Shown here piece after piece: positions 1-63,468 of a DNA stretch of 63,468 bases (positions are counted from its first letter, which is position 1; each line of letters begins with the position of its first letter). The stretch lies in the IMG/VR virus record IMGVR_UViG_3300020202_001225, positions 1 through 63,468 of that record. One strand, 5' to 3'. Source of the DNA: a virus. The notes below the pieces were generated by a model. The model ran no database searches and had not been told where the DNA came from. It saw nothing but the letters and a program-made list of their open reading frames with translations. The position numbers and the translations under genes are program-made.

Positions 1-210
1 CTCCACCACCATGGCCTGGACTCCCCGTCCATCGTCAGCCTCGCCGACGATCCGGCAGCGGGCGGGCGGCGGCGGGTCGGCGCGGGCGGCCACGCCGGCC
101 TGAAGGGTCACATGGTCGGCCACCGCCCGCCCGTAGCGCGGCGGGTGCGCCTTCAACAGCTGGTCCCGGCACGCGCGGTCCACCCGCCAGCCTGTGACGA
201 ATTTCGGCAT
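1..210 (-). CDS. Hypothetical protein, 3' end cut by window edge (host-like)
   Basis: An open frame of 70 codons runs leftward off the window from an ATG at 210; the protein begins MPKFVTGWRVDRACRDQLL. The next leftward gene ends at 215, so the two form a tight pair. It lies outside the integrase gene and does not resemble the phage genes, so I infer it is host chromosome beside the prophage. No function can be read from it. Confidence 0.55.
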   Translation of the reverse strand, partial: MPKFVTGWRVDRACRDQLLKAHPPRYGRAVADHVTLQAGVAARADPPPPARCRIVGEADDGRGVQAMVVE

Positions 211-214
211 GGCG

Positions 215-430
215 TCAGGGATGGTCGCGGCCGCGCTGGTCGGGGTCGACGCCGCCCCCTGGCGTAGTGTCGTTGGCGACATCGCCCTCGGCGGTGTTCT
301 CCCCATCCGCCAGGTGGGGATCCTCGCCCGCGATCGTGGTTCCCTTGGAACGGCCGATGCCGGGATCGCGGTCGAGGTCGTCGGCGGGGAGGGGATCGGG
401 TTCCTGGCCGGCGGGGGGATGCTTGCTCAT
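215..430 (-). CDS. Small acidic hypothetical protein, host-like
   Basis: A 71-residue protein from the ATG at 430. It is hydrophilic and rich in Asp, Pro and Gly (DPGIGRSKGT, GEDP, EGDVANDT, GGVDPDQRGR). Short proteins of this look are common in alphaproteobacterial chromosomes, so I read it as a host gene. The frame extends upstream to 580, but the extension is Arg/Ser/Pro-rich and unlike the body, so the ATG at 430 is preferred. Function unknown. Confidence 0.55.
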   Translation of the reverse strand: MSKHPPAGQEPDPLPADDLDRDPGIGRSKGTTIAGEDPHLADGENTAEGDVANDTTPGGGVDPDQRGRDHP

Positions 431-642
431 GGCTGGTCCTCGCGTGAGCCCACCCCGGACTCGGGCAACACCCGAGGAGAGGTTTGGTTTCGAAGACGCT
501 TTGCGATGTGAGGGACCCTTCCGATGGCTCCCCGGGCAGGAACCGCCTGGGTGTCCGCACCCGTTCACCAGTGGCCGCAAATCCCTTGCGGATCGGCCTT
601 TCCGGCGTCTAGCGTCTCCCCGAACTGTGTTTAGGTGTTCAT
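431..642. other. Prophage left boundary region, attachment site expected here
   Basis: About 210 bp between the host-like genes and the integrase hold no convincing gene. The left attachment site should lie here because integrase genes usually adjoin it, but the right junction is outside the window, so the core cannot be found by comparison. No tRNA fold was seen. A GGAAC at 539-543 and CGTT at 562-565, 18 bp apart, loosely resemble an EcfG-type promoter pointing at the integrase; the spacing is slightly long. Confidence 0.35.
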
Positions 643-664
643 ATCAATCCGCTGCCGGATTGAT
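643..664. promoter_or_regulatory. Perfect 9-bp inverted repeat at the integrase start
   Basis: ATCAATCCG at 643-651 and CGGATTGAT at 656-664 form a perfect inverted repeat with a 4-nt loop. It covers the first possible integrase ATG at 663, so it may be an operator or an arm/core site, and it makes the second ATG at 675 a serious alternative start. Confidence 0.5.
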
Positions 665-1847
665 GACGGGATTTATGACGCGTCAGACCAATAAACTTTC
701 TGCGAGGACCGTGCAGACGGCCAAGACGCCCGGGCGCTTGGGCGATGGCCTGGGGCTATATCTGCACGTCGACGAGGCATTGAACAAGCGCTGGGTGTTC
801 GTCTTCCAATGGCGCGGCCGGCGGAAGGAGATGGGACTGGGCTCGCTGCACGACGTCGGCCTCCAGGAAGCCCGCGAGGAGCGCGACAGGGCGCGCAAGC
901 TGGTGCGGGCTGGGGTGAACCCCATCGACGCCCGGAAGGCCGACAGGGGGGCTACCACGTTCGGCGCCTATGCCCTCGAAACCATCGAGGCGATCAAGGC
1001 CGAATGGACCAGCGACAAGACCGAGAAGAACTGGCGCAGCAGTCTCGAGAAGCACGCGGCGGCGATATGGGACAAGCCGATAGGTGAGGTCGGCGAGGAC
1101 GACATTCTAGACGTGCTGCGCCCTATCTGGACCAGGGCGCCGGTCTTGGCGGAGAAGGTGAGGGGGCGGATTGAGCGGGTGCTTGACGCGGCCACGGCGA
1201 AGAAGCTGCGCTCTGGAGACAACCCGGCCCGATGGAAGGGCCACCTGTCCCATCTGCTTGCCAAGCGAACCGCGCTGAAGGTCGGCCATCACAAGGCCAT
1301 GCCGTTCGCCGACGTGCCGGCCTTCGTTCAGGGCTTGGGGGAAAGCACCAGCGAGCGCGCCCTGGCCTGGCTGATCCTCACTGCCTCCCGCACGACGGAG
1401 GTGCGTGGCGCCACGTTCGCAGAGATCAAGGGGGACGTCTGGACGGTTCCGAAGGAGCGCATGAAGCAGCGGCGGGAACACCGGGTGCCGCTGTCCCGGC
1501 AGGCGCTAAAGCTGCTTGAGGATCTGGCGAACGACACCCCGTTCCTATTCCCGAGCCGGAAAGAAGGGGCCTTCCTGTCGTCGGCTGCGATGGATCGGGC
1601 GCTTGAGCGGCTGGGGGTGGACGACGTCGCCACCGTTCATGGCTTCCGGTCATCCTTTAAGGATTGGGCGACGGAGACGACGGATTTCCCCGACAGCCTC
1701 TCAGAGGCCGCCCTGGCGCACATCACCGGGGACAAGGCCGAACGGGCCTATCGTCGGGGTGACGTGCTTCTCAGGCGGCGCGACCTGATGCAGGCGTGGG
1801 CTGACTATCTCCTTCCACCAGGGCCTCAAGCTGGGCGCGAGGAATGA
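663..1847 (+). CDS. int: Tyrosine-recombinase prophage integrase, P4 type
   Basis: A 394-residue integrase, the usual size for the P4-like family, that integrates and excises the prophage. The N-terminal 90 residues are the arm-site DNA-binding domain (GDGLGLYLHVD, KRWVFVFQWRGRRKEMGLGS). The catalytic domain shows the first Arg in TASRTTEVRG, Lys in RMKQRREHRVPLS, the HGFRSSFKDW box (His-x-x-Arg), and the last His and Tyr nucleophile in ALAHITGDKAERAYRRGD. The upstream open frame to 267 is discarded as non-protein-like. ATG 663 and ATG 675 are both possible starts. Its 3' end overlaps the opposing excisionase-like gene by 77 bp. Confidence 0.93.
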   Translation: MTGFMTRQTNKLSARTVQTAKTPGRLGDGLGLYLHVDEALNKRWVFVFQWRGRRKEMGLGSLHDVGLQEAREERDRARKLVRAGVNPIDARKADRGATTFGAYALETIEAIKAEWTSDKTEKNWRSSLEKHAAAIWDKPIGEVGEDDILDVLRPIWTRAPVLAEKVRGRIERVLDAATAKKLRSGDNPARWKGHLSHLLAKRTALKVGHHKAMPFADVPAFVQGLGESTSERALAWLILTASRTTEVRGATFAEIKGDVWTVPKERMKQRREHRVPLSRQALKLLEDLANDTPFLFPSRKEGAFLSSAAMDRALERLGVDDVATVHGFRSSFKDWATETTDFPDSLSEAALAHITGDKAERAYRRGDVLLRRRDLMQAWADYLLPPGPQAGREE

Positions 1848-1971
1848 TCCGGCGGCCGGCTACCGTCTTGGGGACCAAGCGCCCCTCGCCGATCAGCTCG
1901 TAAATCTTCGTGCGGCCAATGCCGATGGCCTTCGCGGCTTCGTTGATATTGTAAGCCAGCTTCTCACCCAT
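1771..1971 (-). CDS. Excisionase-like MerR/HTH_17-type DNA-binding protein
   Basis: A 66-residue protein with the helix-turn-helix typical of AlpA/Xis-like excise proteins: LAYNINEAAKAIGIGRTKIY, followed by LIGEGRLVPKTVAGRRIIP. Such proteins bend attachment-site DNA to direct the integrase to excision or act as regulators. It is the last gene of the leftward early operon and overlaps the 3' end of the integrase gene antisense. ATG 1971 is chosen because it gives a normal-length HTH_17 protein; the longer frame adds non-conserved residues. Confidence 0.8.
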   Translation of the reverse strand: MGEKLAYNINEAAKAIGIGRTKIYELIGEGRLVPKTVAGRRIIPRAQLEALVEGDSQPTPASGRAA

Positions 1972-2434
1972 TACCGCCCCCTTGTAGATGGATGGGGGGC
2001 ATCCCGGGCTCGGCATCAACCGTCTGCGGCGACGTCGGCTTTGCCTCCGACCCGCTGGCAGGTAAGGCCGCTAGCAGGGCGCTCAACAGGTAGCGGGCGA
2101 GTTGAGGCGCGAACGGCTGATCCGCCCGCCAGCCACGCACCGCCATGTCCTCCATCGCTTCGTTGAGCAACTCGCCTTCCCGACCGGGTTGCTTCTCCCC
2201 TACGAGGGTGAGGACAGCATCGAGTGAGGCGGTGTAGGCGGGGACGACATGGAGCGCCTTGTCACCGTCGGACGTGCGGAAGCTGAAGGTTGGTTGGCCG
2301 CCAATCGTGTGGCCCAGATGGCAGACCTTGCGGAACGTCCAGCCGTTGAGCCAAGTCCACAGGCGGGCATCCGACTCCCGATCCGGCCCGTTGGCTTCTT
2401 CCACCCGAGCCCGAAGGTCAGCTAGGTCGGTCAT
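1964..2434 (-). CDS. Phage protein of the ABA-sandwich type
   Basis: 156 residues. The pattern MTDLADLRARVEEANGPDRE, LWTWLNGWTF, then YTASLDAVLTLVGEKQPG resembles the small phage proteins annotated as ABA-sandwich domain; the function of that family is unknown. It overlaps the upstream gene by 4 bp and the downstream excisionase-like gene by 8 bp. The last 25 residues come from a dispersed DNA repeat and are probably not part of the fold. Confidence 0.65.
   Translation of the reverse strand: MTDLADLRARVEEANGPDRESDARLWTWLNGWTFRKVCHLGHTIGGQPTFSFRTSDGDKALHVVPAYTASLDAVLTLVGEKQPGREGELLNEAMEDMAVRGWRADQPFAPQLARYLLSALLAALPASGSEAKPTSPQTVDAEPGMPPIHLQGGGNG
1994..2033. repeat. Dispersed 40-bp repeat, copy 1
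   Basis: This 40-bp stretch matches 7378-7417 at 36 of 40 positions by eye, and matches 7807-7846 in inverted orientation. The shared core is CATCAACCGTCTGCGGCGAC in this copy. Here it lies in the 3' end of a leftward gene and encodes SPQTVDAEPGMPP. Confidence 0.75.
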
Positions 2435-3045
2435 GGCTTCACCTGTTCAGGGGCCAGGGATGGGGGAGGGGCGGGGAGGGGTTGCCAGTGGGTGGGCTGA
2501 AGCTCGGCGTATTCCTGCATTCCCCAGTCGGCCACGGTGCCGTCAGTCCAGGCCCCGCGATAGTAGATCTCGTCGTTGTCGGCGTTGTATTCGCTGTCGA
2601 ACTCCGCGTGCCAGCGACCCACGGTCTGAACGAAGCCGTGTCCCTGGATCTGCTCGGCAAGCAGGACAGACGTCCCATCCTTCGGTGCCGTCTCAATCGG
2701 TTGCCATCCAGGGACCAGTGTCGAGGCCTTGGCCTCGCACGCCGCATCGGCGGTTGATGACGGACCCGGGAGGCGTTCAGAATACTTGTTGAGTACGGCG
2801 TCCGCTAGGTGTTGTTGCAATACGGGTCTGGACCAGACGTCCATGTTGTTCCATGCTTCGCAGGCATCGTATATTACTTCTGACACTTCCTCCCTATCCA
2901 GTCCTTGAAGGCGGGAGAGGGCGGAGAGGCGCTCAATCTCGTCAATCGCTTCCGCCAGCAGCTTGTCGGTTTCGTCGCTGCTACGGTTCCACCCGAACGT
3001 GCCCATGTGTTCGCGCAACCGTCCAACCAGATCAGAGGCGGTCAT
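2431..3045 (-). CDS. Two-part phage protein with C-terminal DUF551-like segment
   Basis: 204 residues from ATG 3045. The N-terminal part is helical and acidic (DLVGRLREHMGTFGW, DETDKLLAEAIDEIERLSAL). The C-terminal part GWQPIETAPKDGTSVLL, then THWQPLPAPPPSL is a DUF551-like phage module of unknown role, found again at 9728-10087 and 18211-18444. The two parts are joined by a segment copied almost exactly in the gene at 8399-9040, which suggests that domains were shuffled at this linker. A start at 3096 would overlap the upstream gene further and is less likely. Confidence 0.65.
   Translation of the reverse strand: MTASDLVGRLREHMGTFGWNRSSDETDKLLAEAIDEIERLSALSRLQGLDREEVSEVIYDACEAWNNMDVWSRPVLQQHLADAVLNKYSERLPGPSSTADAACEAKASTLVPGWQPIETAPKDGTSVLLAEQIQGHGFVQTVGRWHAEFDSEYNADNDEIYYRGAWTDGTVADWGMQEYAELQPTHWQPLPAPPPSLAPEQVKP
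2707..2774. repeat. Long dispersed repeat, copy matching 8621-8686
   Basis: Beginning with TCCAGGGACCAGTG and ending with CCCGGGAG, this stretch matches 8621-8686, with a near-identical CACGCCGCATCGGCGGT core. Both copies lie inside leftward genes at domain linkers, giving STADAACEAKASTLVPG here and PTADAACSQGEALVPG in the other copy. Confidence 0.7.
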
Positions 3046-3274
3046 GGGCGGGGGCTCCTGGCTCGGTGAGGGTCGCGTAAACATCGGGATGGACATACAG
3101 CTTGCCTTGAGCGTGGTAGGCTCCAGGCTGCCGGCCGCGCACGACGCGCTGCGGATGGCCTAGTCGCTCACGGCGCTTTGCTCGGCTCGGCGAGCGGCAG
3201 GCGGACCAGTCCTCGTAGGCGACGGTGGCCTGAGCGGAGACGACGACCGGCATACCGGCGAGGTTGCTGATCAC
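3032..3274 (-). CDS. Basic hypothetical phage protein
   Basis: 80 residues, basic, with no recognised domain; the middle reads LGHPQRVVRGRQPGAYHAQGKLYVHPDVYAT. The stop overlaps the start of the next gene by 14 bp and the start overlaps the upstream stop by 4 bp, which supports it as a real member of the operon. Confidence 0.55.
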   Translation of the reverse strand: MISNLAGMPVVVSAQATVAYEDWSACRSPSRAKRRERLGHPQRVVRGRQPGAYHAQGKLYVHPDVYATLTEPGAPAHDRL

Positions 3275-3447
3275 GATCCGCCCCCTTCCTCTTGGTTAGA
3301 GGTGCGGGCGACGGCCTTGATGATCGCCTCGTAGGCTTCTGCCACCGACAGGTCTTCGCAGGCCCAATCCTCCAGCGCGAGGAAGACCGCATCCAAAGCA
3401 GCGGCGTCGTCCTCGATGCTCGTCGGGACCGTTGCCTTCTCACCCAT
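3271..3447 (-). CDS. Small acidic helical phage protein
   Basis: 58 residues from ATG 3447 (MGEKATVPTSIEDDAAALD). It is acidic and predicted helical (VFLALEDWACEDLSVAEAYE). It overlaps its neighbours by 4 and 8 bp. The longer frame back to 3504 adds a Pro-rich stretch antisense-like in character, so the internal ATG is preferred. Function unknown. Confidence 0.6.
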   Translation of the reverse strand: MGEKATVPTSIEDDAAALDAVFLALEDWACEDLSVAEAYEAIIKAVARTSNQEEGGGS

Positions 3448-3892
3448 GGTCTTTTCCTCCCTGGGTATGGAGAGCGGAGCGGGCGCGGGTGTGGATGCGC
3501 TCAAGCAGCTTGGTCAGCAGGCCAACGCTCTCGGGGGCCGGTTGCGACAACACCGCGATGTTGCCCATCGTCCCCCTCAGTTCATCCCTTTCCCGTTGGA
3601 CCTGGGATAGCTGGTCTAGGAGGTGGGGGAGGGCGTTTACGGCGGCGACGATGAGGCGGCCCGTGGCTTCGCCAACGTAGCCGACACCGGGGCCAATGGC
3701 GCAGAAGCCGCTGATCGTGCTTTGCTTCTCGTCACGGTCGCAAGGCCACCAGCCGCCGGGCTCGTCATCGTCCGTCGCCTTCTCCAGCAGTTCCCTTAGT
3801 TCGGAGAAGTCCTTGGGGGCCTCCCGGGAACTGGCGTCATCGGTCTGTGCGGCGTTCGTCATGCTCACGCCTTCGGGCAGGTTGTCGGTCAT
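3440..3892 (-). CDS. Hypothetical phage protein with coiled-coil segment
   Basis: 150 residues. It begins MTDNLPEGVSMTNAAQTDDA, has GGWWPCDRDE near residue 46, then a helical region likely to form a coiled coil (LPHLLDQLSQVQRERDELRG). Overlaps the upstream gene by 4 bp. A dispersed-repeat relative lies at 3819-3852. Function unknown. Confidence 0.65.
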   Translation of the reverse strand: MTDNLPEGVSMTNAAQTDDASSREAPKDFSELRELLEKATDDDEPGGWWPCDRDEKQSTISGFCAIGPGVGYVGEATGRLIVAAVNALPHLLDQLSQVQRERDELRGTMGNIAVLSQPAPESVGLLTKLLERIHTRARSALHTQGGKDHG

Positions 3893-4383
3893 GCTGCTGC
3901 TTTCAGTTCGATGCCGAGCAGTTCGCCCAGGATTTCGAAGACGCGGGTCTTCACGGCCTGAAACTCAGGGGCCTTCATGGCGGCGTGCGATTGGCTCTTG
4001 GCGGTGTAGGTGGTCAGGACGTTGCCGCGCAGGGTGATGACGGCGTAGCTGTCCCGGCGGCGCAGGCGCTCAAGCCAGCGCTCGGCCTCGGCCCGGCTTT
4101 CACAGACCTCTTCGACGACATCGCACCAGCCGGCACGGATGAGCAGGTTCTTCCGAAAATGCTCCTCGGTCGGCCAACGGTCCTCGCCTTCGGGGAGGGT
4201 GTTGAAGCACTCGCGGATCACGGCGAAGAAGTGCCGATGGCTGGCGGGGCTGCGCTCCTCGACCGGCGCCAGGGTCACGCACTCACCTTCGCCATAAGTC
4301 TCGTTGCAGAGCCTCGCGAACCGGGGCGCCGGGCGAAACGCTCCGTCGATGAACGTGCAGGGGATCGGGCTGATCGTGGTCAT
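3889..4383 (-). CDS. Conserved phage protein of unknown function
   Basis: 164 residues. The opening SPIPCTFIDGAFRPAPRFAR, then LAPVEERSPASHRHFFAVI and later AVITLRGNVLTTYTAKSQSH match a protein type I recall from alphaproteobacterial prophages close to recombination genes; no activity is known to me. It sits in the operon below the YqaJ/ERF pair, so a part in early DNA metabolism is possible but unproven. Confidence 0.7.
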   Translation of the reverse strand: MTTISPIPCTFIDGAFRPAPRFARLCNETYGEGECVTLAPVEERSPASHRHFFAVIRECFNTLPEGEDRWPTEEHFRKNLLIRAGWCDVVEEVCESRAEAERWLERLRRRDSYAVITLRGNVLTTYTAKSQSHAAMKAPEFQAVKTRVFEILGELLGIELKAAA

Positions 4384-4516
4384 CGGAAGTGATCGGGGGC
4401 CGCTTTTTCGGCCGCACCCCCTCCCTCACTGTGATTGTCGCCCCCGGAAAGGCCGCCAGGACCGCACGGCAGAACGCGCGGGCCTCGACCACCTCCGGGG
4501 TATCGGATAGCTTCAC
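4283..4516 (-). CDS. Small phage protein overlapping the next gene by 101 bp
   Basis: 77 residues starting MKLSDTPEVVEARAFCRAVL just 3 bp after the exonuclease gene. The first 45 residues look protein-like (FPGATITVREGVRPKKRP), but the rest is coded in a second frame over the start of the next gene and looks like shadow sequence. Either a long overlap or a recently extended gene; moderate doubt. Confidence 0.45.
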   Translation of the reverse strand: MKLSDTPEVVEARAFCRAVLAAFPGATITVREGVRPKKRPPITSDDHDQPDPLHVHRRSVSPGAPVREALQRDLWRR

Positions 4517-4519
4517 GGG

Positions 4520-5146
4520 TCACGCGGCGGCCTGGAGATAGCGGGCCGTCAGCTCCTCGAGCTTGGCGTCCAGTTGGGCCAGAAAGTCGGTGACCTCGGC
4601 CTCGGCTTCAGCGATGAACGCGGGGTCACGGGGAACCCGCTGAATGAACAGCCGCATGGCCTCGGGAAGCCTGGGATCGTAGCTGGCGAAGTCGCACCAC
4701 GCCCGTCCGGTGCAGGCCATCTGCCACTGCATCTGCGTGACGTACTTCGCCGGGACCGCGCCGCCCAAGAGGGTGTCGAGGTGCGTGGCCGTGTTGGGGC
4801 ACTTGATCTCCAACATGCCGTCTTCGCCGACCAGGCCGTCGGGGCTAGCGCCGGTCATGGCGATCACCGGATGATCGACGAAGCCGACCTCGACCACGTC
4901 CACGTCAGCCATGAAGGCGTAGGCGGCGCGGGCCTCCGGTTCCTTGTCGGCTCCCCACTGCATCGCGGCGTTGGTGAAGCCTTCGGTCCTCACACCAGCG
5001 AGCCTTTCGGCGATCAGCTCTGCCATGTAGTTGGCTCGGCTGGCGCTGTAGCCGGTCTTCGTCTTGGCGATCACGTCCGCTACGCGGGAGGCGGTGACCT
5101 TGCCAAGCCGGGCGGCGAACCATTCGGGGGAGCCCTGGACGATCAT
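4520..5146 (-). CDS. YqaJ-type viral recombinase exonuclease
   Basis: 208 residues, the usual length for YqaJ/lambda-exonuclease-like enzymes of the PD-(D/E)XK fold, which digest one strand of double-stranded ends for annealing-based recombination. Visible motifs: N-terminal QGSPEWFAARLGKVTASR, ATP-independent core with ASPDGLVGEDGMLEIKCPN (catalytic Asp, Glu-x-Lys), and VTQMQWQMACTGRAWCDF near the end. Its start overlaps the stop of the ERF annealing-protein gene by 4 bp, so the two are translationally coupled as expected for a working pair. Confidence 0.92.
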   Translation of the reverse strand: MIVQGSPEWFAARLGKVTASRVADVIAKTKTGYSASRANYMAELIAERLAGVRTEGFTNAAMQWGADKEPEARAAYAFMADVDVVEVGFVDHPVIAMTGASPDGLVGEDGMLEIKCPNTATHLDTLLGGAVPAKYVTQMQWQMACTGRAWCDFASYDPRLPEAMRLFIQRVPRDPAFIAEAEAEVTDFLAQLDAKLEELTARYLQAAA

Positions 5147-6024
5147 TTCGCGGCCTTTCGCTTGGCTTCGAGCGCCTTCATGACCTTGTCGAAGTCGCGG
5201 GCCGGGATCGCGGCGATACTTTCGGCCTTGATGTAGGCCAGGAACCGCTTCCGATCGGCGCCCACGTCTTCCATGAGGGCCTGAACCTCGGCTTGCTGAT
5301 CCTCCGAAAGGCCGGCGGGATCACCGCCGCTCTTGCCGTCATCGTCCTCGCCACGGCTGGTGATGTTCAGCAGGGCCATTGCGGTGTAGCGCTTGCCGTA
5401 GCTGGTGCTGGAGCCGACCGCCTGGACAGCGTTCTTGCTGCCGGTGCTGTCATGTGGAAGGGTGATTGTCGTCTCTTCCTGGTGGCCCGCGCTGTGCGAC
5501 AAGATGCCGGTGACGATGATCTTGCCGTCGGCGGCGAGGCCCGTGCGGAAGGACAAGGCGAAGCCATGTTCGGACAGGGCCGGGCGGATCGCCTCGTTAA
5601 TATCCTCCCACAGCGCGTAAGGGGTGGAGTGGCCCTGCTTGCCGTCCTTTGCGGGAACGATGATCCTGCCGCGCTCGGTGATGACCGGAAGCTTGGGTTG
5701 CATGGCGGCCAGCGCTGCGGCATACGCGGCCTTCGCGTCCCGGTCGCTGATGCGCTCGTACATGTCGAGCAACCGCCCCAGCTTCTCGACATCGGTGTTG
5801 GGGTCGGCGGCGGCCCGGCTGATGACCTCCATGATGGTCGCCGGGTTGGTCTGGACGACCTCGGCGGCTACGGCGGTAGCGGTGTCTCGTTTGGCGACGG
5901 CGCCCATCGGGCTCTCCTCTTCGGGTTGATGTTCGATCTCGCAGGCCAGCAAAGACGGTTGAAACTCCGCGACGGTTTGGGGATCTTCGTAGGGCTGCAT
6001 CGGCAGGCTCCGGTCTCTGGCCAT
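5143..6024 (-). CDS. erf: ERF-family single-strand annealing protein
   Basis: 293 residues from ATG 6024, or 254 from ATG 5907. The ERF core is clear: KAAYAAALAAMQPKLPVITE, YALWEDINEAIRPALSEHGF, TGSKNAVQAVGSSTSYGKRY, then LLNITSRGEDDD. ERF proteins coat and anneal single strands made by the partner exonuclease, encoded next. The 6024 start overlaps the upstream stop as TAATG, but the internal ATG 5907 has a strong ribosome site (GAGGAGAG), so both forms may be made. The C-terminal tail (QQAEVQALMEDVGADRKRFL) is helical. Confidence 0.92.
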   Translation of the reverse strand: MARDRSLPMQPYEDPQTVAEFQPSLLACEIEHQPEEESPMGAVAKRDTATAVAAEVVQTNPATIMEVISRAAADPNTDVEKLGRLLDMYERISDRDAKAAYAAALAAMQPKLPVITERGRIIVPAKDGKQGHSTPYALWEDINEAIRPALSEHGFALSFRTGLAADGKIIVTGILSHSAGHQEETTITLPHDSTGSKNAVQAVGSSTSYGKRYTAMALLNITSRGEDDDGKSGGDPAGLSEDQQAEVQALMEDVGADRKRFLAYIKAESIAAIPARDFDKVMKALEAKRKAAK

Positions 6025-6224
6025 TACGGAGAGCCTGTTGACGGCTTGGTCGGCTTCAGCCCGAAGAACTCGGGATCGCGAGCCATGATGGAAAAGACGT
6101 CGCCGTAGGGCAGACCGAGGCGTTCATGGACCATCGCCCAATGCGCGCCATCCGACAGGCCAAGCGCCTCAGTCTCGTCGAGGACGACCTTCACGGCTTC
6201 CTTTGAGAGGGTTCGTCTGGCCAT
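6024..6224 (-). CDS. Small phage protein between annealing-protein and upstream gene
   Basis: 66 residues from ATG 6224 (MARRTLSKEAVKVVLDETEA). Start and stop both overlap neighbours as TAATG, which supports it. The rest (GAHWAMVHERLGLPYGDVFS) is helical and mixed-charge with no recognised domain. Confidence 0.65.
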   Translation of the reverse strand: MARRTLSKEAVKVVLDETEALGLSDGAHWAMVHERLGLPYGDVFSIMARDPEFFGLKPTKPSTGSP

Positions 6225-6529
6225 TACGGGGTCTCTGGAATGGAGGGCTTGCGGCGAAGCGTGAAGCCGAGACGGTCGGCGAGCTTGCGAAGCAGGGCTT
6301 CGTCGCAATCGCCGCACGAGCCGTAGCCAAGCGTCCGCATCGTGTTGCCGCCGAAGGCCACGACCTGCATCCCGCTCGAATGCATGGGCTTGCCGACCTT
6401 CACGCCAATGGCGGTGTTGCCGCCCTCTCCGGTTCTGACGTGATGCGCGATGGCGGCACCGGCCGTGCCGTTAGCCTCCAGCTCGTGAACCATGTCGTTC
6501 AGGATGAGGGCGGGGGTGTTCAGGCCCAT
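6224..6529 (-). CDS. Hypothetical phage protein, first gene of the recombination operon
   Basis: 101 residues. The protein opens MGLNTPALILNDMVHELEAN and carries a CGDC pair in GYGSCGDCDEALLRKLADR, so metal binding is possible. It is the first leftward gene after the divergent regulatory region at 6530-6631. Function unknown. Confidence 0.65.
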   Translation of the reverse strand: MGLNTPALILNDMVHELEANGTAGAAIAHHVRTGEGGNTAIGVKVGKPMHSSGMQVVAFGGNTMRTLGYGSCGDCDEALLRKLADRLGFTLRRKPSIPETP

Positions 6530-6631
6530 CGACGGGGCTCCTTAGTGGAATGGTTGACTCTGTGTTTCGTTGTGTGCAGATTGCACCCATGTTTAGCAGT
6601 CGTCAACACACATTGTGCGCGGAGTGCATAC
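6530..6631. promoter_or_regulatory. Divergent promoter region between recombination operon and RHH gene
   Basis: The 102-bp gap separates a leftward gene at 6529 from a rightward gene at 6632. TTGACT at 6554-6559 points right, and TTGACG on the minus strand at 6606-6601 points left, each with a weak -10 about 17 bp downstream. The elements face each other, so the transcripts overlap and one regulator could control both. Confidence 0.4.
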
Positions 6632-6814
6632 ATGGCGGATGAAAGGCGAGACGCCGCGATCTCCTTGCGGACTTTCCGGTCCCTGAAGGATTGGGTGGAG
6701 GCCGAGGCCGCTGCTGAGGGCCGCACCGTGGCGCAGTTCGTCGAACGCGCGCTGGTGGCGCTCAAGCAGTCACGAACCGCCGAGTCCTCACCCCCCGCCA
6801 AGCCCAAACCCTGA
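6632..6814 (+). CDS. Ribbon-helix-helix-like small regulator
   Basis: 60 residues: RRDAAISLRTFRSLKDWVEA, then AAAEGRTVAQFVERALVALK. The short strand followed by two helices is the ribbon-helix-helix pattern of Arc/MetJ-type dimeric repressors. It is the only rightward gene inside the leftward early operon, and it diverges from the gene at 6529, so autoregulation at the 6530-6631 region is likely. The C-terminal tail is Pro-rich. Confidence 0.65.
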   Translation: MADERRDAAISLRTFRSLKDWVEAEAAAEGRTVAQFVERALVALKQSRTAESSPPAKPKP

Positions 6815-6833
6815 TAGATCCAACCCCCGGCCA

Positions 6834-7013
6834 TCACAGGAGCCCCTCAGGCTTCCACGCCAGGACAGCAGCCAGGACCAGGAACAGGACCGCCGCCACG
6901 ATGAAAGGCGGGGCCACCAGGGCAGCCAGGAACTTGAACAGGGGCGCTTCCTCCTCAGGTGCGTTCAGACCAGCGACATCCACCGTGCCGGGCTTGAGGG
7001 GGGAGGAGGTCAC
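6834..7013 (-). CDS. Small membrane protein with GTG start
   Basis: 59 residues with one hydrophobic segment (APPFIVAAVLFLVLAAVLAW) near the C-terminus. The GTG start at 7013 overlaps the upstream TGA as GTGA, a coupling used repeatedly in this phage. Function unknown; a membrane-anchored early protein. Confidence 0.65.
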   Translation of the reverse strand: MTSSPLKPGTVDVAGLNAPEEEAPLFKFLAALVAPPFIVAAVLFLVLAAVLAWKPEGLL

Positions 7014-7354
7014 GGGATACGCTCCAGCTCGGCCAAGATGCAGGTAGTCGGGTGGGTCTCGTCGGGCCAAGTCACCCAGGCGTGGCCGGGCGCAAGGCCA
7101 ATGATCTCGCCGATGGTGTGGGTTCCCGGCGGGCTATTGACCATCACAACGCGGTCGCCCAGCCGTAACGGGCGAGGGACTATTGAGTGGATGGTGGAGA
7201 CGTAGGCTGAGAAGGACTCTGGCGTTCTGTCGATTGTTTGCAGCGAGACGTAGGGCTCGGGATCGCTATACCCTCGGGTTGCCGCACCAATGATCTCGCA
7301 TTCAAGCAGAACCCGGTCGCCGTCTCGCAGCTTCTTCGCTTCTTCCTCAGTCAT
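7010..7354 (-). CDS. Hypothetical phage protein, beta-rich
   Basis: 114 residues. Two similar phrases, KKLRDGDRVLLECEIIGAA and RPLRLGDRVVMVNSPPGTH, suggest a duplicated SH3-like beta module; a later GHAWVTWPDE fits a small beta barrel. Start and stop overlap neighbours by 4 bp. Function unknown. Confidence 0.65.
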   Translation of the reverse strand: MTEEEAKKLRDGDRVLLECEIIGAATRGYSDPEPYVSLQTIDRTPESFSAYVSTIHSIVPRPLRLGDRVVMVNSPPGTHTIGEIIGLAPGHAWVTWPDETHPTTCILAELERIP

Positions 7355-7758
7355 TGGTCTCTCTCCTGAGAAGGGGTGGGGGGCATCCCGGAGGCGGCAT
7401 CCACCGTCTGCGGCGACGAGGCGACACGAGAGGCCGGTGTGTTCGCTGCGGCCCGTCGCTTGGCGTCGGCGATCTTTTCGGCCAGGGCGTCGCGCTCCGC
7501 TGTCTTGGCGGCGAGGGCGGCGTCCAGTTGGTCAAAGGCCCTCGACACCGGAACCGCTTCGTCCCTCCGGTAGGGCGGCGGATCGTGGTATTCCCGCGCC
7601 TTCTCGAAGTCGAAGATGCCGGCTTGGGTGATGTCGTCCGTGTAGCCGGCCGCGCCGCCGTCTGACGACCGACGGTGCCAACGGCTCCAATGGTGCGACC
7701 AGATCATCCACGGGCCAGCGTCGGGATTGATCGGCTTGAACGGTTTGCGGCGGGCCAT
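7351..7758 (-). CDS. Hypothetical phage protein with coiled coil
   Basis: 135 residues from ATG 7758 (MARRKPFKPINPDAGPWMIW). An aromatic N-terminal part (HHWSRWHRRSS) is followed by a coiled-coil segment (FDQLDAALAAKTAERDALAE). The final 20 residues come from the dispersed repeat at 7378-7417. Overlaps the upstream stop by 1 bp. Function unknown. Confidence 0.65.
   Translation of the reverse strand: MARRKPFKPINPDAGPWMIWSHHWSRWHRRSSDGGAAGYTDDITQAGIFDFEKAREYHDPPPYRRDEAVPVSRAFDQLDAALAAKTAERDALAEKIADAKRRAAANTPASRVASSPQTVDAASGMPPTPSQERDQ
7378..7417. repeat. Dispersed 40-bp repeat, copy 2
   Basis: Same orientation as 1994-2033 and 36 of 40 bases identical by eye. It lies in the 3' end of the gene at 7351-7758 and encodes SPQTVDAASGMPP, close to the SPQTVDAEPGMPP of copy 1. 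Confidence 0.75.
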
Positions 7759-8402
7759 CAGCGGCTCTCCTGCGAACACGGTGACGATTGCGGGTCGCCG
7801 TTTGGCGTCGCCGCAGACGGTTGATGACACTCCTGGGATGCACCCACCCCTTCCCATGCCTGAACAGTGGAGAGGGCGGAGAGGGCTGCGCGGCACTCTT
7901 CTTGGGCGGCCTTGGCTTCCTCGATATCGCCCCGATAGGGGACTGCTCCCGTCACGGCGTCGAGCGCCCAGCAAGCCCGTTGAGTGGCCTTCCTCAGAGC
8001 CTTGACCACCCCCGCATCTGGGGAGGGGAGGAGGGCGGCGGCTCTCTCAAACAGGACCGCGTCAGCTTCCATGTCCTGGGCAACGTCAGCCGGCATCGCC
8101 GCGAGCCAGTCACCGGGCTCCGAGGCGTTGGTTGCGGCCAGCGTTGCCCGTAGGTCGGCGGCACGCTTCAGCAGTCCTTCCCGTACTCCCTCTAGGGGGG
8201 TGTTGGGGGGCCTACCGTTGCTCTCGGCTGCCGTCGAAGCGCTGGTCGTATTGCTCCCAGCGTCAGGCGTCGGCGTGTTCAGGGTAGGCGCACGAAGCCG
8301 ATCAGCCGCCGCCGTGTTTCGCCGAAGTTCGGCGTCTTGGTCCGCCTCCGAATGTTTCGCGCATGGATTGATATTGGAGCAGATCAGGCAACGGCGGCTC
8401 AT
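7758..8402 (-). CDS. Hypothetical phage protein with N-terminal Cys motif
   Basis: 214 residues. The N-terminus MSRRCLICSNINPCAKHSE has three Cys and a His spaced like a small zinc site. The middle is helical and Ala-rich (EGLLKRAADLRATLAATNAS, WLAAMPADVAQDMEADAVLF). The C-terminal 30 residues are coded through a dispersed repeat in the opposite orientation, so they read differently from the tails of the other two genes carrying it. Confidence 0.65.
   Translation of the reverse strand: MSRRCLICSNINPCAKHSEADQDAELRRNTAAADRLRAPTLNTPTPDAGSNTTSASTAAESNGRPPNTPLEGVREGLLKRAADLRATLAATNASEPGDWLAAMPADVAQDMEADAVLFERAAALLPSPDAGVVKALRKATQRACWALDAVTGAVPYRGDIEEAKAAQEECRAALSALSTVQAWEGVGASQECHQPSAATPNGDPQSSPCSQESR
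7807..7846. repeat. Dispersed 40-bp repeat, copy 3, inverted
   Basis: GTCGCCGCAGACGGTTGATG and the following GGGATGC are the reverse complement of the core in copies 1 and 2. Being inverted, it encodes an unrelated peptide, which shows that selection or copying acts on the DNA and not on a shared protein motif. Confidence 0.7.
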
Positions 8403-9040
8403 CCCTGTTCTCCGGTGGCTTTGGCCTCGCCGAACGCGACGAACATCTCGACGGTGCGCCTGGTCCCCAAGGCCCGCTCGATGGCGCCCAACTCCTCGCG
8501 GGTGACGCCGACCCCCAGAGCCACGCGCCGGAACGTCTCCGTTCGCTCAGCGAACCGCGCGCCCCACTCGCGGCGCAGATCGTCCCAGGCGGCCGCGCTC
8601 TGCGCCTCGTGGGCTTCCTGTCCAGGGACCAGTGCCTCGCCTTGCGAGCACGCCGCATCGGCGGTCGGTGACTGATCCCGGGAGAGCCCCTCATGACATA
8701 CGGTCGGGGCGGAGAGCGCGGCGTAAAGGGGCTCAACCTCCTTCTGCGCTCCGACGTTGCTGTCGGTCGTGTAGTTCCACGGCGGCGACAGGGGGCTGTC
8801 TGGATGCAGGCCGGCGGCTTCCTTGGTCCATCTCCATCGCCAAGCCACGGGCTCCCCCTCCCTCATCGGGGAGGAGGGGGCGGCGGCAAGGGCGGCCAGC
8901 ACCACGTCAACGGCTTCGTTGCGACGCTCGCGCTCCTTGCGGTCGACGGAGCCCTCACCGACATGGCCGGGGTCACGCTCAATGCCGAGGCGGCGAAGCG
9001 CGACGGGCAACGACAGGCTCTCGCCCTTCACTTCAGACAT
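8399..9040 (-). CDS. Hypothetical phage protein, mosaic
   Basis: 213 residues. N-terminal part: LPVALRRLGIERDPGHVGEG, then a phrase REGEPVAWRWRWTKEAAG of the kind found in many short phage proteins (PVAWR). The linker at 8621-8686 is copied from or to the gene at 2431-3045. The C-terminal part (AWDDLRREWGARFAERTETF) is helical. Function unknown. Confidence 0.65.
   Translation of the reverse strand: MSEVKGESLSLPVALRRLGIERDPGHVGEGSVDRKERERRNEAVDVVLAALAAAPSSPMREGEPVAWRWRWTKEAAGLHPDSPLSPPWNYTTDSNVGAQKEVEPLYAALSAPTVCHEGLSRDQSPTADAACSQGEALVPGQEAHEAQSAAAWDDLRREWGARFAERTETFRRVALGVGVTREELGAIERALGTRRTVEMFVAFGEAKATGEQG
8621..8686. repeat. Long dispersed repeat, copy matching 2707-2774
   Basis: Shares TCCAGGGACCAGTG, CACGCCGCATCGGCGGT and CCCGGGAG in the same order and nearly the same spacing as 2707-2774. 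Lies at a linker inside the gene at 8399-9040. Confidence 0.7.
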
Positions 9041-9082
9041 TGGGACGCCCCGCGATTTGATGGATGGGAAGGCCGGAAGTGT

Positions 9083-9128
9083 GGAGTTGGAGCGCGTTCA
9101 TGCTTTACCCGTGGCGCGGGAGATGGCG
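9083..9128. repeat. 46-bp repeat shared with 59668-59713
   Basis: One mismatch in 46 bp compared with 59668-59713, 50 kb away. It covers the 3' end of a small gene in both places and encodes AISRATGKA followed by the stop. Confidence 0.85.
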
Positions 9129-9280
9129 GGCTCGCAGAAGGGGCACGGGAAGCTCCCGGCGCAGCGGTCGGTCGCGTTGACGCAGACCAGCTTCACGAAG
9201 CGGCCAAGGCCATCACGGGGTGCGTGGTAGACCGGTGCCGGCGCCTTCTCCCCTTGCGAGCGCTCTGTATGGGTATTCAT
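9098..9280 (-). CDS. Small Cys-rich protein, paired with a mosaic paralog at 59683-59874
   Basis: 60 residues from ATG 9280, which has a strong ribosome site (GGGAGGAA). The central part has four Cys (LVCVNATDRCAGSFPCPFCE), a likely zinc site. The first and last residues (ERSQGEK and AISRATGKA) are identical to those of the protein at 59683-59874, while the middles are unrelated. A GTG at 9370 overlapping the upstream stop as GTGA would add 30 residues and cannot be excluded. Function unknown. Confidence 0.65.
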   Translation of the reverse strand: MNTHTERSQGEKAPAPVYHAPRDGLGRFVKLVCVNATDRCAGSFPCPFCEPAISRATGKA

Positions 9281-9281
9281 G

Positions 9282-9311
9282 GGTTCCTCCCGGGACTGAG
9301 GCTGGCGTCTG
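9282..9311. repeat. 30-bp repeat identical to 60097-60126
   Basis: On the minus strand it runs CAGACGCCAGCCTCAG then TCCCGGGAGGAACC and lies directly before an ATG, so it carries the ribosome-binding site. The other copy has the same position before the ATG at 60092. Confidence 0.8.
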
Positions 9312-9366
9312 TGAGTGGACGCGGTGCCGTGGCCCGCGCCACCTTCGGGGGTCGGCGTGTTCGTGC

Positions 9367-9627
9367 TCACCGCTGCGCCTTCGATGGCTCAGCCACCCTC
9401 CAAACCCGGAGGCCGCCATCGACCTTGCGCGTGAGGCACCACGCCGGGCCGCCAATCATTTGCGACTGACGACGGGCAGCCAGCGTCTTCTCCGGGGGGA
9501 AAAGAACACTCGCCCCGATGGGAGACTCCATCAGCTTCCGGATCACGCCCGCCACGCTTTCAGGGTTTCGGTGGCCGGGACCGGTGCGAGCCGGGATCGG
9601 AACGGAGGTTTCGATAGAATAGGTCAT
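9367..9627 (-). CDS. Hypothetical phage protein
   Basis: 86 residues from ATG 9627 (MTYSIETSVPIPARTGPGHR). The middle VAGVIRKLMESPIGASVLFP and the tail TRKVDGGLRVWRVAEPSKAQ suggest a small DNA- or nucleotide-related fold with a final strand pair, but no family is recognised. The 100 bp upstream (9628-9727) holds no visible gene. Confidence 0.6.
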   Translation of the reverse strand: MTYSIETSVPIPARTGPGHRNPESVAGVIRKLMESPIGASVLFPPEKTLAARRQSQMIGGPAWCLTRKVDGGLRVWRVAEPSKAQR

Positions 9628-9727
9628 TCGCCTGTTTCCTGCGAATACTGGTTGTTGGGGATGGTGCGGGCTACGGCACCGCATCCACGCTGAGGCGGTT
9701 GCTCTTGGCCCGGGAGGCACACCTTCA

Positions 9728-10087
9728 TCACCCCCTCCCTACGGAGGAGGAGACAGACCGCGCGGGCAGGTGAAGAAACAGCTCGGGCTCTACCGGCTTG
9801 CCGCCGTACTCGACGTCTGCATCCCAGTAGCCGCCGTCGTCGGGGAACCACGCCGCGAACAGCAGGTCTCCCTTGACGGACACCAGCACGGGGTTACCGT
9901 CCTTGAGCTTGTCGGGGCACTCGCTGATCGGGCGCCAAGAGTGACGGAACTTGAACCGCCGCAGGTCGCGCAGTTCCTTGGCGTAGGGCTCGAAGGCGTC
10001 GCCTATGGCGCGGGCAAAAGCGCCGCCCGGCTTCATGGACGCCTCAAGGCCCGCACGCACGCCGTCTCCAATCGGGTCGCGTGCCAT
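9728..10087 (-). CDS. Phage protein with DUF551-like C-terminal segment
   Basis: 119 residues. N-terminal helical part (MARDPIGDGVRAGLEASMKP) followed by HSWRPISECPDKLKDGNPVL, FAAWFPDDGGYWDAD and LFLHLPARS, which follows the DUF551-like order W-x-P-I ... D-G ... W ... LP. Related modules lie at 2431-3045 and 18211-18444. Role unknown. Confidence 0.65.
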   Translation of the reverse strand: MARDPIGDGVRAGLEASMKPGGAFARAIGDAFEPYAKELRDLRRFKFRHSWRPISECPDKLKDGNPVLVSVKGDLLFAAWFPDDGGYWDADVEYGGKPVEPELFLHLPARSVSSSVGRG

Positions 10088-10348
10088 CTACCCAACCTCC
10101 GCCAGCGTGGAGACAGGGGCGGGGGGCTTGGCTGCTTGCGCAGCTTTCCACTCAGGGAAATCCGGGAAGTCGGCGGGGCGACCAGCTTGGTTCCAGGCGA
10201 TGTTCCAGTGGGCGACTTCGCGCTTTGCTGCGGGACCGCGCGCCTTGCGATAGATTTCCCGCCGGCGCTGCCACTCAGGGTCGCTCATGCTGGCGATAAG
10301 CCGAGCCTGCCGAGCGGGCGCGTGCTTCCAGGCGTTTCCGACGCTCAT
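10088..10348 (-). CDS. Hypothetical phage protein, basic helical
   Basis: 86 residues: SMSDPEWQRRREIYRKARGP, then AHWNIAWNQAGRPADFPDFP. Stop and start are adjacent to the neighbours with no gap, typical of this operon. No recognised domain. Confidence 0.6.
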   Translation of the reverse strand: MSVGNAWKHAPARQARLIASMSDPEWQRRREIYRKARGPAAKREVAHWNIAWNQAGRPADFPDFPEWKAAQAAKPPAPVSTLAEVG

Positions 10349-10543
10349 CTACGCCACCGCCATTTCAGAGACGGGAGCAGCGAGGGCGCGGGCTTCCCGC
10401 CAAGCGTTCCGGTATTGGTTGTCTGGAGCGTCCCAATCACCACTCAGGCGGCGGCGAATGGTGACCTCGTGATTGTGGCGGGCGACCTCGGCGAACAGCT
10501 CGCGGTGAGCCCAGGCGAAGGCGACGTTTTCAGCGGGGGTCAT
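10349..10543 (-). CDS. Small hypothetical phage protein
   Basis: 64 residues, helical (MTPAENVAFAWAHRELFAEV, RNAWREARALAAPVSEMAVA). Overlaps the upstream gene by 14 bp. Shares with its neighbour the pattern of Trp-rich short helices; no function recognised. Confidence 0.6.
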   Translation of the reverse strand: MTPAENVAFAWAHRELFAEVARHNHEVTIRRRLSGDWDAPDNQYRNAWREARALAAPVSEMAVA

Positions 10544-10799
10544 GCTGAATGTCCTTTTCCAGGTGACGGCGGGTGAGGAAGCGGACGACCTTGCCGTCTT
10601 GCTCTGCGCACATGCGAATGGAGGCGGCGACAGCGAGAAGCCCGAAGGTGGCGCGCAGCTCGAAGGCGGCCAGCTCTGCGTCCTCGGCTAGGTTGCCCAG
10701 GCGCGCTGTTGAAGGCCCGGACCGCATGGCGGCGACCTGCTCGGCGAGGGCCATGAGCTGGCGTTCGGCGCTCTCCAGGTGGAGTTCCAGCGCGGTCAT
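10530..10799 (-). CDS. Hypothetical helical phage protein
   Basis: 89 residues from ATG 10799 (MTALELHLESAERQLMALAE). The N-terminal helix may form a coiled coil; the centre AFELRATFGLLAVAASIRMC is hydrophobic but short for a membrane segment. Overlaps neighbours by 4 and 14 bp. Confidence 0.6.
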   Translation of the reverse strand: MTALELHLESAERQLMALAEQVAAMRSGPSTARLGNLAEDAELAAFELRATFGLLAVAASIRMCAEQDGKVVRFLTRRHLEKDIQHDPR

Positions 10800-11119
10800 G
10801 CGCGGCACCCTTGATGAATGGCAGCGGGTCCAGCGACGGCGCGCGTGGCCCGGCGAACGCGGGCGATGGCGTCACGAACCCGCTGGCGGGTGGTGGCGGG
10901 CTTGATCGACATGGACAGGGGCCACCGATCCGCTTGCGCGCGACGGTGCGCATCGAGGCAGATGCGGACGCCCGCTAGCGCCTGCCGGTACTCGACGCCA
11001 GCCGGGCCAAGCATCCGAAGCGTGGAGCCGATGAAGCGGTGACCGGCCTCGGTGTGCGGGATGATGGTGACCCCGCTGAGCGTGCGCTGCGGGGCGGGGG
11101 TGTCGGTGTCGAAGGGCAT
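10796..11119 (-). CDS. First gene of the leftward early operon
   Basis: 107 residues starting MPFDTDTPAPQRTLSGVTII. The centre has FIGSTLRMLGPAGVEYRQAL and the end is Arg-rich (RQRVRDAIARVRRATRAVAG), suggesting nucleic-acid contact. It starts 24 bp after the -10 of the repressor-controlled leftward promoter, so it is the first protein made after induction. No family recognised. Confidence 0.65.
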   Translation of the reverse strand: MPFDTDTPAPQRTLSGVTIIPHTEAGHRFIGSTLRMLGPAGVEYRQALAGVRICLDAHRRAQADRWPLSMSIKPATTRQRVRDAIARVRRATRAVAGPAAIHQGCRA

Positions 11120-11121
11120 CG

Positions 11122-11144
11122 GTCTCTCCGGGGTATGGAGAGAC
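11122..11144. promoter_or_regulatory. Perfect 8-bp inverted repeat at the leftward transcription start
   Basis: GTCTCTCC at 11122-11129 and GGAGAGAC at 11137-11144 flank a 7-nt loop. The repeat covers the expected start of the leftward transcript and, on the minus strand, the GGAGAG ribosome site of the first gene. It could be a second operator or control translation. Confidence 0.5.
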
Positions 11145-11171
11145 TATGCAAAACGCATATTACAGCGTCAA
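11143..11171 (-). promoter_or_regulatory. Leftward early promoter
   Basis: On the minus strand TTGACG (11171-11166), a 17-bp spacer and CATAGT (11148-11143) form a good sigma-70-type promoter. One operator lies in the spacer and the other just upstream over the -35, so the repressor would block polymerase directly. Confidence 0.75.
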
Positions 11172-11184
11172 GTGCAAAATGCAT
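11146..11184. promoter_or_regulatory. Repressor operators, left pair
   Basis: ATGC-AAAAC-GCAT at 11146-11158 and GTGC-AAAAT-GCAT at 11172-11184 are partial palindromes with the same N5 spacer and with starts 26 bp apart. The same motif with the same 26-bp spacing recurs at 12669-12707 on the other side of the repressor gene. Confidence 0.75.
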
Positions 11185-11229
11185 ATTTCGTCATGATAGG
11201 GGTCGGACAGCGATTGGGAGGTAGGGTTG

Positions 11230-11952
11230 ATGATCTGGGCTTTGGTCGCCGCCGAGGTTGTTTGCGGATCACCAGCGGACATTCCGCCACTCCCGCAAAC
11301 CCACACCGACTTGGTCGTGGAGCGAAACTACAAGGCCGGGGAGGCCGTGACGGCGGTCGTTGGCCAAACGGTGGTGCGTGCCAAGAGCTTGTACGTCACT
11401 ACCTCATACAGTTGGAGCTGGGTGACGGACCGCGATGTCACGATTACGTCCCAAAAGTTCACGCTCTTCCTGCCGGCCGGCAGCAAACTCAAGAGCATGG
11501 ATCGCCGCCGGAGCGCGAGCGGTGCGGTTGTCGAAATCGCTGCAGCGCGGCAGTACAGCGACAGAACAATAGCGGCCCTTCAGCTCGACGGCGCCGGCTG
11601 TGTGGCGGATCATTACGCGTTCACTCTGCGCAATGGCGCCTGGCGCGAACACAAAAATCCGACACTGTTCACGCCGGAGAAGCCGAAGCTGACGCGGCAG
11701 CTGGTGGCGACGAAAGCGTCAGTCCCTGGGACGTTGAACTACGAGATCATCTACGTAGGCCAAGATGGGCCGTCTATCCGGTTTGAGTATCGGGAATACA
11801 CAGCTGACGACCTCGCTAGGCCGGCATTCTCGCAAACCTTGGCCTATCCGAAAGGTGCCCAGCGATTCCGTTTTCGCGACGTTGCCTTTCAAGTTCTCAG
11901 TCTGAAAGATGACGAGATAACAGTTCGGATCACGCCGTCAGAAGGTGATTAG
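11230..11952 (+). CDS. Hypothetical exported protein inside the immunity region
   Basis: 240 residues from ATG 11230, with GGGAGG upstream. The N-terminus MIWALVAAEVVCGSPADIPP is hydrophobic and may be a short signal sequence. The rest looks beta-rich (LYVTTSYSWSWVTDRDVTIT, VVEIAAARQYSDRTIAALQL, FRFRDVAFQVLSLKDDEITV). No family recognised. It lies between the early operon and the repressor, converges with the repressor gene with a 15-bp overlap, and stands alone in orientation, the position of a cargo (moron) gene that may be expressed in the lysogen. Confidence 0.65.
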   Translation: MIWALVAAEVVCGSPADIPPLPQTHTDLVVERNYKAGEAVTAVVGQTVVRAKSLYVTTSYSWSWVTDRDVTITSQKFTLFLPAGSKLKSMDRRRSASGAVVEIAAARQYSDRTIAALQLDGAGCVADHYAFTLRNGAWREHKNPTLFTPEKPKLTRQLVATKASVPGTLNYEIIYVGQDGPSIRFEYREYTADDLARPAFSQTLAYPKGAQRFRFRDVAFQVLSLKDDEITVRITPSEGD

Positions 11953-12642
11953 CGGACGCTGTTGAATAGGTCGCACTGTGTAAGACGAGACCACCACACC
12001 GATGATTTCCGGGCCGTCATCCGCGTCTCGAACGCTATCGATCCGAATGGGTTCTTGGAACGCCGGGTCGCTGGACCTTGGCCACAGGGCGACGCCCCGC
12101 TTTTCCTTGACCACTTCCTTGAGGGTTGTCTCCACAAGCCCTCCGCGACGGCGGCGCACCACAACGTGGTCACCCTCGCGCACGCCGATTTCTGCAGCTG
12201 GGCACACCACCACCATCGTCCCGTCGGGATAATGCTGGTCCATGGAAGGTCCACGCACCCGCAAGGCGAACAACTGGGCGCCCTCAAAGCCCGCTAGATG
12301 GATCGGGATGACTTCCGGGTCGTCGGGCTCGTCGAAGACTTCAGCGAACACGCCAGCCTGTATCACGCCGATCACGGGCACCATTCGCGTGACCGCACGC
12401 ATCCCGACTGGCGGAGACGGGGGCGGCATCTCGTCCAGGTCGCCGCGTCCGTAAAGGAGCCACTCGGGGGAGACGCGGAAGAACTTGCCGTAGCGCTCGG
12501 CCCGGCCAGCCGGGATCCCCCGCAACTTCCCCTCATGCTGGCTGTAAGTCGGGTAGGGGACGCCCATCGCCTCGGCCGCTGCCTTAGCGCTAGCGTAGCC
12601 TGCGCGCTCTCGCGCCAGCCGCAGCCGATCCCCCGGTTCCAT
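11938..12642 (-). CDS. LexA/CI-like phage repressor with S24 peptidase domain
   Basis: 234 residues from ATG 12642. Helix-turn-helix: LRLARERAGYASAKAAAEAM, then GVPYPTYSQHEGKLRGIPAG. The S24 domain follows: VPVIGVIQAGVF contains the Ala-Gly cleavage-type site region, VRGPSMDQHYPDGTMVVV gives the catalytic Ser box, and VVRRRRGGLVETTLKEVV holds the position expected for the Lys partner region. Such repressors keep the lysogen silent and cleave themselves on RecA activation. Operators ATGC-N5-GCAT flank the gene on both sides. The frame extends upstream to 12843, but it would run through the operator region. Confidence 0.9.
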   Translation of the reverse strand: MEPGDRLRLARERAGYASAKAAAEAMGVPYPTYSQHEGKLRGIPAGRAERYGKFFRVSPEWLLYGRGDLDEMPPPSPPVGMRAVTRMVPVIGVIQAGVFAEVFDEPDDPEVIPIHLAGFEGAQLFALRVRGPSMDQHYPDGTMVVVCPAAEIGVREGDHVVVRRRRGGLVETTLKEVVKEKRGVALWPRSSDPAFQEPIRIDSVRDADDGPEIIGVVVSSYTVRPIQQRPLITF

Positions 12643-12668
12643 GGCATCACGCCTTAGATCATCGGAAT

Positions 12669-12707
12669 ATGCAAAAGGCAGTTGCGAAGCGGGTCTGCAA
12701 AATGCAT
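12669..12707. promoter_or_regulatory. Repressor operators, right pair
   Basis: ATGC-AAAAG-GCAG at 12669-12681 and CTGC-AAAAT-GCAT at 12695-12707, again with starts 26 bp apart. They cover the rightward promoter and lie just upstream of the repressor start, so they can also control the repressor's own transcription. Confidence 0.75.
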
Positions 12708-12710
12708 ATT
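12682..12710 (+). promoter_or_regulatory. Rightward early promoter giving a leaderless mRNA
   Basis: TTGCGA (12682-12687), 17 bp, CATATT (12705-12710). The Cro-like ATG at 12718 begins only 7 bp after the -10, so transcription should start at or next to the A of the ATG. No ribosome-binding site fits in between. Confidence 0.7.
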
Positions 12711-12717
12711 CACCGTC

Positions 12718-12948
12718 ATGCGCACCCATCAGGACATCATCCGGGACGCCGGGCCGCAGAAAATCCATGAGGCGGTCGGGTTTACGGGCCAGCTGAACAC
12801 CGTCTTGTCGTGGCGGCAGCGAAACAGCATCCCGCGCGAGCACTGGGCGGCCCTGGCCGACGCGAAGATCGCGAGCCTCAAGGAGTTGGCGCTGGCTGCG
12901 CCGCCCCGGAAGCGGCGCTCCGCGTCACCGTCGCAGGTGGCCGCCTGA
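12718..12948 (+). CDS. Cro-like small HTH regulator
   Basis: 76 residues: RTHQDIIRDAGPQKIHEAVG, then TGQLNTVLSWRQRNSIPREH and WAALADAKIASLKELAL. The pattern (paired helices, then SWRQRN-IP-EHW) is that of Cro/CarD-position small regulators in alphaproteobacterial phages. Its position, divergent from the repressor and first in the rightward operon, fits a Cro-type antirepressor. The mRNA should be leaderless. Confidence 0.75.
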   Translation: MRTHQDIIRDAGPQKIHEAVGFTGQLNTVLSWRQRNSIPREHWAALADAKIASLKELALAAPPRKRRSASPSQVAA

Positions 12949-13061
12949 TGCCCCTCGCTCCACACACCTCGCCTCGCGCTGTCCATGCCCAATTTGTGGC
13001 GCAGCCAAGCCGGGCAGTCACGTTCCATCGCCCGCCAAAATTGAACGGTGAAGCACAATGA
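12948..13061 (+). CDS. Tiny translationally coupled ORF
   Basis: 37 codons. The ATG overlaps the Cro-like stop as TGATG and the stop overlaps the next start as ATGA, so ribosomes could pass from gene to gene. The peptide (MPLAPHTSPRAVHAQFVAQP) has no recognised feature; it may simply couple translation. Confidence 0.45.
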   Translation: MPLAPHTSPRAVHAQFVAQPSRAVTFHRPPKLNGEAQ

Positions 13062-13528
13062 CCAAGGTCCGCGCTCCCTCAACCTTCGAAGACGCCATCG
13101 ACCGGATCGTTGGGCGCATCACCATTGCTAAGGCGGCCGAGGTCGTCGGCAAAGGCGAACGGGTGATCCGGTACTGGTCGGACCCTGACGCCAATCGGTC
13201 GCCGTCTATCGAAGAAGCGGCGCTGCTGGATGCGGCCTATCTGGAGGCCGGAGGCGGCGAACCGCCGATCTTGGCAGTCTATCAACTCCTCCTCGACCGC
13301 AGGGTAACCCCACCGGCCGATAGCGCGGAACTCGCCAAGGTCAGTGGGGTGCTTGCTAAGGAGGTGGGGGAGGGGCTGGCCGCCTTGTTCAAGGCCTCTC
13401 AGCCCGGATCAACGCAGGCTGATCGGATGATCGCTGAGCGGGAGCTGACAGACGTCGGGGAGGCTCTGAACTCCAGCCTTCGCGTCCTTGGCTCCCCTGC
13501 GAACGTGACGCCGCTGAGGTCCGCATGA
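13058..13528 (+). CDS. CII-position phage regulatory protein
   Basis: 156 residues. The N-terminal part TFEDAIDRIVGRITIAKAAE, then VVGKGERVIRYWSDPDAN looks like a helix-turn-helix of the kind seen in phage CII/Cox-like regulators; the rest is helical (SGVLAKEVGEGLAALFKASQ, LTDVGEALNSSLRVL). It is the third gene of the rightward operon, where CII-type activators lie in lambdoid phages. Function inferred only from position and the HTH-like start. Confidence 0.6.
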   Translation: MTKVRAPSTFEDAIDRIVGRITIAKAAEVVGKGERVIRYWSDPDANRSPSIEEAALLDAAYLEAGGGEPPILAVYQLLLDRRVTPPADSAELAKVSGVLAKEVGEGLAALFKASQPGSTQADRMIAERELTDVGEALNSSLRVLGSPANVTPLRSA

Positions 13529-13644
13529 CCGCACTCGCCATCATCGGCCTGATCCTCGTGGCCCCCGCCGTCCTGTCTCTGGCCCTGGCGGCCTTGGTCG
13601 CCCTTATGGGTGCGGCGGCCAAGATGCAGGGGCATGGCCCATGA
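13525..13644 (+). CDS. 39-residue single-span membrane protein
   Basis: MTALAIIGLILVAPAVLSLA continues into LALAALVALMG, one or two hydrophobic spans, then a short basic tail. ATGA overlaps at both ends with the neighbours. Function unknown; early-expressed membrane peptide. Confidence 0.6.
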   Translation: MTALAIIGLILVAPAVLSLALAALVALMGAAAKMQGHGP

Positions 13645-13814
13645 TAGCAGTCCGCTGGGAATGCCCGTCAGCGTACGCCGAGATTCTCGCGCTTCAAAGC
13701 CGGCGGGACGAGCTGGCTCGTAAGCTGGTCGGCCACCCGAAGAACCGCGCCACCTTGGGCAAGCTTACCCATGAGCAATTGCGGGTCCAAGTCGGCAAAG
13801 GCCTGCCGACATGA
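13641..13814 (+). CDS. 57-residue hypothetical phage protein
   Basis: MIAVRWECPSAYAEILALQS, then RRDELARKLVGHPKNRATLG. Start and stop both overlap the neighbours by 4 bp. Basic, helical; it precedes the VRR-NUC nuclease and may be a partner. No domain recognised. Confidence 0.6.
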   Translation: MIAVRWECPSAYAEILALQSRRDELARKLVGHPKNRATLGKLTHEQLRVQVGKGLPT

Positions 13815-14179
13815 AGCGCCCCGAGGAAGCCCTACAGCGCCAAGTCGCTTCCTACCTGAACGCGGTGCCCGGCCTGCTGTGGTGGGCGACTGCCAACCAG
13901 CGCGGCACCCGCTCACGCGCGGAAATGGGTGTTCTGAAAGCCATGGGCGTCCGCCCCGGCGTCCCCGATATCTGCCTAATCCTACCCGGCGGCAAGATCG
14001 GTCTTCTGGAGCTGAAGGCCGCCAAGGGCCGGCTGTCCGAGCATCAACGCGGATTCATCGACGCTGCCATGTCCAAGGGTGCCCTTGTCGGCGTCTGCTA
14101 CTCGCTGACGGACGTCGCCGATCACCTGAACACTTGGCTTGGCCCCTACGGCTACCGTGTCCCGAGGTTGGCGGCATGA
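13811..14179 (+). CDS. VRR-NUC domain nuclease
   Basis: 122 residues, the usual size of stand-alone viral VRR-NUC enzymes (PD-(D/E)XK fold, Holliday-junction- or flap-type cutting). Motifs: EEALQRQVASYLNAVPGLLW (conserved early Glu), GVRPGVPDICLILPGGKIGL (catalytic Asp), LELKAAKGRLSEHQ (Glu-x-Lys). It lies with HNH and replication genes, fitting DNA processing. Confidence 0.88.
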   Translation: MKRPEEALQRQVASYLNAVPGLLWWATANQRGTRSRAEMGVLKAMGVRPGVPDICLILPGGKIGLLELKAAKGRLSEHQRGFIDAAMSKGALVGVCYSLTDVADHLNTWLGPYGYRVPRLAA

Positions 14180-14565
14180 AGCGCGAAACCGTCCCCATCG
14201 GCCGCAAGCAACCCGAATGGATCGGCGCGACGCCTGACTCCGCTATCCCCGACCGGGTGCGCCTCCGCGTGTTCCAGCGCTACGGCGGGCGCTGCTACCT
14301 GTCCAAGGCCGTGATCCGCCCCGGCGACGCCTGGGACATCGAGCACATCATCCCCCTGTCTATTGATGCGACCGGCAACCGGGAGGGGAACCTCGCCCCG
14401 GCCTTGAAGGCGCCTCACGTCGAGAAGACCGCGCAGGACCGCCGCGACAAGGCCAAGGCCGACCGGCTAGCCAAGAAGCACTTCGGCATCGGCCAGCCCA
14501 AAACCGGCGGGTTCACGGGCTGGCGCAAGTTCGACGGAACCGTTGTCAGGAAGGTTGTCCGTTGA
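14176..14565 (+). CDS. HNH endonuclease
   Basis: 129 residues from ATG 14176, overlapping the upstream stop as ATGA. The HNH core is RVFQRYGGRCYLSKAVIRPG, then DAWDIEHIIPLSIDATGNRE and NLAPALKAPHVEKTAQD. The usual second Cys pair is partly replaced, as in several phage HNH proteins. Role unknown: host-DNA cutting or DNA processing. Confidence 0.8.
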   Translation: MKRETVPIGRKQPEWIGATPDSAIPDRVRLRVFQRYGGRCYLSKAVIRPGDAWDIEHIIPLSIDATGNREGNLAPALKAPHVEKTAQDRRDKAKADRLAKKHFGIGQPKTGGFTGWRKFDGTVVRKVVR

Positions 14566-14855
14566 CCAACATCAACCCCCCCCTTCACCCCGACCGCCTG
14601 GCTGACTCCTGGCCCAAGGTAGAGGCTGACATAGCCCGGCAGGAGCGGCGCAGGAACTCGCCTGAGCCGCCGCCAGAGCCTACCAAGGCCGACGACCACC
14701 CCGGCTGGACCGATGATCGCCTAGCCACCCTGGAGCGGATGTATCTCCAGGGTAAGACCTTCGAGCAGATGGGTCGCAAGCTCGGCATTTCCAAGGTCGC
14801 TGCCTATCGAAAGATCAGACGTCTTGGTTGGGAAGGTCGGAGGGTAGCGCAGTGA
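14562..14855 (+). CDS. GcrA-like helix-turn-helix protein, TTG start
   Basis: 97 residues beginning at a TTG that overlaps the upstream TGA. The N-terminal 45 residues are Pro-rich; then WTDDRLATLERMYLQGKTFE and QMGRKLGISKVAAYRKIRRL form a helix-turn-helix like that of GcrA, the alphaproteobacterial cell-cycle regulator. A phage copy could act on host or phage promoters; this is inference from the motif alone. Confidence 0.65.
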   Translation: MTNINPPLHPDRLADSWPKVEADIARQERRRNSPEPPPEPTKADDHPGWTDDRLATLERMYLQGKTFEQMGRKLGISKVAAYRKIRRLGWEGRRVAQ

Positions 14856-15280
14856 TCCTCCGCTCACTCTGGAAAGGCGAAATCAACAATCCCGAGTATG
14901 CACTGGCGCCGTCGGATGCGGACGTGCTGCGTGCTGTCATCTCGGAAATCTGCGTTCGGCACCAGGTTTCCGAGACCGAGCTTGCCAGTCTAAGCCGCAC
15001 CCAGCGCGTCGCCCAGGCGCGTCAGGAGGCATATTTCCGGCTCTATGAGATCCGGTATGCCGGCGGCCGGCGCCGCTTCTCCACGATCAAGATTGGCGCC
15101 CACTTCGGTCGGGATCACTCGACGATCCTGCACGGCATCGAGGCATTCAAGCGTCGGCAGGGTGCCCCGGCAAAGCCTAAGCGGGTCAAGCCGCAACAGG
15201 CGTCCCGGCCCGCGCCCCTTGAGGTGCTGCTGGCCAAGCGCTTCCGGCGGATCGTTGCCGAGAAGGGCTGTGTGGCATGA
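14852..15280 (+). CDS. DnaA domain IV protein (DnaA-box binding part only)
   Basis: 142 residues from GTG 14852 (GTGA overlap). The helices and signature of DnaA domain IV are clear: SLSRTQRVAQARQEAYFRLY, RFSTIKIGAHFGRDHSTILH, where the GRDHSTILH phrase is the DnaA-box-binding helix. The AAA+ ATPase domain is absent. It could bind DnaA boxes on the phage origin or occupy those of the host. It lies directly before the second HNH gene and the O-like initiator. Confidence 0.9.
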   Translation: MILRSLWKGEINNPEYALAPSDADVLRAVISEICVRHQVSETELASLSRTQRVAQARQEAYFRLYEIRYAGGRRRFSTIKIGAHFGRDHSTILHGIEAFKRRQGAPAKPKRVKPQQASRPAPLEVLLAKRFRRIVAEKGCVA

Positions 15281-16062
15281 GACAGTCACTCTCCAAGAAG
15301 CTCAGGTTCGAAGTGTTCAAGCGCGACCGCTTCACCTGCCAATATTGCGGGGCAAAAGCGCCGGACGCGGTGCTTAATTGCGACCACGTTCACCCCGTCG
15401 CGGAAGGCGGGACGAACGATATCCTGAACCTTGTAACCGCCTGCGAGGCCTGCAATGGCGGCAAGGGCGCGCGGCTTCTCGATGACCGTTCGGCGGTGGA
15501 CCGCCAGCGGGCGCAGATCGAGGAACTTCAGCAGCGCCGCGAGCAGCTTGAGATGATGCTGGAGTGGCGGGACGCGGAGGAAGTTTCCCGCGTCGATACC
15601 GTCGAGGAGATTTCCAAGCGTATCCAAGATCGAGGCGGCTTTCCGCCGAACGAGAACGGCAGGAACAATATCAGGCGCTGGCTAAGAACCTATTCTCTCG
15701 CTGAGCTGCTGACTTCTCTGGACGAGTGCTTTGATCGCTACATGCTTTGGGACGGTGATGAGCCGGATGAAACGGGGTGGAACTTAGCGTTCAAGAAGAT
15801 CCCCGTTCAGGCGGGGTATAATCGGCGCGGAGCCGAAAAGCCCTACCTCGCCAAGCTGGCCTACATCCAAGGCATCCTGCGGAACCGCTGCGGTGACAAG
15901 CGGGAGAAATTCTTGGTCGAGCTTGAGGACATCCATCTCTGGGGAATCCCCCTGGAAGTGATGGAGGAGTCTGCCAAGCGCGTCACCGACTTCGAGGATT
16001 ACTGGAACGAAATGGTCGGCCTCGCCGAGGCGATCCGGGAGGCGGACAGTGGCGCGGATTAG
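15277..16062 (+). CDS. HNH endonuclease with long C-terminal domain
   Basis: 261 residues. Canonical HNH: LRFEVFKRDRFTCQYCGAKA, then LNCDHVHPVAEGGTNDILNL and VTACEACNGGKGARLL, with both CxxC pairs and the catalytic His. A coiled coil follows (QIEELQQRREQLEMMLEWRD), then a helical domain (NNIRRWLRTYSLAELLTSLD). The position between DnaA-like and O-like genes is typical of phage replication modules. Confidence 0.88.
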   Translation: MRQSLSKKLRFEVFKRDRFTCQYCGAKAPDAVLNCDHVHPVAEGGTNDILNLVTACEACNGGKGARLLDDRSAVDRQRAQIEELQQRREQLEMMLEWRDAEEVSRVDTVEEISKRIQDRGGFPPNENGRNNIRRWLRTYSLAELLTSLDECFDRYMLWDGDEPDETGWNLAFKKIPVQAGYNRRGAEKPYLAKLAYIQGILRNRCGDKREKFLVELEDIHLWGIPLEVMEESAKRVTDFEDYWNEMVGLAEAIREADSGAD

Positions 16063-17050
16063 ATCAATTCACCCCGGCATCTACACTGACGAGGCGTGGG
16101 CCAGTGTGTCTATCGCTGCACGATGGCTGGCCAAGGGCATCTGCACTGAAGCGGATGACAACGGCGTATTCGAGTGGAAGCCGCTTCAGCTCAAGATGCG
16201 CATCTTCCCGGCCGATTCCGTGGATGTGGTGACCCTGCTCGCCGAGCTGGAATCGGCCGGCATCGTCATGCGCTTCACGGCCGATGGAAAGCCGTTGGGC
16301 GCGGTGCGGAATTTCTGCAAGTACCAGCGCCCCCGCAAGCCCAAGGCTTGGTTTCCGATCACCGATGAAGCGCGGACATTTGTCGCTCTCGGCTCTGAAG
16401 GTCCGGAGCCGGCCGATGATGAAGTGACGCCAGTTCCGAAAAAGTCCGAACTCGCCCCGGTTAAAGCCGATGAAGTTCCGCACGAGTCCGAAAAGCCTCC
16501 GCAGATGGAGGATGGAGTAGGAGGAGGTAGAGGGAAGGAAGAGGAGGAAGCTAACGCTTCCTTGTCGCCGAGGGCGACGAAACGCCCGTATCCGGAGGCG
16601 TTTGAGATCGCTTGGAAGGCCTATCCGCACACGAAGGGTCGATCCTCAAAGCCGGAGACCCTCAAGCTGTGGAGAAAACTTCCCCCCGACGAGCAACAAG
16701 CCCTGGCAGGGGCCGCGAGATCGTTCGCGGGGAAGGTCGGAACCGTTTGCGGCGACAAGGGCGCCCCGGACATGGCCGAGTGGCTCCGGAAGGGCAAACA
16801 CGCCGACTGGATCGATTTTGGGAGCAACGTCGCGCCAATCCGCCCCTTTGGTGGACCGCCCGAGGTCCGACAGGCAATCGCCACGGCAAAGGGGGAAGGC
16901 TTCGCCGCCGCCTATGTGGACCCTTGCGGATGGGACGCTGAGAACCGCTGTCTGATCGCCCGAACGGAGACCGCCGCCAAGGCGCTCAAGTCCGAAGCGG
17001 GGGCCGTTCTGGCGGCTCGACAAGTCACCGTTGCGAAGGCCGCAGCATGA
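16049..17050 (+). CDS. O-like replication initiator, GTG start
   Basis: 333 residues, overlapping the HNH gene by 14 bp. The N-terminal winged-helix type part reads RIRSIHPGIYTDEAWASVSI, CTEADDNGVFEWKPLQLKMR, VRNFCKYQRPRKPKAWFP, the usual start of phage DnaD/O-like initiators. A low-complexity acidic linker (residues about 125-180) is coded by DNA with iteron-like repeats and a purine tract. The C-terminal part has AFEIAWKAYPHTKGRSSKPE and GAPDMAEWLRKGKHADW. It should open the origin and recruit host helicase. Confidence 0.8.
   Translation: MARIRSIHPGIYTDEAWASVSIAARWLAKGICTEADDNGVFEWKPLQLKMRIFPADSVDVVTLLAELESAGIVMRFTADGKPLGAVRNFCKYQRPRKPKAWFPITDEARTFVALGSEGPEPADDEVTPVPKKSELAPVKADEVPHESEKPPQMEDGVGGGRGKEEEEANASLSPRATKRPYPEAFEIAWKAYPHTKGRSSKPETLKLWRKLPPDEQQALAGAARSFAGKVGTVCGDKGAPDMAEWLRKGKHADWIDFGSNVAPIRPFGGPPEVRQAIATAKGEGFAAAYVDPCGWDAENRCLIARTETAAKALKSEAGAVLAARQVTVAKAAA
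16433..16550. other. Candidate replication origin inside the O-like gene
   Basis: Two 18-bp direct repeats, GTTCCG-N3-(A/G)AGTCCGAA at 16433-16450 and 16475-16492, spaced 42 bp, are followed by a 48-nt stretch free of C on the plus strand (16503-16550). Repeats plus a strand-biased easily melted tract within the linker of an O gene is the lambda-type origin layout. The repeats also encode a low-complexity linker, which weakens the case. Confidence 0.4.
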
Positions 17051-17304
17051 CCCGCGAAGAGCGCATCGCCGCCATCAAATCCAGCTCCAATGACTTGGTG
17101 ATCTACCTCGATGCGATGGCCCGGCAGCTCCTAGCCCTGGCCCATCCCCAGGCAGACGAGGCGGAGGTTCTGGACCGCCTCGACCGAGCCTTCCGCAATG
17201 AGCCCCTAATCCTCCCCCGCTTGGCCAGTCTAGCTGAACTCGCCCCTCGTACAGCCAAGTCCGGAAGGGACTATGGCGCAGCCGTGAAGGAAGTAGCCGT
17301 ATGA
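17047..17304 (+). CDS. Small helical phage protein
   Basis: 85 residues: MTREERIAAIKSSSNDLVIY, then LDAMARQLLALAHPQADEAE. ATGA overlaps at both ends. Helical, no recognised domain; downstream of the initiator, so possibly a helicase-loading partner, but nothing in the sequence proves it. Confidence 0.6.
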   Translation: MTREERIAAIKSSSNDLVIYLDAMARQLLALAHPQADEAEVLDRLDRAFRNEPLILPRLASLAELAPRTAKSGRDYGAAVKEVAV

Positions 17305-17564
17305 CCGAGGAAGAAGACCTGTGCCGCACCATCACCGAGTTTCGCCGCGTGCTGCCTGGGTGGTGGTTCACGGTCGGCCACTGCAAGCTGACGTCGGACG
17401 CATCGTGCGGCCCTGACGCGGGCAATCCGCTGTGTCGTGTGCCTCGCTTCGACGAGGGCTTTCATGCCGATCTCGAACCGCCTGCCACTTTGGCTGATGC
17501 CATGCGTGTCGTGATGGGCGACGCCCTTGAGGCCAAGGCAGCCGTGAAGGAGATCGCAGCGTGA
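17301..17564 (+). CDS. Phage protein with LPGWWF motif, paralog of 58304-58585
   Basis: 87 residues. FRRVLPGWWFTVGHCKLTSD, ASCGPD, FDEGFHADLEPPATLADAMR and a final KAAVKEIAA align along the whole length with the protein at 58304-58585 (ALPGWWFSLGKCSVSCHASA, GFDDGFHADIGHPSSLGDAL, VAIQELA). So one phage carries two divergent copies under different control. Function unknown. Confidence 0.7.
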   Translation: MTEEEDLCRTITEFRRVLPGWWFTVGHCKLTSDASCGPDAGNPLCRVPRFDEGFHADLEPPATLADAMRVVMGDALEAKAAVKEIAA

Positions 17565-17821
17565 AATTTTCAATCGTGGCCTTTGTGATCGCGCTGCCGC
17601 TGGCGGCCTGTGGCTCTGAAGCGTCCCCTTCCGATGCCTCGGATGGACCAGACCCGAACGTGATCCATGTTGGCGGTTACTGGCATGTGGTGAAAACCTG
17701 CGACGCGGGACGCGCGGTCTACATCACGCACAGCGACTACAGCGGCGACGGCGGCAACATTTTTGTCGTCCCTGAAGCGCCCGAATGTGCTCCTCGTGAC
17801 TTCCTGAGGGAGGCCCCATGA
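17561..17821 (+). CDS. Small lipoprotein
   Basis: 86 residues from GTG 17561 (GTGA overlap). Signal peptide MKFSIVAFVIALPLAACGSE ends in a lipobox (LAAC), so the mature protein is lipid-anchored at Cys 17. The mature part has VIHVGGYWHVVKTCDAGRAV and APECAPRDF, with two further Cys. A membrane lipoprotein in an early operon may act in superinfection exclusion; that is inference. Confidence 0.7.
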   Translation: MKFSIVAFVIALPLAACGSEASPSDASDGPDPNVIHVGGYWHVVKTCDAGRAVYITHSDYSGDGGNIFVVPEAPECAPRDFLREAP

Positions 17822-18009
17822 CCTCCCCATCCCCATCCAAGACAATACCAGAACAGCGGGAGGAAGGCCTCCGCGACCGTTTCGCCATGGCAGCCCTGAC
17901 CGGGATACTCGCGTGCTTTCGAGACTATCGAGGAAGCTCAACGACCGAGGGCCGGGCGGTGCTCGCCTACCAGTACGCCGACGCCATGATGAAGGCGAGG
18001 GCCAACTGA
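17818..18009 (+). CDS. Small hypothetical phage protein
   Basis: 63 residues: EEGLRDRFAMAALTGILACF, then RAVLAYQYADAMMKARAN. The last part resembles the short QYADAML-type tail found in many phage orphan proteins. ATGA and TGATG overlaps support translation. Confidence 0.6.
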   Translation: MTSPSPSKTIPEQREEGLRDRFAMAALTGILACFRDYRGSSTTEGRAVLAYQYADAMMKARAN

Positions 18010-18218
18010 TGTTTCCAATCGGATACGCAGAAATCGCGTTCGCGAATGCGATCTCGAGGGTGATGAGGCCGCTCTACGAGCCGGAGAGCCCCGATGCCGC
18101 TAAGCAGCGCACCGCGGCTGCTACGCGCGCCGCTAAGGCGCTAGTGGAAATTCAAGCCATGATGAAGGCGCGCCAAGCCCCGCCCGCACAAATCGACATG
18201 GAGCCGAGCAATGACTGA
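18009..18218 (+). CDS. Small hypothetical phage protein
   Basis: 69 residues from ATG 18009 (TGATG overlap): MFPIGYAEIAFANAISRVMR, then DAAKQRTAAATRAAKALVEI. Amphipathic helix at the start; no domain recognised. Overlaps the next gene by 8 bp. Confidence 0.55.
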   Translation: MFPIGYAEIAFANAISRVMRPLYEPESPDAAKQRTAAATRAAKALVEIQAMMKARQAPPAQIDMEPSND

Positions 18219-18444
18219 CTGGCAGGATATAGCGAGCGCACCTCGGGATGGGAGCGACTTCCACGCGGTGGACGGCAGGACCGGCCATCAGGAGATCGTC
18301 TTCTTCGACGACACCAGGAAGTCCGACGTCACACAGGAATGGGTTTGGCACACGAAGGACGGTCCCGCCTACCACGAACGGTTCTTTACGCATTGGCGGC
18401 CCCTCCCTTCACCCCCCGGTCAAACCGACAGGGAAGCGAAATGA
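18211..18444 (+). CDS. DUF551-like phage protein
   Basis: 77 residues. WQDIASAPRDGSDFHAVDGR at the start, TQEWVWHTKDGPAYHE, then HWRPLPSPP near the end: the standard order of DUF551-like phage modules, whose biochemical role is unknown. Third such module in the window. Confidence 0.7.
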   Translation: MTDWQDIASAPRDGSDFHAVDGRTGHQEIVFFDDTRKSDVTQEWVWHTKDGPAYHERFFTHWRPLPSPPGQTDREAK

Positions 18445-18602
18445 ACCGCTCCGCCTTCTACGGCTGGACGTGCTGCGCACTCAGCCAAGTGTCCCTGCTG
18501 ATCCTCGCCAATGGCCACGCCATCGCCACGACGCTCTCCGCCCTGTTGCTGGCTATGTCGGCAGTATCCGCCGCCTTAGCCCTGGTGAAGAAGTCGGCAT
18601 GA
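18441..18602 (+). CDS. 53-residue membrane protein
   Basis: Two hydrophobic segments, FYGWTCCALSQVSLLILANG and TTLSALLLAMSAVSAALALV, give two likely spans. ATGA overlaps at both ends. Function unknown. Confidence 0.55.
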   Translation: MNRSAFYGWTCCALSQVSLLILANGHAIATTLSALLLAMSAVSAALALVKKSA

Positions 18603-18766
18603 CCCGCGAACTCCTCTGCTTCCCCCACGACTACCGCCTGACCATGATCACCCATGAGTACGAGGACTGGTCCTGTCGTCTCTGTGGGCAACCTCAATCC
18701 TGGCCCGTGTGGATGGGGAAGAGGCCGCCGCAGCAGCCGCCTAGCCAACCTGTGAGGCCCGAATGA
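18599..18766 (+). CDS. 55-residue protein with CxxC knuckle
   Basis: MTRELLCFPHDYRLTMITHE, then WSCRLCGQPQSWPVW and a Pro/Gln tail. One CxxC plus early Cys and His could bind zinc. ATGA overlaps with both neighbours. Function unknown. Confidence 0.55.
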   Translation: MTRELLCFPHDYRLTMITHEYEDWSCRLCGQPQSWPVWMGKRPPQQPPSQPVRPE

Positions 18767-19194
18767 CCCGCATTGCCATCCTCGCCGCTGCCCTCGCCCT
18801 GCTGGCCACCCCGGCCCTGGCGGACCCCTGCAAGGCAATCCCCGACCGTGGCCCCGTTCCAACCTGGATTGAGCCCGGCGCTGTCTTCACCGGCCAGGTC
18901 CGCCATATCCTCGACGGGGACGGCCTATGCGTGGGCAACAGCCCCGATCCCAAGACATGGGTGGAGGTTCGCCTGGAGGACTTCTACGCCCCCGAGCTGA
19001 GGGAGCCTGGAGGCCAAGCGGCTAAGGCGACCCTCTCCCGCATCACCGCCGGCCGAACCGTCCGCTGCGTCGTCACTCGTCGAGGAAGGGTCCGCTCCTA
19101 TGACCGCGTCGTCGCAACCTGCACGTTGAACGGCCGGAGCCTGCGGGACCACATGACAGCCGCAGGTATCCGTGAAGGGGGTAGGGGCCAATGA
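18763..19194 (+). CDS. Exported SNase-like (thermonuclease) protein
   Basis: 143 residues with a signal peptide (ILAAALALLATPALADP; cleavage likely after ALA). The mature part fits the staphylococcal nuclease fold: ILDGDGLCVG, VEVRLEDFYAPELREPGG (catalytic Arg and Glu region), RVRSYDRVVATCTLNGRSLR, DHMTAAGI. It would act in the periplasm or outside, perhaps on incoming DNA. Three Cys in the mature part may form disulfides. Confidence 0.78.
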   Translation: MTRIAILAAALALLATPALADPCKAIPDRGPVPTWIEPGAVFTGQVRHILDGDGLCVGNSPDPKTWVEVRLEDFYAPELREPGGQAAKATLSRITAGRTVRCVVTRRGRVRSYDRVVATCTLNGRSLRDHMTAAGIREGGRGQ

Positions 19195-19799
19195 GTCGCA
19201 AAGCCAAGAAGAAGTCGCCCCAGCAGATCGCGGCCGGCAGCAAACGCATCCGAAAGTCGGAGGCCCAGCTTGCCCGAGAAGCGGAGGAGCAGCGCGCCCG
19301 CGACTTCGAAGCGCTAGGCCTGCCTGGGCACATCGCAAACCTGCCCACTCAGGCCGATGTCCTGGTCGAGCGCGCCACCCGCCAGTCCGCCGACAACCGG
19401 GGAAACGTCGACCGGGCGCGTCGTCAGGCTGGCTTGGACTGGCTCTGGAACAAGAAGCGGTTAGAGCCGCACCAGATGCAAGCGGGCCTCAAGTATGGCG
19501 ACGACTACCGCGCCGCTACGGATGCCAGGGTTCGGTCCTGTATGGCCAGCGCGACAGGTGGCGATCTGATGTTCGCACAGGAGCACCGCGCCGCTGCGCG
19601 CCAACGGCTATTGAAGGCGCAAAAGGAGGGGCTGGCTAATCACCCGTCCATGACCAACCTTTGCAACCGGGTTGCCGGCGAGGGTGAGCGGGTTACAGAA
19701 ATCGCCAATGGAAACGACCCGGAAGCCAAGAAATTAGAGGCCGTGTTGTGCGTTTCCCTGGACCTGCTCGCCAAGCACTATGGTATCATTACTGCATGA
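19191..19799 (+). CDS. Phage protein, possibly DUF6456-like
   Basis: 202 residues. A basic N-terminus (SRKAKKKSPQQIAAGSKRIR) precedes a helical region; the later RRQAGLDWLWNKKRLEPHQM, QAGLKYGDDYRAA resembles DUF6456-type proteins of alphaproteobacteria, which are thought to be regulatory. The end LCVSLDLLAKHYG fits a helix. The match is from memory and moderate. Confidence 0.55.
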   Translation: MSRKAKKKSPQQIAAGSKRIRKSEAQLAREAEEQRARDFEALGLPGHIANLPTQADVLVERATRQSADNRGNVDRARRQAGLDWLWNKKRLEPHQMQAGLKYGDDYRAATDARVRSCMASATGGDLMFAQEHRAAARQRLLKAQKEGLANHPSMTNLCNRVAGEGERVTEIANGNDPEAKKLEAVLCVSLDLLAKHYGIITA

Positions 19800-20434
19800 T
19801 CCGTTCTGTTTACATCATCGGCGTCGGAACCGCTCCGGTTAAGGTGGGTGTCGCCGACGACGTCATCGCTAGGCTGGCGACCCTACAGATCGGCAACGCC
19901 GATGCCTTGGTCCTGCACCATGCGGTAGCCCTGCCCTGGGGTGTGGCACAACAGGTTGAGGCCGCTGCGCACAGGGATCTGGCGCCCTACCATCGGCGCG
20001 GAGAGTGGTTCAATGTTACGTCCGTCGAGGCAAGGCGGGTTGTGGAGGCATTGGCTGGCCCCATGATCGCCAAGTGGCGCGCGGGCTCCTACAACAGCGG
20101 GGACACGCTTCTGCGTCTGGTGACAGATCACCAGGTCAGCCCGTGGGCATTTGAGGCGCTGCAGCACTATCGCGCCCGATGCGCGGCCAAGGACACCCAG
20201 GCGGTTCAAGCGATGAACCGAGCCATTCTCGACGCTGAGGGCGCCGCCTGCTTGACCGCCTTCACCATGTTCGTCTCCAAGGGCGGTAGCATCGCGGGCA
20301 TCCTCAGCCGCGCGCCGGAGGCAGCGCACAAGGCGCTTGCAGCGCTCGCCCGTGGCACGAATGCCCTTTGTGCCCATTGGCGGGCACAGCAGGACGCATC
20401 CCTGCTTGACGAAATCCAGAGAAACGTGGCATGA
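19796..20434 (+). CDS. GIY-YIG-like (T5orf172/Mug113 type) protein
   Basis: 212 residues from ATG 19796. SVYIIGVGTAPVKVGVADDV, IARLATLQIGNADALVLHHA, VEAAAHRDLAPYHRRGEWFN follows the T5orf172/Mug113 branch of the GIY-YIG fold, in which Tyr-Ile-x-G, the Arg of IARL and the Glu of GEWF are key. The C-terminal 110 residues are helical. It ends the rightward operon. Nuclease activity is likely but not certain. Confidence 0.7.
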   Translation: MIRSVYIIGVGTAPVKVGVADDVIARLATLQIGNADALVLHHAVALPWGVAQQVEAAAHRDLAPYHRRGEWFNVTSVEARRVVEALAGPMIAKWRAGSYNSGDTLLRLVTDHQVSPWAFEALQHYRARCAAKDTQAVQAMNRAILDAEGAACLTAFTMFVSKGGSIAGILSRAPEAAHKALAALARGTNALCAHWRAQQDASLLDEIQRNVA

Positions 20435-20501
20435 AATTACTCAGGGTGGTGCTTCGCGTCCACCCGACCCCCAACATTCGGTATCGGGCGCGGTGCGCCT
20501 G

Positions 20502-20756
20502 CTACTCTCCCCGGATCATCGCCGCCAGACTGAGCGCATCCCGCCGAACAGACGGCAGCGCCAAGTCTATGTTCCCCTGACTGAGGGCCAGGGCAAGTGA
20601 GACCCGCTCCACGGCGAGGGCATGGAGATTGCGGAGCTTCGAGGCGCCGGCTTCTACGTCCTGGTAGGCTCGATGGCTTAGGCCGATGAGGTCGGCCATC
20701 TCCGCCTGTGTAATGCCTGCCCGGTCTCTTAGGGCCTTGAGGTCGCCGACATTCAT
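20502..20756 (-). CDS. XRE-family HTH regulator
   Basis: 84 residues from ATG 20756: VGDLKALRDRAGITQAEMAD, LIGLSHRAYQDVEAGASKLR is a clear XRE helix-turn-helix, followed by HALAVERVSLALALSQGN. It faces the end of the rightward operon and starts next to the structured region; the 12-bp inverted repeat at 20793-20822 lies about 40 bp before its ATG and is a natural operator. GGAG is the ribosome site. Confidence 0.8.
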   Translation of the reverse strand: MNVGDLKALRDRAGITQAEMADLIGLSHRAYQDVEAGASKLRNLHALAVERVSLALALSQGNIDLALPSVRRDALSLAAMIRGE

Positions 20757-20792
20757 TGATTTTTCTCCGGTTACCTGATACCCCTCCGGAGA

Positions 20793-20822
20793 GCCTAGGC
20801 GGGACGGGAATCCCACCTAGGC
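20793..20822. promoter_or_regulatory. 12-bp inverted repeat before the XRE gene
   Basis: GCCTAGGCGGGA (20793-20804) and TCCCACCTAGGC (20811-20822) pair with one mismatch around a 6-bp centre. It is in the promoter region of the leftward XRE gene, and fits a dimer-binding operator as well as an RNA hairpin. Confidence 0.5.
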
Positions 20823-20959
20823 CCCCCGGTTACTTCCGGAAGCTGATTTGGACTTGTAGGACCTTCAGCTTCCAGAACCGGAGTAGGAGTTTGAAGCGAA
20901 GCTTCATTTCTTCCTCCGAGTTGCCGGCTGGGGGTCAGCCGGTAAGAATGTTGTACGCG

Positions 20960-21006
20960 GAAACTGCGCATAGGTCAACAGCCTAGCGCAGTTTCTTCGT
21001 ATTTTT
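20960..21006 (+). terminator. Strong hairpin followed by a T-run
   Basis: GAAACTGCGC (20960-20969) and TAGG pair with CCTA and GCGCAGTTTC (20982-20995), 14 bp with one bulged A and a 7-nt loop. ATTTTT follows at 21001-21006, 6 nt after the stem. It fits a terminator for the rightward early operon. Confidence 0.5.
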
Positions 21007-21239
21007 CTCGCGGTAAGCCGCAGAAACCACGCATCTCCCCGTATAGGCAGACAGGTTAAGGCGCCGACCTTGTGAAAGGCGCTCCAAGTTTCAGCGGCGG
21101 CGTGGAAACGTAGACACGCAGGTCCGGGTACACTGATCGGCAACCACGCAGGGAAACCTGCTTAGGGCTCGTTCAGAGCCGGTTTAACGCCCGGCCCGCT
21201 GAAAGCCATTCAGTTCGCGCCCACGGCCTTCCTCCCTCG

Positions 21240-21285
21240 GGGCCTGCGCGAGGCCCATCGGTAGAGCTTCTGTTCCCGATGGGCC
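21240..21285 (+). promoter_or_regulatory. Mutually exclusive hairpins before the first late gene
   Basis: GGGCCT/AGGCCC (21240-21245 with 21251-21256) and GGCCCATCGG/CCGATGGGCC (21252-21261 with 21276-21285) are both perfect and share GGCCC at 21252-21256, so only one can form at a time. The second ends 6 nt before the AGGAG ribosome site of the gene at 21304. This is the layout of an RNA switch or attenuator. Confidence 0.45.
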
Positions 21286-21303
21286 AACCTACAGGAGACA
21301 GCG

Positions 21304-21504
21304 ATGCACCCCGACAGCCAAGCGGCCATCATTGCAAACGACCTCGATAGCCTGGTGCACCGCATCGAGGCTCTTCCGGCGCATCCGGAGAACACGGCTG
21401 CGCTTAACGCCGTTCAAGCGGCCCGGCAGGCGATCAACAAGGCTAGAGCCGACCTGCACCAGAGCGCCATGCGGGAGCGTTTCGCCGCTTCGGACGCCGC
21501 CTAA
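21304..21504 (+). CDS. Small helical-hairpin protein, first gene of the late operon
   Basis: 66 residues: AAIIANDLDSLVHRIEALPA, then NTAALNAVQAARQAINKARA. Two amphipathic helices are likely. AGGAGA stands 8 nt before the ATG. It follows the alternative-hairpin element directly. No family assigned. Confidence 0.6.
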   Translation: MHPDSQAAIIANDLDSLVHRIEALPAHPENTAALNAVQAARQAINKARADLHQSAMRERFAASDAA

Positions 21505-21571
21505 CCCCCTTCGCCCCGTCATCGCCACATCCAAGCATAGCGACTTAGACGATAGAACGCGGGCGAACCCT

Positions 21572-21766
21572 ATGAACCCCACCCCCACCGAATGGCAAGA
21601 AACCGGCCGGGACCGCACGGTGACCAGAGGGGTCTTCGTCAGGCGGCAGGTCCGCCAGGTCGAGGAGCGCCGCTACGTCTTTCGGCCAGTATCGCGGGGT
21701 TGGACCCCCGCCAACTGGCGGGAGCAAACGCGGTGGCGAGAGTGCGGTCCAAGCCGGCGCCCATAG
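21572..21766 (+). CDS. Small basic hypothetical protein
   Basis: 64 residues from ATG 21572: TGRDRTVTRGVFVRRQVRQV, then RPVSRGWTPANWREQTRWRE. Arg- and Trp-rich. The gene lacks overlap with neighbours and its ribosome site is weak; real but uncertain. Confidence 0.4.
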   Translation: MNPTPTEWQETGRDRTVTRGVFVRRQVRQVEERRYVFRPVSRGWTPANWREQTRWRECGPSRRP

Positions 21767-21790
21767 CGTGAGCGAACCCTAAGAGGCCGT

Positions 21791-21985
21791 ATGACGAAGC
21801 CACGCCTTCTCCGGTCTTCATCCGCCACGGTCCTGCACCGGCTGCTGAAGTCGAAGCGACCGCCTTGTCCGCCGAACACTGAACCGAACGCTGCGATACA
21901 CTACCAGTCGCACCGAAACGAGATCGCCACACCGACCGCGTTGCCGCTCGATCTCACCGAGCCGACGTATTGGGCCGTCGCCTAG
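21791..21985 (+). CDS. Small hypothetical protein
   Basis: 64 residues from ATG 21791, with AAGAGG 5 nt upstream: MTKPRLLRSSSATVLHRLLK, later ALPLDLTEPTYWAVA. No domain recognised; a weak case, kept for its ribosome site and position. Confidence 0.4.
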   Translation: MTKPRLLRSSSATVLHRLLKSKRPPCPPNTEPNAAIHYQSHRNEIATPTALPLDLTEPTYWAVA

Positions 21986-22011
21986 GCGAACGCTTCAGAG
22001 GACACCGAACG

Positions 22012-22287
22012 ATGGATGACAGCGAAATCCGCCGCGATGCCCTCCGCATGGCAATGGACACCCGCCCACCGAACGAGCGAGACGTCGATACCGTCAAACG
22101 CGCTGAGGCCTTCTATCGGTTCATGCAGTCCCGGCCGCTTAACGGGAAGCCGGAAGGGTCACCGCCAGGAACGCGAGGCATCGTGCCGAGGCCCGAACGT
22201 CCGCCTACAGTGACAATCCGAGAGGGGTGGGCGAAGCCCATGCCGCCGCCTCCACCCCCGCCGCAGATGGGGCGCATTCCGCGTTAA
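22012..22287 (+). CDS. Hypothetical phage protein
   Basis: 91 residues from ATG 22012: DSEIRRDALRMAMDTRPPNE, then DVDTVKRAEAFYRFMQSRPL. The N-terminal half is helical; the C-terminal end is Pro-rich (PMPPPPPPPQ). Phrases like RRDALRMA...A..FY.F are common in small phage proteins. Function unknown. Confidence 0.55.
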   Translation: MDDSEIRRDALRMAMDTRPPNERDVDTVKRAEAFYRFMQSRPLNGKPEGSPPGTRGIVPRPERPPTVTIREGWAKPMPPPPPPPQMGRIPR

Positions 22288-22290
22288 GCG

Positions 22291-22572
22291 ATGACGCTGG
22301 CTGAGATCATCACCACTCCCGAGACCGACCGCTACACCATCACCGGCCCTCACCCTGACGGCAAACTCTGGACGGTGATAGACCGCAACACCGGGGAAGA
22401 GGTGGGCGGCTACAACGCTTACTCGTTGGCAAAGGATCTATGCCAACGGCTGAGCGACCAAACGCCATCGCCCTTTGAGATCGCGGCGCTCCCTCTGCCT
22501 CAGGCCGACGAGGATATCTACCGCTCATACCTTGAGACACGCATGGCTGTTGCCCGCGCCTTCTCCGCCTAG
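22291..22572 (+). CDS. Hypothetical phage protein
   Basis: 93 residues: DRYTITGPHPDGKLWTVIDR, NTGEEVGGYNAYSLAKDLCQ. The first half forms a likely beta hairpin pair and the second half helices, as in small phage accessory proteins. It precedes the HNH/terminase genes. Function unknown. Confidence 0.6.
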   Translation: MTLAEIITTPETDRYTITGPHPDGKLWTVIDRNTGEEVGGYNAYSLAKDLCQRLSDQTPSPFEIAALPLPQADEDIYRSYLETRMAVARAFSA

Positions 22573-22584
22573 CCCAACCACATC

Positions 22585-22962
22585 ATGGGTAAGGCCAGCC
22601 GCCTCTCAAGCCCGACCGGTAGGCTGATCCTGGCCTCACACCGCCTGTCGCACTCGCCCACCCAAGATCCCGAGCCAACCACCCCTAACCAGTCTCCGTG
22701 GAAGGCGTGGTACAACACAGCCCAATGGCGCAGGCTCCGCCTAGCCACCTTTGAGCGCGACCGCTTCACCTGCCAGATGTGCCGGAAGCTCGAAGGTGAC
22801 ACCTCTCAGCTCGTCTGTGACCACAAGCAGCCCCACAGGGGCAATGCCACCAAGTTCTGGAATCCCGACAACCTCCAGACCCTCTGTAAATCCCCCTGTC
22901 ATGACCAGCACAAGCAAGCCCAGGAGCAAGACAGCCGGTGCCACCAGGGGACATGGGACTAA
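22585..22962 (+). CDS. HNH endonuclease next to the terminase genes
   Basis: 125 residues. RLRLATFERDRFTCQMCRKL, then LVCDHKQPHRGNATKFWNPD, NLQTLCKSPCHDQHKQAQEQ: a complete HNH with two CxxC-type pairs and the DH centre. HNH proteins placed directly before TerS/TerL take part in packaging cuts in HK97-like phages, so a role in cos cutting is likely. Confidence 0.88.
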   Translation: MGKASRLSSPTGRLILASHRLSHSPTQDPEPTTPNQSPWKAWYNTAQWRRLRLATFERDRFTCQMCRKLEGDTSQLVCDHKQPHRGNATKFWNPDNLQTLCKSPCHDQHKQAQEQDSRCHQGTWD

Positions 22963-23086
22963 CCCCCGGGGGGGAGGGTCCAAAATCCTATCAAGTCGGT
23001 GGGAGAAGACCGGCGGCCAATCACGGAGAGATTATTTCCGGCCCGGGGGATTTGAGTCCCGCGAACCTCATTGCGAACGGAGACCG

Positions 23087-23653
23087 ATGACCGAAACCAG
23101 GAAGCCGATCGACTGGGCAGACATCGAGCGCGACTACAGCACGAGCCCCATGTCCGTAAGGGAAATTGCCCGATGGCATGGCGTGACGGAGGCCGCGATT
23201 CGCAAGCACGCCAAGAAGGCCAAATGGGTGAGGCCCGAGACGGCGCCCGGTTCGCAGCAGGAGCCGCGCACTCCACCCCCAGTCAAGGTCTACGTTGGGA
23301 CGGTTCTGACCCCGGAGAACACGACCCCTGAGGCCATTGTCGACAGGGGTCGCGCGCTTGCCATGCGGATGCTCGATGAGTTGGACGCTTCCACGAGCAT
23401 GATGGGCGAGTTGGAGACGCTGATCACCGCTGGCATCGAGGGCGACAACGACAAGCAGCGCGAGGCGGCCCTTGCGGCGGTCTCGTTGAAGACCCGGGCG
23501 GAGGTTCTGAAGTCGCTGGCAACCGCGACGAAGACCTTCGCTGAGAGCGGGGCTCCGGCGGGGATCAAGAAGCAGCGCCAGGAGGCCGGGGAGCGGGTCG
23601 CGAGGGGAGGGGGCAAGTTCGCCGCGCCGCCGCCGCCGAGGATCGTTCAATAG
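23087..23653 (+). CDS. terS: Terminase small subunit
   Basis: 188 residues from ATG 23087. The N-terminal helix-turn-helix (MSVREIARWHGVTEAAIRKH, AKKAKWVRP) recognises phage DNA; the centre (LAMRMLDELDASTSMMGELE, AALAAVSLKTRAEVLKSLAT) is the oligomerisation part. It is followed with no gap by the large subunit. The 124 bp before it (22963-23086) hold no gene and may include the packaging site. Confidence 0.85.
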   Translation: MTETRKPIDWADIERDYSTSPMSVREIARWHGVTEAAIRKHAKKAKWVRPETAPGSQQEPRTPPPVKVYVGTVLTPENTTPEAIVDRGRALAMRMLDELDASTSMMGELETLITAGIEGDNDKQREAALAAVSLKTRAEVLKSLATATKTFAESGAPAGIKKQRQEAGERVARGGGKFAAPPPPRIVQ

Positions 23654-25324
23654 GTGGAGTGGTCCACCGCCTGCGTCGACTGGCAAGACCGGATTGTCGC
23701 CAGGCGCTCGCTGATCCCGTCACCACTGTTTGCCGATGAGGCCCGCGAGGCGCTGGAGGTCTTCAAGTCGCTGCGGATCGTGGACGCGCCCGGCAAACCG
23801 ACTTTCGGTGAGGCGTGCGATCGGTGGGTGTTCGACTTCGTCTCATCGATCTTCGGCGCATATGACGCGGAGACGGGCAAGCGCCTGATCCGCGAGTTCT
23901 TCCTCCTGATCTCGAAGAAGAACTCCAAGTCCACCATCGCGGCCGGAATCATGCTCACCGCGCTGATCCGCAACTGGCGGCACTCGGCGGAACTTCTGAT
24001 CCTGGCGCCGACCATCGAGGTTGCCCAAAACGCCTACAACCCGGCCCGGGACATGGTGAAGGAGGACGAGGAGCTGACCGACCTCCTGCATGTGCAGGAC
24101 CACCTTCGAACGATCACGCACCGCGAGAACGGCGCGATGCTCAAAGTGGTGGCGGCCGACACCGATACGGTCTCCGGCAAGAAGGCGGGTCACATCTTCG
24201 TCGACGAGCTGTGGGTGTTCGGCAAGCGCGCCAAGGCCGATGCAATGCTCCGCGAGGCGACCGGCGGCTCTGTGTCGAGGCCGGAAGGGTTCATCATCTG
24301 GGCGAGCACCCAATCGGACGAAGAGCCGGCCGGGGTGTTCAAGACCAAGCTGGACTATTTCCGCGATGTGCGGGACGGCAGGATCGAGGACCCCCGCAGC
24401 TTGCCGGTGATCTATGAGTTCCCGGAGGCGATGGTTGAATCGGGCGAATATCTGAAGCCTGAGAACTTCTACATCACGAACCCGAACCTTGGCCGGTCGG
24501 TCGATCAGCGCTGGCTTGAGGATGAACTTCGCAAGGTCAGGGACGCGACCGGTGGCGAGAAGCAGGTCTTCCTCGCCAAGCACCTCAACATCGAAATCGG
24601 CCTGAAACTATCGAACAACCGATGGGCCGGTGCGGACTATTGGGAGGCCGCCGCCGACCCGACGCTTACGCTGGATGAGCTACTTCGGCGATCGGAGGTC
24701 TGCACGATTGGCCTGGACGGTGGCGGTCTGGATGACCTTTTCGGCTTGGCGGTCGTCGGCCGATGCAGGGAAACCCGAACCTGGCTTCTGTGGAACCGGG
24801 CCTGGGCGCATGACGACGTCCTTCAGCGGCGCAAGGACATCGCCAGCAAGCTGAAGGACTTCGAGCGCGACGGCGACCTGGTGATCTGCAAGGACCCGAT
24901 GGCGCCGATCATCCAGGCGGCGGAAATCGTCGAGCGCGTATATCTGGCCGGCCTACTGCCGGAAAAGGACGGGGTCGGCCTGGACCCGGCCGGCGTCGCG
25001 ACGCTGGTTGACGAGTTGGAAGACAGGGGCGTCGGGATCGGCCTGCAGGTCGCGGTGCGGCAGGGATATGCGCTTTCTCCCGCATCCTGGGGATCTGAGA
25101 TCAAATTGAAGAATGGCTCCCTGAAGCACGGTGGCCGACCGATGATGGCCTGGTGTGTCGGAAACGCGAAGGTCGAGGTTCGCGGCGGCGCGGTTGTCAT
25201 CACCAAGCAGTCGGCGGGACGGGCCAAGATCGACCCGCTGGTGGCGTCGTTCAACGCGATGATGCTGATGAGCCGGAACCCGTCGGCGAAGTCGGCTCCC
25301 AAATACCAAATGATCGTAATCTAG
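23654..25324 (+). CDS. terL: Terminase large subunit
   Basis: 556 residues, GTG start directly at the end of terS. ATPase: Walker [10 protein letters not shown] near residues 86-94, Walker [11 protein letters not shown] near 180-189. Nuclease: [20 protein letters not shown] near 351-370 gives the first catalytic Asp; [20 protein letters not shown] and [20 protein letters not shown] complete the domain. It packages DNA into proheads. The HK97/phiE125-like (Terminase_1) type. Confidence 0.95.
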
Positions 25325-25333
25325 GAGGCCGGC

Positions 25334-25951
25334 ATGAACCGAGCCTATTCCATGTTGGAGGCCAAGGCCTTCGATGACGACAAGCGTACCTTTTCCGGCT
25401 GGGCCACCACCCCCGCACCGGACCGCATGTCGGACACTATCGACCCGCTGGGCGCCAAGTTCCAGAACCCCCTGGTTCTGCTGCACCAGCACAATCACAC
25501 GGCGCCCATCGGCTCCGTCCGGTTCGGTAAGCCGACTGCCAGGGGGATCGAGTTCGAGGCCCAAATCCCTGAGATCAAGGAGCCCGGCCCTCTGAAGGAC
25601 CGCGTGGATACCGCCTGGGGCGAGATCAAGCACGGCTTGGTCCGCGCGGTATCGATTGGCTTTCGCCCGCTCAAGTACGCGTTCCGCGACGATGGTGGAA
25701 TCGACTACCAAGAGATCGAAGTGCTGGAGCTTAGCAGCGTTTCAGTGCCGGCCAACGCGAGCGCCGTGATCATGGCGGTCAAGTCCATCGACGCCGGCCT
25801 GAGGGCCGCCGAGGGCGTGCCCGACCCCGAAATTCCGCCGACCCCCGAGAGCGAAGCCGCGCCTGGCAAGTCCGCTCATGTGGTGAAGCTGAACCCCCCG
25901 GCCCGCGACAGGGCCCAGCCTTTCGTCATCAACAAGATCAACCACCGCTAG
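25334..25951 (+). CDS. HK97-type prohead protease
   Basis: 205 residues. AKAFDDDKRTFSGWATTPAP, LVLLHQHNHTAPIGSVRF (catalytic His), then HGLVRAVSIGFRPLKYAFRD (catalytic Ser in AVSIGF) and EIEVLELSSVSVPANASAVI are the U35 protease hallmarks. It trims the capsid protein's N-terminal scaffold part during maturation. The last 45 residues are a Pro-rich tail. Confidence 0.93.
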   Translation: MNRAYSMLEAKAFDDDKRTFSGWATTPAPDRMSDTIDPLGAKFQNPLVLLHQHNHTAPIGSVRFGKPTARGIEFEAQIPEIKEPGPLKDRVDTAWGEIKHGLVRAVSIGFRPLKYAFRDDGGIDYQEIEVLELSSVSVPANASAVIMAVKSIDAGLRAAEGVPDPEIPPTPESEAAPGKSAHVVKLNPPARDRAQPFVINKINHR

Positions 25952-25982
25952 GCGCTGCCGGCGGCTGGAAGGAACCACGACA

Positions 25983-27353
25983 ATGCAAACCTACGCAGAG
26001 CAACGCTCCGCGTACGAGGCCACCCGCGCCTCGTCCGCCGCGCGCATGAAGTCCATCATGGACGAGTCGGCCGCCAAGGGTGAAACCCTGGACGCCGCTC
26101 AACAGGAAGAGTTCGACACCTTGGAGAAGGACATCGAGGCTGTCGATGCTCAGATCAAGCGGCTGAAGACCCTGGAAAGCCTGAACCTGGAGAAGGCCGT
26201 CGAGGTCAAGGGCGCCACCGCCGAAGAGGGCTCCAACGCCCGCTCCAGCGTGACCGTCCAGGTAAAGGGGACCAACGTCCCGGCCGGCATCGGCTTCGTT
26301 CGCCTGATGGGCGCCAAGTACCTGGCGCAGAAGCACTATCAGGCGCCCGCCGAGATCGCCAAGCAGATGTGGCCGGAGATGCCGGAGCTTCAGACCATCC
26401 TTCGGACGGCTGTCACCCCCGGCAACACCACGGACACCACCTGGGCCTCACCGCTGGTCGAGTACACCAATCTCGCCAGCGAGTTCGTCGATCTGCTGCG
26501 GCCGGCGACCATCATCGGCCGCATCCCCGGCCTGACCCGCGTGCCCTTCAACGTGAAGATTCCCCGCGCCACCACCGACCCGACCGTCAACTGGGTCGGC
26601 GAGGGTAAGGTGAAGCCGGTCTCCTCGATGGCGTTCGACTCGATCACCCTCGACCACACGAAGGTTGCGGGCATCGTGCCCATCACCGAGGAGCTGTTGC
26701 GCTTCTCGAGCCCCTCGGCGGAGATGCTGATCCGCAACGCGCTGGTCGCGGCCGTGGCCTATCTGACCGACCGGGACTTCCTCGACCCGACGAAAGCCGA
26801 AGCGGTGGGCGTGTCGCCGGCTTCGATCACCAACGGCGTCACCCCGATTACCGCCACCGGCACCACGGCCGACGCCCTGCGCGACGACCTCGGCACGCTG
26901 CTGTCGGAGTACGCGGAAGCCAACATGGGCCTTTCCGGCCTGGTCCTGGTGATGACGGCGCAACAGGCGATCAAGATCAGCCTGATGCGCAACAGCCTGG
27001 GTCAGAAGGAGTTCGACACCATCGGCATCGGCGGCGGCACCCTGGAAGGCATTCCGGTGGTCATCTCCGAGAACATCGTCTCCACCGGCGGCTCGCCGGT
27101 CGACGGTGGCCTGATCGTGGCGATCAACGCTCCCGAAATCCTGCTCGCCGACGACGGCCAGGTGAACGTGGACATGAGCCGCGAAGCCTCGCTGCAAATG
27201 GAGACCACGCCGGATAGCCCGGCGTCGGCCTCTACGGTCCTGACCTCGCTGTGGCAACACAACATGGTCGCCTTCAGGGCCGAGCGTATGATCCACTGGA
27301 AGGCCCGCCGCTCTGGCGCCGTTCAGTTCATCCAGAACGCCAAGTACCAGTAA
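25983..27353 (+). CDS. HK97-fold major capsid protein
   Basis: 456 residues. The first 75 are a helical delta (scaffold) domain (AAKGETLDAAQQEEFDTLEK, DIEAVDAQIKRLKTLESLNL), which the protease should remove. The HK97 core follows: PGNTTDTTWASPLVEYTNLA, EFVDLLRPATIIGRIPGLTR, VPITEELLRFSSPSAEMLIR, GTLEGIPVVISENIV, FRAERMIHWKARRSGAVQFI. Confidence 0.95.
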   Translation: MQTYAEQRSAYEATRASSAARMKSIMDESAAKGETLDAAQQEEFDTLEKDIEAVDAQIKRLKTLESLNLEKAVEVKGATAEEGSNARSSVTVQVKGTNVPAGIGFVRLMGAKYLAQKHYQAPAEIAKQMWPEMPELQTILRTAVTPGNTTDTTWASPLVEYTNLASEFVDLLRPATIIGRIPGLTRVPFNVKIPRATTDPTVNWVGEGKVKPVSSMAFDSITLDHTKVAGIVPITEELLRFSSPSAEMLIRNALVAAVAYLTDRDFLDPTKAEAVGVSPASITNGVTPITATGTTADALRDDLGTLLSEYAEANMGLSGLVLVMTAQQAIKISLMRNSLGQKEFDTIGIGGGTLEGIPVVISENIVSTGGSPVDGGLIVAINAPEILLADDGQVNVDMSREASLQMETTPDSPASASTVLTSLWQHNMVAFRAERMIHWKARRSGAVQFIQNAKYQ

Positions 27354-27359
27354 GGGTCG

Positions 27360-27387
27360 GCCCGCGCCGGTTAGAGCCGGCGCGGGC
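27360..27387 (+). terminator. GC-rich hairpin directly after the capsid gene
   Basis: GCCCGCGCCGG and CCGGCGCGGGC, 11 bp perfect, around a 6-nt loop. No T-run follows, so it is more likely an attenuator or an mRNA end that protects the abundant capsid message than a full terminator. Confidence 0.55.
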
Positions 27388-27406
27388 GCCTCTGAGGAGA
27401 CGCCTG

Positions 27407-27853
27407 ATGAAACTGAAAGTTACAGCGCCGGACCTCCGGTGGAAGGGCGTCCGCATACTCAAGGGCGCACCGTTCGAGGCAAACACCGACCGAGAGCGGG
27501 AGCTAGCCGATCTGCTGGTGCGGATTGGCAAGGCGGAGGAGGTCAAGGGAGGCCCCGTCCGGCGCGCTCACGTCGAGGCTCCGACGGCAAAATCGTTGGA
27601 GTGGGTCGATCCCCGCCTCGACCACGACGGCAACGGCAAGCAGGGCGGCTCTGTCGCTGTCACGGCCGAGGAGCCTTTTGAAGACATGACCGACGACCAA
27701 CTCCGCGAGTTCATCGAGAAGCGGGACGGCGAGAAGCCGCATTTCCGCCTTGGTCGGCCGAAGCTTCTGGCGCTCGCCAACAAGACCGACGATGCCGAGC
27801 CCAGGGTCGGCGAGTACAAGCACCGCGCCATGAGGGCTGAAGGCTCTGAATAA
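27407..27853 (+). CDS. Hypothetical head-region protein
   Basis: 148 residues from ATG 27407: KLKVTAPDLRWKGVRILKGA, FEANTDRERELADLLVRIGK, later FEDMTDDQLREFIEKRDGEK with a short SAP/HeH-like helical tail. Position after the capsid gene suggests a head accessory or decoration role; not recognised. Confidence 0.6.
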   Translation: MKLKVTAPDLRWKGVRILKGAPFEANTDRERELADLLVRIGKAEEVKGGPVRRAHVEAPTAKSLEWVDPRLDHDGNGKQGGSVAVTAEEPFEDMTDDQLREFIEKRDGEKPHFRLGRPKLLALANKTDDAEPRVGEYKHRAMRAEGSE

Positions 27854-27866
27854 GGCCCTCGCCCGA

Positions 27867-28055
27867 ATGCTGGCGGCTGTTGTCAGCCCTCCGGCAGTTA
27901 TCGCATTCCTGGTGCTGTTTGCCGTCGTGAGCGCGGCGGTGGGCGTTTCGATGCTCGTGGGCACGGCGTGGACGCTGATCTTCCTGTCCGCCGTCGCCCT
28001 GACGATGGCCGTGTTGCTGGCGAGAGGGATGAGATGGCCGAACTCGTCCTCCTGA
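27867..28055 (+). CDS. Small membrane protein in the head module
   Basis: 62 residues, two strong hydrophobic segments (VVSPPAVIAFLVLFAVVSAA, TAWTLIFLSAVALTMAVLLA). Overlaps the portal start by 22 bp. A membrane protein is unusual between capsid and portal genes; function unknown. Confidence 0.5.
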   Translation: MLAAVVSPPAVIAFLVLFAVVSAAVGVSMLVGTAWTLIFLSAVALTMAVLLARGMRWPNSSS

Positions 28056-29425
28056 CCGCCCTAGCACGGGGCTTGGGGCTCCAGAAGGCGGCGCCGCCTT
28101 CTTCGGTGGATACCAACCGGGGATGGTTCCCGGTAGTGCGGGAGCCATTCACGGGCGCCTGGCAGCGCAACGAGGAAATCCGCCTCGATACCTCGCTGTC
28201 CAACCCGGTTCTGTTCCGCTGCGTCTCGCTGATCTCCAGCGACGTGGCGAAGATGCGCTGTCGCCTTGTGAGGTTGGACGATGGCATCTGGACGGAAGCT
28301 GAAAACCCGGCGTTTTCACCGGTCCTCAAGCGGCCGAACCGTTATCAGAACCGCATCCAGTTCTTCACCTACTGGATGATCTCCAAGCTGACGATGGGCA
28401 ACACCTACGTCCTGAAGCAGCGGGACAATCGCGGCGTGGTGACGGGGCTGTATGTGCTCGACCCAAGCCGCATCCGACCCCTGGTCGCCTCCGATGGCGC
28501 GGTGTTCTACGAGATCGCCGAGGATAACCTTTCGAATGTCGGAACTCAGGTAACTATCCCCGCGAGCGAGATCATCCACGACCGCTGGAACACGATGTTC
28601 CATCCGCTCGTCGGACTATCTCCCATCTACGCCTGCGGCCTGTCCGCGTGGCAGGGCCTGGAGATCCAGAGCGCCTCGACGAAGTTCTTCAAGAACGGCA
28701 GCCGGCCGAGTGGGATTCTCACGGCGCCGGGCGCGATCACCGATGAGACCGCGCAGCGCCTGAAGGACACCTGGGAATCCAACTACGGCGGAGTGAACTC
28801 CGGCAAGGTGGCGGTCCTGGGGGATGGGCTGCAGTACGAGCAGATGGCAATGACCGCCATTGACGCTCAGCTGGCCGAGCAACTGAAACTGTCGGCGGAG
28901 ACGATCTGCGGAGCCTACGGGGTGCCTGCCTACATGGCCGGTGTCGGACCGGCCCCGCTGAACAATAACGTTCAGAGCCTCGCTCAGCTCTACTACAGCC
29001 AGTGCATCCAAATTCACTCCGAGTCCATTGAAGAGTGCCTCGATGAGGGTCTCGGCTTGCTGGACAAGAAGGACGGGGTTCGCTGGGGCGTCGAGTTCGA
29101 CATTTCCGACCTCCTGCGCATGGACAGCGAGACCCAAGTGCGGACACTTCGCGAAGGAGTCCAGGGGGCCATCTACAAGCCGAACGAAGCGCGTAAGGTG
29201 ATGAACCTGCCCCCCGTCACGGGCGGGGATAGCGCCTATTTGCAACAGCAAAACTTCAGCCTGGAAGCCCTGGCCAAGCGAGACGCGCAGGATGATCCGT
29301 TCTCGCCGTCGAAGGCCGAAACGCCGACTGCGGAGCGTGTCCCGGTACCGGCCAACGATGATGTTCAGGCCAGGGCATTGAGCGCCCTGTTCCAGAAGGA
29401 ACTTCGGGAGGCGCTATATGCATGA
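28034..29425 (+). CDS. HK97-type portal protein
   Basis: 463 residues from ATG 28034. NPVLFRCVSLISSDVAKMRC, FTYWMISKLTMGNTYVLKQR, LYVLDPSRIRPLVASDGAVF, IIHDRWNTMFHPLVGLSPIY, FKNGSRPSGILTAPGAITDE, LSAETICGAYGVPAYMAGVG, NEARKVMNLPPVTGGDSAYL are portal hallmarks. The portal forms the dodecameric DNA gate. It lies after the capsid gene, the reverse of the usual portal-protease-capsid order. Confidence 0.93.
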   Translation: MAELVLLTALARGLGLQKAAPPSSVDTNRGWFPVVREPFTGAWQRNEEIRLDTSLSNPVLFRCVSLISSDVAKMRCRLVRLDDGIWTEAENPAFSPVLKRPNRYQNRIQFFTYWMISKLTMGNTYVLKQRDNRGVVTGLYVLDPSRIRPLVASDGAVFYEIAEDNLSNVGTQVTIPASEIIHDRWNTMFHPLVGLSPIYACGLSAWQGLEIQSASTKFFKNGSRPSGILTAPGAITDETAQRLKDTWESNYGGVNSGKVAVLGDGLQYEQMAMTAIDAQLAEQLKLSAETICGAYGVPAYMAGVGPAPLNNNVQSLAQLYYSQCIQIHSESIEECLDEGLGLLDKKDGVRWGVEFDISDLLRMDSETQVRTLREGVQGAIYKPNEARKVMNLPPVTGGDSAYLQQQNFSLEALAKRDAQDDPFSPSKAETPTAERVPVPANDDVQARALSALFQKELREALYA

Positions 29426-30758
29426 CCCGAAGGATCTGGCGTTGGCGATGGCGCCGGTGGTGCGTGAGTTCGTCACCGCTGTAACGGGTCCGCTGCTCAA
29501 GCGGATCGAGGAGCTAGAGGCGCGGGAGATTCCCAAGGCGCTCTCCGCTGACGACATCGACCAGCAGGTCAGGTTCTATCTGGCGGCCAATCCGCCCGCC
29601 GCCCCGATGCTGACGCAAGACATACTCGACCAAATGGCGGACCTCGCCAAGGCTGCTGCGATCACGCTTGAGGACGTTCAGCCGATCATCGACGACGGCG
29701 TCGCCAGGGCCGTTGCGGACCTTCCCGCGCCCAAGGACGGTTCGTCCGTCACCTTGGACGATGTGCGGCCTGTGATCGAAGAGGCCGTCAAGGCCGCCGT
29801 CGCCGACATTCCGGCCCCCAAGGACGGTGCGTCGGTCACCACCGAGGATGTGCAGCCGCTTATCGCCGAAGCGATCGCCAAGGCCGTTGCTGAACTTCCC
29901 CGGCCGAAAGACGGCGAGTCTGTAACCACGGACGACGTTCGTCCTATGATCGAGGAAGCGGTCAAGGTCGCGGTGAGCAGCATTCCGACGGCGAAAGACG
30001 GAACCTCCGTCACGGTGGAGGATGTCGCCCCGCTTATTGAGGAGCAGGTCAGCAAAGCCGTAGCCGCAATCCCAATCCCGGAGAAGGGCAAGGACGCCGA
30101 TCCCGAGGAGGTGGCCCGGTTGGTCGCAGAGACCGTCGAACGCGCTGTGGCGGCGCTCCCTGAGCCCAAGGACGGCCAAGACGCGGACATGGAGGCCCTC
30201 GCCAAACAGGTGGATGCTCTGGTCGCCGAAAAGATGGCCGAAATCCCGGTTCCGCAGGACGGCAAGAGCGTCACGGTCGAGGACGTTGAGCCGGTGCTTG
30301 CCGAGCTGGTCCAGCGCGCCGTCGCTGAAATCCCGGCCCCCAAGGATGGCGTCGGCCTGGCAGGAGCACTTATCGACCGCGACGGGCAGTTGGCTGTGAC
30401 CCTAACCAACGGCGAAACGCTGCAGTTGGGCAATGTCGTCGGCCAGGACGGGATCGACGGCAAGAATGGCGATCTCGGCCTCGGCTTCGACGACATGGAG
30501 GTCAACCTTCACGAGGACGGTCGCACGGTTGTCCTGAGTTTCGCTCGCGGAGATGTCCGGAAGGCCTTTGAGATCGGCTTCCCGGTGGTGTTGGATCGCG
30601 GCGTCTTCAAGGACGGCCAGACCTACGAGCCGGGCGACGGTGTGACTTGGGCCGGCTCCTGGTGGATCGCGCAGGAAAAGACAGAGAGCAAGCCGGGCAC
30701 TGATCCGACGTGGCGCCTCGCAGTCAAGCGCGGCCGGGACGGCAAGGACGCAAAATGA
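29418..30758 (+). CDS. Tandem-repeat protein with C-terminal CBM5/12-like module
   Basis: 446 residues, starting within the portal gene end. From about residue 95 to 320 there are seven repeats of about 29 residues with the pattern IPxPKDG-xSVTxEDVxPLIEEAV-xxAVA, for example APKDGSSVTLDDVRPVIEEA and RPKDGESVTTDDVRPMIEEA. The C-terminus YEPGDGVTWAGSWWIAQEKT, ESKPGTDPTWRLA matches the short carbohydrate-binding module seen in chitinases and phage tail proteins. Probably a virion surface or fibre-like protein; its place next to the portal is odd. Confidence 0.7.
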   Translation: MHDPKDLALAMAPVVREFVTAVTGPLLKRIEELEAREIPKALSADDIDQQVRFYLAANPPAAPMLTQDILDQMADLAKAAAITLEDVQPIIDDGVARAVADLPAPKDGSSVTLDDVRPVIEEAVKAAVADIPAPKDGASVTTEDVQPLIAEAIAKAVAELPRPKDGESVTTDDVRPMIEEAVKVAVSSIPTAKDGTSVTVEDVAPLIEEQVSKAVAAIPIPEKGKDADPEEVARLVAETVERAVAALPEPKDGQDADMEALAKQVDALVAEKMAEIPVPQDGKSVTVEDVEPVLAELVQRAVAEIPAPKDGVGLAGALIDRDGQLAVTLTNGETLQLGNVVGQDGIDGKNGDLGLGFDDMEVNLHEDGRTVVLSFARGDVRKAFEIGFPVVLDRGVFKDGQTYEPGDGVTWAGSWWIAQEKTESKPGTDPTWRLAVKRGRDGKDAK

Positions 30759-31333
30759 GCGTTCGGCTCGTCACCGCACCGGGCTCCTACCCGGTCACCA
30801 TCGAGGAGGTGAAGACCCACCTTCGCGTCGATCACGACGAGATGGACGATCATATCGACCTGCTTATCCAGGCCGAGACCGCCTATGTCGAGGACTTCAC
30901 AGGGCGCAAGCTGGTCCCGCAGACCTGGGACTTCTTCACGGACGCCTTTCCGACCGATGGGCCGCTCGGCCTGCCCCTGCCGAAGGTCAATTCGGTGGTG
31001 GTGTACTACCTGGACGCAGACGGTGAGGAGCAGGCCCTAGATGCGGACCTCTACGTTGCCGATGTGGACAGTGAGCCCGCTCGGATAGGACTGGCGGCTA
31101 ACGCCTCCTGGCCCACGGTCTACGCCGGGCTCAACGCAGTTCGGGTCCGGATGACGGTGGGCAATGAGGAGGCCGGTTCTTCGCCGCCTACGCCTGATGT
31201 GCTGGCGGATATGAAGCTCGCGATCATGCTTCGGGTTCAGGCCAGCTTTGATGGCGGGGACTCCGCAAGGGGCCTTCGCGAGACGGCGGAAAACTACCTT
31301 CGTCGGCGCCGGGTTCACCTCGCCCTTGCCTGA
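30755..31333 (+). CDS. Head-tail connector, gp6/phiE125 gp8-like
   Basis: 192 residues. YPVTIEEVKTHLRVDHDEMD, LLIQAETAYVEDFTGRKLVP, QTWDFFTDAFP, then LADMKLAIMLRVQASFDGGD and NYLRRRRVHLALA follow the connector family that sits under the portal. ATGA overlap with the repeat protein. The next head-tail genes come only 6 kb later, after the sugar-modification block. Confidence 0.85.
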   Translation: MSVRLVTAPGSYPVTIEEVKTHLRVDHDEMDDHIDLLIQAETAYVEDFTGRKLVPQTWDFFTDAFPTDGPLGLPLPKVNSVVVYYLDADGEEQALDADLYVADVDSEPARIGLAANASWPTVYAGLNAVRVRMTVGNEEAGSSPPTPDVLADMKLAIMLRVQASFDGGDSARGLRETAENYLRRRRVHLALA

Positions 31334-31943
31334 ATGGCCGATCTGGGAAGCGGCGGCGGTCATCGCCTCCGGTCCCTCTACGAAACGGGAAGACGTAGAA
31401 AGCCTGAAGGGTCGCCTCCCGGTCCTGGCGATCAAGAGAAACGTGGAATTGGCCCCGTGGGCGGACGCCGTCTACGGCTGCGATTACCCTTGGTGGAGGG
31501 CGGTTCGCGGGCTGCCTGACTACAAGGGCCTGAAGCTCGCATTCGCCCCCAAGGCGGTGGAGCAATACGGGCTGAAACCGGTGCTGATCCCTGAGCACGC
31601 CAAGTCGGACAAGCTGAGATTTGAAACGACGGGGACCGTGGGCGGCGGCGGCTGTTCGGGGTTCCAGGCCTTGAACCTGGCGGTTCAGTTCGGGGCCAAG
31701 CGGGTCCTTCTTCTCGGCTTCGACTGCCAGGATCGAAGCGGGGTTCACTGGTACGGGCGCAACAACGCTCCGGGCATGAGCAATCCGTCACAGAACAACT
31801 TCGCACGGTGGAAGCGGTCGTTTGGAAACGCTGCGGAGCAGCTGAAGGGGAGGGTCGAAGTGGTCAACGCCTCGCCGATCAGCGACCTGAAGTGCTTTCC
31901 GAAGGGAACGGTCGCGGAGACCTTGGCGAGGTGGGGCCGGTGA
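31326..31943 (+). CDS. MptE/Maf-like (DUF115-type) protein, TTG start
   Basis: 205 residues. A nucleotide-binding-type start IWEAAAVIASGPSTKREDVE and later GFQALNLAVQFGAKRVLLLG, FDC resemble the DUF115/MptE fold found in flagellin-modifying Maf proteins and pyrophosphokinases. The likely TTG start at 31326 overlaps the connector stop; upstream residues in this frame lie over the connector gene and are not protein-like. First gene of the sugar-modification block. A role in transfer of an activated sugar is inferred. Confidence 0.65.
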   Translation: MPEWPIWEAAAVIASGPSTKREDVESLKGRLPVLAIKRNVELAPWADAVYGCDYPWWRAVRGLPDYKGLKLAFAPKAVEQYGLKPVLIPEHAKSDKLRFETTGTVGGGGCSGFQALNLAVQFGAKRVLLLGFDCQDRSGVHWYGRNNAPGMSNPSQNNFARWKRSFGNAAEQLKGRVEVVNASPISDLKCFPKGTVAETLARWGR

Positions 31944-32617
31944 TCTTTATCGGCTGGGATCCCCGCGAAGAGACCGCCTGGAAGGTAGCGAAGGCTTCTG
32001 TCGAAAAGCACCTTTCCCGGCCGGTTCCGGTCAGTTCTCTGTGTCTGGAGGAGCTTCGCGAGGCTGGCCTTTACCGCCGTCCGACGGAGACGAGGGACGG
32101 ACGGCTTTGGGACGTGATCTCCGGCGCTCCGATGGCTACTCAGCACGCCTGCGCCCGGTTCCTGATTAAGGAATTGGCCGGGTCGGGGTGGGTGGTCTTC
32201 ATGGATGGCGACGTGCTTGTGAGGGCGGACCTCGCGGAGCTGATCGACACCCTGGACACGTCGAAAGCGGTCTACTGCGTCAAGCACCGCCACGAGCCCA
32301 CAGCGACCGAGAAGATGGATGGGCAGGTTCAGACCCGCTACTTCCGAAAAAACTGGTCGAGCATGATGATCATAAATTGCGATCACCCGGCCAACTCAAA
32401 GCTCACGGTCGAGCTGGTCAATACGGTTCCGGGCCGCGACCTCCACGCCTTTTGCTGGCTTGAGGATGACGAGATCGGCGCTCTGGACACAGGGTGGAAT
32501 TACCTCGTGCCCACGGACGTCAAGATCGCCCACTTCACCGAGGGTGTGCCGGACATGCCGGGATACGAGCAACAGCCCTTTGCCGACGAATGGCGGGAGT
32601 TCGCCCGTTGGGTTTAG
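31940..32617 (+). CDS. Glycosyltransferase, GT8-like
   Basis: 225 residues, GTG start (GTGA overlap). IFIGWDPREETAWKVAKASV is the usual start of GT8-like proteins; WVVFMDGDVLVRADLAELID holds the DxD metal-sugar motif; WSSMMIINCDHPANSKLTV and FHTEG-type end (KIAHFTEGVPDMPGYEQQPF) fit the family. It would transfer a sugar from a nucleotide-sugar donor; acceptor unknown. Confidence 0.8.
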   Translation: MIFIGWDPREETAWKVAKASVEKHLSRPVPVSSLCLEELREAGLYRRPTETRDGRLWDVISGAPMATQHACARFLIKELAGSGWVVFMDGDVLVRADLAELIDTLDTSKAVYCVKHRHEPTATEKMDGQVQTRYFRKNWSSMMIINCDHPANSKLTVELVNTVPGRDLHAFCWLEDDEIGALDTGWNYLVPTDVKIAHFTEGVPDMPGYEQQPFADEWREFARWV

Positions 32618-33369
32618 GCGACCAGTTGATGGCTTCGGGAATGGCAAGGGGCGCCAAGGCCAGGGGCAAGCGGATCGCCTTCGGGGATGGCCGGCGTGTC
32701 ATCTGGGACAAGCACAGCGACATCATCTTCCGCGACAACCCGAACATCGCCCGCCCCGGAACGGAACGGCGGACGGATATCGAGTGGGTCCATTACTACA
32801 AGGGGTCGCGGATCTATAACCGCCAGGACGGCGACCGGTGGGTCTGGAACATGGACTTCCGCGCCACGCCTGGGGAAATCTACCAAACCCAAGGGGAGAA
32901 GCAGGACGGCCGCCGGTTCGGCGCTGGATTCGTCCTGATCGAACCGAACGTCGAGGACTGGAAATCGAGCGCCCCGAACAAGGATTGGGGGCTGGAGAAG
33001 TACCAGGCTCTCGCCAACAAGCTGAAGGGCCGGCTGCTGCAGTTTTCGCACGGCAAGCGCCGGCTCAGGGGTGTGGAGACCATCACCGCCAAGGACTTCC
33101 GGGACGCGCTGGGGATCATGGCGAACGCCCGCCTCTACATTGGCCCCGAGGGCGGATTGCACCACGGCGCGGCGGCGATGGGGACCAAGGCGGTGGTTCT
33201 GTTCGGCGGGTTCATTCCGCCCCAGGTGACCGGCTACGAGACCCACGAGAACCTGACGGGTGGCGCGGAGGCCTGCGGCTCCCTGAAGCCCTGCGATCAC
33301 TGCCGAAAGGCGATGGACAACATTTCGGTGGAGGAAGTCTTGGCTGCGGTGAAACGCCTGGATGGCTGA
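32608..33369 (+). CDS. GT9-like (heptosyltransferase-type) glycosyltransferase, TTG start
   Basis: 253 residues. The TTG start at 32608 is required to include the GLGDQLMASGMARGA motif at the N-terminus of such proteins. Later FVLIEPNVEDWKSSAPNKDW, FRDALGIMANARLYIGPEGG, LHHGAAAMGTKAVVLFGGFI are the donor-site region of GT9-like enzymes. Overlaps its neighbours by 10 and 8 bp. Confidence 0.78.
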   Translation: MGLGDQLMASGMARGAKARGKRIAFGDGRRVIWDKHSDIIFRDNPNIARPGTERRTDIEWVHYYKGSRIYNRQDGDRWVWNMDFRATPGEIYQTQGEKQDGRRFGAGFVLIEPNVEDWKSSAPNKDWGLEKYQALANKLKGRLLQFSHGKRRLRGVETITAKDFRDALGIMANARLYIGPEGGLHHGAAAMGTKAVVLFGGFIPPQVTGYETHENLTGGAEACGSLKPCDHCRKAMDNISVEEVLAAVKRLDG

Positions 33370-33919
33370 GTACAAGGTGCAGCGCCGCGTCGCTGGCGAA
33401 CACGACTTCCGCCTCGACGGCATGGCCGATCTGCTTCATCGGGCGCGGGGCGTGTCGGTGCTCGACATCGGCTGCAACCGGGGCATGGTCGGGCTTGAGT
33501 TTGCCCGAAACGGGGCGAACAAGGTCCACGGCTTGGATATCTATGAGCCGGGCATCGCGGCGGCTCGGGAGGTGTTTGCCGACATCCGGTCGGTGGATAG
33601 CCGCTTCGAAGTCTGCGACCTCACTCGTGGCCCGGAGCATCTTCCCCTGACAGGGAACTACGACATCGTCCTCTGTCTGGCCACCTACCACAAACTGAAG
33701 CGAGTCATGGCGGCTGACGCCTTGAGCAGCCTGTTCGTCCAATTTGGGTCGATGACCAAGGGCTACTTCGGCTGGCGGGCGACGTCCGACAAGCCCGATG
33801 AGAACGATCAGGAAATGAAGGCCCTGGACAGGGACCTGGGCGACGCCGGCCTGCGGCGCATTCACACCTCCTACATCAGCACCGAGCTGGGCGTGGCGGC
33901 GATATGGGCGAGGGTTTGA
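33362..33919 (+). CDS. Class I SAM-dependent methyltransferase
   Basis: 185 residues. VSVLDIGCNRGMVGLEFARN is motif I (SAM binding), KVHGLDIYEPGIAAAREVFA is motif II with the acidic residue, and NYDIVLCLATYHKLKRVMAA is motif IV/post-I. Among glycosyltransferases it probably methylates sugars or hydroxyl groups; the substrate cannot be read. Confidence 0.82.
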   Translation: MAEYKVQRRVAGEHDFRLDGMADLLHRARGVSVLDIGCNRGMVGLEFARNGANKVHGLDIYEPGIAAAREVFADIRSVDSRFEVCDLTRGPEHLPLTGNYDIVLCLATYHKLKRVMAADALSSLFVQFGSMTKGYFGWRATSDKPDENDQEMKALDRDLGDAGLRRIHTSYISTELGVAAIWARV

Positions 33920-34527
33920 TGGGCCGATACCTGACGGACGCCGCGCAGGACCCGACGGAGATCGCGGCGTTCTGCGATCTGCTGAGGCGCGAGGGCGTCA
34001 CCTCCTATCTGGAGATCGGCTCCAAGTTCGGCGGCTCGCTCTGGCAAGTCGCGACGGCCCTTCCGAAGGGCTCGCGCATCGTCTCGGTCGACCTGCCGAG
34101 CGGAACCAAGGCATGGACGGCCAGCCGATCGTCCCTGGGCGCCTGCATCGAGGAGCTGAATCGGATCGGCTATGACGCCCAGGTCATCTGGGGCAACAGC
34201 ATGGACCCGGCGATCATTGAACAGGTGCGCGAGCGGGGTCCCTACGACGCAATGCTGATCGACGCAGATCACCGCTGGGACCGGACAAACCCGGCCCCGA
34301 ACGGCGTCCAGGCCGACTTCCTGAACTACGGGCCGATGGGCCGCATCGTCGCCTTCCACGACCTGGCTTGGCGCCGAGCGCCGGATTGGGTCGGGACGCG
34401 GATCGACGTTCCGGAGTTCTGGGCGTCGATCAAGGATGATTATCGGCACGAGGAAATCATCCTCTGCCCGACCAAGAAAAACAACGGCATTGGGATTTTG
34501 TGGAGGGACGCTGATGCCGGAGCGTGA
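33919..34527 (+). CDS. Second methyltransferase-like protein (CmcI type)
   Basis: 202 residues from ATG 33919 (TGATG). REGVTSYLEIGSKFGGSLWQ, GSRIVSVDLPSG, YDAMLIDADHRWDRTNPAPN, GRIVAFHDLAWRRAPDWVGT follow the CmcI-like methyltransferase pattern (Glu-Ile-Gly motif I; ID-DADH). May modify the same glycan as its neighbour. Confidence 0.78.
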   Translation: MGRYLTDAAQDPTEIAAFCDLLRREGVTSYLEIGSKFGGSLWQVATALPKGSRIVSVDLPSGTKAWTASRSSLGACIEELNRIGYDAQVIWGNSMDPAIIEQVRERGPYDAMLIDADHRWDRTNPAPNGVQADFLNYGPMGRIVAFHDLAWRRAPDWVGTRIDVPEFWASIKDDYRHEEIILCPTKKNNGIGILWRDADAGA

Positions 34528-34612
34528 TGAGCCCCCCGAATTGGCGCTGCCGTCCTTCCGGGAGGCGATCACCAACCTTCTTTTCAACTGGTTCGGCGTT
34601 CTGTGGCGCTGA
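34514..34612 (+). CDS. 32-residue coupled small protein
   Basis: MPERDEPPELALPSFREAIT, then NLLFNWFGVLWR: an acidic start and an amphipathic, aromatic end that may touch the membrane. It overlaps both neighbours (14 bp and 10 bp). May be a true peptide or only a ribosome bridge. Confidence 0.4.
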   Translation: MPERDEPPELALPSFREAITNLLFNWFGVLWR

Positions 34613-35241
34613 TCGTCTCGACGTGGTCGTGGGGCTCCAAGTACGGCCCTGAGTACCTTGAACGCCTGAAGGCCGGCGTAGCCCGCAATCTGTCCCTGCC
34701 CTACGAGTTCCGGGTCTTTCATCCTGAGCCGGAGGACATGCACCTCACGGCCATTCCGGGCTGTTTCGCCAGGCTTCGCGTTTTTGATCCGGAGTGGCAG
34801 GCACGGCAGGGGATCAACGAAGGCGACCGGATCGTCTGCCTGGACTTGGATCTCGTCGTCACCGGCGTCCTTGACGATCTTTTCTCGCGTCCGGAGCACT
34901 TCGCCATCCTGTCGGGAGTGAACAGCGCCAACCCATGCTGGGCCAACGGGTCGGTCTGGTGGACAACGGCAGGCTATCGGCCGGACGTTTGGTCTGATTT
35001 CAGCTTAGAGGCGGCGAACAAGCTGCTGGCGTATGAATTTGCGGACGACCAGCTTTGGCTTGCGGACAAGCTGCCAGACGCGGGCCGGATCACGTTAGAG
35101 GATGGCGTGTACGCCTTCCAAAAGCCCGGCTGGCCCAAGGGCGAGGCTCTACCGAGGAACGCCCGCATCGTCGCGTTCCCGGGCTGGCGAGACCCAAGCG
35201 GCTGGACCCATCTGCCCTGGATCAAGGAGCATTGGCGGTGA
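34603..35241 (+). CDS. Glycosyltransferase-like protein with DxD-type motif
   Basis: 212 residues, GTG start. GDRIVCLDLDLVVTGVLDDL supplies a DLDL sugar-nucleotide site; NPCWANGSVWWTTAGYRPDV and EFADDQLWLADKLPDAGRIT follow the order of small GT8/GT-A-like phage proteins. Related in shape to the protein at 35732-36334. Acceptor unknown. Confidence 0.75.
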   Translation: MALIVSTWSWGSKYGPEYLERLKAGVARNLSLPYEFRVFHPEPEDMHLTAIPGCFARLRVFDPEWQARQGINEGDRIVCLDLDLVVTGVLDDLFSRPEHFAILSGVNSANPCWANGSVWWTTAGYRPDVWSDFSLEAANKLLAYEFADDQLWLADKLPDAGRITLEDGVYAFQKPGWPKGEALPRNARIVAFPGWRDPSGWTHLPWIKEHWR

Positions 35242-35732
35242 TCCATCCCCAGGCCGTGGTTGATGGCCAGAACGAGGACGTGACGATCTGGCAATTCGCT
35301 TCGGTCATCCGGGGTGCAGTGATCGGGCGTGGCTCAAGCATCGGGGCCTGCGCCATCGTTGACGGCGCAAGGCTGGGTGAGCGGGTGAGGGTCGGACACG
35401 GCGCCAGCATTCACCCGGGCGTCTGGATCGGGGACGACGTGTTCATCGGTCCTGGGGTAGTTGCCTGCAATGACCTGAACCCGAGGGTCGGGGGCGGTTT
35501 CGATCTGCAAGCCTTGCTGGACGGCAAGGTGGTGGTTCGCATCGAGGACGGCGCCAGCATCGGGGCGAACTCAACGATCCTGCCGGGCGTGACCATTGGT
35601 AAGCGGGCCATGATCGCGGCCGGGTCCGTTGTCACCGCCGACGTGAAGGATGACGAGCTGTGGCTTCAGCGGCGGCCGAACGGCGACGGACGGTTGATGT
35701 CGCCCCTGCCGGTTCCGCCCGGCGGCCTGTAG
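35238..35732 (+). CDS. Left-handed beta-helix acyltransferase (hexapeptide repeats)
   Basis: 164 residues, GTG start. Hexapeptide repeats are clear: VIHPQAVVDG, VIRGAVIGRGSSIGACAIVD, GARLGERVRVGHGASIHPGV, WIGDDVFIGPGVVACNDLNP, ASIGANSTILPGVTIGKRAM, IAAGSVVTADV. The fold is that of WbbJ/serine-acetyltransferase-like sugar O- or N-acetyltransferases; the CND phrase holds a possible catalytic Asn-Asp position. Confidence 0.88.
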   Translation: MIHPQAVVDGQNEDVTIWQFASVIRGAVIGRGSSIGACAIVDGARLGERVRVGHGASIHPGVWIGDDVFIGPGVVACNDLNPRVGGGFDLQALLDGKVVVRIEDGASIGANSTILPGVTIGKRAMIAAGSVVTADVKDDELWLQRRPNGDGRLMSPLPVPPGGL

Positions 35733-36334
35733 TGCTCACCGTCGCTACCTGTTTCTGGCGCCCGAACGAGCACAGCGCAGAGGCCAGCCGCTGCTACACC
35801 GAAGAGTGGGTCAACCGGCTAGCTCGTGGTTTCAAGCGCAACCTGACGATCCCGCATCGGTTTGTGGCTCTGACGGATCGGCCCTACCAACTGGACTGCG
35901 ACCAGGAGCTTCTATCAACCGACAAGCCGGACTGGTCCTGCATGATTGAGCCCTTCCGTATCGAGGGGCCATTGATCGTGGTCGGGCTGGATACGGTGAT
36001 CATCGGCAACATCGACCAGCTGGCGGAGTGGTGTTTCACGAGGGACCGGATGGGCCTGCCCAGGTCGCCGGGCAAGGACTACGTCTGCAACGCCATCGCG
36101 CTAGTTCCCGAGGGGTATAAGCAAGTCTTTATGTCGTGGTCGGGCGAGAACGACATGGAGTGGTTGCGGACCTTCCCGCACGACTTCATCGACGATGATT
36201 TTCCGGGCTGGGTTTCTTCCTACAAGTGCGACATCCGCCCGAACGGCCTGGGGGAAACCCGCGTCGCGTACATGCACGGCAGGCCAAAAATGCACGAGAT
36301 CAACGAGCCTTGGGTTCGGCAGCATTGGGTTTGA
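35732..36334 (+). CDS. Glycosyltransferase-like protein
   Basis: 200 residues, GTG overlapping the upstream TAG by one base. LTVATCFWRPNEHSAEASRC at the start; GPLIVVGLDTVIIGNIDQLA is the DxD-like site; DFIDDDFPGWVSSYKCDIRP and VAYMHGRPKMHEINEPWVRQ end the domain. GT-A fold of the same small phage type as the gene at 34603. Its stop is followed at once by the inverted-repeat element at 36335. Confidence 0.72.
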   Translation: MLTVATCFWRPNEHSAEASRCYTEEWVNRLARGFKRNLTIPHRFVALTDRPYQLDCDQELLSTDKPDWSCMIEPFRIEGPLIVVGLDTVIIGNIDQLAEWCFTRDRMGLPRSPGKDYVCNAIALVPEGYKQVFMSWSGENDMEWLRTFPHDFIDDDFPGWVSSYKCDIRPNGLGETRVAYMHGRPKMHEINEPWVRQHWV

Positions 36335-36464
36335 GCGCTGCGGCGGCGAGGGACTCAAACCCTCAATACGCCGGTCCTTCGGTATCACCATTCCGCCCGG
36401 CTCGCCGATTGCTCGACTTTCGCGTCTGTCAGTTAGGTGCGTTTTCCGCCAGCCGCCGCAGCGC
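36335..36464 (-). ncRNA. tRNA-like inverted-repeat element
   Basis: A perfect 13-bp closing stem (GCGCTGCGGCGGC at 36335-36347, its complement at 36452-36464) encloses about 104 nt. On the minus strand GAGGG-TTTGAGT-CCCTC, a T-arm with a 7-nt loop, abuts the closing stem exactly as in tRNA, and a D-loop-like AATGGTGATA lies in a CGG/CCG stem. But the distance between acceptor strands is about 104 nt, no anticodon arm folds well and no CCA follows. So it is a tRNA-like structure, a degenerate tRNA, or a plus-strand hairpin in the late mRNA. Confidence 0.4.
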
Positions 36465-36478
36465 AGGAAAGGTATCAC

Positions 36479-37300
36479 TTGCGGCTTGAACCGGCAAACA
36501 CGGCATTCTTCCGTCCCAACGGCTTGAGCGCCTTCAAGGTCAGGCTTTTCGACAGGGTTGGGGCCGCCATCCAAGCTGCCGGCGGCGCCTATGTGAAGGG
36601 CGACTTCGAGCTTCTGGACCACAAGGTAAGCAAGGGCCGCATTCCGATAGTCGGCTGCACGCCGGAGCTTCGGCCCTACATCAACCGATGGAGGGAGGAA
36701 GGGCGGACGTGGGTCTACTGGGATCGGGGCTATAATCGCCGGGTCTTTGCCACGGACCTGCCAACAGGAACGGACGGGGGCTACTACCGCTGGCAGGTCA
36801 ACGGCTACCAGATGCGCGAGATCAGGGATGTCCCTGCCGACCGCTGGCGGGCCGCTGCAACGCCGTTGTGGCCCTGGTCAAAGAACGGCCGACACATCGT
36901 GGTCGCCGAGCCCTCGCCGACCTATCAGCGCTTCCACCGGATCGAGGGCTGGACGGAGCGGACGCTAGAGGCCCTGAAGGCCATCACAGACCGGCCCATC
37001 GTGGTCCGCGACAAGGAACAGCAGCGGTTCGGACGCAAGCTGCATGAGGATTTGAAGGGCGCCCACTGCCTCGTCACCCACGGCTCTAACGCGGCGGTGG
37101 AGGCGGTCATCATGGGTTGCCCGGTGTTCGTTCACCCCGACAGCGCCGCCTCCCTGGTGGGGCGAACCGATTTCGATATCGAAAACCCGATCTACCCCGA
37201 CCGCGAGCCCTGGGTTCGGTCGCTTGCCTACTCACAGTTCAACGAGCGCGAGCTGATCGACGGCACCCTGTGGCGGCTGCTTGGAGGCCCAAATGACTGA
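36479..37300 (+). CDS. Capsule/KpsC-like glycosyltransferase protein, TTG start
   Basis: 273 residues from TTG 36479, which has GGAAAGG 6 nt upstream; a GTG at 36437 lies inside the inverted-repeat element and is less likely. LSAFKVRLFDRVGAAIQAAG, then GRHIVVAEPSPTYQRFHRIE, and CLVTHGSNAAVEAVIMGCPV, FVHPDSAASLVG match the donor-binding end of capsular polysaccharide (KpsC/KpsS-like) transferases. Last gene of the sugar-modification block. Confidence 0.7.
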   Translation: MRLEPANTAFFRPNGLSAFKVRLFDRVGAAIQAAGGAYVKGDFELLDHKVSKGRIPIVGCTPELRPYINRWREEGRTWVYWDRGYNRRVFATDLPTGTDGGYYRWQVNGYQMREIRDVPADRWRAAATPLWPWSKNGRHIVVAEPSPTYQRFHRIEGWTERTLEALKAITDRPIVVRDKEQQRFGRKLHEDLKGAHCLVTHGSNAAVEAVIMGCPVFVHPDSAASLVGRTDFDIENPIYPDREPWVRSLAYSQFNERELIDGTLWRLLGGPND

Positions 37301-37499
37301 CACCGAAATGAAGGCGCCAACGATGAGGGTTCGATTTCTCCGCGACTACGACTACGTTCCATCGGGAGCGCCCCGCTCCATCGTGGCGTACAAGGCGAAC
37401 ACAAAGCCGACCGTGAAGCGCGAGGCCGGCGAGGCCGCCATCGCCAACGGTGCGGCTGTCGAAATCGCCCCGCCGAAGCGCGTCCGTGGCCGCACCTAA
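37293..37499 (+). CDS. Small basic head-region protein
   Basis: 68 residues from ATG 37293 (8-bp overlap): RVRFLRDYDYVPSGAPRSIV, then EAAIANGAAVEIAPPKRVRG. The pattern of a short strand-rich domain ending in a basic tail is that of small head proteins found between capsid and head-closure genes. Overlaps the next gene by 14 bp. Confidence 0.55.
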   Translation: MTDTEMKAPTMRVRFLRDYDYVPSGAPRSIVAYKANTKPTVKREAGEAAIANGAAVEIAPPKRVRGRT

Positions 37500-37845
37500 G
37501 TCCCCCGGCGACCTCAGGCAGCGCATCACCTTCCAGCGCCGCCTGACGGCGTCCGACGGCTACGGCAATCATCAAGGCGACTGGGCGGACCTGTTCACCC
37601 GCTGGGCAAGCATCAACCCTACGCGGGGTGGCGAGGAAATCCAGGCCGGGCGGATCGCTGGCAAGGCCACCTGGGATTTGTGGATGCGCAATGACGGCCA
37701 GGGCCGGGAGGTGGTGACCGGGGACCGGGCCATCGACCAGCGCGACAAGACGCGGACGTTCAACATCGTCTTCGGGCCGGTGGATATGTACGGGGATGGC
37801 AAGTTCTTGTTCTGCCAACTCCAGTCCGGTGTCGCTGATGGCTAG
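37486..37845 (+). CDS. Head closure / head-tail adaptor (SPP1 gp16-like)
   Basis: 119 residues, GTG start. GDLRQRITFQRRLTASDGYG, WADLFTRWASINPTRGGEEI, QAGRIAGKATWDLWMRND and the end IVFGPVDMYGDGKFLFCQLQ follow the phage head-tail joining family, which seals the portal-connector tube. Confidence 0.88.
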   Translation: MAAPKSPGDLRQRITFQRRLTASDGYGNHQGDWADLFTRWASINPTRGGEEIQAGRIAGKATWDLWMRNDGQGREVVTGDRAIDQRDKTRTFNIVFGPVDMYGDGKFLFCQLQSGVADG

Positions 37846-38260
37846 TGGCGTTGAGGGCGTTGAGCGGCTGATGGCCAAGTTCGCAAAAATGCCCTCTCGT
37901 GTTCGGGCGGCGATGAAGCGGAGCGTCGATAGGAACGCGGACTCCCTAGTATCGCAGATGCGTGCCATCGCTCCGGTATCTGCCGACGGGGATCATCCCG
38001 GCCGCCTTCGCGACAGCATCCGTAAGGAAGAGGGCAGGCTGGGTGATGTGTCGGCGGTGGTCTTGGTTGACGCCAAGGACGAGAACGGAAAGCCCTATGC
38101 TGCGCACGTTGAGCTTGGCCACGCCGCTGTCGACGGGTCTCAAGTTCCTGCCGAGCCGTTCTTCTACCCCGTGGTCCGGATCAATCGGAAGAAGATCAAG
38201 CGCAGTATCGCCAGCGCTGTCAGCCGAGCAGTGAAGGCAGACGCCAAGGGGGCGGCATGA
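37838..38260 (+). CDS. HK97 gp10-like neck/tail completion protein
   Basis: 140 residues from ATG 37838. VERLMAKFAKMPSRVRAAMK, GRLRDSIRKEEGRLGDVSAV, AAHVELGHAAVDGSQVPAEP, FFYPVVRINRKKIKRSIASA match the HK97 gp10 family (EfG...A.PFl.PA order). Placed as usual between head closure and tail terminator genes. Confidence 0.87.
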   Translation: MASGVEGVERLMAKFAKMPSRVRAAMKRSVDRNADSLVSQMRAIAPVSADGDHPGRLRDSIRKEEGRLGDVSAVVLVDAKDENGKPYAAHVELGHAAVDGSQVPAEPFFYPVVRINRKKIKRSIASAVSRAVKADAKGAA

Positions 38261-38691
38261 GCAGCAGCTACGCCGCCACCGCCGCCCTCGCGGTCCAGGG
38301 CGCTATTCACACGGCTATGCTGGCTTCGACGGCCTTGCGGGCCATCCTGGGCAATCCAGTTAGGATTTATGATCGCGTCCCCAGCGACCCCGATAAGCCC
38401 GTGTTTCCCTATGCCAGCTTCGGCCCTATCCAGGGCTTGGACGGCGGCGATACCTGTCACGTTGGCGCAGAAGTCTTCGTTCAGATCGACGTCTGGTCTC
38501 GGAAGGTCGGACGGGTAGAGGCTCAACAGGCCGCTGCGGTCATCGCTTCCCTTTTGGATGACGAGATCACTGTCACCGGCTTTCAATTGCTCGTCCATGA
38601 GATGCGGGACGTCCTGATCCAGACCGGCAGGGACGGCCTAACCACGCAGGCGATCATCCGCCTTCGCTACGAACTGGCTCCGACCAGCTGA
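38257..38691 (+). CDS. Tail terminator-like protein (DUF3168)
   Basis: 144 residues. ALAVQGAIHTAMLASTALRA, VRIYDRVPSDPDKPVFPYAS, FVQIDVWSRKVGRVEAQQAA and TTQAIIRLRYELA follow DUF3168, the tail-completion protein family that caps the tail tube. Confidence 0.88.
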   Translation: MSSSYAATAALAVQGAIHTAMLASTALRAILGNPVRIYDRVPSDPDKPVFPYASFGPIQGLDGGDTCHVGAEVFVQIDVWSRKVGRVEAQQAAAVIASLLDDEITVTGFQLLVHEMRDVLIQTGRDGLTTQAIIRLRYELAPTS

Positions 38692-38746
38692 CCATTCCGG
38701 CTTTGACCGGCTTTCGCCGCCCTGCGGTTTCACTAGGAGCGCCACT

Positions 38747-39187
38747 ATGGCTCAAGTTGACGTCGTCAACGGCGAGAAGCTGTTGATCATGATTGGAGAC
38801 GGGGCTTCGCCCGAAGTCTTCTCCCACCCCTGCTTGATCAATACCGATCGGGGAATTTCCTTCTCTTCGTCGCTGACCCAGGAGCTGATCCCCGACTGTG
38901 ACTCCCCGGAAGATCCGGCCTGGCAGTCGGCGGAGAAGGACGGCCTGTCGGCCAACATCAACGGCGCCGGCATGCTCGACGTCGCCAGCATCGAGGAGTT
39001 CTACGACTGGTTCACCTCGCCCGACACGAAGAACGTCAAGGTGAAGGTGGACAAGACCGGCGGCTCCACCTGGACCGGAGCCTTCCACCTGACCGAGTTC
39101 TCGATCTCGGGGACCCGGAAGAGCAAGGCCACAGCCAGCCTGACCTTGGTCAGCGACGGTGAAGTGACGCGGGCCGACAACGCCTAA
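38747..39187 (+). CDS. Major tail tube protein (TP901-1 type)
   Basis: 146 residues with AGGAG before the ATG. VNGEKLLIMIGDGASPEVFS, CLINTDRGISFSSSLTQELI, GAGMLDVASIEEFYDWFTSP, TGAFHLTEFSISGTRKSKAT, SLTLVSDGEVT give the beta-barrel tube fold. The 55-bp gap before it may hold an own ribosome or promoter signal, as expected for a highly made protein. Confidence 0.9.
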   Translation: MAQVDVVNGEKLLIMIGDGASPEVFSHPCLINTDRGISFSSSLTQELIPDCDSPEDPAWQSAEKDGLSANINGAGMLDVASIEEFYDWFTSPDTKNVKVKVDKTGGSTWTGAFHLTEFSISGTRKSKATASLTLVSDGEVTRADNA

Positions 39188-39639
39188 TGAGCCGCTCAGC
39201 CAAGATCAGCGCGGTATTCGGCGACGGCATCCACGACTTCCGGCTGCGCATCGGCGAACTCGAAGAGCTGCAAGAGCGCTGCGACGCCGGGCCTGAAGAG
39301 ATCCTGTTTCGGCTCATGAACGCCACATGGCGCATCGCCGACGTCAGGCAAACGATCCGCCTTGGCCTGATCGGGGCCGGGATGCAACCGACTCCCGCCC
39401 TGATCTTGGTGGAGCGCTACGCTGCCGAGGGAAGCCTGGGGGAGTGGAAGTCCCTTTGTATCAACATCATCGCTGCCGCGATTGATGGCGCTCCCGACGA
39501 GGACAAGCCGCCGGGGGAGGGGAAGGGGGAGACGGCGACCTCCCCAGAAGAAAAATCCGGTTCGCCCGGCTCTACGCCATCGGGGGCAAGCTCGGATACG
39601 CCCCGGAAGCGGTCGCGGAAACGAGCCTCTGGCGCTTGA
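39187..39639 (+). CDS. Tail assembly chaperone, GTA gp10 type (upstream frame)
   Basis: 150 residues. SAKISAVFGDGIHDFRLRIG, ELEELQERCDAGPEEILFRL, DVRQTIRLGLIGAGMQPTPA, YAAEGSLGEWKSLCINIIAA match the GTA-gp10 / Phage_TAC_11 family. The last 45 residues are low-complexity (EGKGETATSPEEKSGSPGST), the part where a -1 shift at an AGAAGAAAAAT stretch would move ribosomes into the second chaperone frame. Confidence 0.85.
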   Translation: MSRSAKISAVFGDGIHDFRLRIGELEELQERCDAGPEEILFRLMNATWRIADVRQTIRLGLIGAGMQPTPALILVERYAAEGSLGEWKSLCINIIAAAIDGAPDEDKPPGEGKGETATSPEEKSGSPGSTPSGASSDTPRKRSRKRASGA

Positions 39640-39755
39640 TGGCCGCTTTTGAAGGCTGGCGCGAGGCCAACCAGCCCGGCGGCCCGGAAGCCCCCACCGA
39701 GCGTGAGTTCGAAGATGCGGTTGCCCGGCATATGTCGCCGGATCAGGAGGCTTAA
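39556..39755 (+). CDS. Second tail chaperone frame (TAC_6-like), probably reached by -1 frameshift
   Basis: In the -1 frame the sequence after the A-run reads KIRFARLYAIGGKLGYAPEA, VAETSLWRLMAAFEGWREAN and ends QEA at 39755, matching the small GTA gp10.1/Phage_TAC_6 chaperones. No start codon precedes it except ATG 39639 (TGATG), which would lose the conserved first half. So a G/GT-type shift at about 39549-39555 is the simplest reading. Its stop overlaps the tape-measure start as TAATG. Confidence 0.65.
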
Positions 39756-42118
39756 TGGCTGACGAAATTGAGCGTCTCCTGGTCCGCATCGAGGCGAACG
39801 CGACCCAATTTGAAGCCCAGATGAAGAAGGTCAACCGCACCCTCTACGGTGTGGAGGCGACCAACAAGCGCACGTTCGAGCGGATGAAGCGGGACGCGGC
39901 GCAGGCGGGGCAGGAACTTGGCCAAATGCTGGGGGCCGGGTTCGGCAGGGCGTCATTACTGGCCGGCGCCGCTCTGGCCGGCATCAGCGCCTACGCAATC
40001 AGGCTGGCGTCGGATGCGGCCGAAATCCGCGATGCCTTCCAAGTCGCGTTCAAGGACTCTGCACAATCAGCGCGCCAGTTTGCCGAGGCGCTGGCGGGTA
40101 GCCTTGATCGCGACTCTGTCCCAATGCTGGAGTCGATGACCCGGCTTCAACTGGTCATCACCGGCACTGGGGTTGCGGCAGAAAAGTCGACAGAACTGGT
40201 GAAGAGCCTGACGGCCCGGGCGGTCGACGTGGGGTCTCTGTTCAACGTCGAAGACGCCGAAGCCTACCGGGCCATGATCTCCGGCCTGACCGGCGAGACG
40301 GAGCCGCTGAAGCGCTTTGGCGTGGTGCTCAATGAAGCTGCCGTGAAGACTGAACTGCTGCGACTGGGCTTCAAGGGCAACACTTCGGCGGCCAGCGAGG
40401 CAGCGAAGACCATCGCGCGCGCCAACATCATCCTGGAGAAAACTTCTGTCGCCCAGGGCAACGCTGCACGCACGGCGGGTAGCGCGGCCAACTCCGCCAA
40501 GGCGATGAAGGATCAGTTCAACATTGCCGCCCGCGACCTCGGCGAAATCCTCCTACCGCATGTGACGAAGGCCATGCAGGAGGTGACGAAGCTCGTCAAA
40601 GCCTTCAACGACATGCCGAGCGGCGTCCAGATCGCCGGCCTGGCGATCCTAGCCTTCGTAGCGGCCGGTGGGCCGATTGCTGCGCTGCTCGGCAGCCTCG
40701 GCAAAGTCATCAAACTCGCCGGGATGGCTCGGGCCTCGCTGATGGGCCTTACGGGGGCCAACGCCGCCGCTGGAGGCTCCGGCCTGATCGGGGCGGCGGG
40801 GGTCGGGGGCACGTTCGGAGCGCCACTTGCCGTGGCCGGTGCTGGTGGCTTCGCCCTATGGCAGTCCAACGAGCAGGAGAAGCGCTACGAAGGCATCATG
40901 AAGAACCTCGGCCGGGCTTCGGAAGAGGATCTTGCGTTCGCCTTGGGCTATACGGATTCGAACCTGGACCGCGCCACCCGCACGAGCCGCGTCGCGGCTG
41001 GCGCTCAGCGTCGGAGCAGGTTCACCAGCGACCGGGGGCGGCTCCTAAGGGAGCAGATGGAACGCGGCCTGCAACCCGGCAACGTGTTCAATCCGGATGG
41101 CATCCGTTCGACGGAAGCCTCGCGGTTTGACCTTCCGCCGGAGCTGCTGAGACCGACAAGTGGCTCGTCCGGTGGCGGGCGCGGGAAGACGGGTCCGACC
41201 AAGGAGGAGCTTGCGGCCAAGGCCGAGGAGCTACGCCTTGAGCAGGAGTTGGAGCGCGCCCGGGCGTCTGGCGATGCGACCCGCATCCAAGCCGCCGAAA
41301 CCGAACAATGGCTGAAGGATCGTACGGCGAAGTACGTCGCAACCGGACGCAGCCAAGCCGACGCGGAGATTCTCGCCCTTACGGACAAGATTGCCCTCAA
41401 CCGGGAAGAACTGGCGCTGGTCGAGCGGCTGGCGAGCGTAAAGGCTGCCACTTTCGAGGCGGACCCTCAACTGATCGACTTCGGCCTTGCCGAGGCGGCG
41501 GAAGGCATACAGGCCAACGAAGACGAGATGCGCGAGACGTTCCGCCGTTCGTTTGGCGATGGCGTCCGCGCGGCGCTGCAGGGCGACCTCGACGGCTATT
41601 TCATGAGCCTGGCCGACAGGTTCTCCAACCGCCTGATCGACAATCTCAGCGATCAACTTTTCGACCTGCTGAACAACTACTCCAAACAGCAGCAGGGCAG
41701 CGGAAGCGGCAACTGGTTCTCGTCGGCCCTGTCCTGGCTGGGAACGAACCTGTTCAGTTCGGGCAGTTACGCGGGCGGCTTCGCCGGTGGAGGAGATTTC
41801 CCCTCGGGCAAATGGGCCACCGTGGGCGAGCAGGGTCCAGAGGCGCTCTACGCCAAGCCCGGCGGCGGGGTGAAGGTGCTCTCCAACGGCGCGCTTCGCG
41901 CCATGCGTAGCGCGCGGCCAGCGCAGGGCGGTGGTGGCTCGGCTCCCATCCTGCAGTTCGACTTGCGAGGCGCCGTGATGACGGAAGACCTGGTCAGCCA
42001 GATGAACGCCATTGGGAACGTCGCCCTGCAGGGCGGCGCGATGATGGGCGGCGCGCAGGCGGCGGCGGCGTCGGCGCGGGCAAGCGCCCGCAAGCAAGCA
42101 ACGACGATCCCTCGATGA
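39755..42118 (+). CDS. Tail tape measure protein
   Basis: 787 residues, setting tail length. N-terminal coiled-coil part EIERLLVRIEANATQFEAQM, KKVNRTLYGVEATNKRTFER; hydrophobic stretches VQIAGLAILAFVAAGGPIAA near residue 290-320; helical Ala-rich middle; later GGGDFPSGKWATVGEQGPEA and the lambda-type end. The distance to the tail tube and chaperone genes is as usual for siphophages. By the usual 1.5 A-per-residue rule the tail would be roughly 115 nm. Confidence 0.92.
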   Translation: MADEIERLLVRIEANATQFEAQMKKVNRTLYGVEATNKRTFERMKRDAAQAGQELGQMLGAGFGRASLLAGAALAGISAYAIRLASDAAEIRDAFQVAFKDSAQSARQFAEALAGSLDRDSVPMLESMTRLQLVITGTGVAAEKSTELVKSLTARAVDVGSLFNVEDAEAYRAMISGLTGETEPLKRFGVVLNEAAVKTELLRLGFKGNTSAASEAAKTIARANIILEKTSVAQGNAARTAGSAANSAKAMKDQFNIAARDLGEILLPHVTKAMQEVTKLVKAFNDMPSGVQIAGLAILAFVAAGGPIAALLGSLGKVIKLAGMARASLMGLTGANAAAGGSGLIGAAGVGGTFGAPLAVAGAGGFALWQSNEQEKRYEGIMKNLGRASEEDLAFALGYTDSNLDRATRTSRVAAGAQRRSRFTSDRGRLLREQMERGLQPGNVFNPDGIRSTEASRFDLPPELLRPTSGSSGGGRGKTGPTKEELAAKAEELRLEQELERARASGDATRIQAAETEQWLKDRTAKYVATGRSQADAEILALTDKIALNREELALVERLASVKAATFEADPQLIDFGLAEAAEGIQANEDEMRETFRRSFGDGVRAALQGDLDGYFMSLADRFSNRLIDNLSDQLFDLLNNYSKQQQGSGSGNWFSSALSWLGTNLFSSGSYAGGFAGGGDFPSGKWATVGEQGPEALYAKPGGGVKVLSNGALRAMRSARPAQGGGGSAPILQFDLRGAVMTEDLVSQMNAIGNVALQGGAMMGGAQAAAASARASARKQATTIPR

Positions 42119-42714
42119 GCTTCATCGCCTTGCCGGTGACGGCCATTCCGAAAGACAGCCTCGAATGGGCCATCGTTGGGGGTGGTGGGTTGCTGACCCC
42201 GCTTGTGGGCGGTGTGGAGCAATTCGCGGCGCGCATGGGCGACAAGTTCGCCGTCGGGGGTGTTCTCGGGACTATGGAGGCCACTTGCGCCAAGGCTTGG
42301 ATCGCTGCCCTGTTGGCTCAACGGCGCGGCACTCCGGTGCGCTGGACCCTGCCGTCTCCCTACGGGATGACCGCCGGAACACCGCTCGTGAAGGGCGCGG
42401 CTCAGACGGGTTCGACGCTGGATATCGATGGCGTCACCGCCGGTCTCACCATCCCAGCCGGGACGCCGTTCAATATCCATGACGGCAGCGGCCGACCGTA
42501 CCTGCACTTCACCAGCCAAGCGGTGACGGCGAACGGTTCGGGCGAAGCTACGCTGACATTCACCCCCATGATGCGCGTCAGCCCGGCAGACAACAGCGCC
42601 GTGGAGTTCGCCTCGCCGAAGCTGGAGGGGTGGATGAACGAGGTGGGGGTGAGCTGGTCACTTCGGCGGCTCCGTTTTCACACGGTTCCCTTCTCAATCC
42701 GGGAGGCCCGATGA
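42115..42714 (+). CDS. Minor tail protein (distal-tail position)
   Basis: 199 residues. MSFIALPVTAIPKDSLEWAI, then beta-rich stretches (TSQAVTANGSGEATLTFTPM, MMRVSPADNSAVEFASPKLE, GWMNEVGVSWSLRRLRF). Position directly after the tape measure is that of the distal-tail protein. ATGA overlap with the tape measure gene. Confidence 0.7.
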   Translation: MSFIALPVTAIPKDSLEWAIVGGGGLLTPLVGGVEQFAARMGDKFAVGGVLGTMEATCAKAWIAALLAQRRGTPVRWTLPSPYGMTAGTPLVKGAAQTGSTLDIDGVTAGLTIPAGTPFNIHDGSGRPYLHFTSQAVTANGSGEATLTFTPMMRVSPADNSAVEFASPKLEGWMNEVGVSWSLRRLRFHTVPFSIREAR

Positions 42715-43454
42715 CTCCTGAAATGGAAGCAGCCTATGACGGCTATGGCTTCATCGAATGGGCGGCGCTGAAGATCGAGTTTCCGGACCGGACGGTCAGG
42801 CTGCTGGAGCGGTCTGGCTATCTGGACTTGGGCGGCTCTGAGGTCTTCACCGGGGAAGACGCTGTCTATGGAACCTGGGTCACGGGGGATGACATTGGCG
42901 ATGGGGTCGACGGTGAGGCTCCGCGCTTTCAGTTCACCCTTGCTGTTCCCGATGCAACGACGGCGCAAGCGCTGATCGCGGGGGACCGGCAGATGAGCCC
43001 GGTCACGGTGCTAACGGGCCTGGTCGATCCAATGACGGGCGAGCCGTTGCCGGGCTGGGAAACCGAGTTCGTCGGCTTCTTCGACGTTGCCCGACGACAC
43101 ACTGCCTATGGGGAGGGCGACCTGGTCGAATGCGACAGCTTCTCCGTCTTTGAGCATCTGATGGAGAACGCCGAAGGGGTCCGCCTGAACGGCGCTTGGC
43201 ACAAGGAACGGTATCCAGCCGAGTTGGGCCTGGACCATATCGTCGATATTGAGAAAACCTTGCCGTGGGGCACCGGCGGCGCGAACAGCGGTTTCAGCGG
43301 CAAGGGCAAGAATGACGGCCCCTGGTGGACGGAGGGTTTCTCGCCGCTCACTCGCTACGCGACCCGCTCATCCGGGACCTTCGGCCAGCTGTTCAACCCC
43401 GCCATTCAGGCGGCGACGCACTTCCGCCAGATGCGGCAGATCAAGAACGGATGA
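42711..43454 (+). CDS. Tail tip hub-region protein
   Basis: 247 residues from ATG 42711. EWAALKIEFPDRTVRLLERS, GYLDLGGSEVFTGEDAVYGT, GWETEFVGFFDVARRHTAYG, ECDSFSVFEHLMENAEGVRL are typical of the hub/DUF2163-like proteins between distal tail and peptidase-like genes. Confidence 0.72.
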   Translation: MTPEMEAAYDGYGFIEWAALKIEFPDRTVRLLERSGYLDLGGSEVFTGEDAVYGTWVTGDDIGDGVDGEAPRFQFTLAVPDATTAQALIAGDRQMSPVTVLTGLVDPMTGEPLPGWETEFVGFFDVARRHTAYGEGDLVECDSFSVFEHLMENAEGVRLNGAWHKERYPAELGLDHIVDIEKTLPWGTGGANSGFSGKGKNDGPWWTEGFSPLTRYATRSSGTFGQLFNPAIQAATHFRQMRQIKNG

Positions 43455-43891
43455 CGCACCCAGCGATCCGGCGGCAACAGGCCGCGCAAGCCGTTCTCGA
43501 CCAGTTCAAAGGGCGCCAGATCGATTACCGGGATGTCGACTGTGGACGCATGGCGAAGGCGCTCCTTCTGGCCATGGGACACAAGCCCCGATGGGCTCGG
43601 TTCAGCGGCTACACGACCGAGCGCGGAGCCGTCCTGAAGCTGAAGCGGGCCGGCTTCAACGACGTGGCTGCAGTAGTTGATGACCTGGGGTTCCCCCGTG
43701 TCCCCTTCAGCATGGCGATGCGGGCCGATCTGCTTGGGTTCCCCGATGGGGGCTGGACGGCGTTAGGGGTGGCCATGGGCGGTGGGAAGTTTCTGGCGGC
43801 CCGGGGATCTGATCAGGTGTTCGAGGTTGGCGGCGATCTGCCGCCGCACTTGATGGATCAAGCCTTCGCCTGGCGGGTGGAGCCGCGCTGA
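43451..43891 (+). CDS. Tail tip DUF6950-like protein
   Basis: 146 residues. AAQAVLDQFKGRQIDYRDVD, CGRMAKALLLAMGHKPRWAR, LGFPRVPFSMAMRADLLGFP, GWTALGVAMGGGKFLAARGS. The DC and later positions resemble the NlpC/P60-derived DUF6950 proteins at this place in tail operons; the active-site Cys seems present (VDCGRM) but the His is not clear. Confidence 0.72.
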   Translation: MTHPAIRRQQAAQAVLDQFKGRQIDYRDVDCGRMAKALLLAMGHKPRWARFSGYTTERGAVLKLKRAGFNDVAAVVDDLGFPRVPFSMAMRADLLGFPDGGWTALGVAMGGGKFLAARGSDQVFEVGGDLPPHLMDQAFAWRVEPR

Positions 43892-46299
43892 TGGGAGCGT
43901 TGGCGGGTGTGTTCTCCAGCGCCGTGAACTGGGTCGGAGGGATGTTCTCCGGCGGCGCGGCCGGTGGTGTCGGCGCTGGCAGCGTTGGCGCAGGGACTAC
44001 GAACGCCATGGTGAGCGGCTTCGCATCGGCGGCGGGCAGTTCAGGGTTCATCGGCCAGGTCGCCAATACTGCGTTTCAGCTTGCGCTCTCGTCGGCTCTC
44101 TCAGTGGCCTTTCAGCCAAATCTTGCCAGCTCTGGCGGGCAGACGATCAAGTGGCGCCCCGACCCGAACGCAGGCGTTCCCTACGTGCTGGGTAGAACGG
44201 CTACGGCCGGCGCTCCGGTCTATAAGAATGTCTACGGCGGGGAGAAGGCTCGCCACTACCGAACGGTCAACGTCCTGTCGGTCGGTCCTATCGAGGGGAT
44301 CGAAGCGCAGTTCATGAACGACGTTGACACCACGTTCAACGTCAACCGGAACGCAGTCGGCTATTACAACGACCTGATGTGGTTCGACTACAAAGTCGGC
44401 AACATCACGGAGTCGGCGCACACCCTTTCCACGCCGCCGTTTACGCCCGATCCCGATACTGTCTTCACGACGGACCACAAGATTTCGGGGCTGGCGACCT
44501 ACCAGCTGATCATGCGCTACGCGGCGCTGAAGTATTCCACCGGGCCGGCCACGCCGCTCATGGTGACGCTTGGGCCGGCTGTATACGACCCGCGAGAGGA
44601 CAGCTCTGTTCCTGGGGGATCGGGATCGCAGGACTCGACCGACCCTGACACCTGGTCGTTTACGGGGCGAAGCAATCCCTTCCTGCAGGCCATCACATGG
44701 TCGCTCGGGATCAAGGGGTGGGACGGATCGAGCAGCCCTGGCCAGTGGGTGACGCTGTTGGGCGCGGGAATGCCCATTGCCGGCATAGACACGGCGGCCT
44801 TCATGGAGGGGGCCAACGTCTGCGAGACGAACGGCTGGACCTGCGGCGGCGTCGCGCTCTCCACGGATGCGAAGTACACGGTGCTGGAGCAGATGCTTCG
44901 CGCCGGTGGCGGGCGACCGATCCCGATGGGCGGGAAAATGTCGGTCATGGTGCAGGCGCCGAGGGTGTCTATCGCCACGCTGACCGGCGCGGATTTGGTC
45001 GGGCCGATTTCTCTCACGGGGCCGCCGGGGTTCAGGGAGCGGTTCAACACGGTCATTCCCCGCTACCGCGAAGAGGATCGCGGTTGGGAGGTGATCGCGG
45101 CAGACCCGGTCTCTGTCCCGGCCTTCGTGGTGGCCGATGAAGGTCCGCGAACGAGGGAGATTGGATACCCCTTCGTTCAAGACAAGGACCAAGCGGCGCA
45201 GCTGGCCAAGTACGACATTTGGGAAAGCCGTGAGGCCGGACCGTGGGAATTGGAGGTGCGCCCTCGCTGGCGGGCGTTGAAGCCCGGGGATTGCATCACC
45301 CTCGACGAACCTGAGCTTGGCATTGATGCGGTGAAGCTGTTGATCCGCGAGCGGACCCGCAACCCGGTCACCGGTCGCGTGGTCCTGCGCTGCTGGACCG
45401 AGACGGACGCCAAGCACGCCGACGCCCTAGGCGCTACCGGCACGCTGCCGGCGGCCGGCGGGTTCGATACGACCGAGCCGGGGATCGAGCCGCCGGATAG
45501 CGGAACTTGGACTGCGACGCCGGGAACGGCTGTTGGGGGCGGGGCGGAAATCCCGGTGATCTACATCACGGGGACCGTGGATAGCGTCGAGGCGGCCGAC
45601 CTTGTCGTTCGCTACCGTATCGACACAGGCTCGCCGGCTTCAGATTGGGAATACGTCGCCTTTCCGGTGGACGCGCCCAAGATGCCGATCCCGGCCATCG
45701 CGCCGATCACCGACTATGAAATCGAGTACGCCTATCGGTCCGTTCGTGGGGCGGTCTCAGAGACGTGGACGGCAGACGCCGGCGGCTTCGTCACGACCGG
45801 TGACCTGATCCCGATGGATGACAGCGTCACCACGCCGAAGATCGTGGATGAGAATGTCACCATCCTTGAGCAGCAGACCCGATCCACGGGCTTCGGTGGC
45901 GCTGGAGCGATCTTCATTCCCTGGCAAGGCGCGGGGAATGACGTGTTCACACAGCTGGATGAGTACACCTTCACCTACAGCGGCGAGGGTTCGATCACCA
46001 TTGAATGGACTGGCAAGATCGAGTGGCAGCGCAACGCCGCGACACACCTCAAGTTCTTCGTCAGCTTGGACGAGAGCCCAACCTTCACCGGGTCATACGG
46101 GGGTTTCGAGGGTGACATCGTCATCTATCAGGGCAACCAGAATGCCCTGTCTTCAGTGGTCATCCTGCCCATCAACCTGTCGGGATTGAGCGTCGGCAGC
46201 CACACGCTCGAAATCTGGGCTCAGACCGAAGAGAACACGGCCAACGTGCCGTACCTCGACACCGGCGCGACCTTCAAAGAGTTCGTGAGCAAGAAATGA
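43891..46299 (+). CDS. Central tail tip / host-specificity protein (J-like)
   Basis: 802 residues. A glycine-rich hydrophobic N-terminus (FSGGAAGGVGAGSVGAGTTN) is followed by YVLGRTATAGAPVYKNVYGG, VLSVGPIEGIEAQFMNDVDT, LGIKGWDGSSSPGQWVTLLG, DAKYTVLEQMLRAGGGRPIP, RYREEDRGWEVIAADPVSVP, the order of J-like central tip proteins. The C-terminal 250 residues look like fibronectin-type and lectin-like beta domains that contact the host. Confidence 0.88.
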   Translation: MGALAGVFSSAVNWVGGMFSGGAAGGVGAGSVGAGTTNAMVSGFASAAGSSGFIGQVANTAFQLALSSALSVAFQPNLASSGGQTIKWRPDPNAGVPYVLGRTATAGAPVYKNVYGGEKARHYRTVNVLSVGPIEGIEAQFMNDVDTTFNVNRNAVGYYNDLMWFDYKVGNITESAHTLSTPPFTPDPDTVFTTDHKISGLATYQLIMRYAALKYSTGPATPLMVTLGPAVYDPREDSSVPGGSGSQDSTDPDTWSFTGRSNPFLQAITWSLGIKGWDGSSSPGQWVTLLGAGMPIAGIDTAAFMEGANVCETNGWTCGGVALSTDAKYTVLEQMLRAGGGRPIPMGGKMSVMVQAPRVSIATLTGADLVGPISLTGPPGFRERFNTVIPRYREEDRGWEVIAADPVSVPAFVVADEGPRTREIGYPFVQDKDQAAQLAKYDIWESREAGPWELEVRPRWRALKPGDCITLDEPELGIDAVKLLIRERTRNPVTGRVVLRCWTETDAKHADALGATGTLPAAGGFDTTEPGIEPPDSGTWTATPGTAVGGGAEIPVIYITGTVDSVEAADLVVRYRIDTGSPASDWEYVAFPVDAPKMPIPAIAPITDYEIEYAYRSVRGAVSETWTADAGGFVTTGDLIPMDDSVTTPKIVDENVTILEQQTRSTGFGGAGAIFIPWQGAGNDVFTQLDEYTFTYSGEGSITIEWTGKIEWQRNAATHLKFFVSLDESPTFTGSYGGFEGDIVIYQGNQNALSSVVILPINLSGLSVGSHTLEIWAQTEENTANVPYLDTGATFKEFVSKK

Positions 46300-46688
46300 C
46301 CTGGTCCGTGCTCGGCGAGGATGGAAGGGTCCTGGCGACCTACCGGCGGCAAGAGTCGGCGGTCTTGAACGCCAAAGAGCGAGCCGTTGTCGAGGGACCA
46401 CCTGAGGGGGGTCAGGCAAAGGATTGGCGGTTCGGTGAAGGCTTCACCTGGAATTATGACCCGCTTCCCGATGCGCGAGCCGAGCGGCTCGCCGCGAAGG
46501 ACCGGGACGGGCGCCGCAAGGACGGCTATGCGCGGATCGACCGCGACATGATGATCGAGGTGGCGGTCGATCTGGCCCTCGACCTTGCCGAACAGCCTGA
46601 CGTGGCCGCGCGGCTGCGCCCGACCACGATAGCCAAGGCCGCCCAGCTGAAGGCGATGCTCGCGGCCGTGAAGACCCAGCATCCCTAG
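46296..46688 (+). CDS. Small tail-associated protein
   Basis: 130 residues. MTWSVLGEDGRVLATYRRQE at the start, PEGGQAKDWRFGEGFTWNYD in the middle, then a helical end (DRDMMIEVAVDLALDLAEQP, TIAKAAQLKAMLAAVKTQHP). ATGA overlap with the tip gene. Such proteins occur between tip and fibre genes, perhaps as fibre chaperones. Confidence 0.6.
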   Translation: MTWSVLGEDGRVLATYRRQESAVLNAKERAVVEGPPEGGQAKDWRFGEGFTWNYDPLPDARAERLAAKDRDGRRKDGYARIDRDMMIEVAVDLALDLAEQPDVAARLRPTTIAKAAQLKAMLAAVKTQHP

Positions 46689-46740
46689 CGTCTCGGGGCG
46701 TCCGCCCCCGGCCCTTAACCCCTAACGCTTGCAGGTGACA

Positions 46741-49700
46741 ATGGAACGCAACGGGCCTCCGTTCGGCGCGGACGGTGACGCGCTGGTCTATGCCGGCGAG
46801 GTCGTGGCCGTCGGCTGGCGGCTTCTCGACGACAACGATGCGGTACAGGACTACGCCAACCGCAGCTTTGCCTTGCGGGTCTTCGGAACGCTTGGCGTAA
46901 CGCCGGTCAACGTCGCCGCAGAGGTCGTTGATGACGCGGACGGTGACTATCTGCTGGCCACCCTGACAGGAGACCAGACGGCGGCCCTGGTCCCGAGCGG
47001 CCGGGCGGGCGCCGTCCTGCGTTGGTCGTTCGACGAGCTGGTGGATGGCGGTCGAAGCGTCATCGAGTCCGGCGAGTTCCGGGTGAAGATCGCGGCCGAC
47101 CCTGATCTCAACGAGCCCGCCGCTGGTGCTGGAGGGGCTCCGGCCGTCATCTACAACGTCCCGGCAACGAGCCCCATCCGCACAGTGGTTTACAGCGGGG
47201 CGCCGGGGGTTAGCGCTTACGCGGCGGCCGTTTCGGCGGGCTACACAGGGACTCCGGAAGAGTTCGCGGAGGCCCTTGCTGAGAACGCAACGGCCGTTTC
47301 GGAGAACATCGCGGACATCAATGCCGCAGGTGCTACCCAAGTCGGACTGGTCAATTCAGCCGGGACTACTCAGGTCGCCAACGTCAATGCGGCGGGCTCA
47401 ACCCAGGTCGCGGCCGTCAATTCCGCCGGGTCGACCCAGACGGCCGCCGTCAACGCTGCTGGGGCCGCCGCGCAGTCAGCCATTGCGGCTGACGTGGCGA
47501 CCAGTGGGGCCAATGCAGCGTCGGCCGCCACCAGCGCTGCAGACGCCGCCCTGAACGCGGCATATGCCGGCGGCGTCGGGTTCACCTTTTCGACTACCAC
47601 TACCGACAGCGACCCGGGCGCGGGGAACATCCGCTACAACAACGCCACGCCCGCTTCGGTGACCTTCCTCTACATCGACGATACGGATGTAGGCGGCGGG
47701 ACGGCAAGCGGCTGGGTCGACACCTTCGACGACGTCGAGGGACCGGTGCGGGGCCAAATCTACCTAGCCGAGCCCGGCACGCTGAAATACGCGGTGTTCG
47801 ACGTCACCGGCGCGGTGGTGACCGGCACCGGCTATCGCAAGGTCCCGGTGGTCTGGCGCGAGGGTTCGGCAACGCTGCCGACCAACGCCGCCCGCGTGAA
47901 CCTGCAATTCACCAGGGCTGGCGTGGCGACGGGCGGTGTCGCCATGACCTTCTCCAGCACCACCACAGACGCAGACCCGGGCAACGGCAATATCCGGTTC
48001 AACAACGCGACCCTCGCTAGTGTGACGATCCTCTACATCGACCTGCAGGAGGTCGGCGGCGGTTCCATCACGGCGTGGATCGACAGCTTCGACGACGTGA
48101 ACGGCGGTGTTCGGGGTCAATTGATCCTGAATGAGCCGGCCAGCGGCAAGTTCGTGCTGTTCAACGTTACCGGTTCCATCACCGACGGCGGAGGCTACCG
48201 GAAGGTCCCGGTAACGTATGTGGCGGGATCGTCGTCGAACTTCACCAACGGCAATCGGCTGCTGCTGAGGTTTGCGCCGGCAGGGTCCGAAGCCGGCATT
48301 GCGTTCCAATTCTCGACCACCATCACCGATGCTGACCCGGGTTCAGGCTTCATTCGCTTCAACAGCGCGACCGTTACCGCCGTTACCCAGATCTTCGCCG
48401 ACAACAATGCCGCTGGCGGCAATGCCATCTCCGGATGGCTGGACACCTTCGACGACGCCGACGCGGCGGTGAAGGGCCAAATCTACATCGTGGAGCCGGG
48501 AACGGCGAAGTTCACCGTCTTCAACGTGACTGGCGCCGTCCTCGACGGAACCGGCTACCGGAAGATCAACGTCGCCTGGGTGGCGGGCGTCCTGCCGACG
48601 AACAACGCCCGGGTCCTGCTGACGTTCGCTCGGTTCGGCGCTGACGCCGATGCGGCGGAGATCGCCCAAAGCGCCGATACCTACCGGTTTGGGAAGGCGC
48701 GGTATGAGGCCGAAATCGCCGAGCGGCTCGCGGCCTATCCCGCACAACAGGTCCGGCCGACGTCCTGGGTTCTGAGCGGCGTCACCTACAACGACGACGG
48801 CACGTTCACCGGGACGCCCGGCGGCACGATGACCACCACCCTGACCGCCGCGCCGTGGGTCGATCCTGCGGCGACCCGGTATATGTACGCGGTTTCGAAG
48901 TCGGGAACGTCGGGCTCCGTTACTCTGGCGTCCAGGGCGCACGCCAGCATCGCCTACAACCCGCCGGCCGTTGAGACCGAGCCGTTCCCCGGCACAAAGA
49001 AGCTGGCGTGGGCGAACACCTCAAACGGTGGCACGACGGTTCGTGGAACGACCGTCACCAACACCATCACCTTCAACGTCGATGATACGATCTTCGAGCC
49101 CGAGGTCTGTCTGACAGACAGCCCCTTCATGCCGAGGATCATGCCCACGCTGCCGGCGGAGCCGTACATCGATCCCCGCCCGTGCTGGGAAGAGACATTT
49201 GAGACGCACCGCCGCTGGAGGAACCGCCGTCTCACCATGCGGGCGGCGGCAGAGACGAGCATCACCAAGGCGGTCAACAGCCTCTCTGGGTCGGATGCGG
49301 CTGCTGGAGACCGCTTCAATCCCAAGCAGAACATCACCGGCCTGACTGCGCTCGGGGCCTTGGCGGATGGCGCCGTGGTTGGCCTTTGGGGCGAATGGGA
49401 CAACCAGGGCTTTGGGAGCAGCGTCGGAACGGTCTCAAAGGGGTTGATCTTCATGGCGCAGCCCCAAGGGCGGCGCCGTGCCAGTTGGAGTGGCGAGACT
49501 TATAGACGCCAGCCCTGGCCTCGGATGAACGGCGACAAGGACGTCACCGATCAAACTTGGACCCTCGAAAGCGGGACCTGTTGGAAGACCACCTACACCG
49601 TCAACACCGGGACCAACCTTGCCCCGGTGAACGACGCCTACTCCACCATGCATTGTCTCCGGGTCCAGCGAGACATCATGGACGCGACGCCATTGGCCGC

Positions 49701-51321
49701 CGAGCGGCTGATGCGCCAGGCCACGTCCAAGGCCAACTGCATCGCCACGAGTGACAGCTCGTGGTTTGAGCTGGTCAGCGGTTCGACCTGGACCCTCTAC
49801 GTCAATATGCCGGATGGCCTTGCGCCAGACGTCGGAGCCTACCGGGTCCGCCCGGTGTCCACGTTCGGCGCAATCGTCTGGGGCCAGAACGTCGACCGCG
49901 ACGGCGGGGCTGTCTACGACATCTTCTTCAGCCACTTCAACGCCGGCCTGGGGATCGTCAATGGCGGCCAGAACATCGACTATTCCGGCTGCGTATTCGC
50001 CCACAATCCAAAGCACATCACGAACAGCGGCGGCGGCTCGTTTACGGACTGTCTCTACTACTCGCGCGGCTACTCCACGAGCAACCTGCTGAACATCTAC
50101 GCGCCGGATGCTCTGGGCATGTCGGCGATCATCCGCGATGTCGTGATCGATAGCGACACGCCGGGTGGGTCGATCTACGTCCACCGGGGGGGAACTGAGT
50201 TCACAGGCTCCATCACTGACGACGTGATGACCGTCGATTCCTTGCCGACTGGCGCGGTTACACTTCGTATCGGCTACGTCGTGAGAAACACGGCCGAGAC
50301 GGTAGCGGTCGGCACCTACATCGCCGAGCAACTCACCAGCACCGAGAGCGGCGGCACGCTTGGCTTGCGCGGCACCTACCGCGTCACCATCGGCGGACAG
50401 GCTATCGCCAGCGGTACGTTGGGCGCGGGCGGCAACTTCTTCTACGTCGAGGTTTCCGGCGTCTCCGACGTTATTGTTCCCGCCGCCTCCGGCGCCCTCG
50501 CGGGCGATCACCCCCAGGCTATCGACCAGACCGAACACGCGCTGATCGAGGGTTACCACACCCACGGTTACTACACGGCGTTCGGCGAGGCCGGCAGCTG
50601 GGCCGTCCCGTGCGCCTCCATCTGCCGCTATAGCCTCTGCACCGCCTGTTCGCGGAATACGTCGTTCGCCGACAAGCACGACAACGTCGTCATCGTGCGC
50701 AATGCCTCCATCGACGCCAACAATCGCGGGATGCGGCTGCAGCGGCTTATGGAGGGCCATCAGGTCCACCATGAGACAGTCTTCGCCCGAACGGTCCAGA
50801 CGGCCTATGGCGACGCCAACCCCGGCTCCGACTATCTGGCAGCCATCTATGAAGTCGGCTCGACCGCCGCCCAACAGCAGGGTCAGACCCCGAGCTGCAC
50901 GTACTCCCTCCTGGTCGCAGATTGTCCCCACAGCACTGTCGGAACTCGGATTCGCTTGGACAGCGCCGCCGGCCAAGCGTTGCTGACCGACTGGAACATC
51001 ATCGTCGTCTTCACGCCCGGGAACATGAGTTCCGCGGTATTCGGCGGGGCCACGAAGCTGACCTGGGACGAGTACCTGGTGGACTTCGCCCCGAACGACG
51101 CTAACAGCCGGTTCTTCGACTGTCGGGGTATGGCGGGGGGGGCGGCCAACCTGTTCGTGGATCCGGACAACAACGACCTGCGCATTCGCACTGACACCGA
51201 GCTAGGCCGGGCAGTGCTGGCGGCAATGGCGGAGATGGGCGCCGGCGCGAGCTGGACCATCGGCGGAACACCTCGACGCCTCACGGCAGACGAGTACCTC
51301 ACAACCCTGCAGCACGGCTAA
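46741..51321 (+). CDS. Tail fibre / receptor-binding protein
   Basis: 1526 residues from ATG 46741 (a TTG 12 bp upstream is possible). N-terminal beta domain (residues 1-150); a coiled, repeat-rich neck with INAAGATQVGLVNSAGTTQV and AAVNSAGSTQTAAVNAAGAA; three repeats of about 120 residues (TFSTTTTDSDPGAG, MTFSSTTTDADPGNG, FQFSTTITDADPGSG) from about residue 280 to 640; then a long right-handed beta-helix-like part (DYSGCVFAHNPKHITNSGGG, QAIDQTEHALIEGYHTHGYY). The last part may cut or bind host surface polysaccharide. Confidence 0.85.
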   Translation: MERNGPPFGADGDALVYAGEVVAVGWRLLDDNDAVQDYANRSFALRVFGTLGVTPVNVAAEVVDDADGDYLLATLTGDQTAALVPSGRAGAVLRWSFDELVDGGRSVIESGEFRVKIAADPDLNEPAAGAGGAPAVIYNVPATSPIRTVVYSGAPGVSAYAAAVSAGYTGTPEEFAEALAENATAVSENIADINAAGATQVGLVNSAGTTQVANVNAAGSTQVAAVNSAGSTQTAAVNAAGAAAQSAIAADVATSGANAASAATSAADAALNAAYAGGVGFTFSTTTTDSDPGAGNIRYNNATPASVTFLYIDDTDVGGGTASGWVDTFDDVEGPVRGQIYLAEPGTLKYAVFDVTGAVVTGTGYRKVPVVWREGSATLPTNAARVNLQFTRAGVATGGVAMTFSSTTTDADPGNGNIRFNNATLASVTILYIDLQEVGGGSITAWIDSFDDVNGGVRGQLILNEPASGKFVLFNVTGSITDGGGYRKVPVTYVAGSSSNFTNGNRLLLRFAPAGSEAGIAFQFSTTITDADPGSGFIRFNSATVTAVTQIFADNNAAGGNAISGWLDTFDDADAAVKGQIYIVEPGTAKFTVFNVTGAVLDGTGYRKINVAWVAGVLPTNNARVLLTFARFGADADAAEIAQSADTYRFGKARYEAEIAERLAAYPAQQVRPTSWVLSGVTYNDDGTFTGTPGGTMTTTLTAAPWVDPAATRYMYAVSKSGTSGSVTLASRAHASIAYNPPAVETEPFPGTKKLAWANTSNGGTTVRGTTVTNTITFNVDDTIFEPEVCLTDSPFMPRIMPTLPAEPYIDPRPCWEETFETHRRWRNRRLTMRAAAETSITKAVNSLSGSDAAAGDRFNPKQNITGLTALGALADGAVVGLWGEWDNQGFGSSVGTVSKGLIFMAQPQGRRRASWSGETYRRQPWPRMNGDKDVTDQTWTLESGTCWKTTYTVNTGTNLAPVNDAYSTMHCLRVQRDIMDATPLAAERLMRQATSKANCIATSDSSWFELVSGSTWTLYVNMPDGLAPDVGAYRVRPVSTFGAIVWGQNVDRDGGAVYDIFFSHFNAGLGIVNGGQNIDYSGCVFAHNPKHITNSGGGSFTDCLYYSRGYSTSNLLNIYAPDALGMSAIIRDVVIDSDTPGGSIYVHRGGTEFTGSITDDVMTVDSLPTGAVTLRIGYVVRNTAETVAVGTYIAEQLTSTESGGTLGLRGTYRVTIGGQAIASGTLGAGGNFFYVEVSGVSDVIVPAASGALAGDHPQAIDQTEHALIEGYHTHGYYTAFGEAGSWAVPCASICRYSLCTACSRNTSFADKHDNVVIVRNASIDANNRGMRLQRLMEGHQVHHETVFARTVQTAYGDANPGSDYLAAIYEVGSTAAQQQGQTPSCTYSLLVADCPHSTVGTRIRLDSAAGQALLTDWNIIVVFTPGNMSSAVFGGATKLTWDEYLVDFAPNDANSRFFDCRGMAGGAANLFVDPDNNDLRIRTDTELGRAVLAAMAEMGAGASWTIGGTPRRLTADEYLTTLQHG

Positions 51322-51352
51322 GGGCGTCGACTCGCATAGGCACGGGAGGTTG

Positions 51353-51541
51353 CTAGCGGTGCTGCGCTGCCGGCGGCGGGATCGCCGGGCCTTCGGCAGT
51401 GTTGGGCTCCATCAGCAATACCGCGATACCGAGCACGATGATTGCGATGGCGGCGACGCCAAACCAGAGTTTGAGGTTGAAGTCGATCTTCATGTCGATA
51501 TTCAAGCGGTCCGATGGGCCGTTGGCAACTGGGATGCGCAT
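51353..51541 (-). CDS. Small membrane protein facing left
   Basis: 62 residues from ATG 51541 or 46 from ATG 51493 (MKIDFNLKLWFGVAAIAIIV). One membrane span, then a Pro-rich tail (EPNTAEGPAIPPPAAQHR). It would be divergent from and touch the next gene. No ribosome site is obvious for either start. Function unknown. Confidence 0.45.
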   Translation of the reverse strand: MRIPVANGPSDRLNIDMKIDFNLKLWFGVAAIAIIVLGIAVLLMEPNTAEGPAIPPPAAQHR

Positions 51542-51731
51542 GGGAAAGCTGGGGTGGATTTTGGCGGCGGAGGCGGCTCTTCTCCTCCTGCTGGCCTATG
51601 GCATCTGCCGCTACGTGTTCATCCACACCCCGTTTGCCAGCGTGTGCTTTTTCCTGTTCGGGGTGACGCTGGGCATGATGACGGTCACCGCCGGGCAACT
51701 TGTGAAGGCCTTGCCAGCCCGCCGGCAATGA
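51540..51731 (+). CDS. Small two-span membrane protein
   Basis: 63 residues: WILAAEAALLLLLAYGICRY, FIHTPFASVCFFLFGVTLGM, then TVTAGQLVKALPARRQ. It converges with the SGNH hydrolase gene with a 47-bp overlap. Membrane proteins beside a surface-modifying hydrolase suggest a host-envelope cargo unit; function unknown. Confidence 0.5.
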   Translation: MGKLGWILAAEAALLLLLAYGICRYVFIHTPFASVCFFLFGVTLGMMTVTAGQLVKALPARRQ

Positions 51732-52488
51732 TCTCCGCGAGCAGAGCAGTTCCCTCGGGTCCGGGGTGGACGCCCTGCTCGTAGTATTCCGCCGACCAGG
51801 GAACTTCGATCACCTCCGGCGCCATGTTCCTAATCCAGCGGAGCGGGTCGGTGCGCTGGTTCATATCGTCGGGGATGGGGTAGCCGACCACCACCACGCG
51901 GCCCTTGTAGCGGCGTAGAAACGCCTCCCACTCGGGCTTCCAGGGCGGCAGTTCACGGTAAACGATGGCCTTCTTCTTGGCGATCCATCGGTCATAGGCG
52001 AACGCCATGGCCAGGATCGGCCGCTTCGTCGGCATCTGCACCTCGCCCAGCCATTCGCCCTGCCGGCTGTCCGTGGCGTTCAGAACGAAGACGATGGTGT
52101 CGAGCTGCAGCACTTCGGGGCGGGCCTTGATGTAGGCCAGCTGGTTCGCCAAGCCCCAGCCGCCAGCCGACACCGGCCACACGTCGCGGCCGATGCGTTC
52201 CTCCAGCTGCGGGCCAAGACGCTCGGGCTGATCGTGAAGGGTGCCGCCGTTGACGATGCTGTCGCCGAGCAAGAGGACGCCTTCGGGAACGAACGGCTGT
52301 TCCACCCCCATTGATAGCTCGTTGTAGGCGTAGCGACGAAGGAACACCGACCCGCGCTGATTGGGAGCGTGGATGTAGCCCTCAGGCCCCAAGTGATGCA
52401 GGGGAACGGCGGTCACGAACCGAACCATCAGTTCGACGCACAACAACGCGATGACGGCGACCATCGCCGCCCAACCGATACGCCCCAT
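51685..52488 (-). CDS. SGNH/GDSL hydrolase-like envelope protein
   Basis: 267 residues. One N-terminal membrane span (IGWAAMVAVIALLCVELMVR) anchors it. The SGNH fold follows: GVLLLGDSIVNGGTLHD (catalytic Ser), VSAGGWGLANQLAYIKARP (Gly), LDTIVFVLNATDSRQGEW (Asn), YYEQGVHPGPEGTALLAEII (Asp/His). Such proteins deacylate or acylate envelope polysaccharides. Its leftward orientation at the end of the late operon fits a lysogenic conversion gene. Confidence 0.8.
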   Translation of the reverse strand: MGRIGWAAMVAVIALLCVELMVRFVTAVPLHHLGPEGYIHAPNQRGSVFLRRYAYNELSMGVEQPFVPEGVLLLGDSIVNGGTLHDQPERLGPQLEERIGRDVWPVSAGGWGLANQLAYIKARPEVLQLDTIVFVLNATDSRQGEWLGEVQMPTKRPILAMAFAYDRWIAKKKAIVYRELPPWKPEWEAFLRRYKGRVVVVGYPIPDDMNQRTDPLRWIRNMAPEVIEVPWSAEYYEQGVHPGPEGTALLAEIIAGGLARPSQVARR

Positions 52489-52532
52489 TCAGCGAGTATG
52501 TCGGCGCCCCGACCGTCTTGCAACTCCAGCAT

Positions 52533-52697
52533 TCACCATTCGCGCAGGTTGCACGGCTCGCAGTATCCGAACTGATCGATATCGCGCCTCACCCGCCGGC
52601 AGGTGCGGCACCTGAGCAGGGGCCCGGTTCCGTGGTCGGCCTCGGGATCGGTTACCTCTACGAGCCAGCGCCAGAAGCGGGCCAGGATCGTCCTCAT
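52533..52697 (-). CDS. Small zinc-ribbon protein
   Basis: 54 residues from ATG 52697: MRTILARFWRWLVEVTDPEA, then LLRCRTCRRVRRDIDQFGYC, EPCNLREW. Two CxxC pairs give a four-Cys zinc site. Lies just upstream of the SGNH gene in the same direction. Function unknown. Confidence 0.6.
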   Translation of the reverse strand: MRTILARFWRWLVEVTDPEADHGTGPLLRCRTCRRVRRDIDQFGYCEPCNLREW

Positions 52698-52745
52698 ACA
52701 TCCAGTGAAGGGCCGCCGCCTATCGGCGTCAATACGCAGATCGCA

Positions 52746-52775
52746 GCCGTGGGGATGCAGCAACATCCCCACGGC
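52746..52775. repeat. 12-bp perfect inverted repeat
   Basis: GCCGTGGGGATG (52746-52757) and CATCCCCACGGC (52764-52775) around a 6-nt loop. No T-run on either side. It lies in the 186-bp gap between leftward cargo genes and rightward lysis genes, and may separate their transcription. Confidence 0.5.
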
Positions 52776-52883
52776 CCCGACCCCGGACATGGAGCAAGCC
52801 CACGCCCGAAGCCGCACCGCGCGGCAGGGAGAGGGAGCGCACCGTCTGGTTAACTAACGGTGAGCAAGCCGCCGGAGAACCGA

Positions 52884-53168
52884 ATGACATTGCCCTCTTG
52901 GATCGCTTTGGCGTCGCTGTTTGTCCTGATCAGCCTCCAGGGGCTCGCCTTCGCATTTTGGGCCGGCCGGCTGTCTCAACGGGTGACTGGGCTCGAAAAG
53001 CAGGGGGACGGCGATGCCACCCTCGCCGAGAAGGTCATCCGCCTCACGGTCGAGATGGAGCACGCCAACGCGAGCCTGTTGAAGATGGGAAATCAGCTTG
53101 AGGGCGTGAACCGCCAACTCGGGAACATCGCCATGGGTCGAATGGGGCAGTCGGGAGAAATGGTGTGA
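52884..53168 (+). CDS. Membrane protein with coiled coil, lysis region
   Basis: 94 residues from ATG 52884 (GGAG 6 nt upstream). One N-terminal span (LPSWIALASLFVLISLQGLA) then a coiled coil (EKVIRLTVEMEHANASLLKM, GNQLEGVNRQLGNIA). Such one-span proteins with outside or inside coiled coils occur beside holins. Function in lysis inferred from context. Confidence 0.6.
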   Translation: MTLPSWIALASLFVLISLQGLAFAFWAGRLSQRVTGLEKQGDGDATLAEKVIRLTVEMEHANASLLKMGNQLEGVNRQLGNIAMGRMGQSGEMV

Positions 53169-53177
53169 GTGCAATCA

Positions 53178-53420
53178 ATGAATGAACGCAAGATCAACTT
53201 CGACCTCAGCTTCAATATCCCCATCCTGATGAGCATCGTTGGAGCGGTCGCCGCCGGCTCGATGTGGGTGGCCACGGTGAACAACAAGCTCGACACCCTG
53301 GCTGTTGTGGTGGCTGACCAGGCTGCGACCAGGGTGCAGATCGAAGACCTCCGAAATCAAGTCCTCAAGAACCGGGAAGAGACCCTCGAAAACCGCCGAG
53401 TAATTACGGAGGGAGAATGA
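53178..53420 (+). CDS. Membrane protein with coiled coil, lysis region
   Basis: 80 residues from ATG 53178. FDLSFNIPILMSIVGAVAAG, SMWVATVNNKLDTLAVVV and RVQIEDLRNQVLKNREETLE: one span plus a charged coiled coil, alike in plan to the upstream protein. Possibly a pinholin/holin partner. Confidence 0.6.
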   Translation: MNERKINFDLSFNIPILMSIVGAVAAGSMWVATVNNKLDTLAVVVADQAATRVQIEDLRNQVLKNREETLENRRVITEGE

Positions 53421-53442
53421 CGGCGACTGAGCACGCTGCCCG

Positions 53443-53556
53443 ATGTGGGATTATTTCGCCATCGTCGGCATTCTCGCGCATGTCTTGGTCGCGGCCGGAG
53501 TTGGGCTCTACTTCGTCGGCGTGGCCATCGTGAAGTCCATGATCGGGGTCCGGTAG
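53443..53556 (+). CDS. 37-residue one-span membrane protein, holin candidate
   Basis: MWDYFAIVGILAHVLVAAGV, then GLYFVGVAIVKSMIGVR. Nearly all residues are hydrophobic except the ends. Third membrane protein in a row in the lysis region, so a holin or holin-like role is plausible. Confidence 0.5.
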   Translation: MWDYFAIVGILAHVLVAAGVGLYFVGVAIVKSMIGVR

Positions 53557-53592
53557 CTCGCCGGCCTTGTAGCGGATAAGCTGAAGTAGGGG

Positions 53593-53832
53593 TTAGAGCG
53601 CCGGAACCATCCAAGTGGCGGCGACCCCAAGCCGGGCCATTTCTTCCCTGATCTTCGCCCCTTTGAGCCTCGACTCCTCGGTGTTCCACGCCTTCAGTTC
53701 GGCGAGCTGTTTCGGCGTTACGAACATACCGTCGCCGACTTTGACAAGCTCTCCGGCGGCAACCTTGGCGTTGAGGTCGGCGAGCATTGCTTCGAAGCGC
53801 CCGTCGTCCTCGGTGATGATCTCGGTGGTCAC
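53593..53832 (-). CDS. Small hypothetical protein
   Basis: 79 residues, GTG start. ITEDDGRFEAMLADLNAKVA, then VKVGDGMFVTPKQLAELKAW. Helical; a typical phage accessory protein. It follows the secreted protein gene at once and shares its promoter. Confidence 0.55.
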   Translation of the reverse strand: MTTEIITEDDGRFEAMLADLNAKVAAGELVKVGDGMFVTPKQLAELKAWNTEESRLKGAKIREEMARLGVAATWMVPAL

Positions 53833-53833
53833 G

Positions 53834-54235
53834 CTAGGCCGCCTGTCTCACCGGCACGTGCTTGTACATCCATCCACCCGGCGGATCGGGTTCGATGAAC
53901 TCAATCTTGTCGGTGGGTCTCTTGGACGTGTCGTCGGTGAAGACGCACGACTCAAACACGCCGGCAGGCTTGCCCTCAAAGGTGGCCAGCGCGCACCCGG
54001 CAGGCCTCACCCATACGCGGGGGTTGGTATCGACACGGGCGAGGATGTTGGCCTTCTCCGGCGCGCTGCGGACGACGCGCCATTCGGCCGGGGTAAGGCG
54101 GATGCGCTTCTGACGCGCCCATAGCTCGATGGCTTTGGCTCTCCAGTCGCCGACCGGCTGCGCGGCAGCGGCGGTGACAGCGACGGCCGATCCGGCGACG
54201 CCAGCGAGAACGGCTCTACGGGCGATCATTTCCAT
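53834..54235 (-). CDS. Exported hypothetical protein (Tat-like signal)
   Basis: 133 residues from ATG 54235. MEMIARRAVLAGVAGSAVAV ends in AAAAQ, a signal peptide with a twin Arg (ARRAVLAG). The mature part has KRIRLTPAEWRVVRSAPEKA and two Cys (AGCALATF, ESCVFTDD). The start at 54250 is possible, but the conserved promoter at 54236-54269 fits ATG 54235 as a leaderless start. Function unknown; probably periplasmic cargo. Confidence 0.6.
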   Translation of the reverse strand: MEMIARRAVLAGVAGSAVAVTAAAAQPVGDWRAKAIELWARQKRIRLTPAEWRVVRSAPEKANILARVDTNPRVWVRPAGCALATFEGKPAGVFESCVFTDDTSKRPTDKIEFIEPDPPGGWMYKHVPVRQAA

Positions 54236-54269
54236 GCCTGAGAGTCCCACGAAAGCGGCGGCTTTTCAA
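54236..54269 (-). promoter_or_regulatory. Promoter copy A of a conserved leaderless-type element
   Basis: Minus strand: TTGAAA (54269-54264), 17 bp, GACTCT (54246-54241), 5 bp, ATGGAAA. The same layout with TTTCGTGGGA in the spacer occurs at 58586-58619. Confidence 0.55.
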
Positions 54270-54313
54270 CTCTCTCGCCGCACCCCAACCCACCCCCACC
54301 GCAAGAGGTATCT

Positions 54314-54592
54314 ATGACGCTCCCCAAGATCGTCACCGACCTGTTTACCGGCCCTGACGGCCACACCTGGCACATGGGCCGGTTCGGCGCGGCCATGACG
54401 GTGATCAGCGGTCTTCCCCTGCCTTGGGTGCAGCTCTGGCGCACAGGTGTCCTGGACCTTGCGGCGACGGGCGTCTTCTACAGCGGTGTCGCGGCTGGGG
54501 CCTGGGCGATGGCCCAGGGCGCCAAGAACATGGACCTGATGCCTGAGGGGTCCGCCACCACAACCACCACCACGACAACGGAGACCCTGTAA
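54314..54592 (+). CDS. Phage membrane protein, holin-like
   Basis: 92 residues with AGAGG before the ATG. FTGPDGHTWHMGRFGAAMTV, then ISGLPLPWVQLWRTGVLDLA, ATGVFYSGVAAGAWAMAQGA: two likely spans, and a Thr-rich tail. It directly precedes the lytic-enzyme-like gene with a 1-bp overlap, the usual holin position. Confidence 0.6.
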   Translation: MTLPKIVTDLFTGPDGHTWHMGRFGAAMTVISGLPLPWVQLWRTGVLDLAATGVFYSGVAAGAWAMAQGAKNMDLMPEGSATTTTTTTTETL

Positions 54593-54969
54593 TGTGGACC
54601 TGGGATCAATCCGCCGGAAAACTCTACCACAACGGCCAGCTCGTCTCGACCGGCTACAGCGGCAAGGCGCGCGGGAAGAACAACCCGGCCATGCAAGGCG
54701 AGCGAGGCTTCGGTCCGATCCCGCGCGGCAAGTGGAAGATCGTCAGCCGCTATGACAGCAAGAACGTCGGCCCCTACGCCCTGACCCTTCACGCTGTCGA
54801 TGGCAAGTTGGACGACACGCACGCCCCAACGGGGAGGGGAGCGTTCCGCATCCACGGGGACAGCGCGCGGGCTCCCGGCACGGCGAGCCAAGGCTGCATC
54901 ATCCTTCCCCGGGCCATTCGCGAGAAGATCTGGACGAGCGGGGATCGTGACCTGGAGGTGGTGGAGTGA
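54592..54969 (+). CDS. Tlde1/DUF2778-like L,D-transpeptidase-fold protein, candidate endolysin
   Basis: 125 residues. LYHNGQLVSTGYSGKARGKN at the start, GPIPRGKWKIVSRYDSKNVG, then FRIHGDSARAPGTASQGCII with the His...Ser-x-Gly-Cys catalytic motif of the YkuD/Tlde1 fold. Tlde1-type proteins cut or exchange peptidoglycan peptides. Encoded between a holin-like gene and Rz, it is the natural endolysin, and no lysozyme-like gene is seen elsewhere. No signal peptide, so it needs the holin. Confidence 0.75.
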   Translation: MWTWDQSAGKLYHNGQLVSTGYSGKARGKNNPAMQGERGFGPIPRGKWKIVSRYDSKNVGPYALTLHAVDGKLDDTHAPTGRGAFRIHGDSARAPGTASQGCIILPRAIREKIWTSGDRDLEVVE

Positions 54970-55370
54970 TCCCCCGCTGGCTCATCGGAGCGGGCGTCGC
55001 CCTCTTCCTCATGCTCCTGGGCGCCTTCGTGTTCGGAGGCCCCATCGTCTCGTTCTGGAAAGCCCAGACCCACAAGTGGCAGGCCAAGGAAGAGACGGCG
55101 CAGGACAACGCCGCCGCGCGAGGCCTTGAAGCCGGGGCTGGCCAGGCCCTCGCCACCGAACAAGCCGCCATCACCGAGCGCATCATCGAGCGCAACAACG
55201 AAAGCATCCGCTATGTGGAGAAGGCCAATGCAGCCCCGGACGCGCAAACTCCTCTCGGCTCTGATCGTCAGCAGCGTATGCGTGACCACTATGTCAGCCT
55301 GTGCAAACAGCGGCCGGCAGTCTGCGCCAGTGGCGAAAGCCCCAAGGGTGACGACCCCGCTTTACGCTAA
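54966..55370 (+). CDS. Rz-like inner-membrane spanin
   Basis: 134 residues, GTG start (GTGA overlap). One N-terminal span (WLIGAGVALFLMLLGAFVFG) then a long helix (QDNAAARGLEAGAGQALATE, QAAITERIIERNNESIRYVE) that crosses the periplasm. The Rz1-like gene begins inside it in another frame. Confidence 0.8.
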   Translation: MIPRWLIGAGVALFLMLLGAFVFGGPIVSFWKAQTHKWQAKEETAQDNAAARGLEAGAGQALATEQAAITERIIERNNESIRYVEKANAAPDAQTPLGSDRQQRMRDHYVSLCKQRPAVCASGESPKGDDPALR

Positions 55371-55605
55371 GGCCCCCTGCAAGCTCTACGGGCCTCCGGA
55401 GGGGCGGGAGCTGACCCTGCAAGACCTGGAGATCACGGCGGCCATCCGAGGGGTGGAGATCGTCACCTGTGACGAGAAGCGGGTACTGGCGGACAAGGCC
55501 AACATCGAGCAGCAAAAGGCCCTGGACGCCTGGGAAGCTGAGCGCGCCAAGCGGCGGTGCGAGTGGTGGCGGTTCGGGACATGCAAGCCACCTGACCCCG
55601 GCTAG
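55228..55605 (+). CDS. Rz1-like outer-membrane spanin lipoprotein, nested start in Rz
   Basis: 125 residues from ATG 55228, with GGAGAAGG upstream, in the +1 frame within Rz. RKLLSALIVSSVCVTTMSAC is a signal peptide with lipobox (MSAC), giving a lipid-anchored outer spanin. It extends well beyond Rz: LYAKAPCKLYGPPEGRELTL, QDLEITAAIRGVEIVTCDEK, RKRRCEWWRFGTCK-like end (AKRRCEWWRFGTCKPPDPG), so it is longer than classical Rz1. Confidence 0.78.
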   Translation: MQPRTRKLLSALIVSSVCVTTMSACANSGRQSAPVAKAPRVTTPLYAKAPCKLYGPPEGRELTLQDLEITAAIRGVEIVTCDEKRVLADKANIEQQKALDAWEAERAKRRCEWWRFGTCKPPDPG

Positions 55606-55682
55606 TGACCTCACTTAGGGCCTTACTGAGGACAGTAGCCCCCTGACTGATAGCCCTTGAGACTTAGGTCTCGGGCCAACAG

Positions 55683-55717
55683 AAAGGCCCCGCTGGCGAT
55701 TGCTGGCGGGGCCTTTT
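55683..55717. terminator. Bidirectional-type terminator after the lysis genes
   Basis: AAAGGCCCCGC (55683-55693) and GCGGGGCCTTT (55706-55716) form an 11-bp perfect stem with a 12-nt loop and a T-run. It separates the rightward lysis genes from the convergent SPFH operon. Confidence 0.85.
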
Positions 55718-55735
55718 GCCGTTCGGAGGGCTGGC

Positions 55736-56563
55736 TTAGCGGATGTTGACGAACGGGGTTGCGCCGGGGCCGACGACCTGCGGCATCTGGCCATTCCACT
55801 TGGCGATGGCCTGCTGTTCCAGAACCTGCGGATTGGCGCGGAGGGCCTCGCCACGGAGGCGGTATGCTTCGGCGTCACCCTTGGCGATGGCGATCTTCTC
55901 CAGGGCTTGCGCCTCCGCCACTTTCACCTTGGCGGTGGCCGCGAGAACGTTCTGGTCGGCTTGGGTGCGCGACTTGATGCTTTCGAGGATCAGGTCGGGG
56001 AAGCGGATCGAGCCGATCCATTCCAGTTGGGAGATTGTCACCCCCTCCTTCGACCATTTGGTCTGGACGGTCTTGAGGGCGCGCTGGATCACCTGCTGAC
56101 GCCCGCCAGCCAAAAGGTCATCGACGCCGACCTTCTCCGTTTCGGCGGCGATGGCGGCCCGCACGTCGTTGCGGATGGGTCCGTCGAGCAGTTGGGGAAA
56201 GCTGAGCCGGTACTTGGCGTACAGGGCTGGCGCGGCTCTCGGCTCGACCTTCAGGGTGGCGGCCACGTCGGCGGTCATGGGCAGGCCGGTGCGGTCGGTG
56301 AAGACGATCTCTTCGTTTTCGTCGCCGTCGTCGGTCTTCTCGCGGGTGTAGGGGTAGGTCTTCTGGATCGTCGGATAGACCTCGATACGCTCCCCGATGC
56401 CGGTGGCGTGCCACCCGTTCGGCAAGGCTTCCTGCTGGACACCGGCGCCAGAGCCGAGGGTCTTCACCTTCACGCCGGCGTTGCCCGGCTCAACGGTCTT
56501 GCCGCAAGCGGCGGTGGAAAGCGCGGCGACACAGACGGCCGCCAGGATGATGGCTCGCTTCAT
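55736..56563 (-). CDS. SPFH/band-7 (prohibitin-like) lipoprotein
   Basis: 275 residues from ATG 56563. MKRAIILAAVCVAALSTAAC is a lipoprotein signal with lipobox (TAAC). The SPFH domain follows: VEPGNAGVKVKTLGSGAGVQ, YPTIQKTYPYTREKTDDGDE, RLSFPQLLDGPIRNDVRAAI, GVTISQLEWIGSIRFPDLIL, then a coiled helical end (VAEAQALEKIAIAKGDAEAY). Such proteins form membrane rings. A lipid anchor in place of the usual membrane helix is unusual. Cotranscribed with a small membrane protein. Confidence 0.85.
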   Translation of the reverse strand: MKRAIILAAVCVAALSTAACGKTVEPGNAGVKVKTLGSGAGVQQEALPNGWHATGIGERIEVYPTIQKTYPYTREKTDDGDENEEIVFTDRTGLPMTADVAATLKVEPRAAPALYAKYRLSFPQLLDGPIRNDVRAAIAAETEKVGVDDLLAGGRQQVIQRALKTVQTKWSKEGVTISQLEWIGSIRFPDLILESIKSRTQADQNVLAATAKVKVAEAQALEKIAIAKGDAEAYRLRGEALRANPQVLEQQAIAKWNGQMPQVVGPGATPFVNIR

Positions 56564-56796
56564 TGGTTCCTCGTAGGTTGGAAGTGCTTGGCGACGTCGC
56601 GGAACATGACCAGGGCGACCCAGGCCAGACCGAGAACGCCGAACGCGGCGGCGGCAACAGCGCCGAACAGGCCGTAGTCGCTCGCCGAGCCCCAGAGGGG
56701 GCCAACGACGCCACGGAACAGGGTCATTGCGGCGGCGATCCAGAGGAGGGCGTAGGCCGCCCCCTTCGCCGCGCCGATGAACTGGCTTTCGTACAC
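56560..56796 (-). CDS. Two-span membrane protein paired with the SPFH lipoprotein
   Basis: 78 residues, GTG start at 56796 with AGGAGA 8 nt before it. AAKGAAYALLWIAAAMTLFR, SASDYGLFGAVAAAAFGVLG, LAWVALVMFRDVAKHF: two spans. Its stop overlaps the SPFH start as ATGA, so the two are coupled and probably work together. Confidence 0.65.
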   Translation of the reverse strand: MYESQFIGAAKGAAYALLWIAAAMTLFRGVVGPLWGSASDYGLFGAVAAAAFGVLGLAWVALVMFRDVAKHFQPTRNQ

Positions 56797-56842
56797 GGGT
56801 GATCTCCTGCGGCGACGGGGCGGGGGTTGCAAAATCGCCGTG

Positions 56843-56910
56843 ACGTAGATATAAACGCGACGTTGATTTTGAGCAATACATGCCGGAAGAAAAAACGACG
56901 CCACGTAGAT
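56843..56910. promoter_or_regulatory. SPFH operon promoter with ACGT(A/T)GAT direct repeats
   Basis: Minus-strand TTGCTC (56876-56871), 17 bp, TATATC (56853-56848). ACGTAGAT at 56843-56850, ACGTTGAT at 56860-56867 and ACGTAGAT at 56903-56910 overlap the -10, the spacer and the XRE start. They are likely binding sites of the divergent XRE protein. Confidence 0.55.
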
Positions 56911-57163
56911 GAGTTGTGCGACTCCCCCCGACGCGCTATCCGCTGCCCTGGTGAAGAACACGCCCTGGCAAGCGCGGCTGAAGGCTGCCGGCCTGACGCA
57001 GAAGCGTCTCGCCGCGCTGCTGGGCGTGGCTGAGAACACGATCTCCCGCCAGATGAAGGGGGATTGGGACGTGCCAGGCTATGTGGAGGCGTTCGTGGTC
57101 GCTTGGGAGGAAAGCCCCCCGGACGTCAGGGAGCGGGTCGCCAAGCGGCTGGGCAAGCCCTAG
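56909..57163 (+). CDS. XRE-family HTH regulator divergent from SPFH operon
   Basis: 84 residues from ATG 56909, or 70 from GTG 56951. WQARLKAAGLTQKRLAALLG, VAENTISRQMKGDWDVPGYV is the helix-turn-helix; the end is a short helix (SPPDVRERVAKRLGKP). The direct repeats in its own start region suggest autoregulation together with the SPFH operon. Confidence 0.75.
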   Translation: MSCATPPDALSAALVKNTPWQARLKAAGLTQKRLAALLGVAENTISRQMKGDWDVPGYVEAFVVAWEESPPDVRERVAKRLGKP

Positions 57164-57250
57164 ACCCGGGCAGAGCCTTCGAGGGCGTCGTGTCTTAGGT
57201 ACCGGGCCACACGGCTGAGGTAAACTCGGTCAAAATCGGTAAACTCGATC

Positions 57251-57280
57251 AAGCCCCTCGGTTCAGACCGGGGGGCTTTT
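57251..57280. terminator. Terminator between convergent genes
   Basis: AAGCCCCTCGG (57251-57261) and CCGGGGGGCTT (57268-57278), 11 bp with one G-T pair, loop of 6 and a T-run. Ends the XRE gene and faces the leftward gene at 57291. Two direct repeats GGTAAACTCG lie just upstream (57219, 57238). Confidence 0.8.
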
Positions 57281-57290
57281 CGCGTTTGGG

Positions 57291-57569
57291 CTAGGCGGTC
57301 TGCGCGTTCGGAGCGTCGTCATCCTCGTACAGGCGCTTGCCGGTCTCGTCTTCGATCCAGACCGTATAGCGCTCGTCGCCGCATTCGGACTCATGGTCAT
57401 CGTCGCCGGCTGCTTGCGCGAAGAACAGGCCTCGGTTGCAGTCACAAGACCAGTTGCCCATGTCCCAAATGAACTCGGCAGCCTCTAGGTCTTCCGCAAA
57501 CCAAAGGTCGCGGTCAGTCAGGGAGCGAACCTCGGCCGTCGTGTTGTCGCGGATGAAGACCGTGGTCAT
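57291..57569 (-). CDS. Acidic hypothetical phage protein
   Basis: 92 residues. TTVFIRDNTTAEVRSLTDRD, FAEDLEAAEFIWDMGNWSCD, CNRGLFFAQAAG, then CGDERYTVWIEDETGKRLYE. Three Cys and many acidic residues. Similar short proteins occur in many phages, function unknown. Confidence 0.65.
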   Translation of the reverse strand: MTTVFIRDNTTAEVRSLTDRDLWFAEDLEAAEFIWDMGNWSCDCNRGLFFAQAAGDDDHESECGDERYTVWIEDETGKRLYEDDDAPNAQTA

Positions 57570-58009
57570 GCTGCGGCTTTTGTCAGGCCAGCAAGGACGG
57601 CGATGTTCCGCTGATATTTCCAGAACCGCTTGTGGTCCTTCTGGGTCGGGTTGGGAATGCGGGACAGGTCGGCGTTGTCCTGCAGGTCCGCCATCTTCAC
57701 GATGCGGGCGATGGGGTTGCGGGACACGCGCTTGATGAAGGCGCCATAGGCCTCGCCATCGCGGCGGGTCAGGGCCTCGACGGCTTCGATCACTGGCGCG
57801 GAGAAGCCTTCGCGTGCGAGGTCGGCAGCGGTTACGTCGGTGTCCTCCAAGACGTCGTGCAGGACCGCCGCGATGCGCGCCTCGTCCCCGTCAACGTCGA
57901 TGGCAAACATGACGCGGAGCGGATGGAGGATGTACGGCGCACCGCCATTGTCCACTTGGCCAGCGTGGGCGGTGACCGCAATCTGAATGGCGCGCTCCAG
58001 GCTGCTCAT
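57566..58009 (-). CDS. HD-domain (p)ppGpp-hydrolase-like protein (MESH1/SAH type)
   Basis: 147 residues from ATG 58009. IQIAVTAHAGQVDNGGAPYI, LHPLRVMFAIDV, IAAVLHDVLEDTDVTAADLA, ALTRRDGEAYGAFIKRVSRN, ARIVKMADLQDNADLSRIPN: the metal residues His, His-Asp and the late Asp of the SpoT/MESH1 hydrolase fold are all present; no synthetase domain. It would remove (p)ppGpp or a related alarmone, countering stringent or toxin-made signals. Confidence 0.85.
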   Translation of the reverse strand: MSSLERAIQIAVTAHAGQVDNGGAPYILHPLRVMFAIDVDGDEARIAAVLHDVLEDTDVTAADLAREGFSAPVIEAVEALTRRDGEAYGAFIKRVSRNPIARIVKMADLQDNADLSRIPNPTQKDHKRFWKYQRNIAVLAGLTKAAA

Positions 58010-58302
58010 GCTGCGGCTTCTGTCTTGCTGGGGTGGGATAGGATGTGGTCGATGACCCTGACGAAAGCCTCCGCTACAATTCCCTCGCTGATGAAGAAAT
58101 CGGGGTTGCTGTCGGCGGCAGCGGCCACAGCCTCCGCCCCCGGCTCCCGTAGAGCGGTGAGGATGGGCGCGATCATGTGTCGATAGGCCGGCCATGCGCC
58201 GTTGACGTACTTCTGCACGACAGGCTGTTCGGCCTTGCCGTGTTTGAGGCAGTCGGCCAGACAGGCCGCCCGCGCCAGCCGTTCGATCACCGGGTTTTCC
58301 AT
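58006..58302 (-). CDS. Hypothetical phage protein
   Basis: 98 residues: MENPVIERLARAACLADCLK, then YVNGAWPAYRHMIAPILTAL, HILSHPSKTEAAA. Helical with a pattern (NPVIERLARA) common in phage orphan proteins. Overlaps the HD gene by 4 bp. Confidence 0.6.
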   Translation of the reverse strand: MENPVIERLARAACLADCLKHGKAEQPVVQKYVNGAWPAYRHMIAPILTALREPGAEAVAAAADSNPDFFISEGIVAEAFVRVIDHILSHPSKTEAAA

Positions 58303-58303
58303 G

Positions 58304-58585
58304 TTAGGCCAACTCCTGGATAGCGACGGCCCTGGCGGCGAGACCTTGACGCAATACGTCGCGGAGTGCGTCGCCTAGGCTCGATGGGTGGCCGATATCG
58401 GCATGGAAGCCGTCGTCGAACCCCTCGATCGCGAGGAGCGGTCGATCGTCCCACTGGAAGTCTGGTCCTGCGCTAGCGTGACAAGAGACGGAGCATTTGC
58501 CCAACGAGAACCACCAGCCCGGAAGGGCGGCCTGGAACTCGTCGATGGCGGCTCGGAGGTCGTCGGTTTCGCCGGGCGTTTCCAT
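58304..58585 (-). CDS. LPGWWF protein, paralog of 17301-17564
   Basis: 93 residues from ATG 58585. EFQAALPGWWFSLGKCSVSC, HASAGPD, GFDDGFHADIGHPSSLGDAL, RDVLRQGLAARAVAIQELA. Matches 17301-17564 over its length with about 40 percent identity by eye. ATG 58585 is chosen because the conserved promoter places transcription there. Confidence 0.7.
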   Translation of the reverse strand: METPGETDDLRAAIDEFQAALPGWWFSLGKCSVSCHASAGPDFQWDDRPLLAIEGFDDGFHADIGHPSSLGDALRDVLRQGLAARAVAIQELA

Positions 58586-58619
58586 ACCCAAGAATCCCAC
58601 GAAAACCCTTGAGATTCAA
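58586..58619 (-). promoter_or_regulatory. Promoter copy B of the conserved leaderless-type element
   Basis: Minus strand: TTGAAT (58619-58614), 17 bp, GATTCT (58596-58591), 5 bp, ATGGAAA. Shares TTTCGTGGGA and exact spacing with the copy at 54236-54269. Confidence 0.55.
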
Positions 58620-58860
58620 GCAAAAGCGGGCGATATTAGCCGGGCTGCGGCGGCGGGGAAGGACCCGCTACCGGATGGCTCAGACCCGAGCCGGCTGCCC
58701 GCACCAGGCATATCGAAAGATGTGCGACGGCGCGACCCGAAAGGGAGGGGGCAGACGGTAGCCATGGCGCGCGCGCCGCCTACACGTCGGGAGCCGGTAT
58801 CAAGCCCGGCCCGCAGCATCTTCCCTCGCCAAGCCCTACGCGACCAACTACCGTCCCAAC
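58620..58860. other. Gap without a clear gene
   Basis: About 240 bp. A rightward TTGAGA (58609-58614) and GATATT (58632-58637) with 17-bp spacing could start a leader of about 220 nt to the gene at 58861; GGCTC/GAGCC forms a small hairpin near 58678-58693. No convincing protein in either strand. Confidence 0.35.
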
Positions 58861-59094
58861 ATGGATGAATTAGAGCGCAGACTGGCCGCCCTGGAACTCT
58901 GGGCCATCGAGGTCGGCAGCTTCATAGAGCCCCAGCACCTTGCCGACGCGGCCCGTTCAATCCGCTCCTGCATTGACACCGTAGACCCCGAAGAGCGGGA
59001 TATCCGCATGGGAGCGTTAGGGCTTATCGAGGACGCTCAACGCCGCTGGGCGCCGCCTGCCGAGGGGCTGTGTGTTCCTGGGGAAGACCCGTAG
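58861..59094 (+). CDS. Hypothetical helical protein
   Basis: 77 residues: DELERRLAALELWAIEVGSF, DAARSIRSCIDTVDPEERDI, RMGALGLIEDAQRRW. The only rightward gene in a leftward stretch. No ribosome site is visible just before the ATG. Function unknown. Confidence 0.55.
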   Translation: MDELERRLAALELWAIEVGSFIEPQHLADAARSIRSCIDTVDPEERDIRMGALGLIEDAQRRWAPPAEGLCVPGEDP

Positions 59095-59102
59095 ACTGGC
59101 GG

Positions 59103-59486
59103 TCATCTGCCGATGTCCGTGAGGTAGTCGATTGCCGCTTCGTGGCGGGCTTTGATGTCAGCCTTCTCGAAGGGATCTAGGCGGAAGCCTTCAGGGGCGT
59201 CGCACTCGTTCAGCAGGTAGGTGACGGCGCGGGTGAGGCCCTCAAGGTGATCCGCACCCCCTGCCGCATTGGATGCTCGGAACCCCGCCTCAAAGGCTGC
59301 CCACAGCGCGCGTCTGGAGTGGCCGGGATAGCTCGCCTGACGACAGGCGTTCTCAAAGTCGTCTGTCGCTGCGTAGGCGCACCATGCAAGCTTCACGGGC
59401 TCGTCCGGACGATGGCCGTTGCCCGCCCCGTCACTTCCCGTCTGCGTGTTCGCAGGCTCAGGGCGTCGTTCGCCATGGCTGTTCAT
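59103..59486 (-). CDS. Hypothetical protein, probable missing 5' part
   Basis: 127 residues from ATG 59486 (HGERRPEPANTQTG, VKLAWCAYAATDDFENACRQ, SYPGHSRRALWAAFEAGFRA). The open frame continues upstream to about 59700 without any ATG, GTG or TTG and there encodes a convincing zinc motif (FICGCEHCGHKYRRGDGYAD, VVPGQHCPECG). The ATG coupled to the upstream stop (59686) is in the other frame. So the gene is frameshifted, uses an unusual start, or is read through a shift. Confidence 0.5.
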   Translation of the reverse strand: MNSHGERRPEPANTQTGSDGAGNGHRPDEPVKLAWCAYAATDDFENACRQASYPGHSRRALWAAFEAGFRASNAAGGADHLEGLTRAVTYLLNECDAPEGFRLDPFEKADIKARHEAAIDYLTDIGR

Positions 59487-59667
59487 GCCGCACTCAGGGC
59501 AGTGCTGGCCGGGGACGACCTGCGTGCAGAAGTAGTTGTCGGCGTATCCGTCTCCGCGCCGGTACTTGTGACCGCAATGCTCGCAGCCGCAGATGAAGGA
59601 GAAGTCGTTCCGATATTGATCCCACTCCTGGTCAGTGGGATCGGTCGCGGCGGGACTGAGGCTGGCG

Positions 59668-59713
59668 GGAGTTGGAGCGCGCTCATGCTTTACCCGTGGC
59701 GCGGGAGATGGCG
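59668..59713. repeat. 46-bp repeat shared with 9083-9128
   Basis: One mismatch in 46 bp to 9083-9128; encodes the same AISRATGKA ending of a small gene. Confidence 0.85.
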
Positions 59714-59874
59714 ACTTCGGCTTTGCGAATGAACGTCATGCCCTCGCGGGCGATTGCGGGGGTGGTGCTCAGCAGGGCGAAGCGGAACAGTTCCTTGACC
59801 TCGCGAAGGCTCTCCACCAGATCGGCGATCAGCTCGTCCTTCTCCCCTTGCGAGCGCTCTTTGGGCGTAGTCAT
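59683..59874 (-). CDS. Small protein, mosaic paralog of 9098-9280
   Basis: 63 residues from ATG 59874. KERSQGEK near the start and AISRATGKA at the end are identical in protein and DNA to 9098-9280; the middle (LIADLVESLREVKELFRFAL, LSTTPAIAREGMTFIRKAEV) is a different, helical segment. Function unknown; evidence of segment exchange between short conserved ends. Confidence 0.65.
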   Translation of the reverse strand: MTTPKERSQGEKDELIADLVESLREVKELFRFALLSTTPAIAREGMTFIRKAEVAISRATGKA

Positions 59875-60092
59875 GGGGCGGTCTTCTTGACGGCAGCGGC
59901 GACCGCATCCCGATCCAGCCACAGCACCAAGCCGAGCATCTTCGTCCCCTTGAGGTCGATGGGCTGCCCCGTCCCAAAGGTGATCTTCGTGCCCTTCTTC
60001 TCGCTGTAATTCAGGTCGATGGCGCACTGGTCGAGGTTCTGAAACTGGACGTTGTCATCGCCGACGGCGAGAATGAGTTCGGACATTTTCAT
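59871..60092 (-). CDS. Hypothetical phage protein
   Basis: 73 residues from ATG 60092, whose ribosome site GGGAGGAA lies in the 30-bp repeat at 60097-60126. SELILAVGDDNVQFQNLDQC, AIDLNYSEKKGTKITFGTGQ, PIDLKGTKMLGLVLWLDRDA: compact alpha-beta pattern, no family recognised. Confidence 0.6.
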   Translation of the reverse strand: MKMSELILAVGDDNVQFQNLDQCAIDLNYSEKKGTKITFGTGQPIDLKGTKMLGLVLWLDRDAVAAAVKKTAP

Positions 60093-60328
60093 TGGGGGTT
60101 CCTCCCGGGACTGAGGCTGGCGTCTGCGCGGCGCTCCTCTTGGTCGCTGCCACTTGGCTTCGGCGTGTTTGTAGGGGCGCACCAAGGGCACGGTTCGGTG
60201 CGCCAAGCGGCCTCGGCATGGTCGAACCATCCGATCTCACCCCGACCATTGCAGGCCTCGCACACCCGCTTCTTCCGCCGGGGCTTCGGCCTGATACCCA
60301 TCGCGGGTTTCCACAGATGATTGCTCAC
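60089..60328 (-). CDS. DnaJ-type zinc-finger protein
   Basis: 79 residues, GTG start overlapping the upstream TGA. VCEACNGRGEIGWFDHAEAA then EPCPWCAPT: two CxxC pairs, the first as CxxCxGxG, the DnaJ zinc-ribbon half-repeat. The last 25 residues come from a dispersed repeat. Function unknown; similar short proteins are common next to phage regulators. Confidence 0.65.
   Translation of the reverse strand: MSNHLWKPAMGIRPKPRRKKRVCEACNGRGEIGWFDHAEAAWRTEPCPWCAPTNTPKPSGSDQEERRADASLSPGRNPQ
60097..60126. repeat. 30-bp repeat identical to 9282-9311
   Basis: Carries the ribosome-binding site of the gene at 60092, just as the other copy carries that of the gene at 9280. It also encodes the end of the zinc-finger protein at 60089. 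Confidence 0.8.
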
Positions 60329-60564
60329 GGCACCAGCTCCCTCATTGGGACCTCAAGAAAGTCGGCGATCTTGCGGAGCCGGGAGACGGGCAGATCGGAG
60401 CGCCCGCACTCGATGTTGGCGACCTGTGCCCGCGACAAACCGGCAGCGCTCGCCACTTCGTCCTGCGTTTTTCGCTTGGCCTTGCGGGCCGCCTGGATAA
60501 ACAGGCCGACGTGAGCCTTCTCGATGGGCAGATCACCCGTGCCGTCGCAGTAGGGGCACTTCAT
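60325..60564 (-). CDS. XRE regulator with N-terminal zinc knuckle
   Basis: 79 residues. MKCPYCDGTGDLPIEKAHVG holds a CPYCxGxG half-knuckle, followed by the helix-turn-helix RKAKRKTQDEVASAAGLSRA, QVANIECGRSDLPVSRLRKI, ADFLEVPMRELV. Fusion of a zinc knuckle and an XRE domain occurs in phage and antitoxin-like regulators. ATGA overlap downstream. Confidence 0.75.
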   Translation of the reverse strand: MKCPYCDGTGDLPIEKAHVGLFIQAARKAKRKTQDEVASAAGLSRAQVANIECGRSDLPVSRLRKIADFLEVPMRELVP

Positions 60565-60815
60565 GGCCGCTCACCGACGCGAAGGTGAACCTCGTCGCGG
60601 ACGTTTCTCCCGCATACCAGACACCCATGCTCATCGCCGGGGTCGACAACATGGATGTGCCGCTTGACCCGCAGGGCTTCCTCTATTGCCGCCACGACAG
60701 CATCCGCCTCACTGGCGGCGAGGACGTGGTCAAACGCGACGGCAATGGTGTGGGTGTCGCGCCGATAGCAAGTGAAGGCTTCCGGATTATAGGCCGACGC
60801 CGGTGCGAGGCTCAC
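60561..60815 (-). CDS. Hypothetical phage protein
   Basis: 84 residues from GTG 60815 (GTGA overlap); a GTG at 60821 is also possible. YRRDTHTIAVAFDHVLAASE, ADAVVAAIEEALRVKRHIHV, GDEHGCLVCGRNVRDEVHLR, with a CxxC near the end. No family recognised. Confidence 0.6.
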   Translation of the reverse strand: MSLAPASAYNPEAFTCYRRDTHTIAVAFDHVLAASEADAVVAAIEEALRVKRHIHVVDPGDEHGCLVCGRNVRDEVHLRVGERP

Positions 60816-61009
60816 AGCCACACCATCACGATCACGCCAAGCGCCGCAATGAGTTCACCGCCAGCGCGGGCCATAGAGCGCCAGTGGTCGCCGACGGAAC
60901 CGTACTGTACCTCGGTCGCTAGCAGGCTGTGGGTTCGCTGTGCCCCGTAGATCACGAAGGCGCTGGCGGCGATCTTGGCGATGATGAGAAGCCAATTGAT
61001 GGCGGTCAT
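60812..61009 (-). CDS. Small two-span membrane protein
   Basis: 65 residues: TAINWLLIIAKIAASAFVIY, then GGELIAALGVIVMVWL. Two hydrophobic segments around a hydrophilic centre (TEVQYGSVGDHWRSMA). ATGA overlap with the upstream gene. Confidence 0.6.
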   Translation of the reverse strand: MTAINWLLIIAKIAASAFVIYGAQRTHSLLATEVQYGSVGDHWRSMARAGGELIAALGVIVMVWL

Positions 61010-61275
61010 TTCGGCTGCTCCAGCAGGTCTCGCGCCAGCCGCGCTTGAAGGTCCACCACGCCGCCAAGAGCCGTGTGGCGATGCTCTGTCATGCCTCGCC
61101 CGGCGTACCCGCTGCCGACCGCCGTTACCCGCTCACCATCGAGTTGAACAGTGGTGACCGCTATGCCGTGGAAGTCGCCGTCGCGAGCCGATTGGAGCAT
61201 CCGCTGGCAGAAGCGCACGACCTCTTCGTCGGCTGTGGCTACTGGCTCATTCTCTACCAAGTGCACGGTGTTCAT
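61006..61275 (-). CDS. First gene of the second leftward accessory operon
   Basis: 89 residues: TVHLVENEPVATADEEVVRF, CQRMLQSARDGDFHGIAVTT, VQLDGERVTAVGSGYAGRGM. The phrase GDFHGIAVTTV resembles small phage and host proteins of unknown role linked to replication modules. It starts 4 bp from the inverted operator at 61279. Confidence 0.6.
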   Translation of the reverse strand: MNTVHLVENEPVATADEEVVRFCQRMLQSARDGDFHGIAVTTVQLDGERVTAVGSGYAGRGMTEHRHTALGGVVDLQARLARDLLEQPK

Positions 61276-61278
61276 TGG

Positions 61279-61375
61279 CTATCTCCGATATCGTAGTTGA
61301 ACTCTACACCCATCCCTGTTAGGGTCAACCACGATATCGGAGATAGAGATATTTTGACCGCAACCGCGATATCGC
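61279..61375. promoter_or_regulatory. Divergent promoters flanked by 15-bp perfect inverted operators
   Basis: CTATCTCCGATATCG (61279-61293) and its exact complement (61332-61346) flank two facing promoters: rightward TTGAAC (61297-61302), 17 bp, TAGGGT (61320-61325), and leftward TTGACC with TAGAGT. GCGATATCGC at 61366-61375 is a third site. Both transcription starts would fall in operators. Confidence 0.7.
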
Positions 61376-61389
61376 TCACAACGCTCCCG

Positions 61390-61602
61390 ATGCCGGGGCC
61401 AAAGCCGCAAGACCTAGAAGACATCCTCGGGCGGTATCCGCGCGGGACAAAGGAGCGAATTGCCCGGCTGCTCGGCGAGGGGGCGCCCAAGGGCGCGCAG
61501 GCCGAATTGCTACGCGAGGCCCTGGAGAGGGAGCTAAGGCGGAGGGAGCGGCACGCGAAGCTCAAAGCCCTCGCCAAGCCTAGAACCCATCCCGCAGGTT
61601 GA
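61390..61602 (+). CDS. Small regulator candidate, helical
   Basis: 70 residues from ATG 61390; a TTG at 61354 would add 12. MPGPKPQDLEDILGRYPRGT, KERIARLLGEGAPKGAQAEL, LREALERELRRRERHAK: basic helices like ribbon-helix-helix or small DNA-binding proteins. It lies directly after the inverted operators, so it is the best candidate for the protein that binds them. Confidence 0.55.
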   Translation: MPGPKPQDLEDILGRYPRGTKERIARLLGEGAPKGAQAELLREALERELRRRERHAKLKALAKPRTHPAG

Positions 61603-61852
61603 TGAGCGGCGTTCCTGGCGCGGCGTTGGCGGAGAAGAACACCCGCCCGGGGCAGTCACCCTTGCACCTGGGCCGCCTGTTCCACAGCGAGTAGTTCTCG
61701 CCCTTCTCGGCAATGATCGCATCAAGATCGACAGGCCAGACCGTCTTGCACCGTGAGCAGTAGGCGGTGACCGTGCACCCGCGCTCAACGCCCTCTTTCA
61801 GGAGGCCTACGGTAGAGGACCACAGGGGGATGGTGGCGGAGGGGGTTCGCAT
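61580..61852 (-). CDS. Zinc-binding small protein
   Basis: 90 residues. VTAYCSRCKTVWPVDLDAII, AEKGENYSLWNRRPRCKGDC: CxxC and CxxxC pairs about 25 residues apart. Such proteins are common in alphaproteobacterial phages; function unknown. Converges with the regulator candidate by 23 bp. Confidence 0.65.
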   Translation of the reverse strand: MRTPSATIPLWSSTVGLLKEGVERGCTVTAYCSRCKTVWPVDLDAIIAEKGENYSLWNRRPRCKGDCPGRVFFSANAAPGTPLINLRDGF

Positions 61853-61893
61853 CCCCCGGCTTATGCCTTGGAGAACGGGAGGGGAACAAGGGG

Positions 61894-62094
61894 CTAGGCG
61901 GGGCTCGCGGGCTTCGTCCCCAGCTTCACCTCTCCACCTTCCCCAACAGTCCCAACCGCTACAGGGCGAAGGGCAAACTCTCGGAGGATGGCGTCGGCGG
62001 CGTGAACTGAGCGGTTGTCGCCTTGCCCTGCGTACATCTCGATGATGGCGACCAGCCTCTCCCTAACCCGCTCTCTCAGTACGTCACTGCTCAT
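61894..62094 (-). CDS. Small hypothetical protein
   Basis: 66 residues from ATG 62094: SSDVLRERVRERLVAIIEMY, AGQGDNRSVHAADAILREFA. Helical; overlaps the upstream gene by 11 bp. No domain recognised. Confidence 0.6.
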   Translation of the reverse strand: MSSDVLRERVRERLVAIIEMYAGQGDNRSVHAADAILREFALRPVAVGTVGEGGEVKLGTKPASPA

Positions 62095-62503
62095 AGACGT
62101 TAATCCCGAACAAGGTGCGCCACTTTTCCTCATCGACCGCCTTCAACTCCTGAACGGTGCGGTTCACCCGCGCCTCATAGTCCGGCGGCTGCGGCCAGAC
62201 ATCTAGGCTTTCGCCAGGTGGCCCGATTAGCTCGCAGGTCTTTATGTCGCCGTCATACAGCGTGCGGAACCCGCCACTGCACGACATCCCGGCCATAGGC
62301 TTGATCTGCCGAACTGCTGCAAAGAGAATGCTGCTAGGCCAAGGGTCGTGACCGCAGAGCTGCGCAACGCGTCGCGCGACCTCTTCCGTCAGGTTCCTGT
62401 TGACTGATACCGTGCCGCCGTGGGTGACGGTTATTACAGCCCAGCACGCTGGCGAGTCTACCGTTTCGGCGTCTTCCATCTTCCGTCCTTCCTGTTCACT
62501 CAT
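62084..62503 (-). CDS. Hypothetical phage protein
   Basis: 139 residues from ATG 62503. ACWAVITVTHGGTVSVNRNL, TEEVARRVAQLCGHDPWPSS, CSGGFRTLYDGDIKTCELIG, NRTVQELKAVDEEKWRTLFG. Beta-rich first half, helical end. No family recognised. Confidence 0.6.
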   Translation of the reverse strand: MSEQEGRKMEDAETVDSPACWAVITVTHGGTVSVNRNLTEEVARRVAQLCGHDPWPSSILFAAVRQIKPMAGMSCSGGFRTLYDGDIKTCELIGPPGESLDVWPQPPDYEARVNRTVQELKAVDEEKWRTLFGINVYEQ

Positions 62504-62675
62504 GGGGAGGGGGAGTTTCCGCAACAGCACGCAGGTCTAGGGCGAGGGCGTCAAGCGCCTGTCGCCCCGTCATGCCCGGATAAAGCTTGTAGGCGGCGTC
62601 CATAATACTATCGCGATGGCCTGCGGTCACGACGATCTCGGCCAGCCTTTGAAGGCGTTTGCTTCTGTCTTCCAT
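62496..62675 (-). CDS. 59-residue hypothetical phage protein
   Basis: MEDRSKRLQRLAEIVVTAGH, RDSIMDAAYKLYPGMTGRQA, LDALALDLRAVAETPPPHE. Overlaps the next gene by 8 bp. Helical; role unknown. Confidence 0.6.
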   Translation of the reverse strand: MEDRSKRLQRLAEIVVTAGHRDSIMDAAYKLYPGMTGRQALDALALDLRAVAETPPPHE

Positions 62676-62686
62676 CTTCCCCTCCT

Positions 62687-62911
62687 TCAGGGACTAGGGG
62701 GCTCAGTCAAAGCCTGCCGAAGGTCGGCAACCTCTTCCAGCCGCCAGGCAATCTCCTCCTGCAGATCTTCCAATCGGGCGCGCATGGCGGCCTCGATAGT
62801 GGGGTACTCGCCGTTGATCCCGGCGGGGATGTCGTGGATGTAGCCCGCGTCGCTCGATATGAAGGTCGCCGGTTCATCCTCGTGGTGTTGCCAAGTCCAG
62901 GTCAGTTCCAT
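62687..62911 (-). CDS. Small acidic hypothetical protein
   Basis: 74 residues from ATG 62911 with GGAGGG upstream: ELTWTWQHHEDEPATFISSD, GYIHDIPAGINGEYPTIEAA, RLEDLQEEIAWRLEEVADLR, the last part a coiled coil. Confidence 0.6.
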   Translation of the reverse strand: MELTWTWQHHEDEPATFISSDAGYIHDIPAGINGEYPTIEAAMRARLEDLQEEIAWRLEEVADLRQALTEPPSP

Positions 62912-62912
62912 C

Positions 62913-63149
62913 TCATCCCTCCATACTGTTAGAGCGAGCGGGCTCGAAGCCGCGCATGTATTCCGCCAGGAACGAACCGGACGGCCGGTCATGGACCTTG
63001 CCGGGCCCAAGCACTTCAACGCCATGCCGACGAGCGCGGTCGATCATGCCCTGCCACCAGTTGTTCGGCTCGCCGCGTTGACAGCCAAGGGCGTCGATCA
63101 GGAGCATGACGGTGTGCTCCAGCTCGTCGATGCGGTCCTTCTCACCCAT
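62913..63149 (-). CDS. Hypothetical phage protein
   Basis: 78 residues: KDRIDELEHTVMLLIDALGC, QRGEPNNWWQGMIDRARRHG, then PSGSFLAEYMRGFEPARSNS. Overlaps upstream gene by 8 bp. No family recognised. Confidence 0.6.
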   Translation of the reverse strand: MGEKDRIDELEHTVMLLIDALGCQRGEPNNWWQGMIDRARRHGVEVLGPGKVHDRPSGSFLAEYMRGFEPARSNSMEG

Positions 63150-63468
63150 TTCCCTTCTCCGTGTCGTTAGAGCGGAGGACCGGCGTCTCGTCGCCGATTG
63201 CTGCCCGTAACATCGCGCGAAAGCGTATCGCGTGCTTGGCCTTTACGCTGACATACCGATCCGTCGGCCGGCGCTCTGGAGACAGCGCCTTGGCTGCAGC
63301 CTTGAGCATCTTGTTGTCGGGCGCCAGCAGGGCGCGGACAACCGCAACTGTCGCTTCGTCGACGCGATGCTCGGCAATGCCCTGACGCAGGAGCGCAGAC
63401 CGGACGCGCTGAGCGGCTGGCGTGAACTGCGGAGCAGGCCAGTCCAGGCCGCCATCACCCTCGGCCAT
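63142..63468 (-). CDS. Hypothetical phage protein starting at window edge
   Basis: 108 residues from the ATG at the last three bases. LDWPAPQFTPAAQRVRSALL, RQGIAEHRVDEATVAVVRAL, VSVKAKHAIRFRAMLRAAIG. Helical and basic. The operon clearly continues beyond the window; a start further upstream cannot be excluded. Confidence 0.6.
   Translation of the reverse strand: MAEGDGGLDWPAPQFTPAAQRVRSALLRQGIAEHRVDEATVAVVRALLAPDNKMLKAAAKALSPERRPTDRYVSVKAKHAIRFRAMLRAAIGDETPVLRSNDTEKGNG

Follow-up and report, generated by a model that had tools for sequence, protein, structure and literature searches.

A conserved structured mRNA leader with an embedded short open reading frame precedes a probably autoregulated HTH gene in rhizobial temperate phages

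The window analysed here is the whole of IMG/VR virus record IMGVR_UViG_3300020202_001225, a stretch of 63,468 nucleotides which contains terminase, major head, portal, tape-measure and integrase genes, together with a CI-like repressor gene with a Peptidase_S24 domain at 11938-12843 on the minus strand. The middle genes are read rightward up to 20434 and the late genes, likewise rightward, from 21304, the latter reaching the terminase genes at 22751-25324, and between the two lies a leftward gene for an HTH_3 (Cro/C1-type) regulator of 84 amino acids, whose domain scores 33.0 bits against a Pfam cut-off of 23. The interval upstream of this gene, 20757-21303, had been picked out in a sequence-only reading as a dense array of inverted repeats at the early/late junction, a placement which holds in the window and in the relatives with readable flanks. 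Elsewhere in the window, ARAGORN reported a tRNA-Trp (31631-31710) and a tRNA-Ile (62785-62872), both doubtful since neither reaches the Rfam gathering threshold. A 50-kb IMG/VR contig (L019) is 100% identical to the window over 12,218 bases from 23104 onward; the identity begins inside the small terminase gene, and the rest of that contig lacks the 20757-21303 region.

The inverted-repeat cluster is real. A repeat search of 20600-21500 returned 10 inverted pairs, the majority inside 20757-21303 (Table 1), and the GCAGG-GAAA-CCTGC hairpin described earlier was located at 21148-21161. Compared with dinucleotide shuffles, the 561-nt stretch forms much more stable folds on both strands (z -6.7 plus, -7.7 minus), with the signal concentrated in 20757-20946 and in the operator hairpin at 20954-21001; taken alone, 21007-21303 folds weakly. 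The repeats are two different things, a conserved leftward unit (20757-21006) and a weakly structured second half. Their density had been called unlike that of any other gap, which overstates it, as at the 160-nt scale 61281-61440 and 21601-21760 have lower z scores and are clearly more structured. No 160-nt stretch of the window is more structured than the former (z -5.5 plus, -3.9 minus), and the latter (z -3.6 plus, -5.4 minus) lies to the right of the repeat cluster and overlaps small ORFs. Nor does the interval lack a good gene, as had been stated: a 25-codon ORF with a perfect Shine-Dalgarno sequence lies inside it on the minus strand, and the HTH gene starts at its left edge.

Table 1. 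Positions of features at and around the leader-HTH unit in the window.
Feature	Position	Strand	Basis
HTH_3 (Cro/C1-type) regulator gene, probable autorepressor	20502..20756	-	Pfam HTH_3, 6e-8
Structured mRNA leader (whole)	20757..20946	-	Covariance-model match; fold z -6.25 (minus strand alone)
P4, long hairpin from ORF stop to HTH ribosome site	20786..20829	-	9/13 pairs double-changed, 98.2% of cells paired
Inverted pair, 19-nt arms	20786/20811		Repeat search
25-codon leader ORF	20830..20907	-	Net charge +8
Inverted pair, 13-nt arms	20834/20865		Repeat search
P3, hairpin in 3' half of ORF	20835..20876	-	Repeats and covariation
P2, hairpin pairing GGAGG (20913-20917) with ORF codons (CUCC)	20886..20917	-	Fold and covariation
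P1, 5'-terminal hairpin	20924..20942	-	7/7 pairs double-changed, 98.8% of cells paired
Promoter: -35 TTGACC (20973-20978), 17-bp spacer, -10 TACAAC (20950-20955)	20950..20978	-	Position shared with relatives
Inverted pair, 16-nt arms	20954/20986		Repeat search
Operator hairpin and TTTTT, terminator-like	20954..21006	+	Read from sequence
Operator-like palindrome CGCAGTTTCCGCG, 13 bp, in -35/-10 spacer	20956..20968	-	Motif, geometry
Operator-like palindrome CGAAGAAACTGCG, 31 bp upstream of spacer palindrome	20987..20999	-	Motif
Weakly structured stretch before first small plus-strand ORF (21304)	21007..21303	+	z -2.3 plus, -1.6 minus
Putative third operator-like site CGCAGAAACCACG, 32 bp further on	21019..21031	+	Motif and spacing
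Inverted pair, perfect, 10 nt	21252/21276		Repeat search

DNA searches with the region against phages and plasmids gave no match, and a search with the upstream protein (19748-20434) gave no relatives. Terminase relatives, including those 85% identical, are without the unit; covariance model R2 finds none in L001-L100 and, beyond these among the terminase relatives, one doubtful match (L111, E 0.016). The HTH protein of the window matched one phage, Rhizobium phage RHph_TM3_3_3 (L105, 38% identity), in which the parts upstream of the HTH gene follow the same order: paired palindromes, a AACAATCTTACCG start, a hairpin, GGAGG, a 22-codon ORF, a long hairpin and the HTH gene. No annotated feature lies beneath the leader ORF of this phage. 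Convergent with its HTH gene, and adjacent to it, is a NusG-domain protein (4352-5038, minus strand), a candidate late antiterminator. Two pattern scans of viral contigs, one for the leader start and one for the peptide core, brought the loci with the unit to a total of about 21, and altogether the unit is present in about 25 rhizobial phage, prophage and related loci. The leader likewise precedes the HTH genes of L210 (52% identity to the window protein), L187/L211 (45%, L211 being the same contig as L187) and L212 (40%); that of L210 is too diverged for the covariance model, and that of L212 matches at E 4e-11. Across the class, model R2 under strict filters gave 0 matches in 385 alphaproteobacterial genomes, and 7 of the 397 genomes of one order carry the unit, so that it appears restricted to a few lineages of the Hyphomicrobiales. 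The RNA and ORF lack an HTH gene directly downstream in four genomes (L203-L206), which belong to one small family. In L203 the leader has as neighbours an HD-domain gene and, in convergent orientation, an IscU-like gene, both named from the sequence as read.

Covariance model R1, built from 20 relatives with the window left out, matched the window over its full length at 20785-20945 on the minus strand (46.4 bits, E 1.9e-10), its next-best match within the window having an E of 0.31. Among 25 sequences aligned to the model, 27 of the 42 base pairs have changes on both sides, 95.5% of cells are paired and double-change cells number 83 against 13.8 in shuffles (0 of 500 as high), in an alignment which is fitted to the structure and includes several nearly identical loci, so that cell counts overstate independent events. 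The signal collapses when partners are slid by one to three bases, and most of it is borne by P1 and P4. The P1 stem can be checked by eye, being CCGGCTG/CAGCCGG in the window and CCGAAGC/GCTTCGG in relatives. The candidate structured RNA proposed earlier is genuine, conserved and covarying, and its identification as a conserved structured mRNA leader before an HTH gene is firm. As had also been stated, no named RNA family fits (Rfam 15, 4227 families, covariance models); low-threshold matches to mir-3155 and HOXB13-AS1_2 in the window are due to chance. Within P2, the start codon of the leader ORF sits in an inner hairpin (20892-20906), and in nearly every sequence the Shine-Dalgarno site of the ORF is predicted to be paired, mostly with codons of the ORF itself (predicted unpaired probability 0.19 in the window, 0-0.39 in the others).

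Nearly all HTH-bearing loci possess a TTG-type -35 box, situated 71-76 bases ahead of the ORF and separated by a 17-base spacer from a TATAAC-like -10 box; the exceptions are L188 and L200, in which the promoter scan picked another site, and L187, with a 16-base spacer. In most HTH-bearing relatives one palindrome fills the spacer and a second lies 30-32 bases upstream. The operator motif of the window clusters at 20956, 20988, 21019 and 21085, its total number being at chance level. Six palindrome classes correspond to six types of recognition helix, a correspondence seen by inspection of the tabulated pairs rather than by a formal test against overall HTH relatedness: CACGGTTTTCGTG occurs with [AP]FR[ST]YQD, CACGG(TTT/AAA)CCGTG with [PA]LRTYED, CACCAAAATGGTG with PLRTYEN, CACGTAATACGTG with PLRSYQD, CGAACACAGTTCG with TLRGYQK and the GCAGTTTC type with S[KH]RAY[SQ]D. 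The window (CGcaGAAACtGCG, SHRAYQDV) groups with L187 (TGCaGTTTCtGCA, SKRAYSDL). Together with the promoter geometry, this co-variation of operator and helix suggests that the HTH protein binds the palindromes at its own promoter.

Eight records of the CCACCAAAATGGTGG class and five of the CACGGTTTTCGTG class each contain the palindrome exactly twice, at the promoter of the unit; these 13 records represent two classes, and several are fragments, the others being 53-67 kb in length. Because operators are found just twice per record in the two classes tested, the HTH protein is read as a repressor of itself only, most likely an autorepressor. In its HTH_3 domain, its paired 13-bp palindromes at a promoter and an operator which tracks the recognition helix, the system resembles the HTH_3/XRE (Cro/C1) phage regulators. 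It differs from these in that operators occur only at its own promoter (two classes tested), in the separate S24-type CI-like gene at 11938-12843 and in the conserved structured leader with an ORF carried by the gene. A role as the main immunity repressor is rejected on the grounds of that separate gene, of the lack of operators elsewhere in the 13 records, some of them fragments, and of the chance-level number of motif copies elsewhere in the window.

We consider it probable, with good confidence, that 20757-21006 comprises the promoter-operator region and the structured 5' leader, with a locked short ORF, of a leftward and probably autoregulated HTH gene. The promoter would start a leftward transcript near 20943, opening with hairpin P1, and the strong ribosome site of the 25-codon ORF would be locked in P2, with P3 lying within the ORF. 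P4 would separate the short ORF from an independently translated HTH gene, whose product most likely binds the 13-bp palindromes as a dimer and represses no promoter but its own. A small cationic peptide is the most likely product of the ORF, and its translation would stay low until P2 is opened, whether by an RNA acting in trans, by processing or by changed conditions.

The leader ORF of the window encodes MKLRFKLLLRFWKLKVLQVQISFRK. In relatives the common form is MSVKLTFQVRFGKWRVTISIGR, and the L212 peptide, MKVLILVRLWKWKVFLSISR, bridges this and the strongly diverged peptide of the window. ORFs of 20-27 codons stand behind a Shine-Dalgarno sequence in the leader loci read, the exception being L205, in which the stop codon is lost and the hairpins are kept, and a peptide core, R-x-G-[KR]-W-[RK], is conserved in most. 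When 18 distinct 22-codon versions are joined in a minimum spanning tree, amino-acid changes number 35 against 46.2 +/- 3.5 expected (P 0.0015), and pN/pS over all distinct ORF versions is 0.45, a constraint which is partly confounded with that on the RNA. This constraint argues, with moderate strength, that the ORF encodes a peptide. Against Pfam and NCBIfam the peptide gave no match, a query of 20-25 residues having little power. These same data bear on the possibility that function resides in the RNA, as a structured sRNA or a stabiliser of the 5' end, and that the short ORF within it is incidental or serves only as a ribosome decoy. The structure looks more constrained than the peptide, the hairpins of L205 persist despite the loss of the stop codon, standalone copies exist and P1 would be at the very 5' end; however, the Shine-Dalgarno sequence and ORF in all leader loci read (in L205 minus the stop), the deficit of amino-acid changes and the core shared by most speak for a translated product. 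An RNA acting alone is unlikely on balance, yet deserves serious weight.

A short ORF and hairpins before a regulatory gene are also the usual anatomy of an attenuator, in which translation of the ORF would control the translation or transcription of the HTH gene. Attenuator leader peptides such as peTrpL of Sinorhizobium meliloti (PMC7298713) are likewise encoded by short ORFs in structured 5' leaders. Unlike these, P4 has no terminator U-run in the relatives read, no conserved pairing couples the ORF to the HTH ribosome site downstream, a ribosome forced onto the ORF does not systematically free that site and four copies have no HTH gene downstream. Control of this kind is rather improbable here.

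On the plus strand, the operator hairpin of the window is terminator-like, and most relatives have a separate terminator-like hairpin (AAGCCGTC..GGCGGCTTTT), which carries a T run and lies immediately beyond the operators. To its right, 21007-21303 contains the GNRA hairpin mentioned above and a hairpin at 21252-21285. No convincing similar sequence was found among the collected relative loci, and by sequence comparison this stretch is outside the conserved unit. Five phage loci carry the alphaproteobacterial sRNA ar35 (Rfam RF02346) near the unit, on the strand opposite that of the leader and about 100-600 bases further on (L186 2537-2652; L189 8014-8144; L193 4252-4381; L197 10449-10594; L198 2888-3018). 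The leader is a separate RNA from ar35, and the window has no ar35 match, which excludes ar35 as the identity of 21007-21303. In L191, where the late region starts, a small ORF to the right of the unit (MDSQAVSQTFTQ...) encodes a 73-aa protein with a resemblance to the Acb2/Tad1 hairpin domain found in anti-defence proteins, although its 25.2 bits fall short of the cut-off of 27.

In type I toxin mRNAs (hok/ldr/tisB) the ribosome site of a very short ORF is folded away in a stable mRNA. The leader could be of this type, a locked mRNA for a membrane-active cationic peptide, countered by a plus-strand antisense RNA which ends at the terminator-like hairpin. The Shine-Dalgarno sequence is occluded, the peptide is cationic and a plus-strand terminator-like hairpin follows the antisense stretch in the window and most relatives, but the promoter scan found no antisense promoter, the peptide is not a typical transmembrane segment (it shows no clear transmembrane helix) and has no family match, and the ORF is apparently cotranscribed with the HTH gene. 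We regard such a toxin-like system as improbable, and as less credible than attenuation. The density of inverted repeats had also suggested one large ornate phage RNA, an origin of replication or a terminator series across the whole 547 bp, which is very unlikely indeed, the conserved RNA being only about 160-190 nt of minus-strand HTH mRNA leader without an Rfam match, the right half weakly folded and without relatives, the terminator scan at chance level and no sign of an origin present.

The reading as promoter-operator region and locked structured leader of the HTH gene may extend to a broader one. Tentatively, at somewhat short of even odds, the unit would be a previously undescribed mobile regulatory cassette, namely a conserved gene, acting both as RNA and through a peptide and with its ribosome site locked, at the early/late boundary of Rhizobiales temperate phages. 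HTH repressors whose operator specificities have been swapped would be plugged onto this cassette, which in one bacterial lineage would stand as a repressor-free chromosomal gene. Literature searches, with subscription papers outside their scope, found no description of the unit. The analysis yields a covarying structured RNA that encloses a small ORF and has no counterpart in the family libraries searched. It sits at a regulatory junction of key importance in temperate phages of rhizobia and contains a putative small-protein gene left out by annotation, as in RHph_TM3_3_3. The repressor helices and their matching operators form, in addition, a natural series that provides a testable DNA-recognition code.
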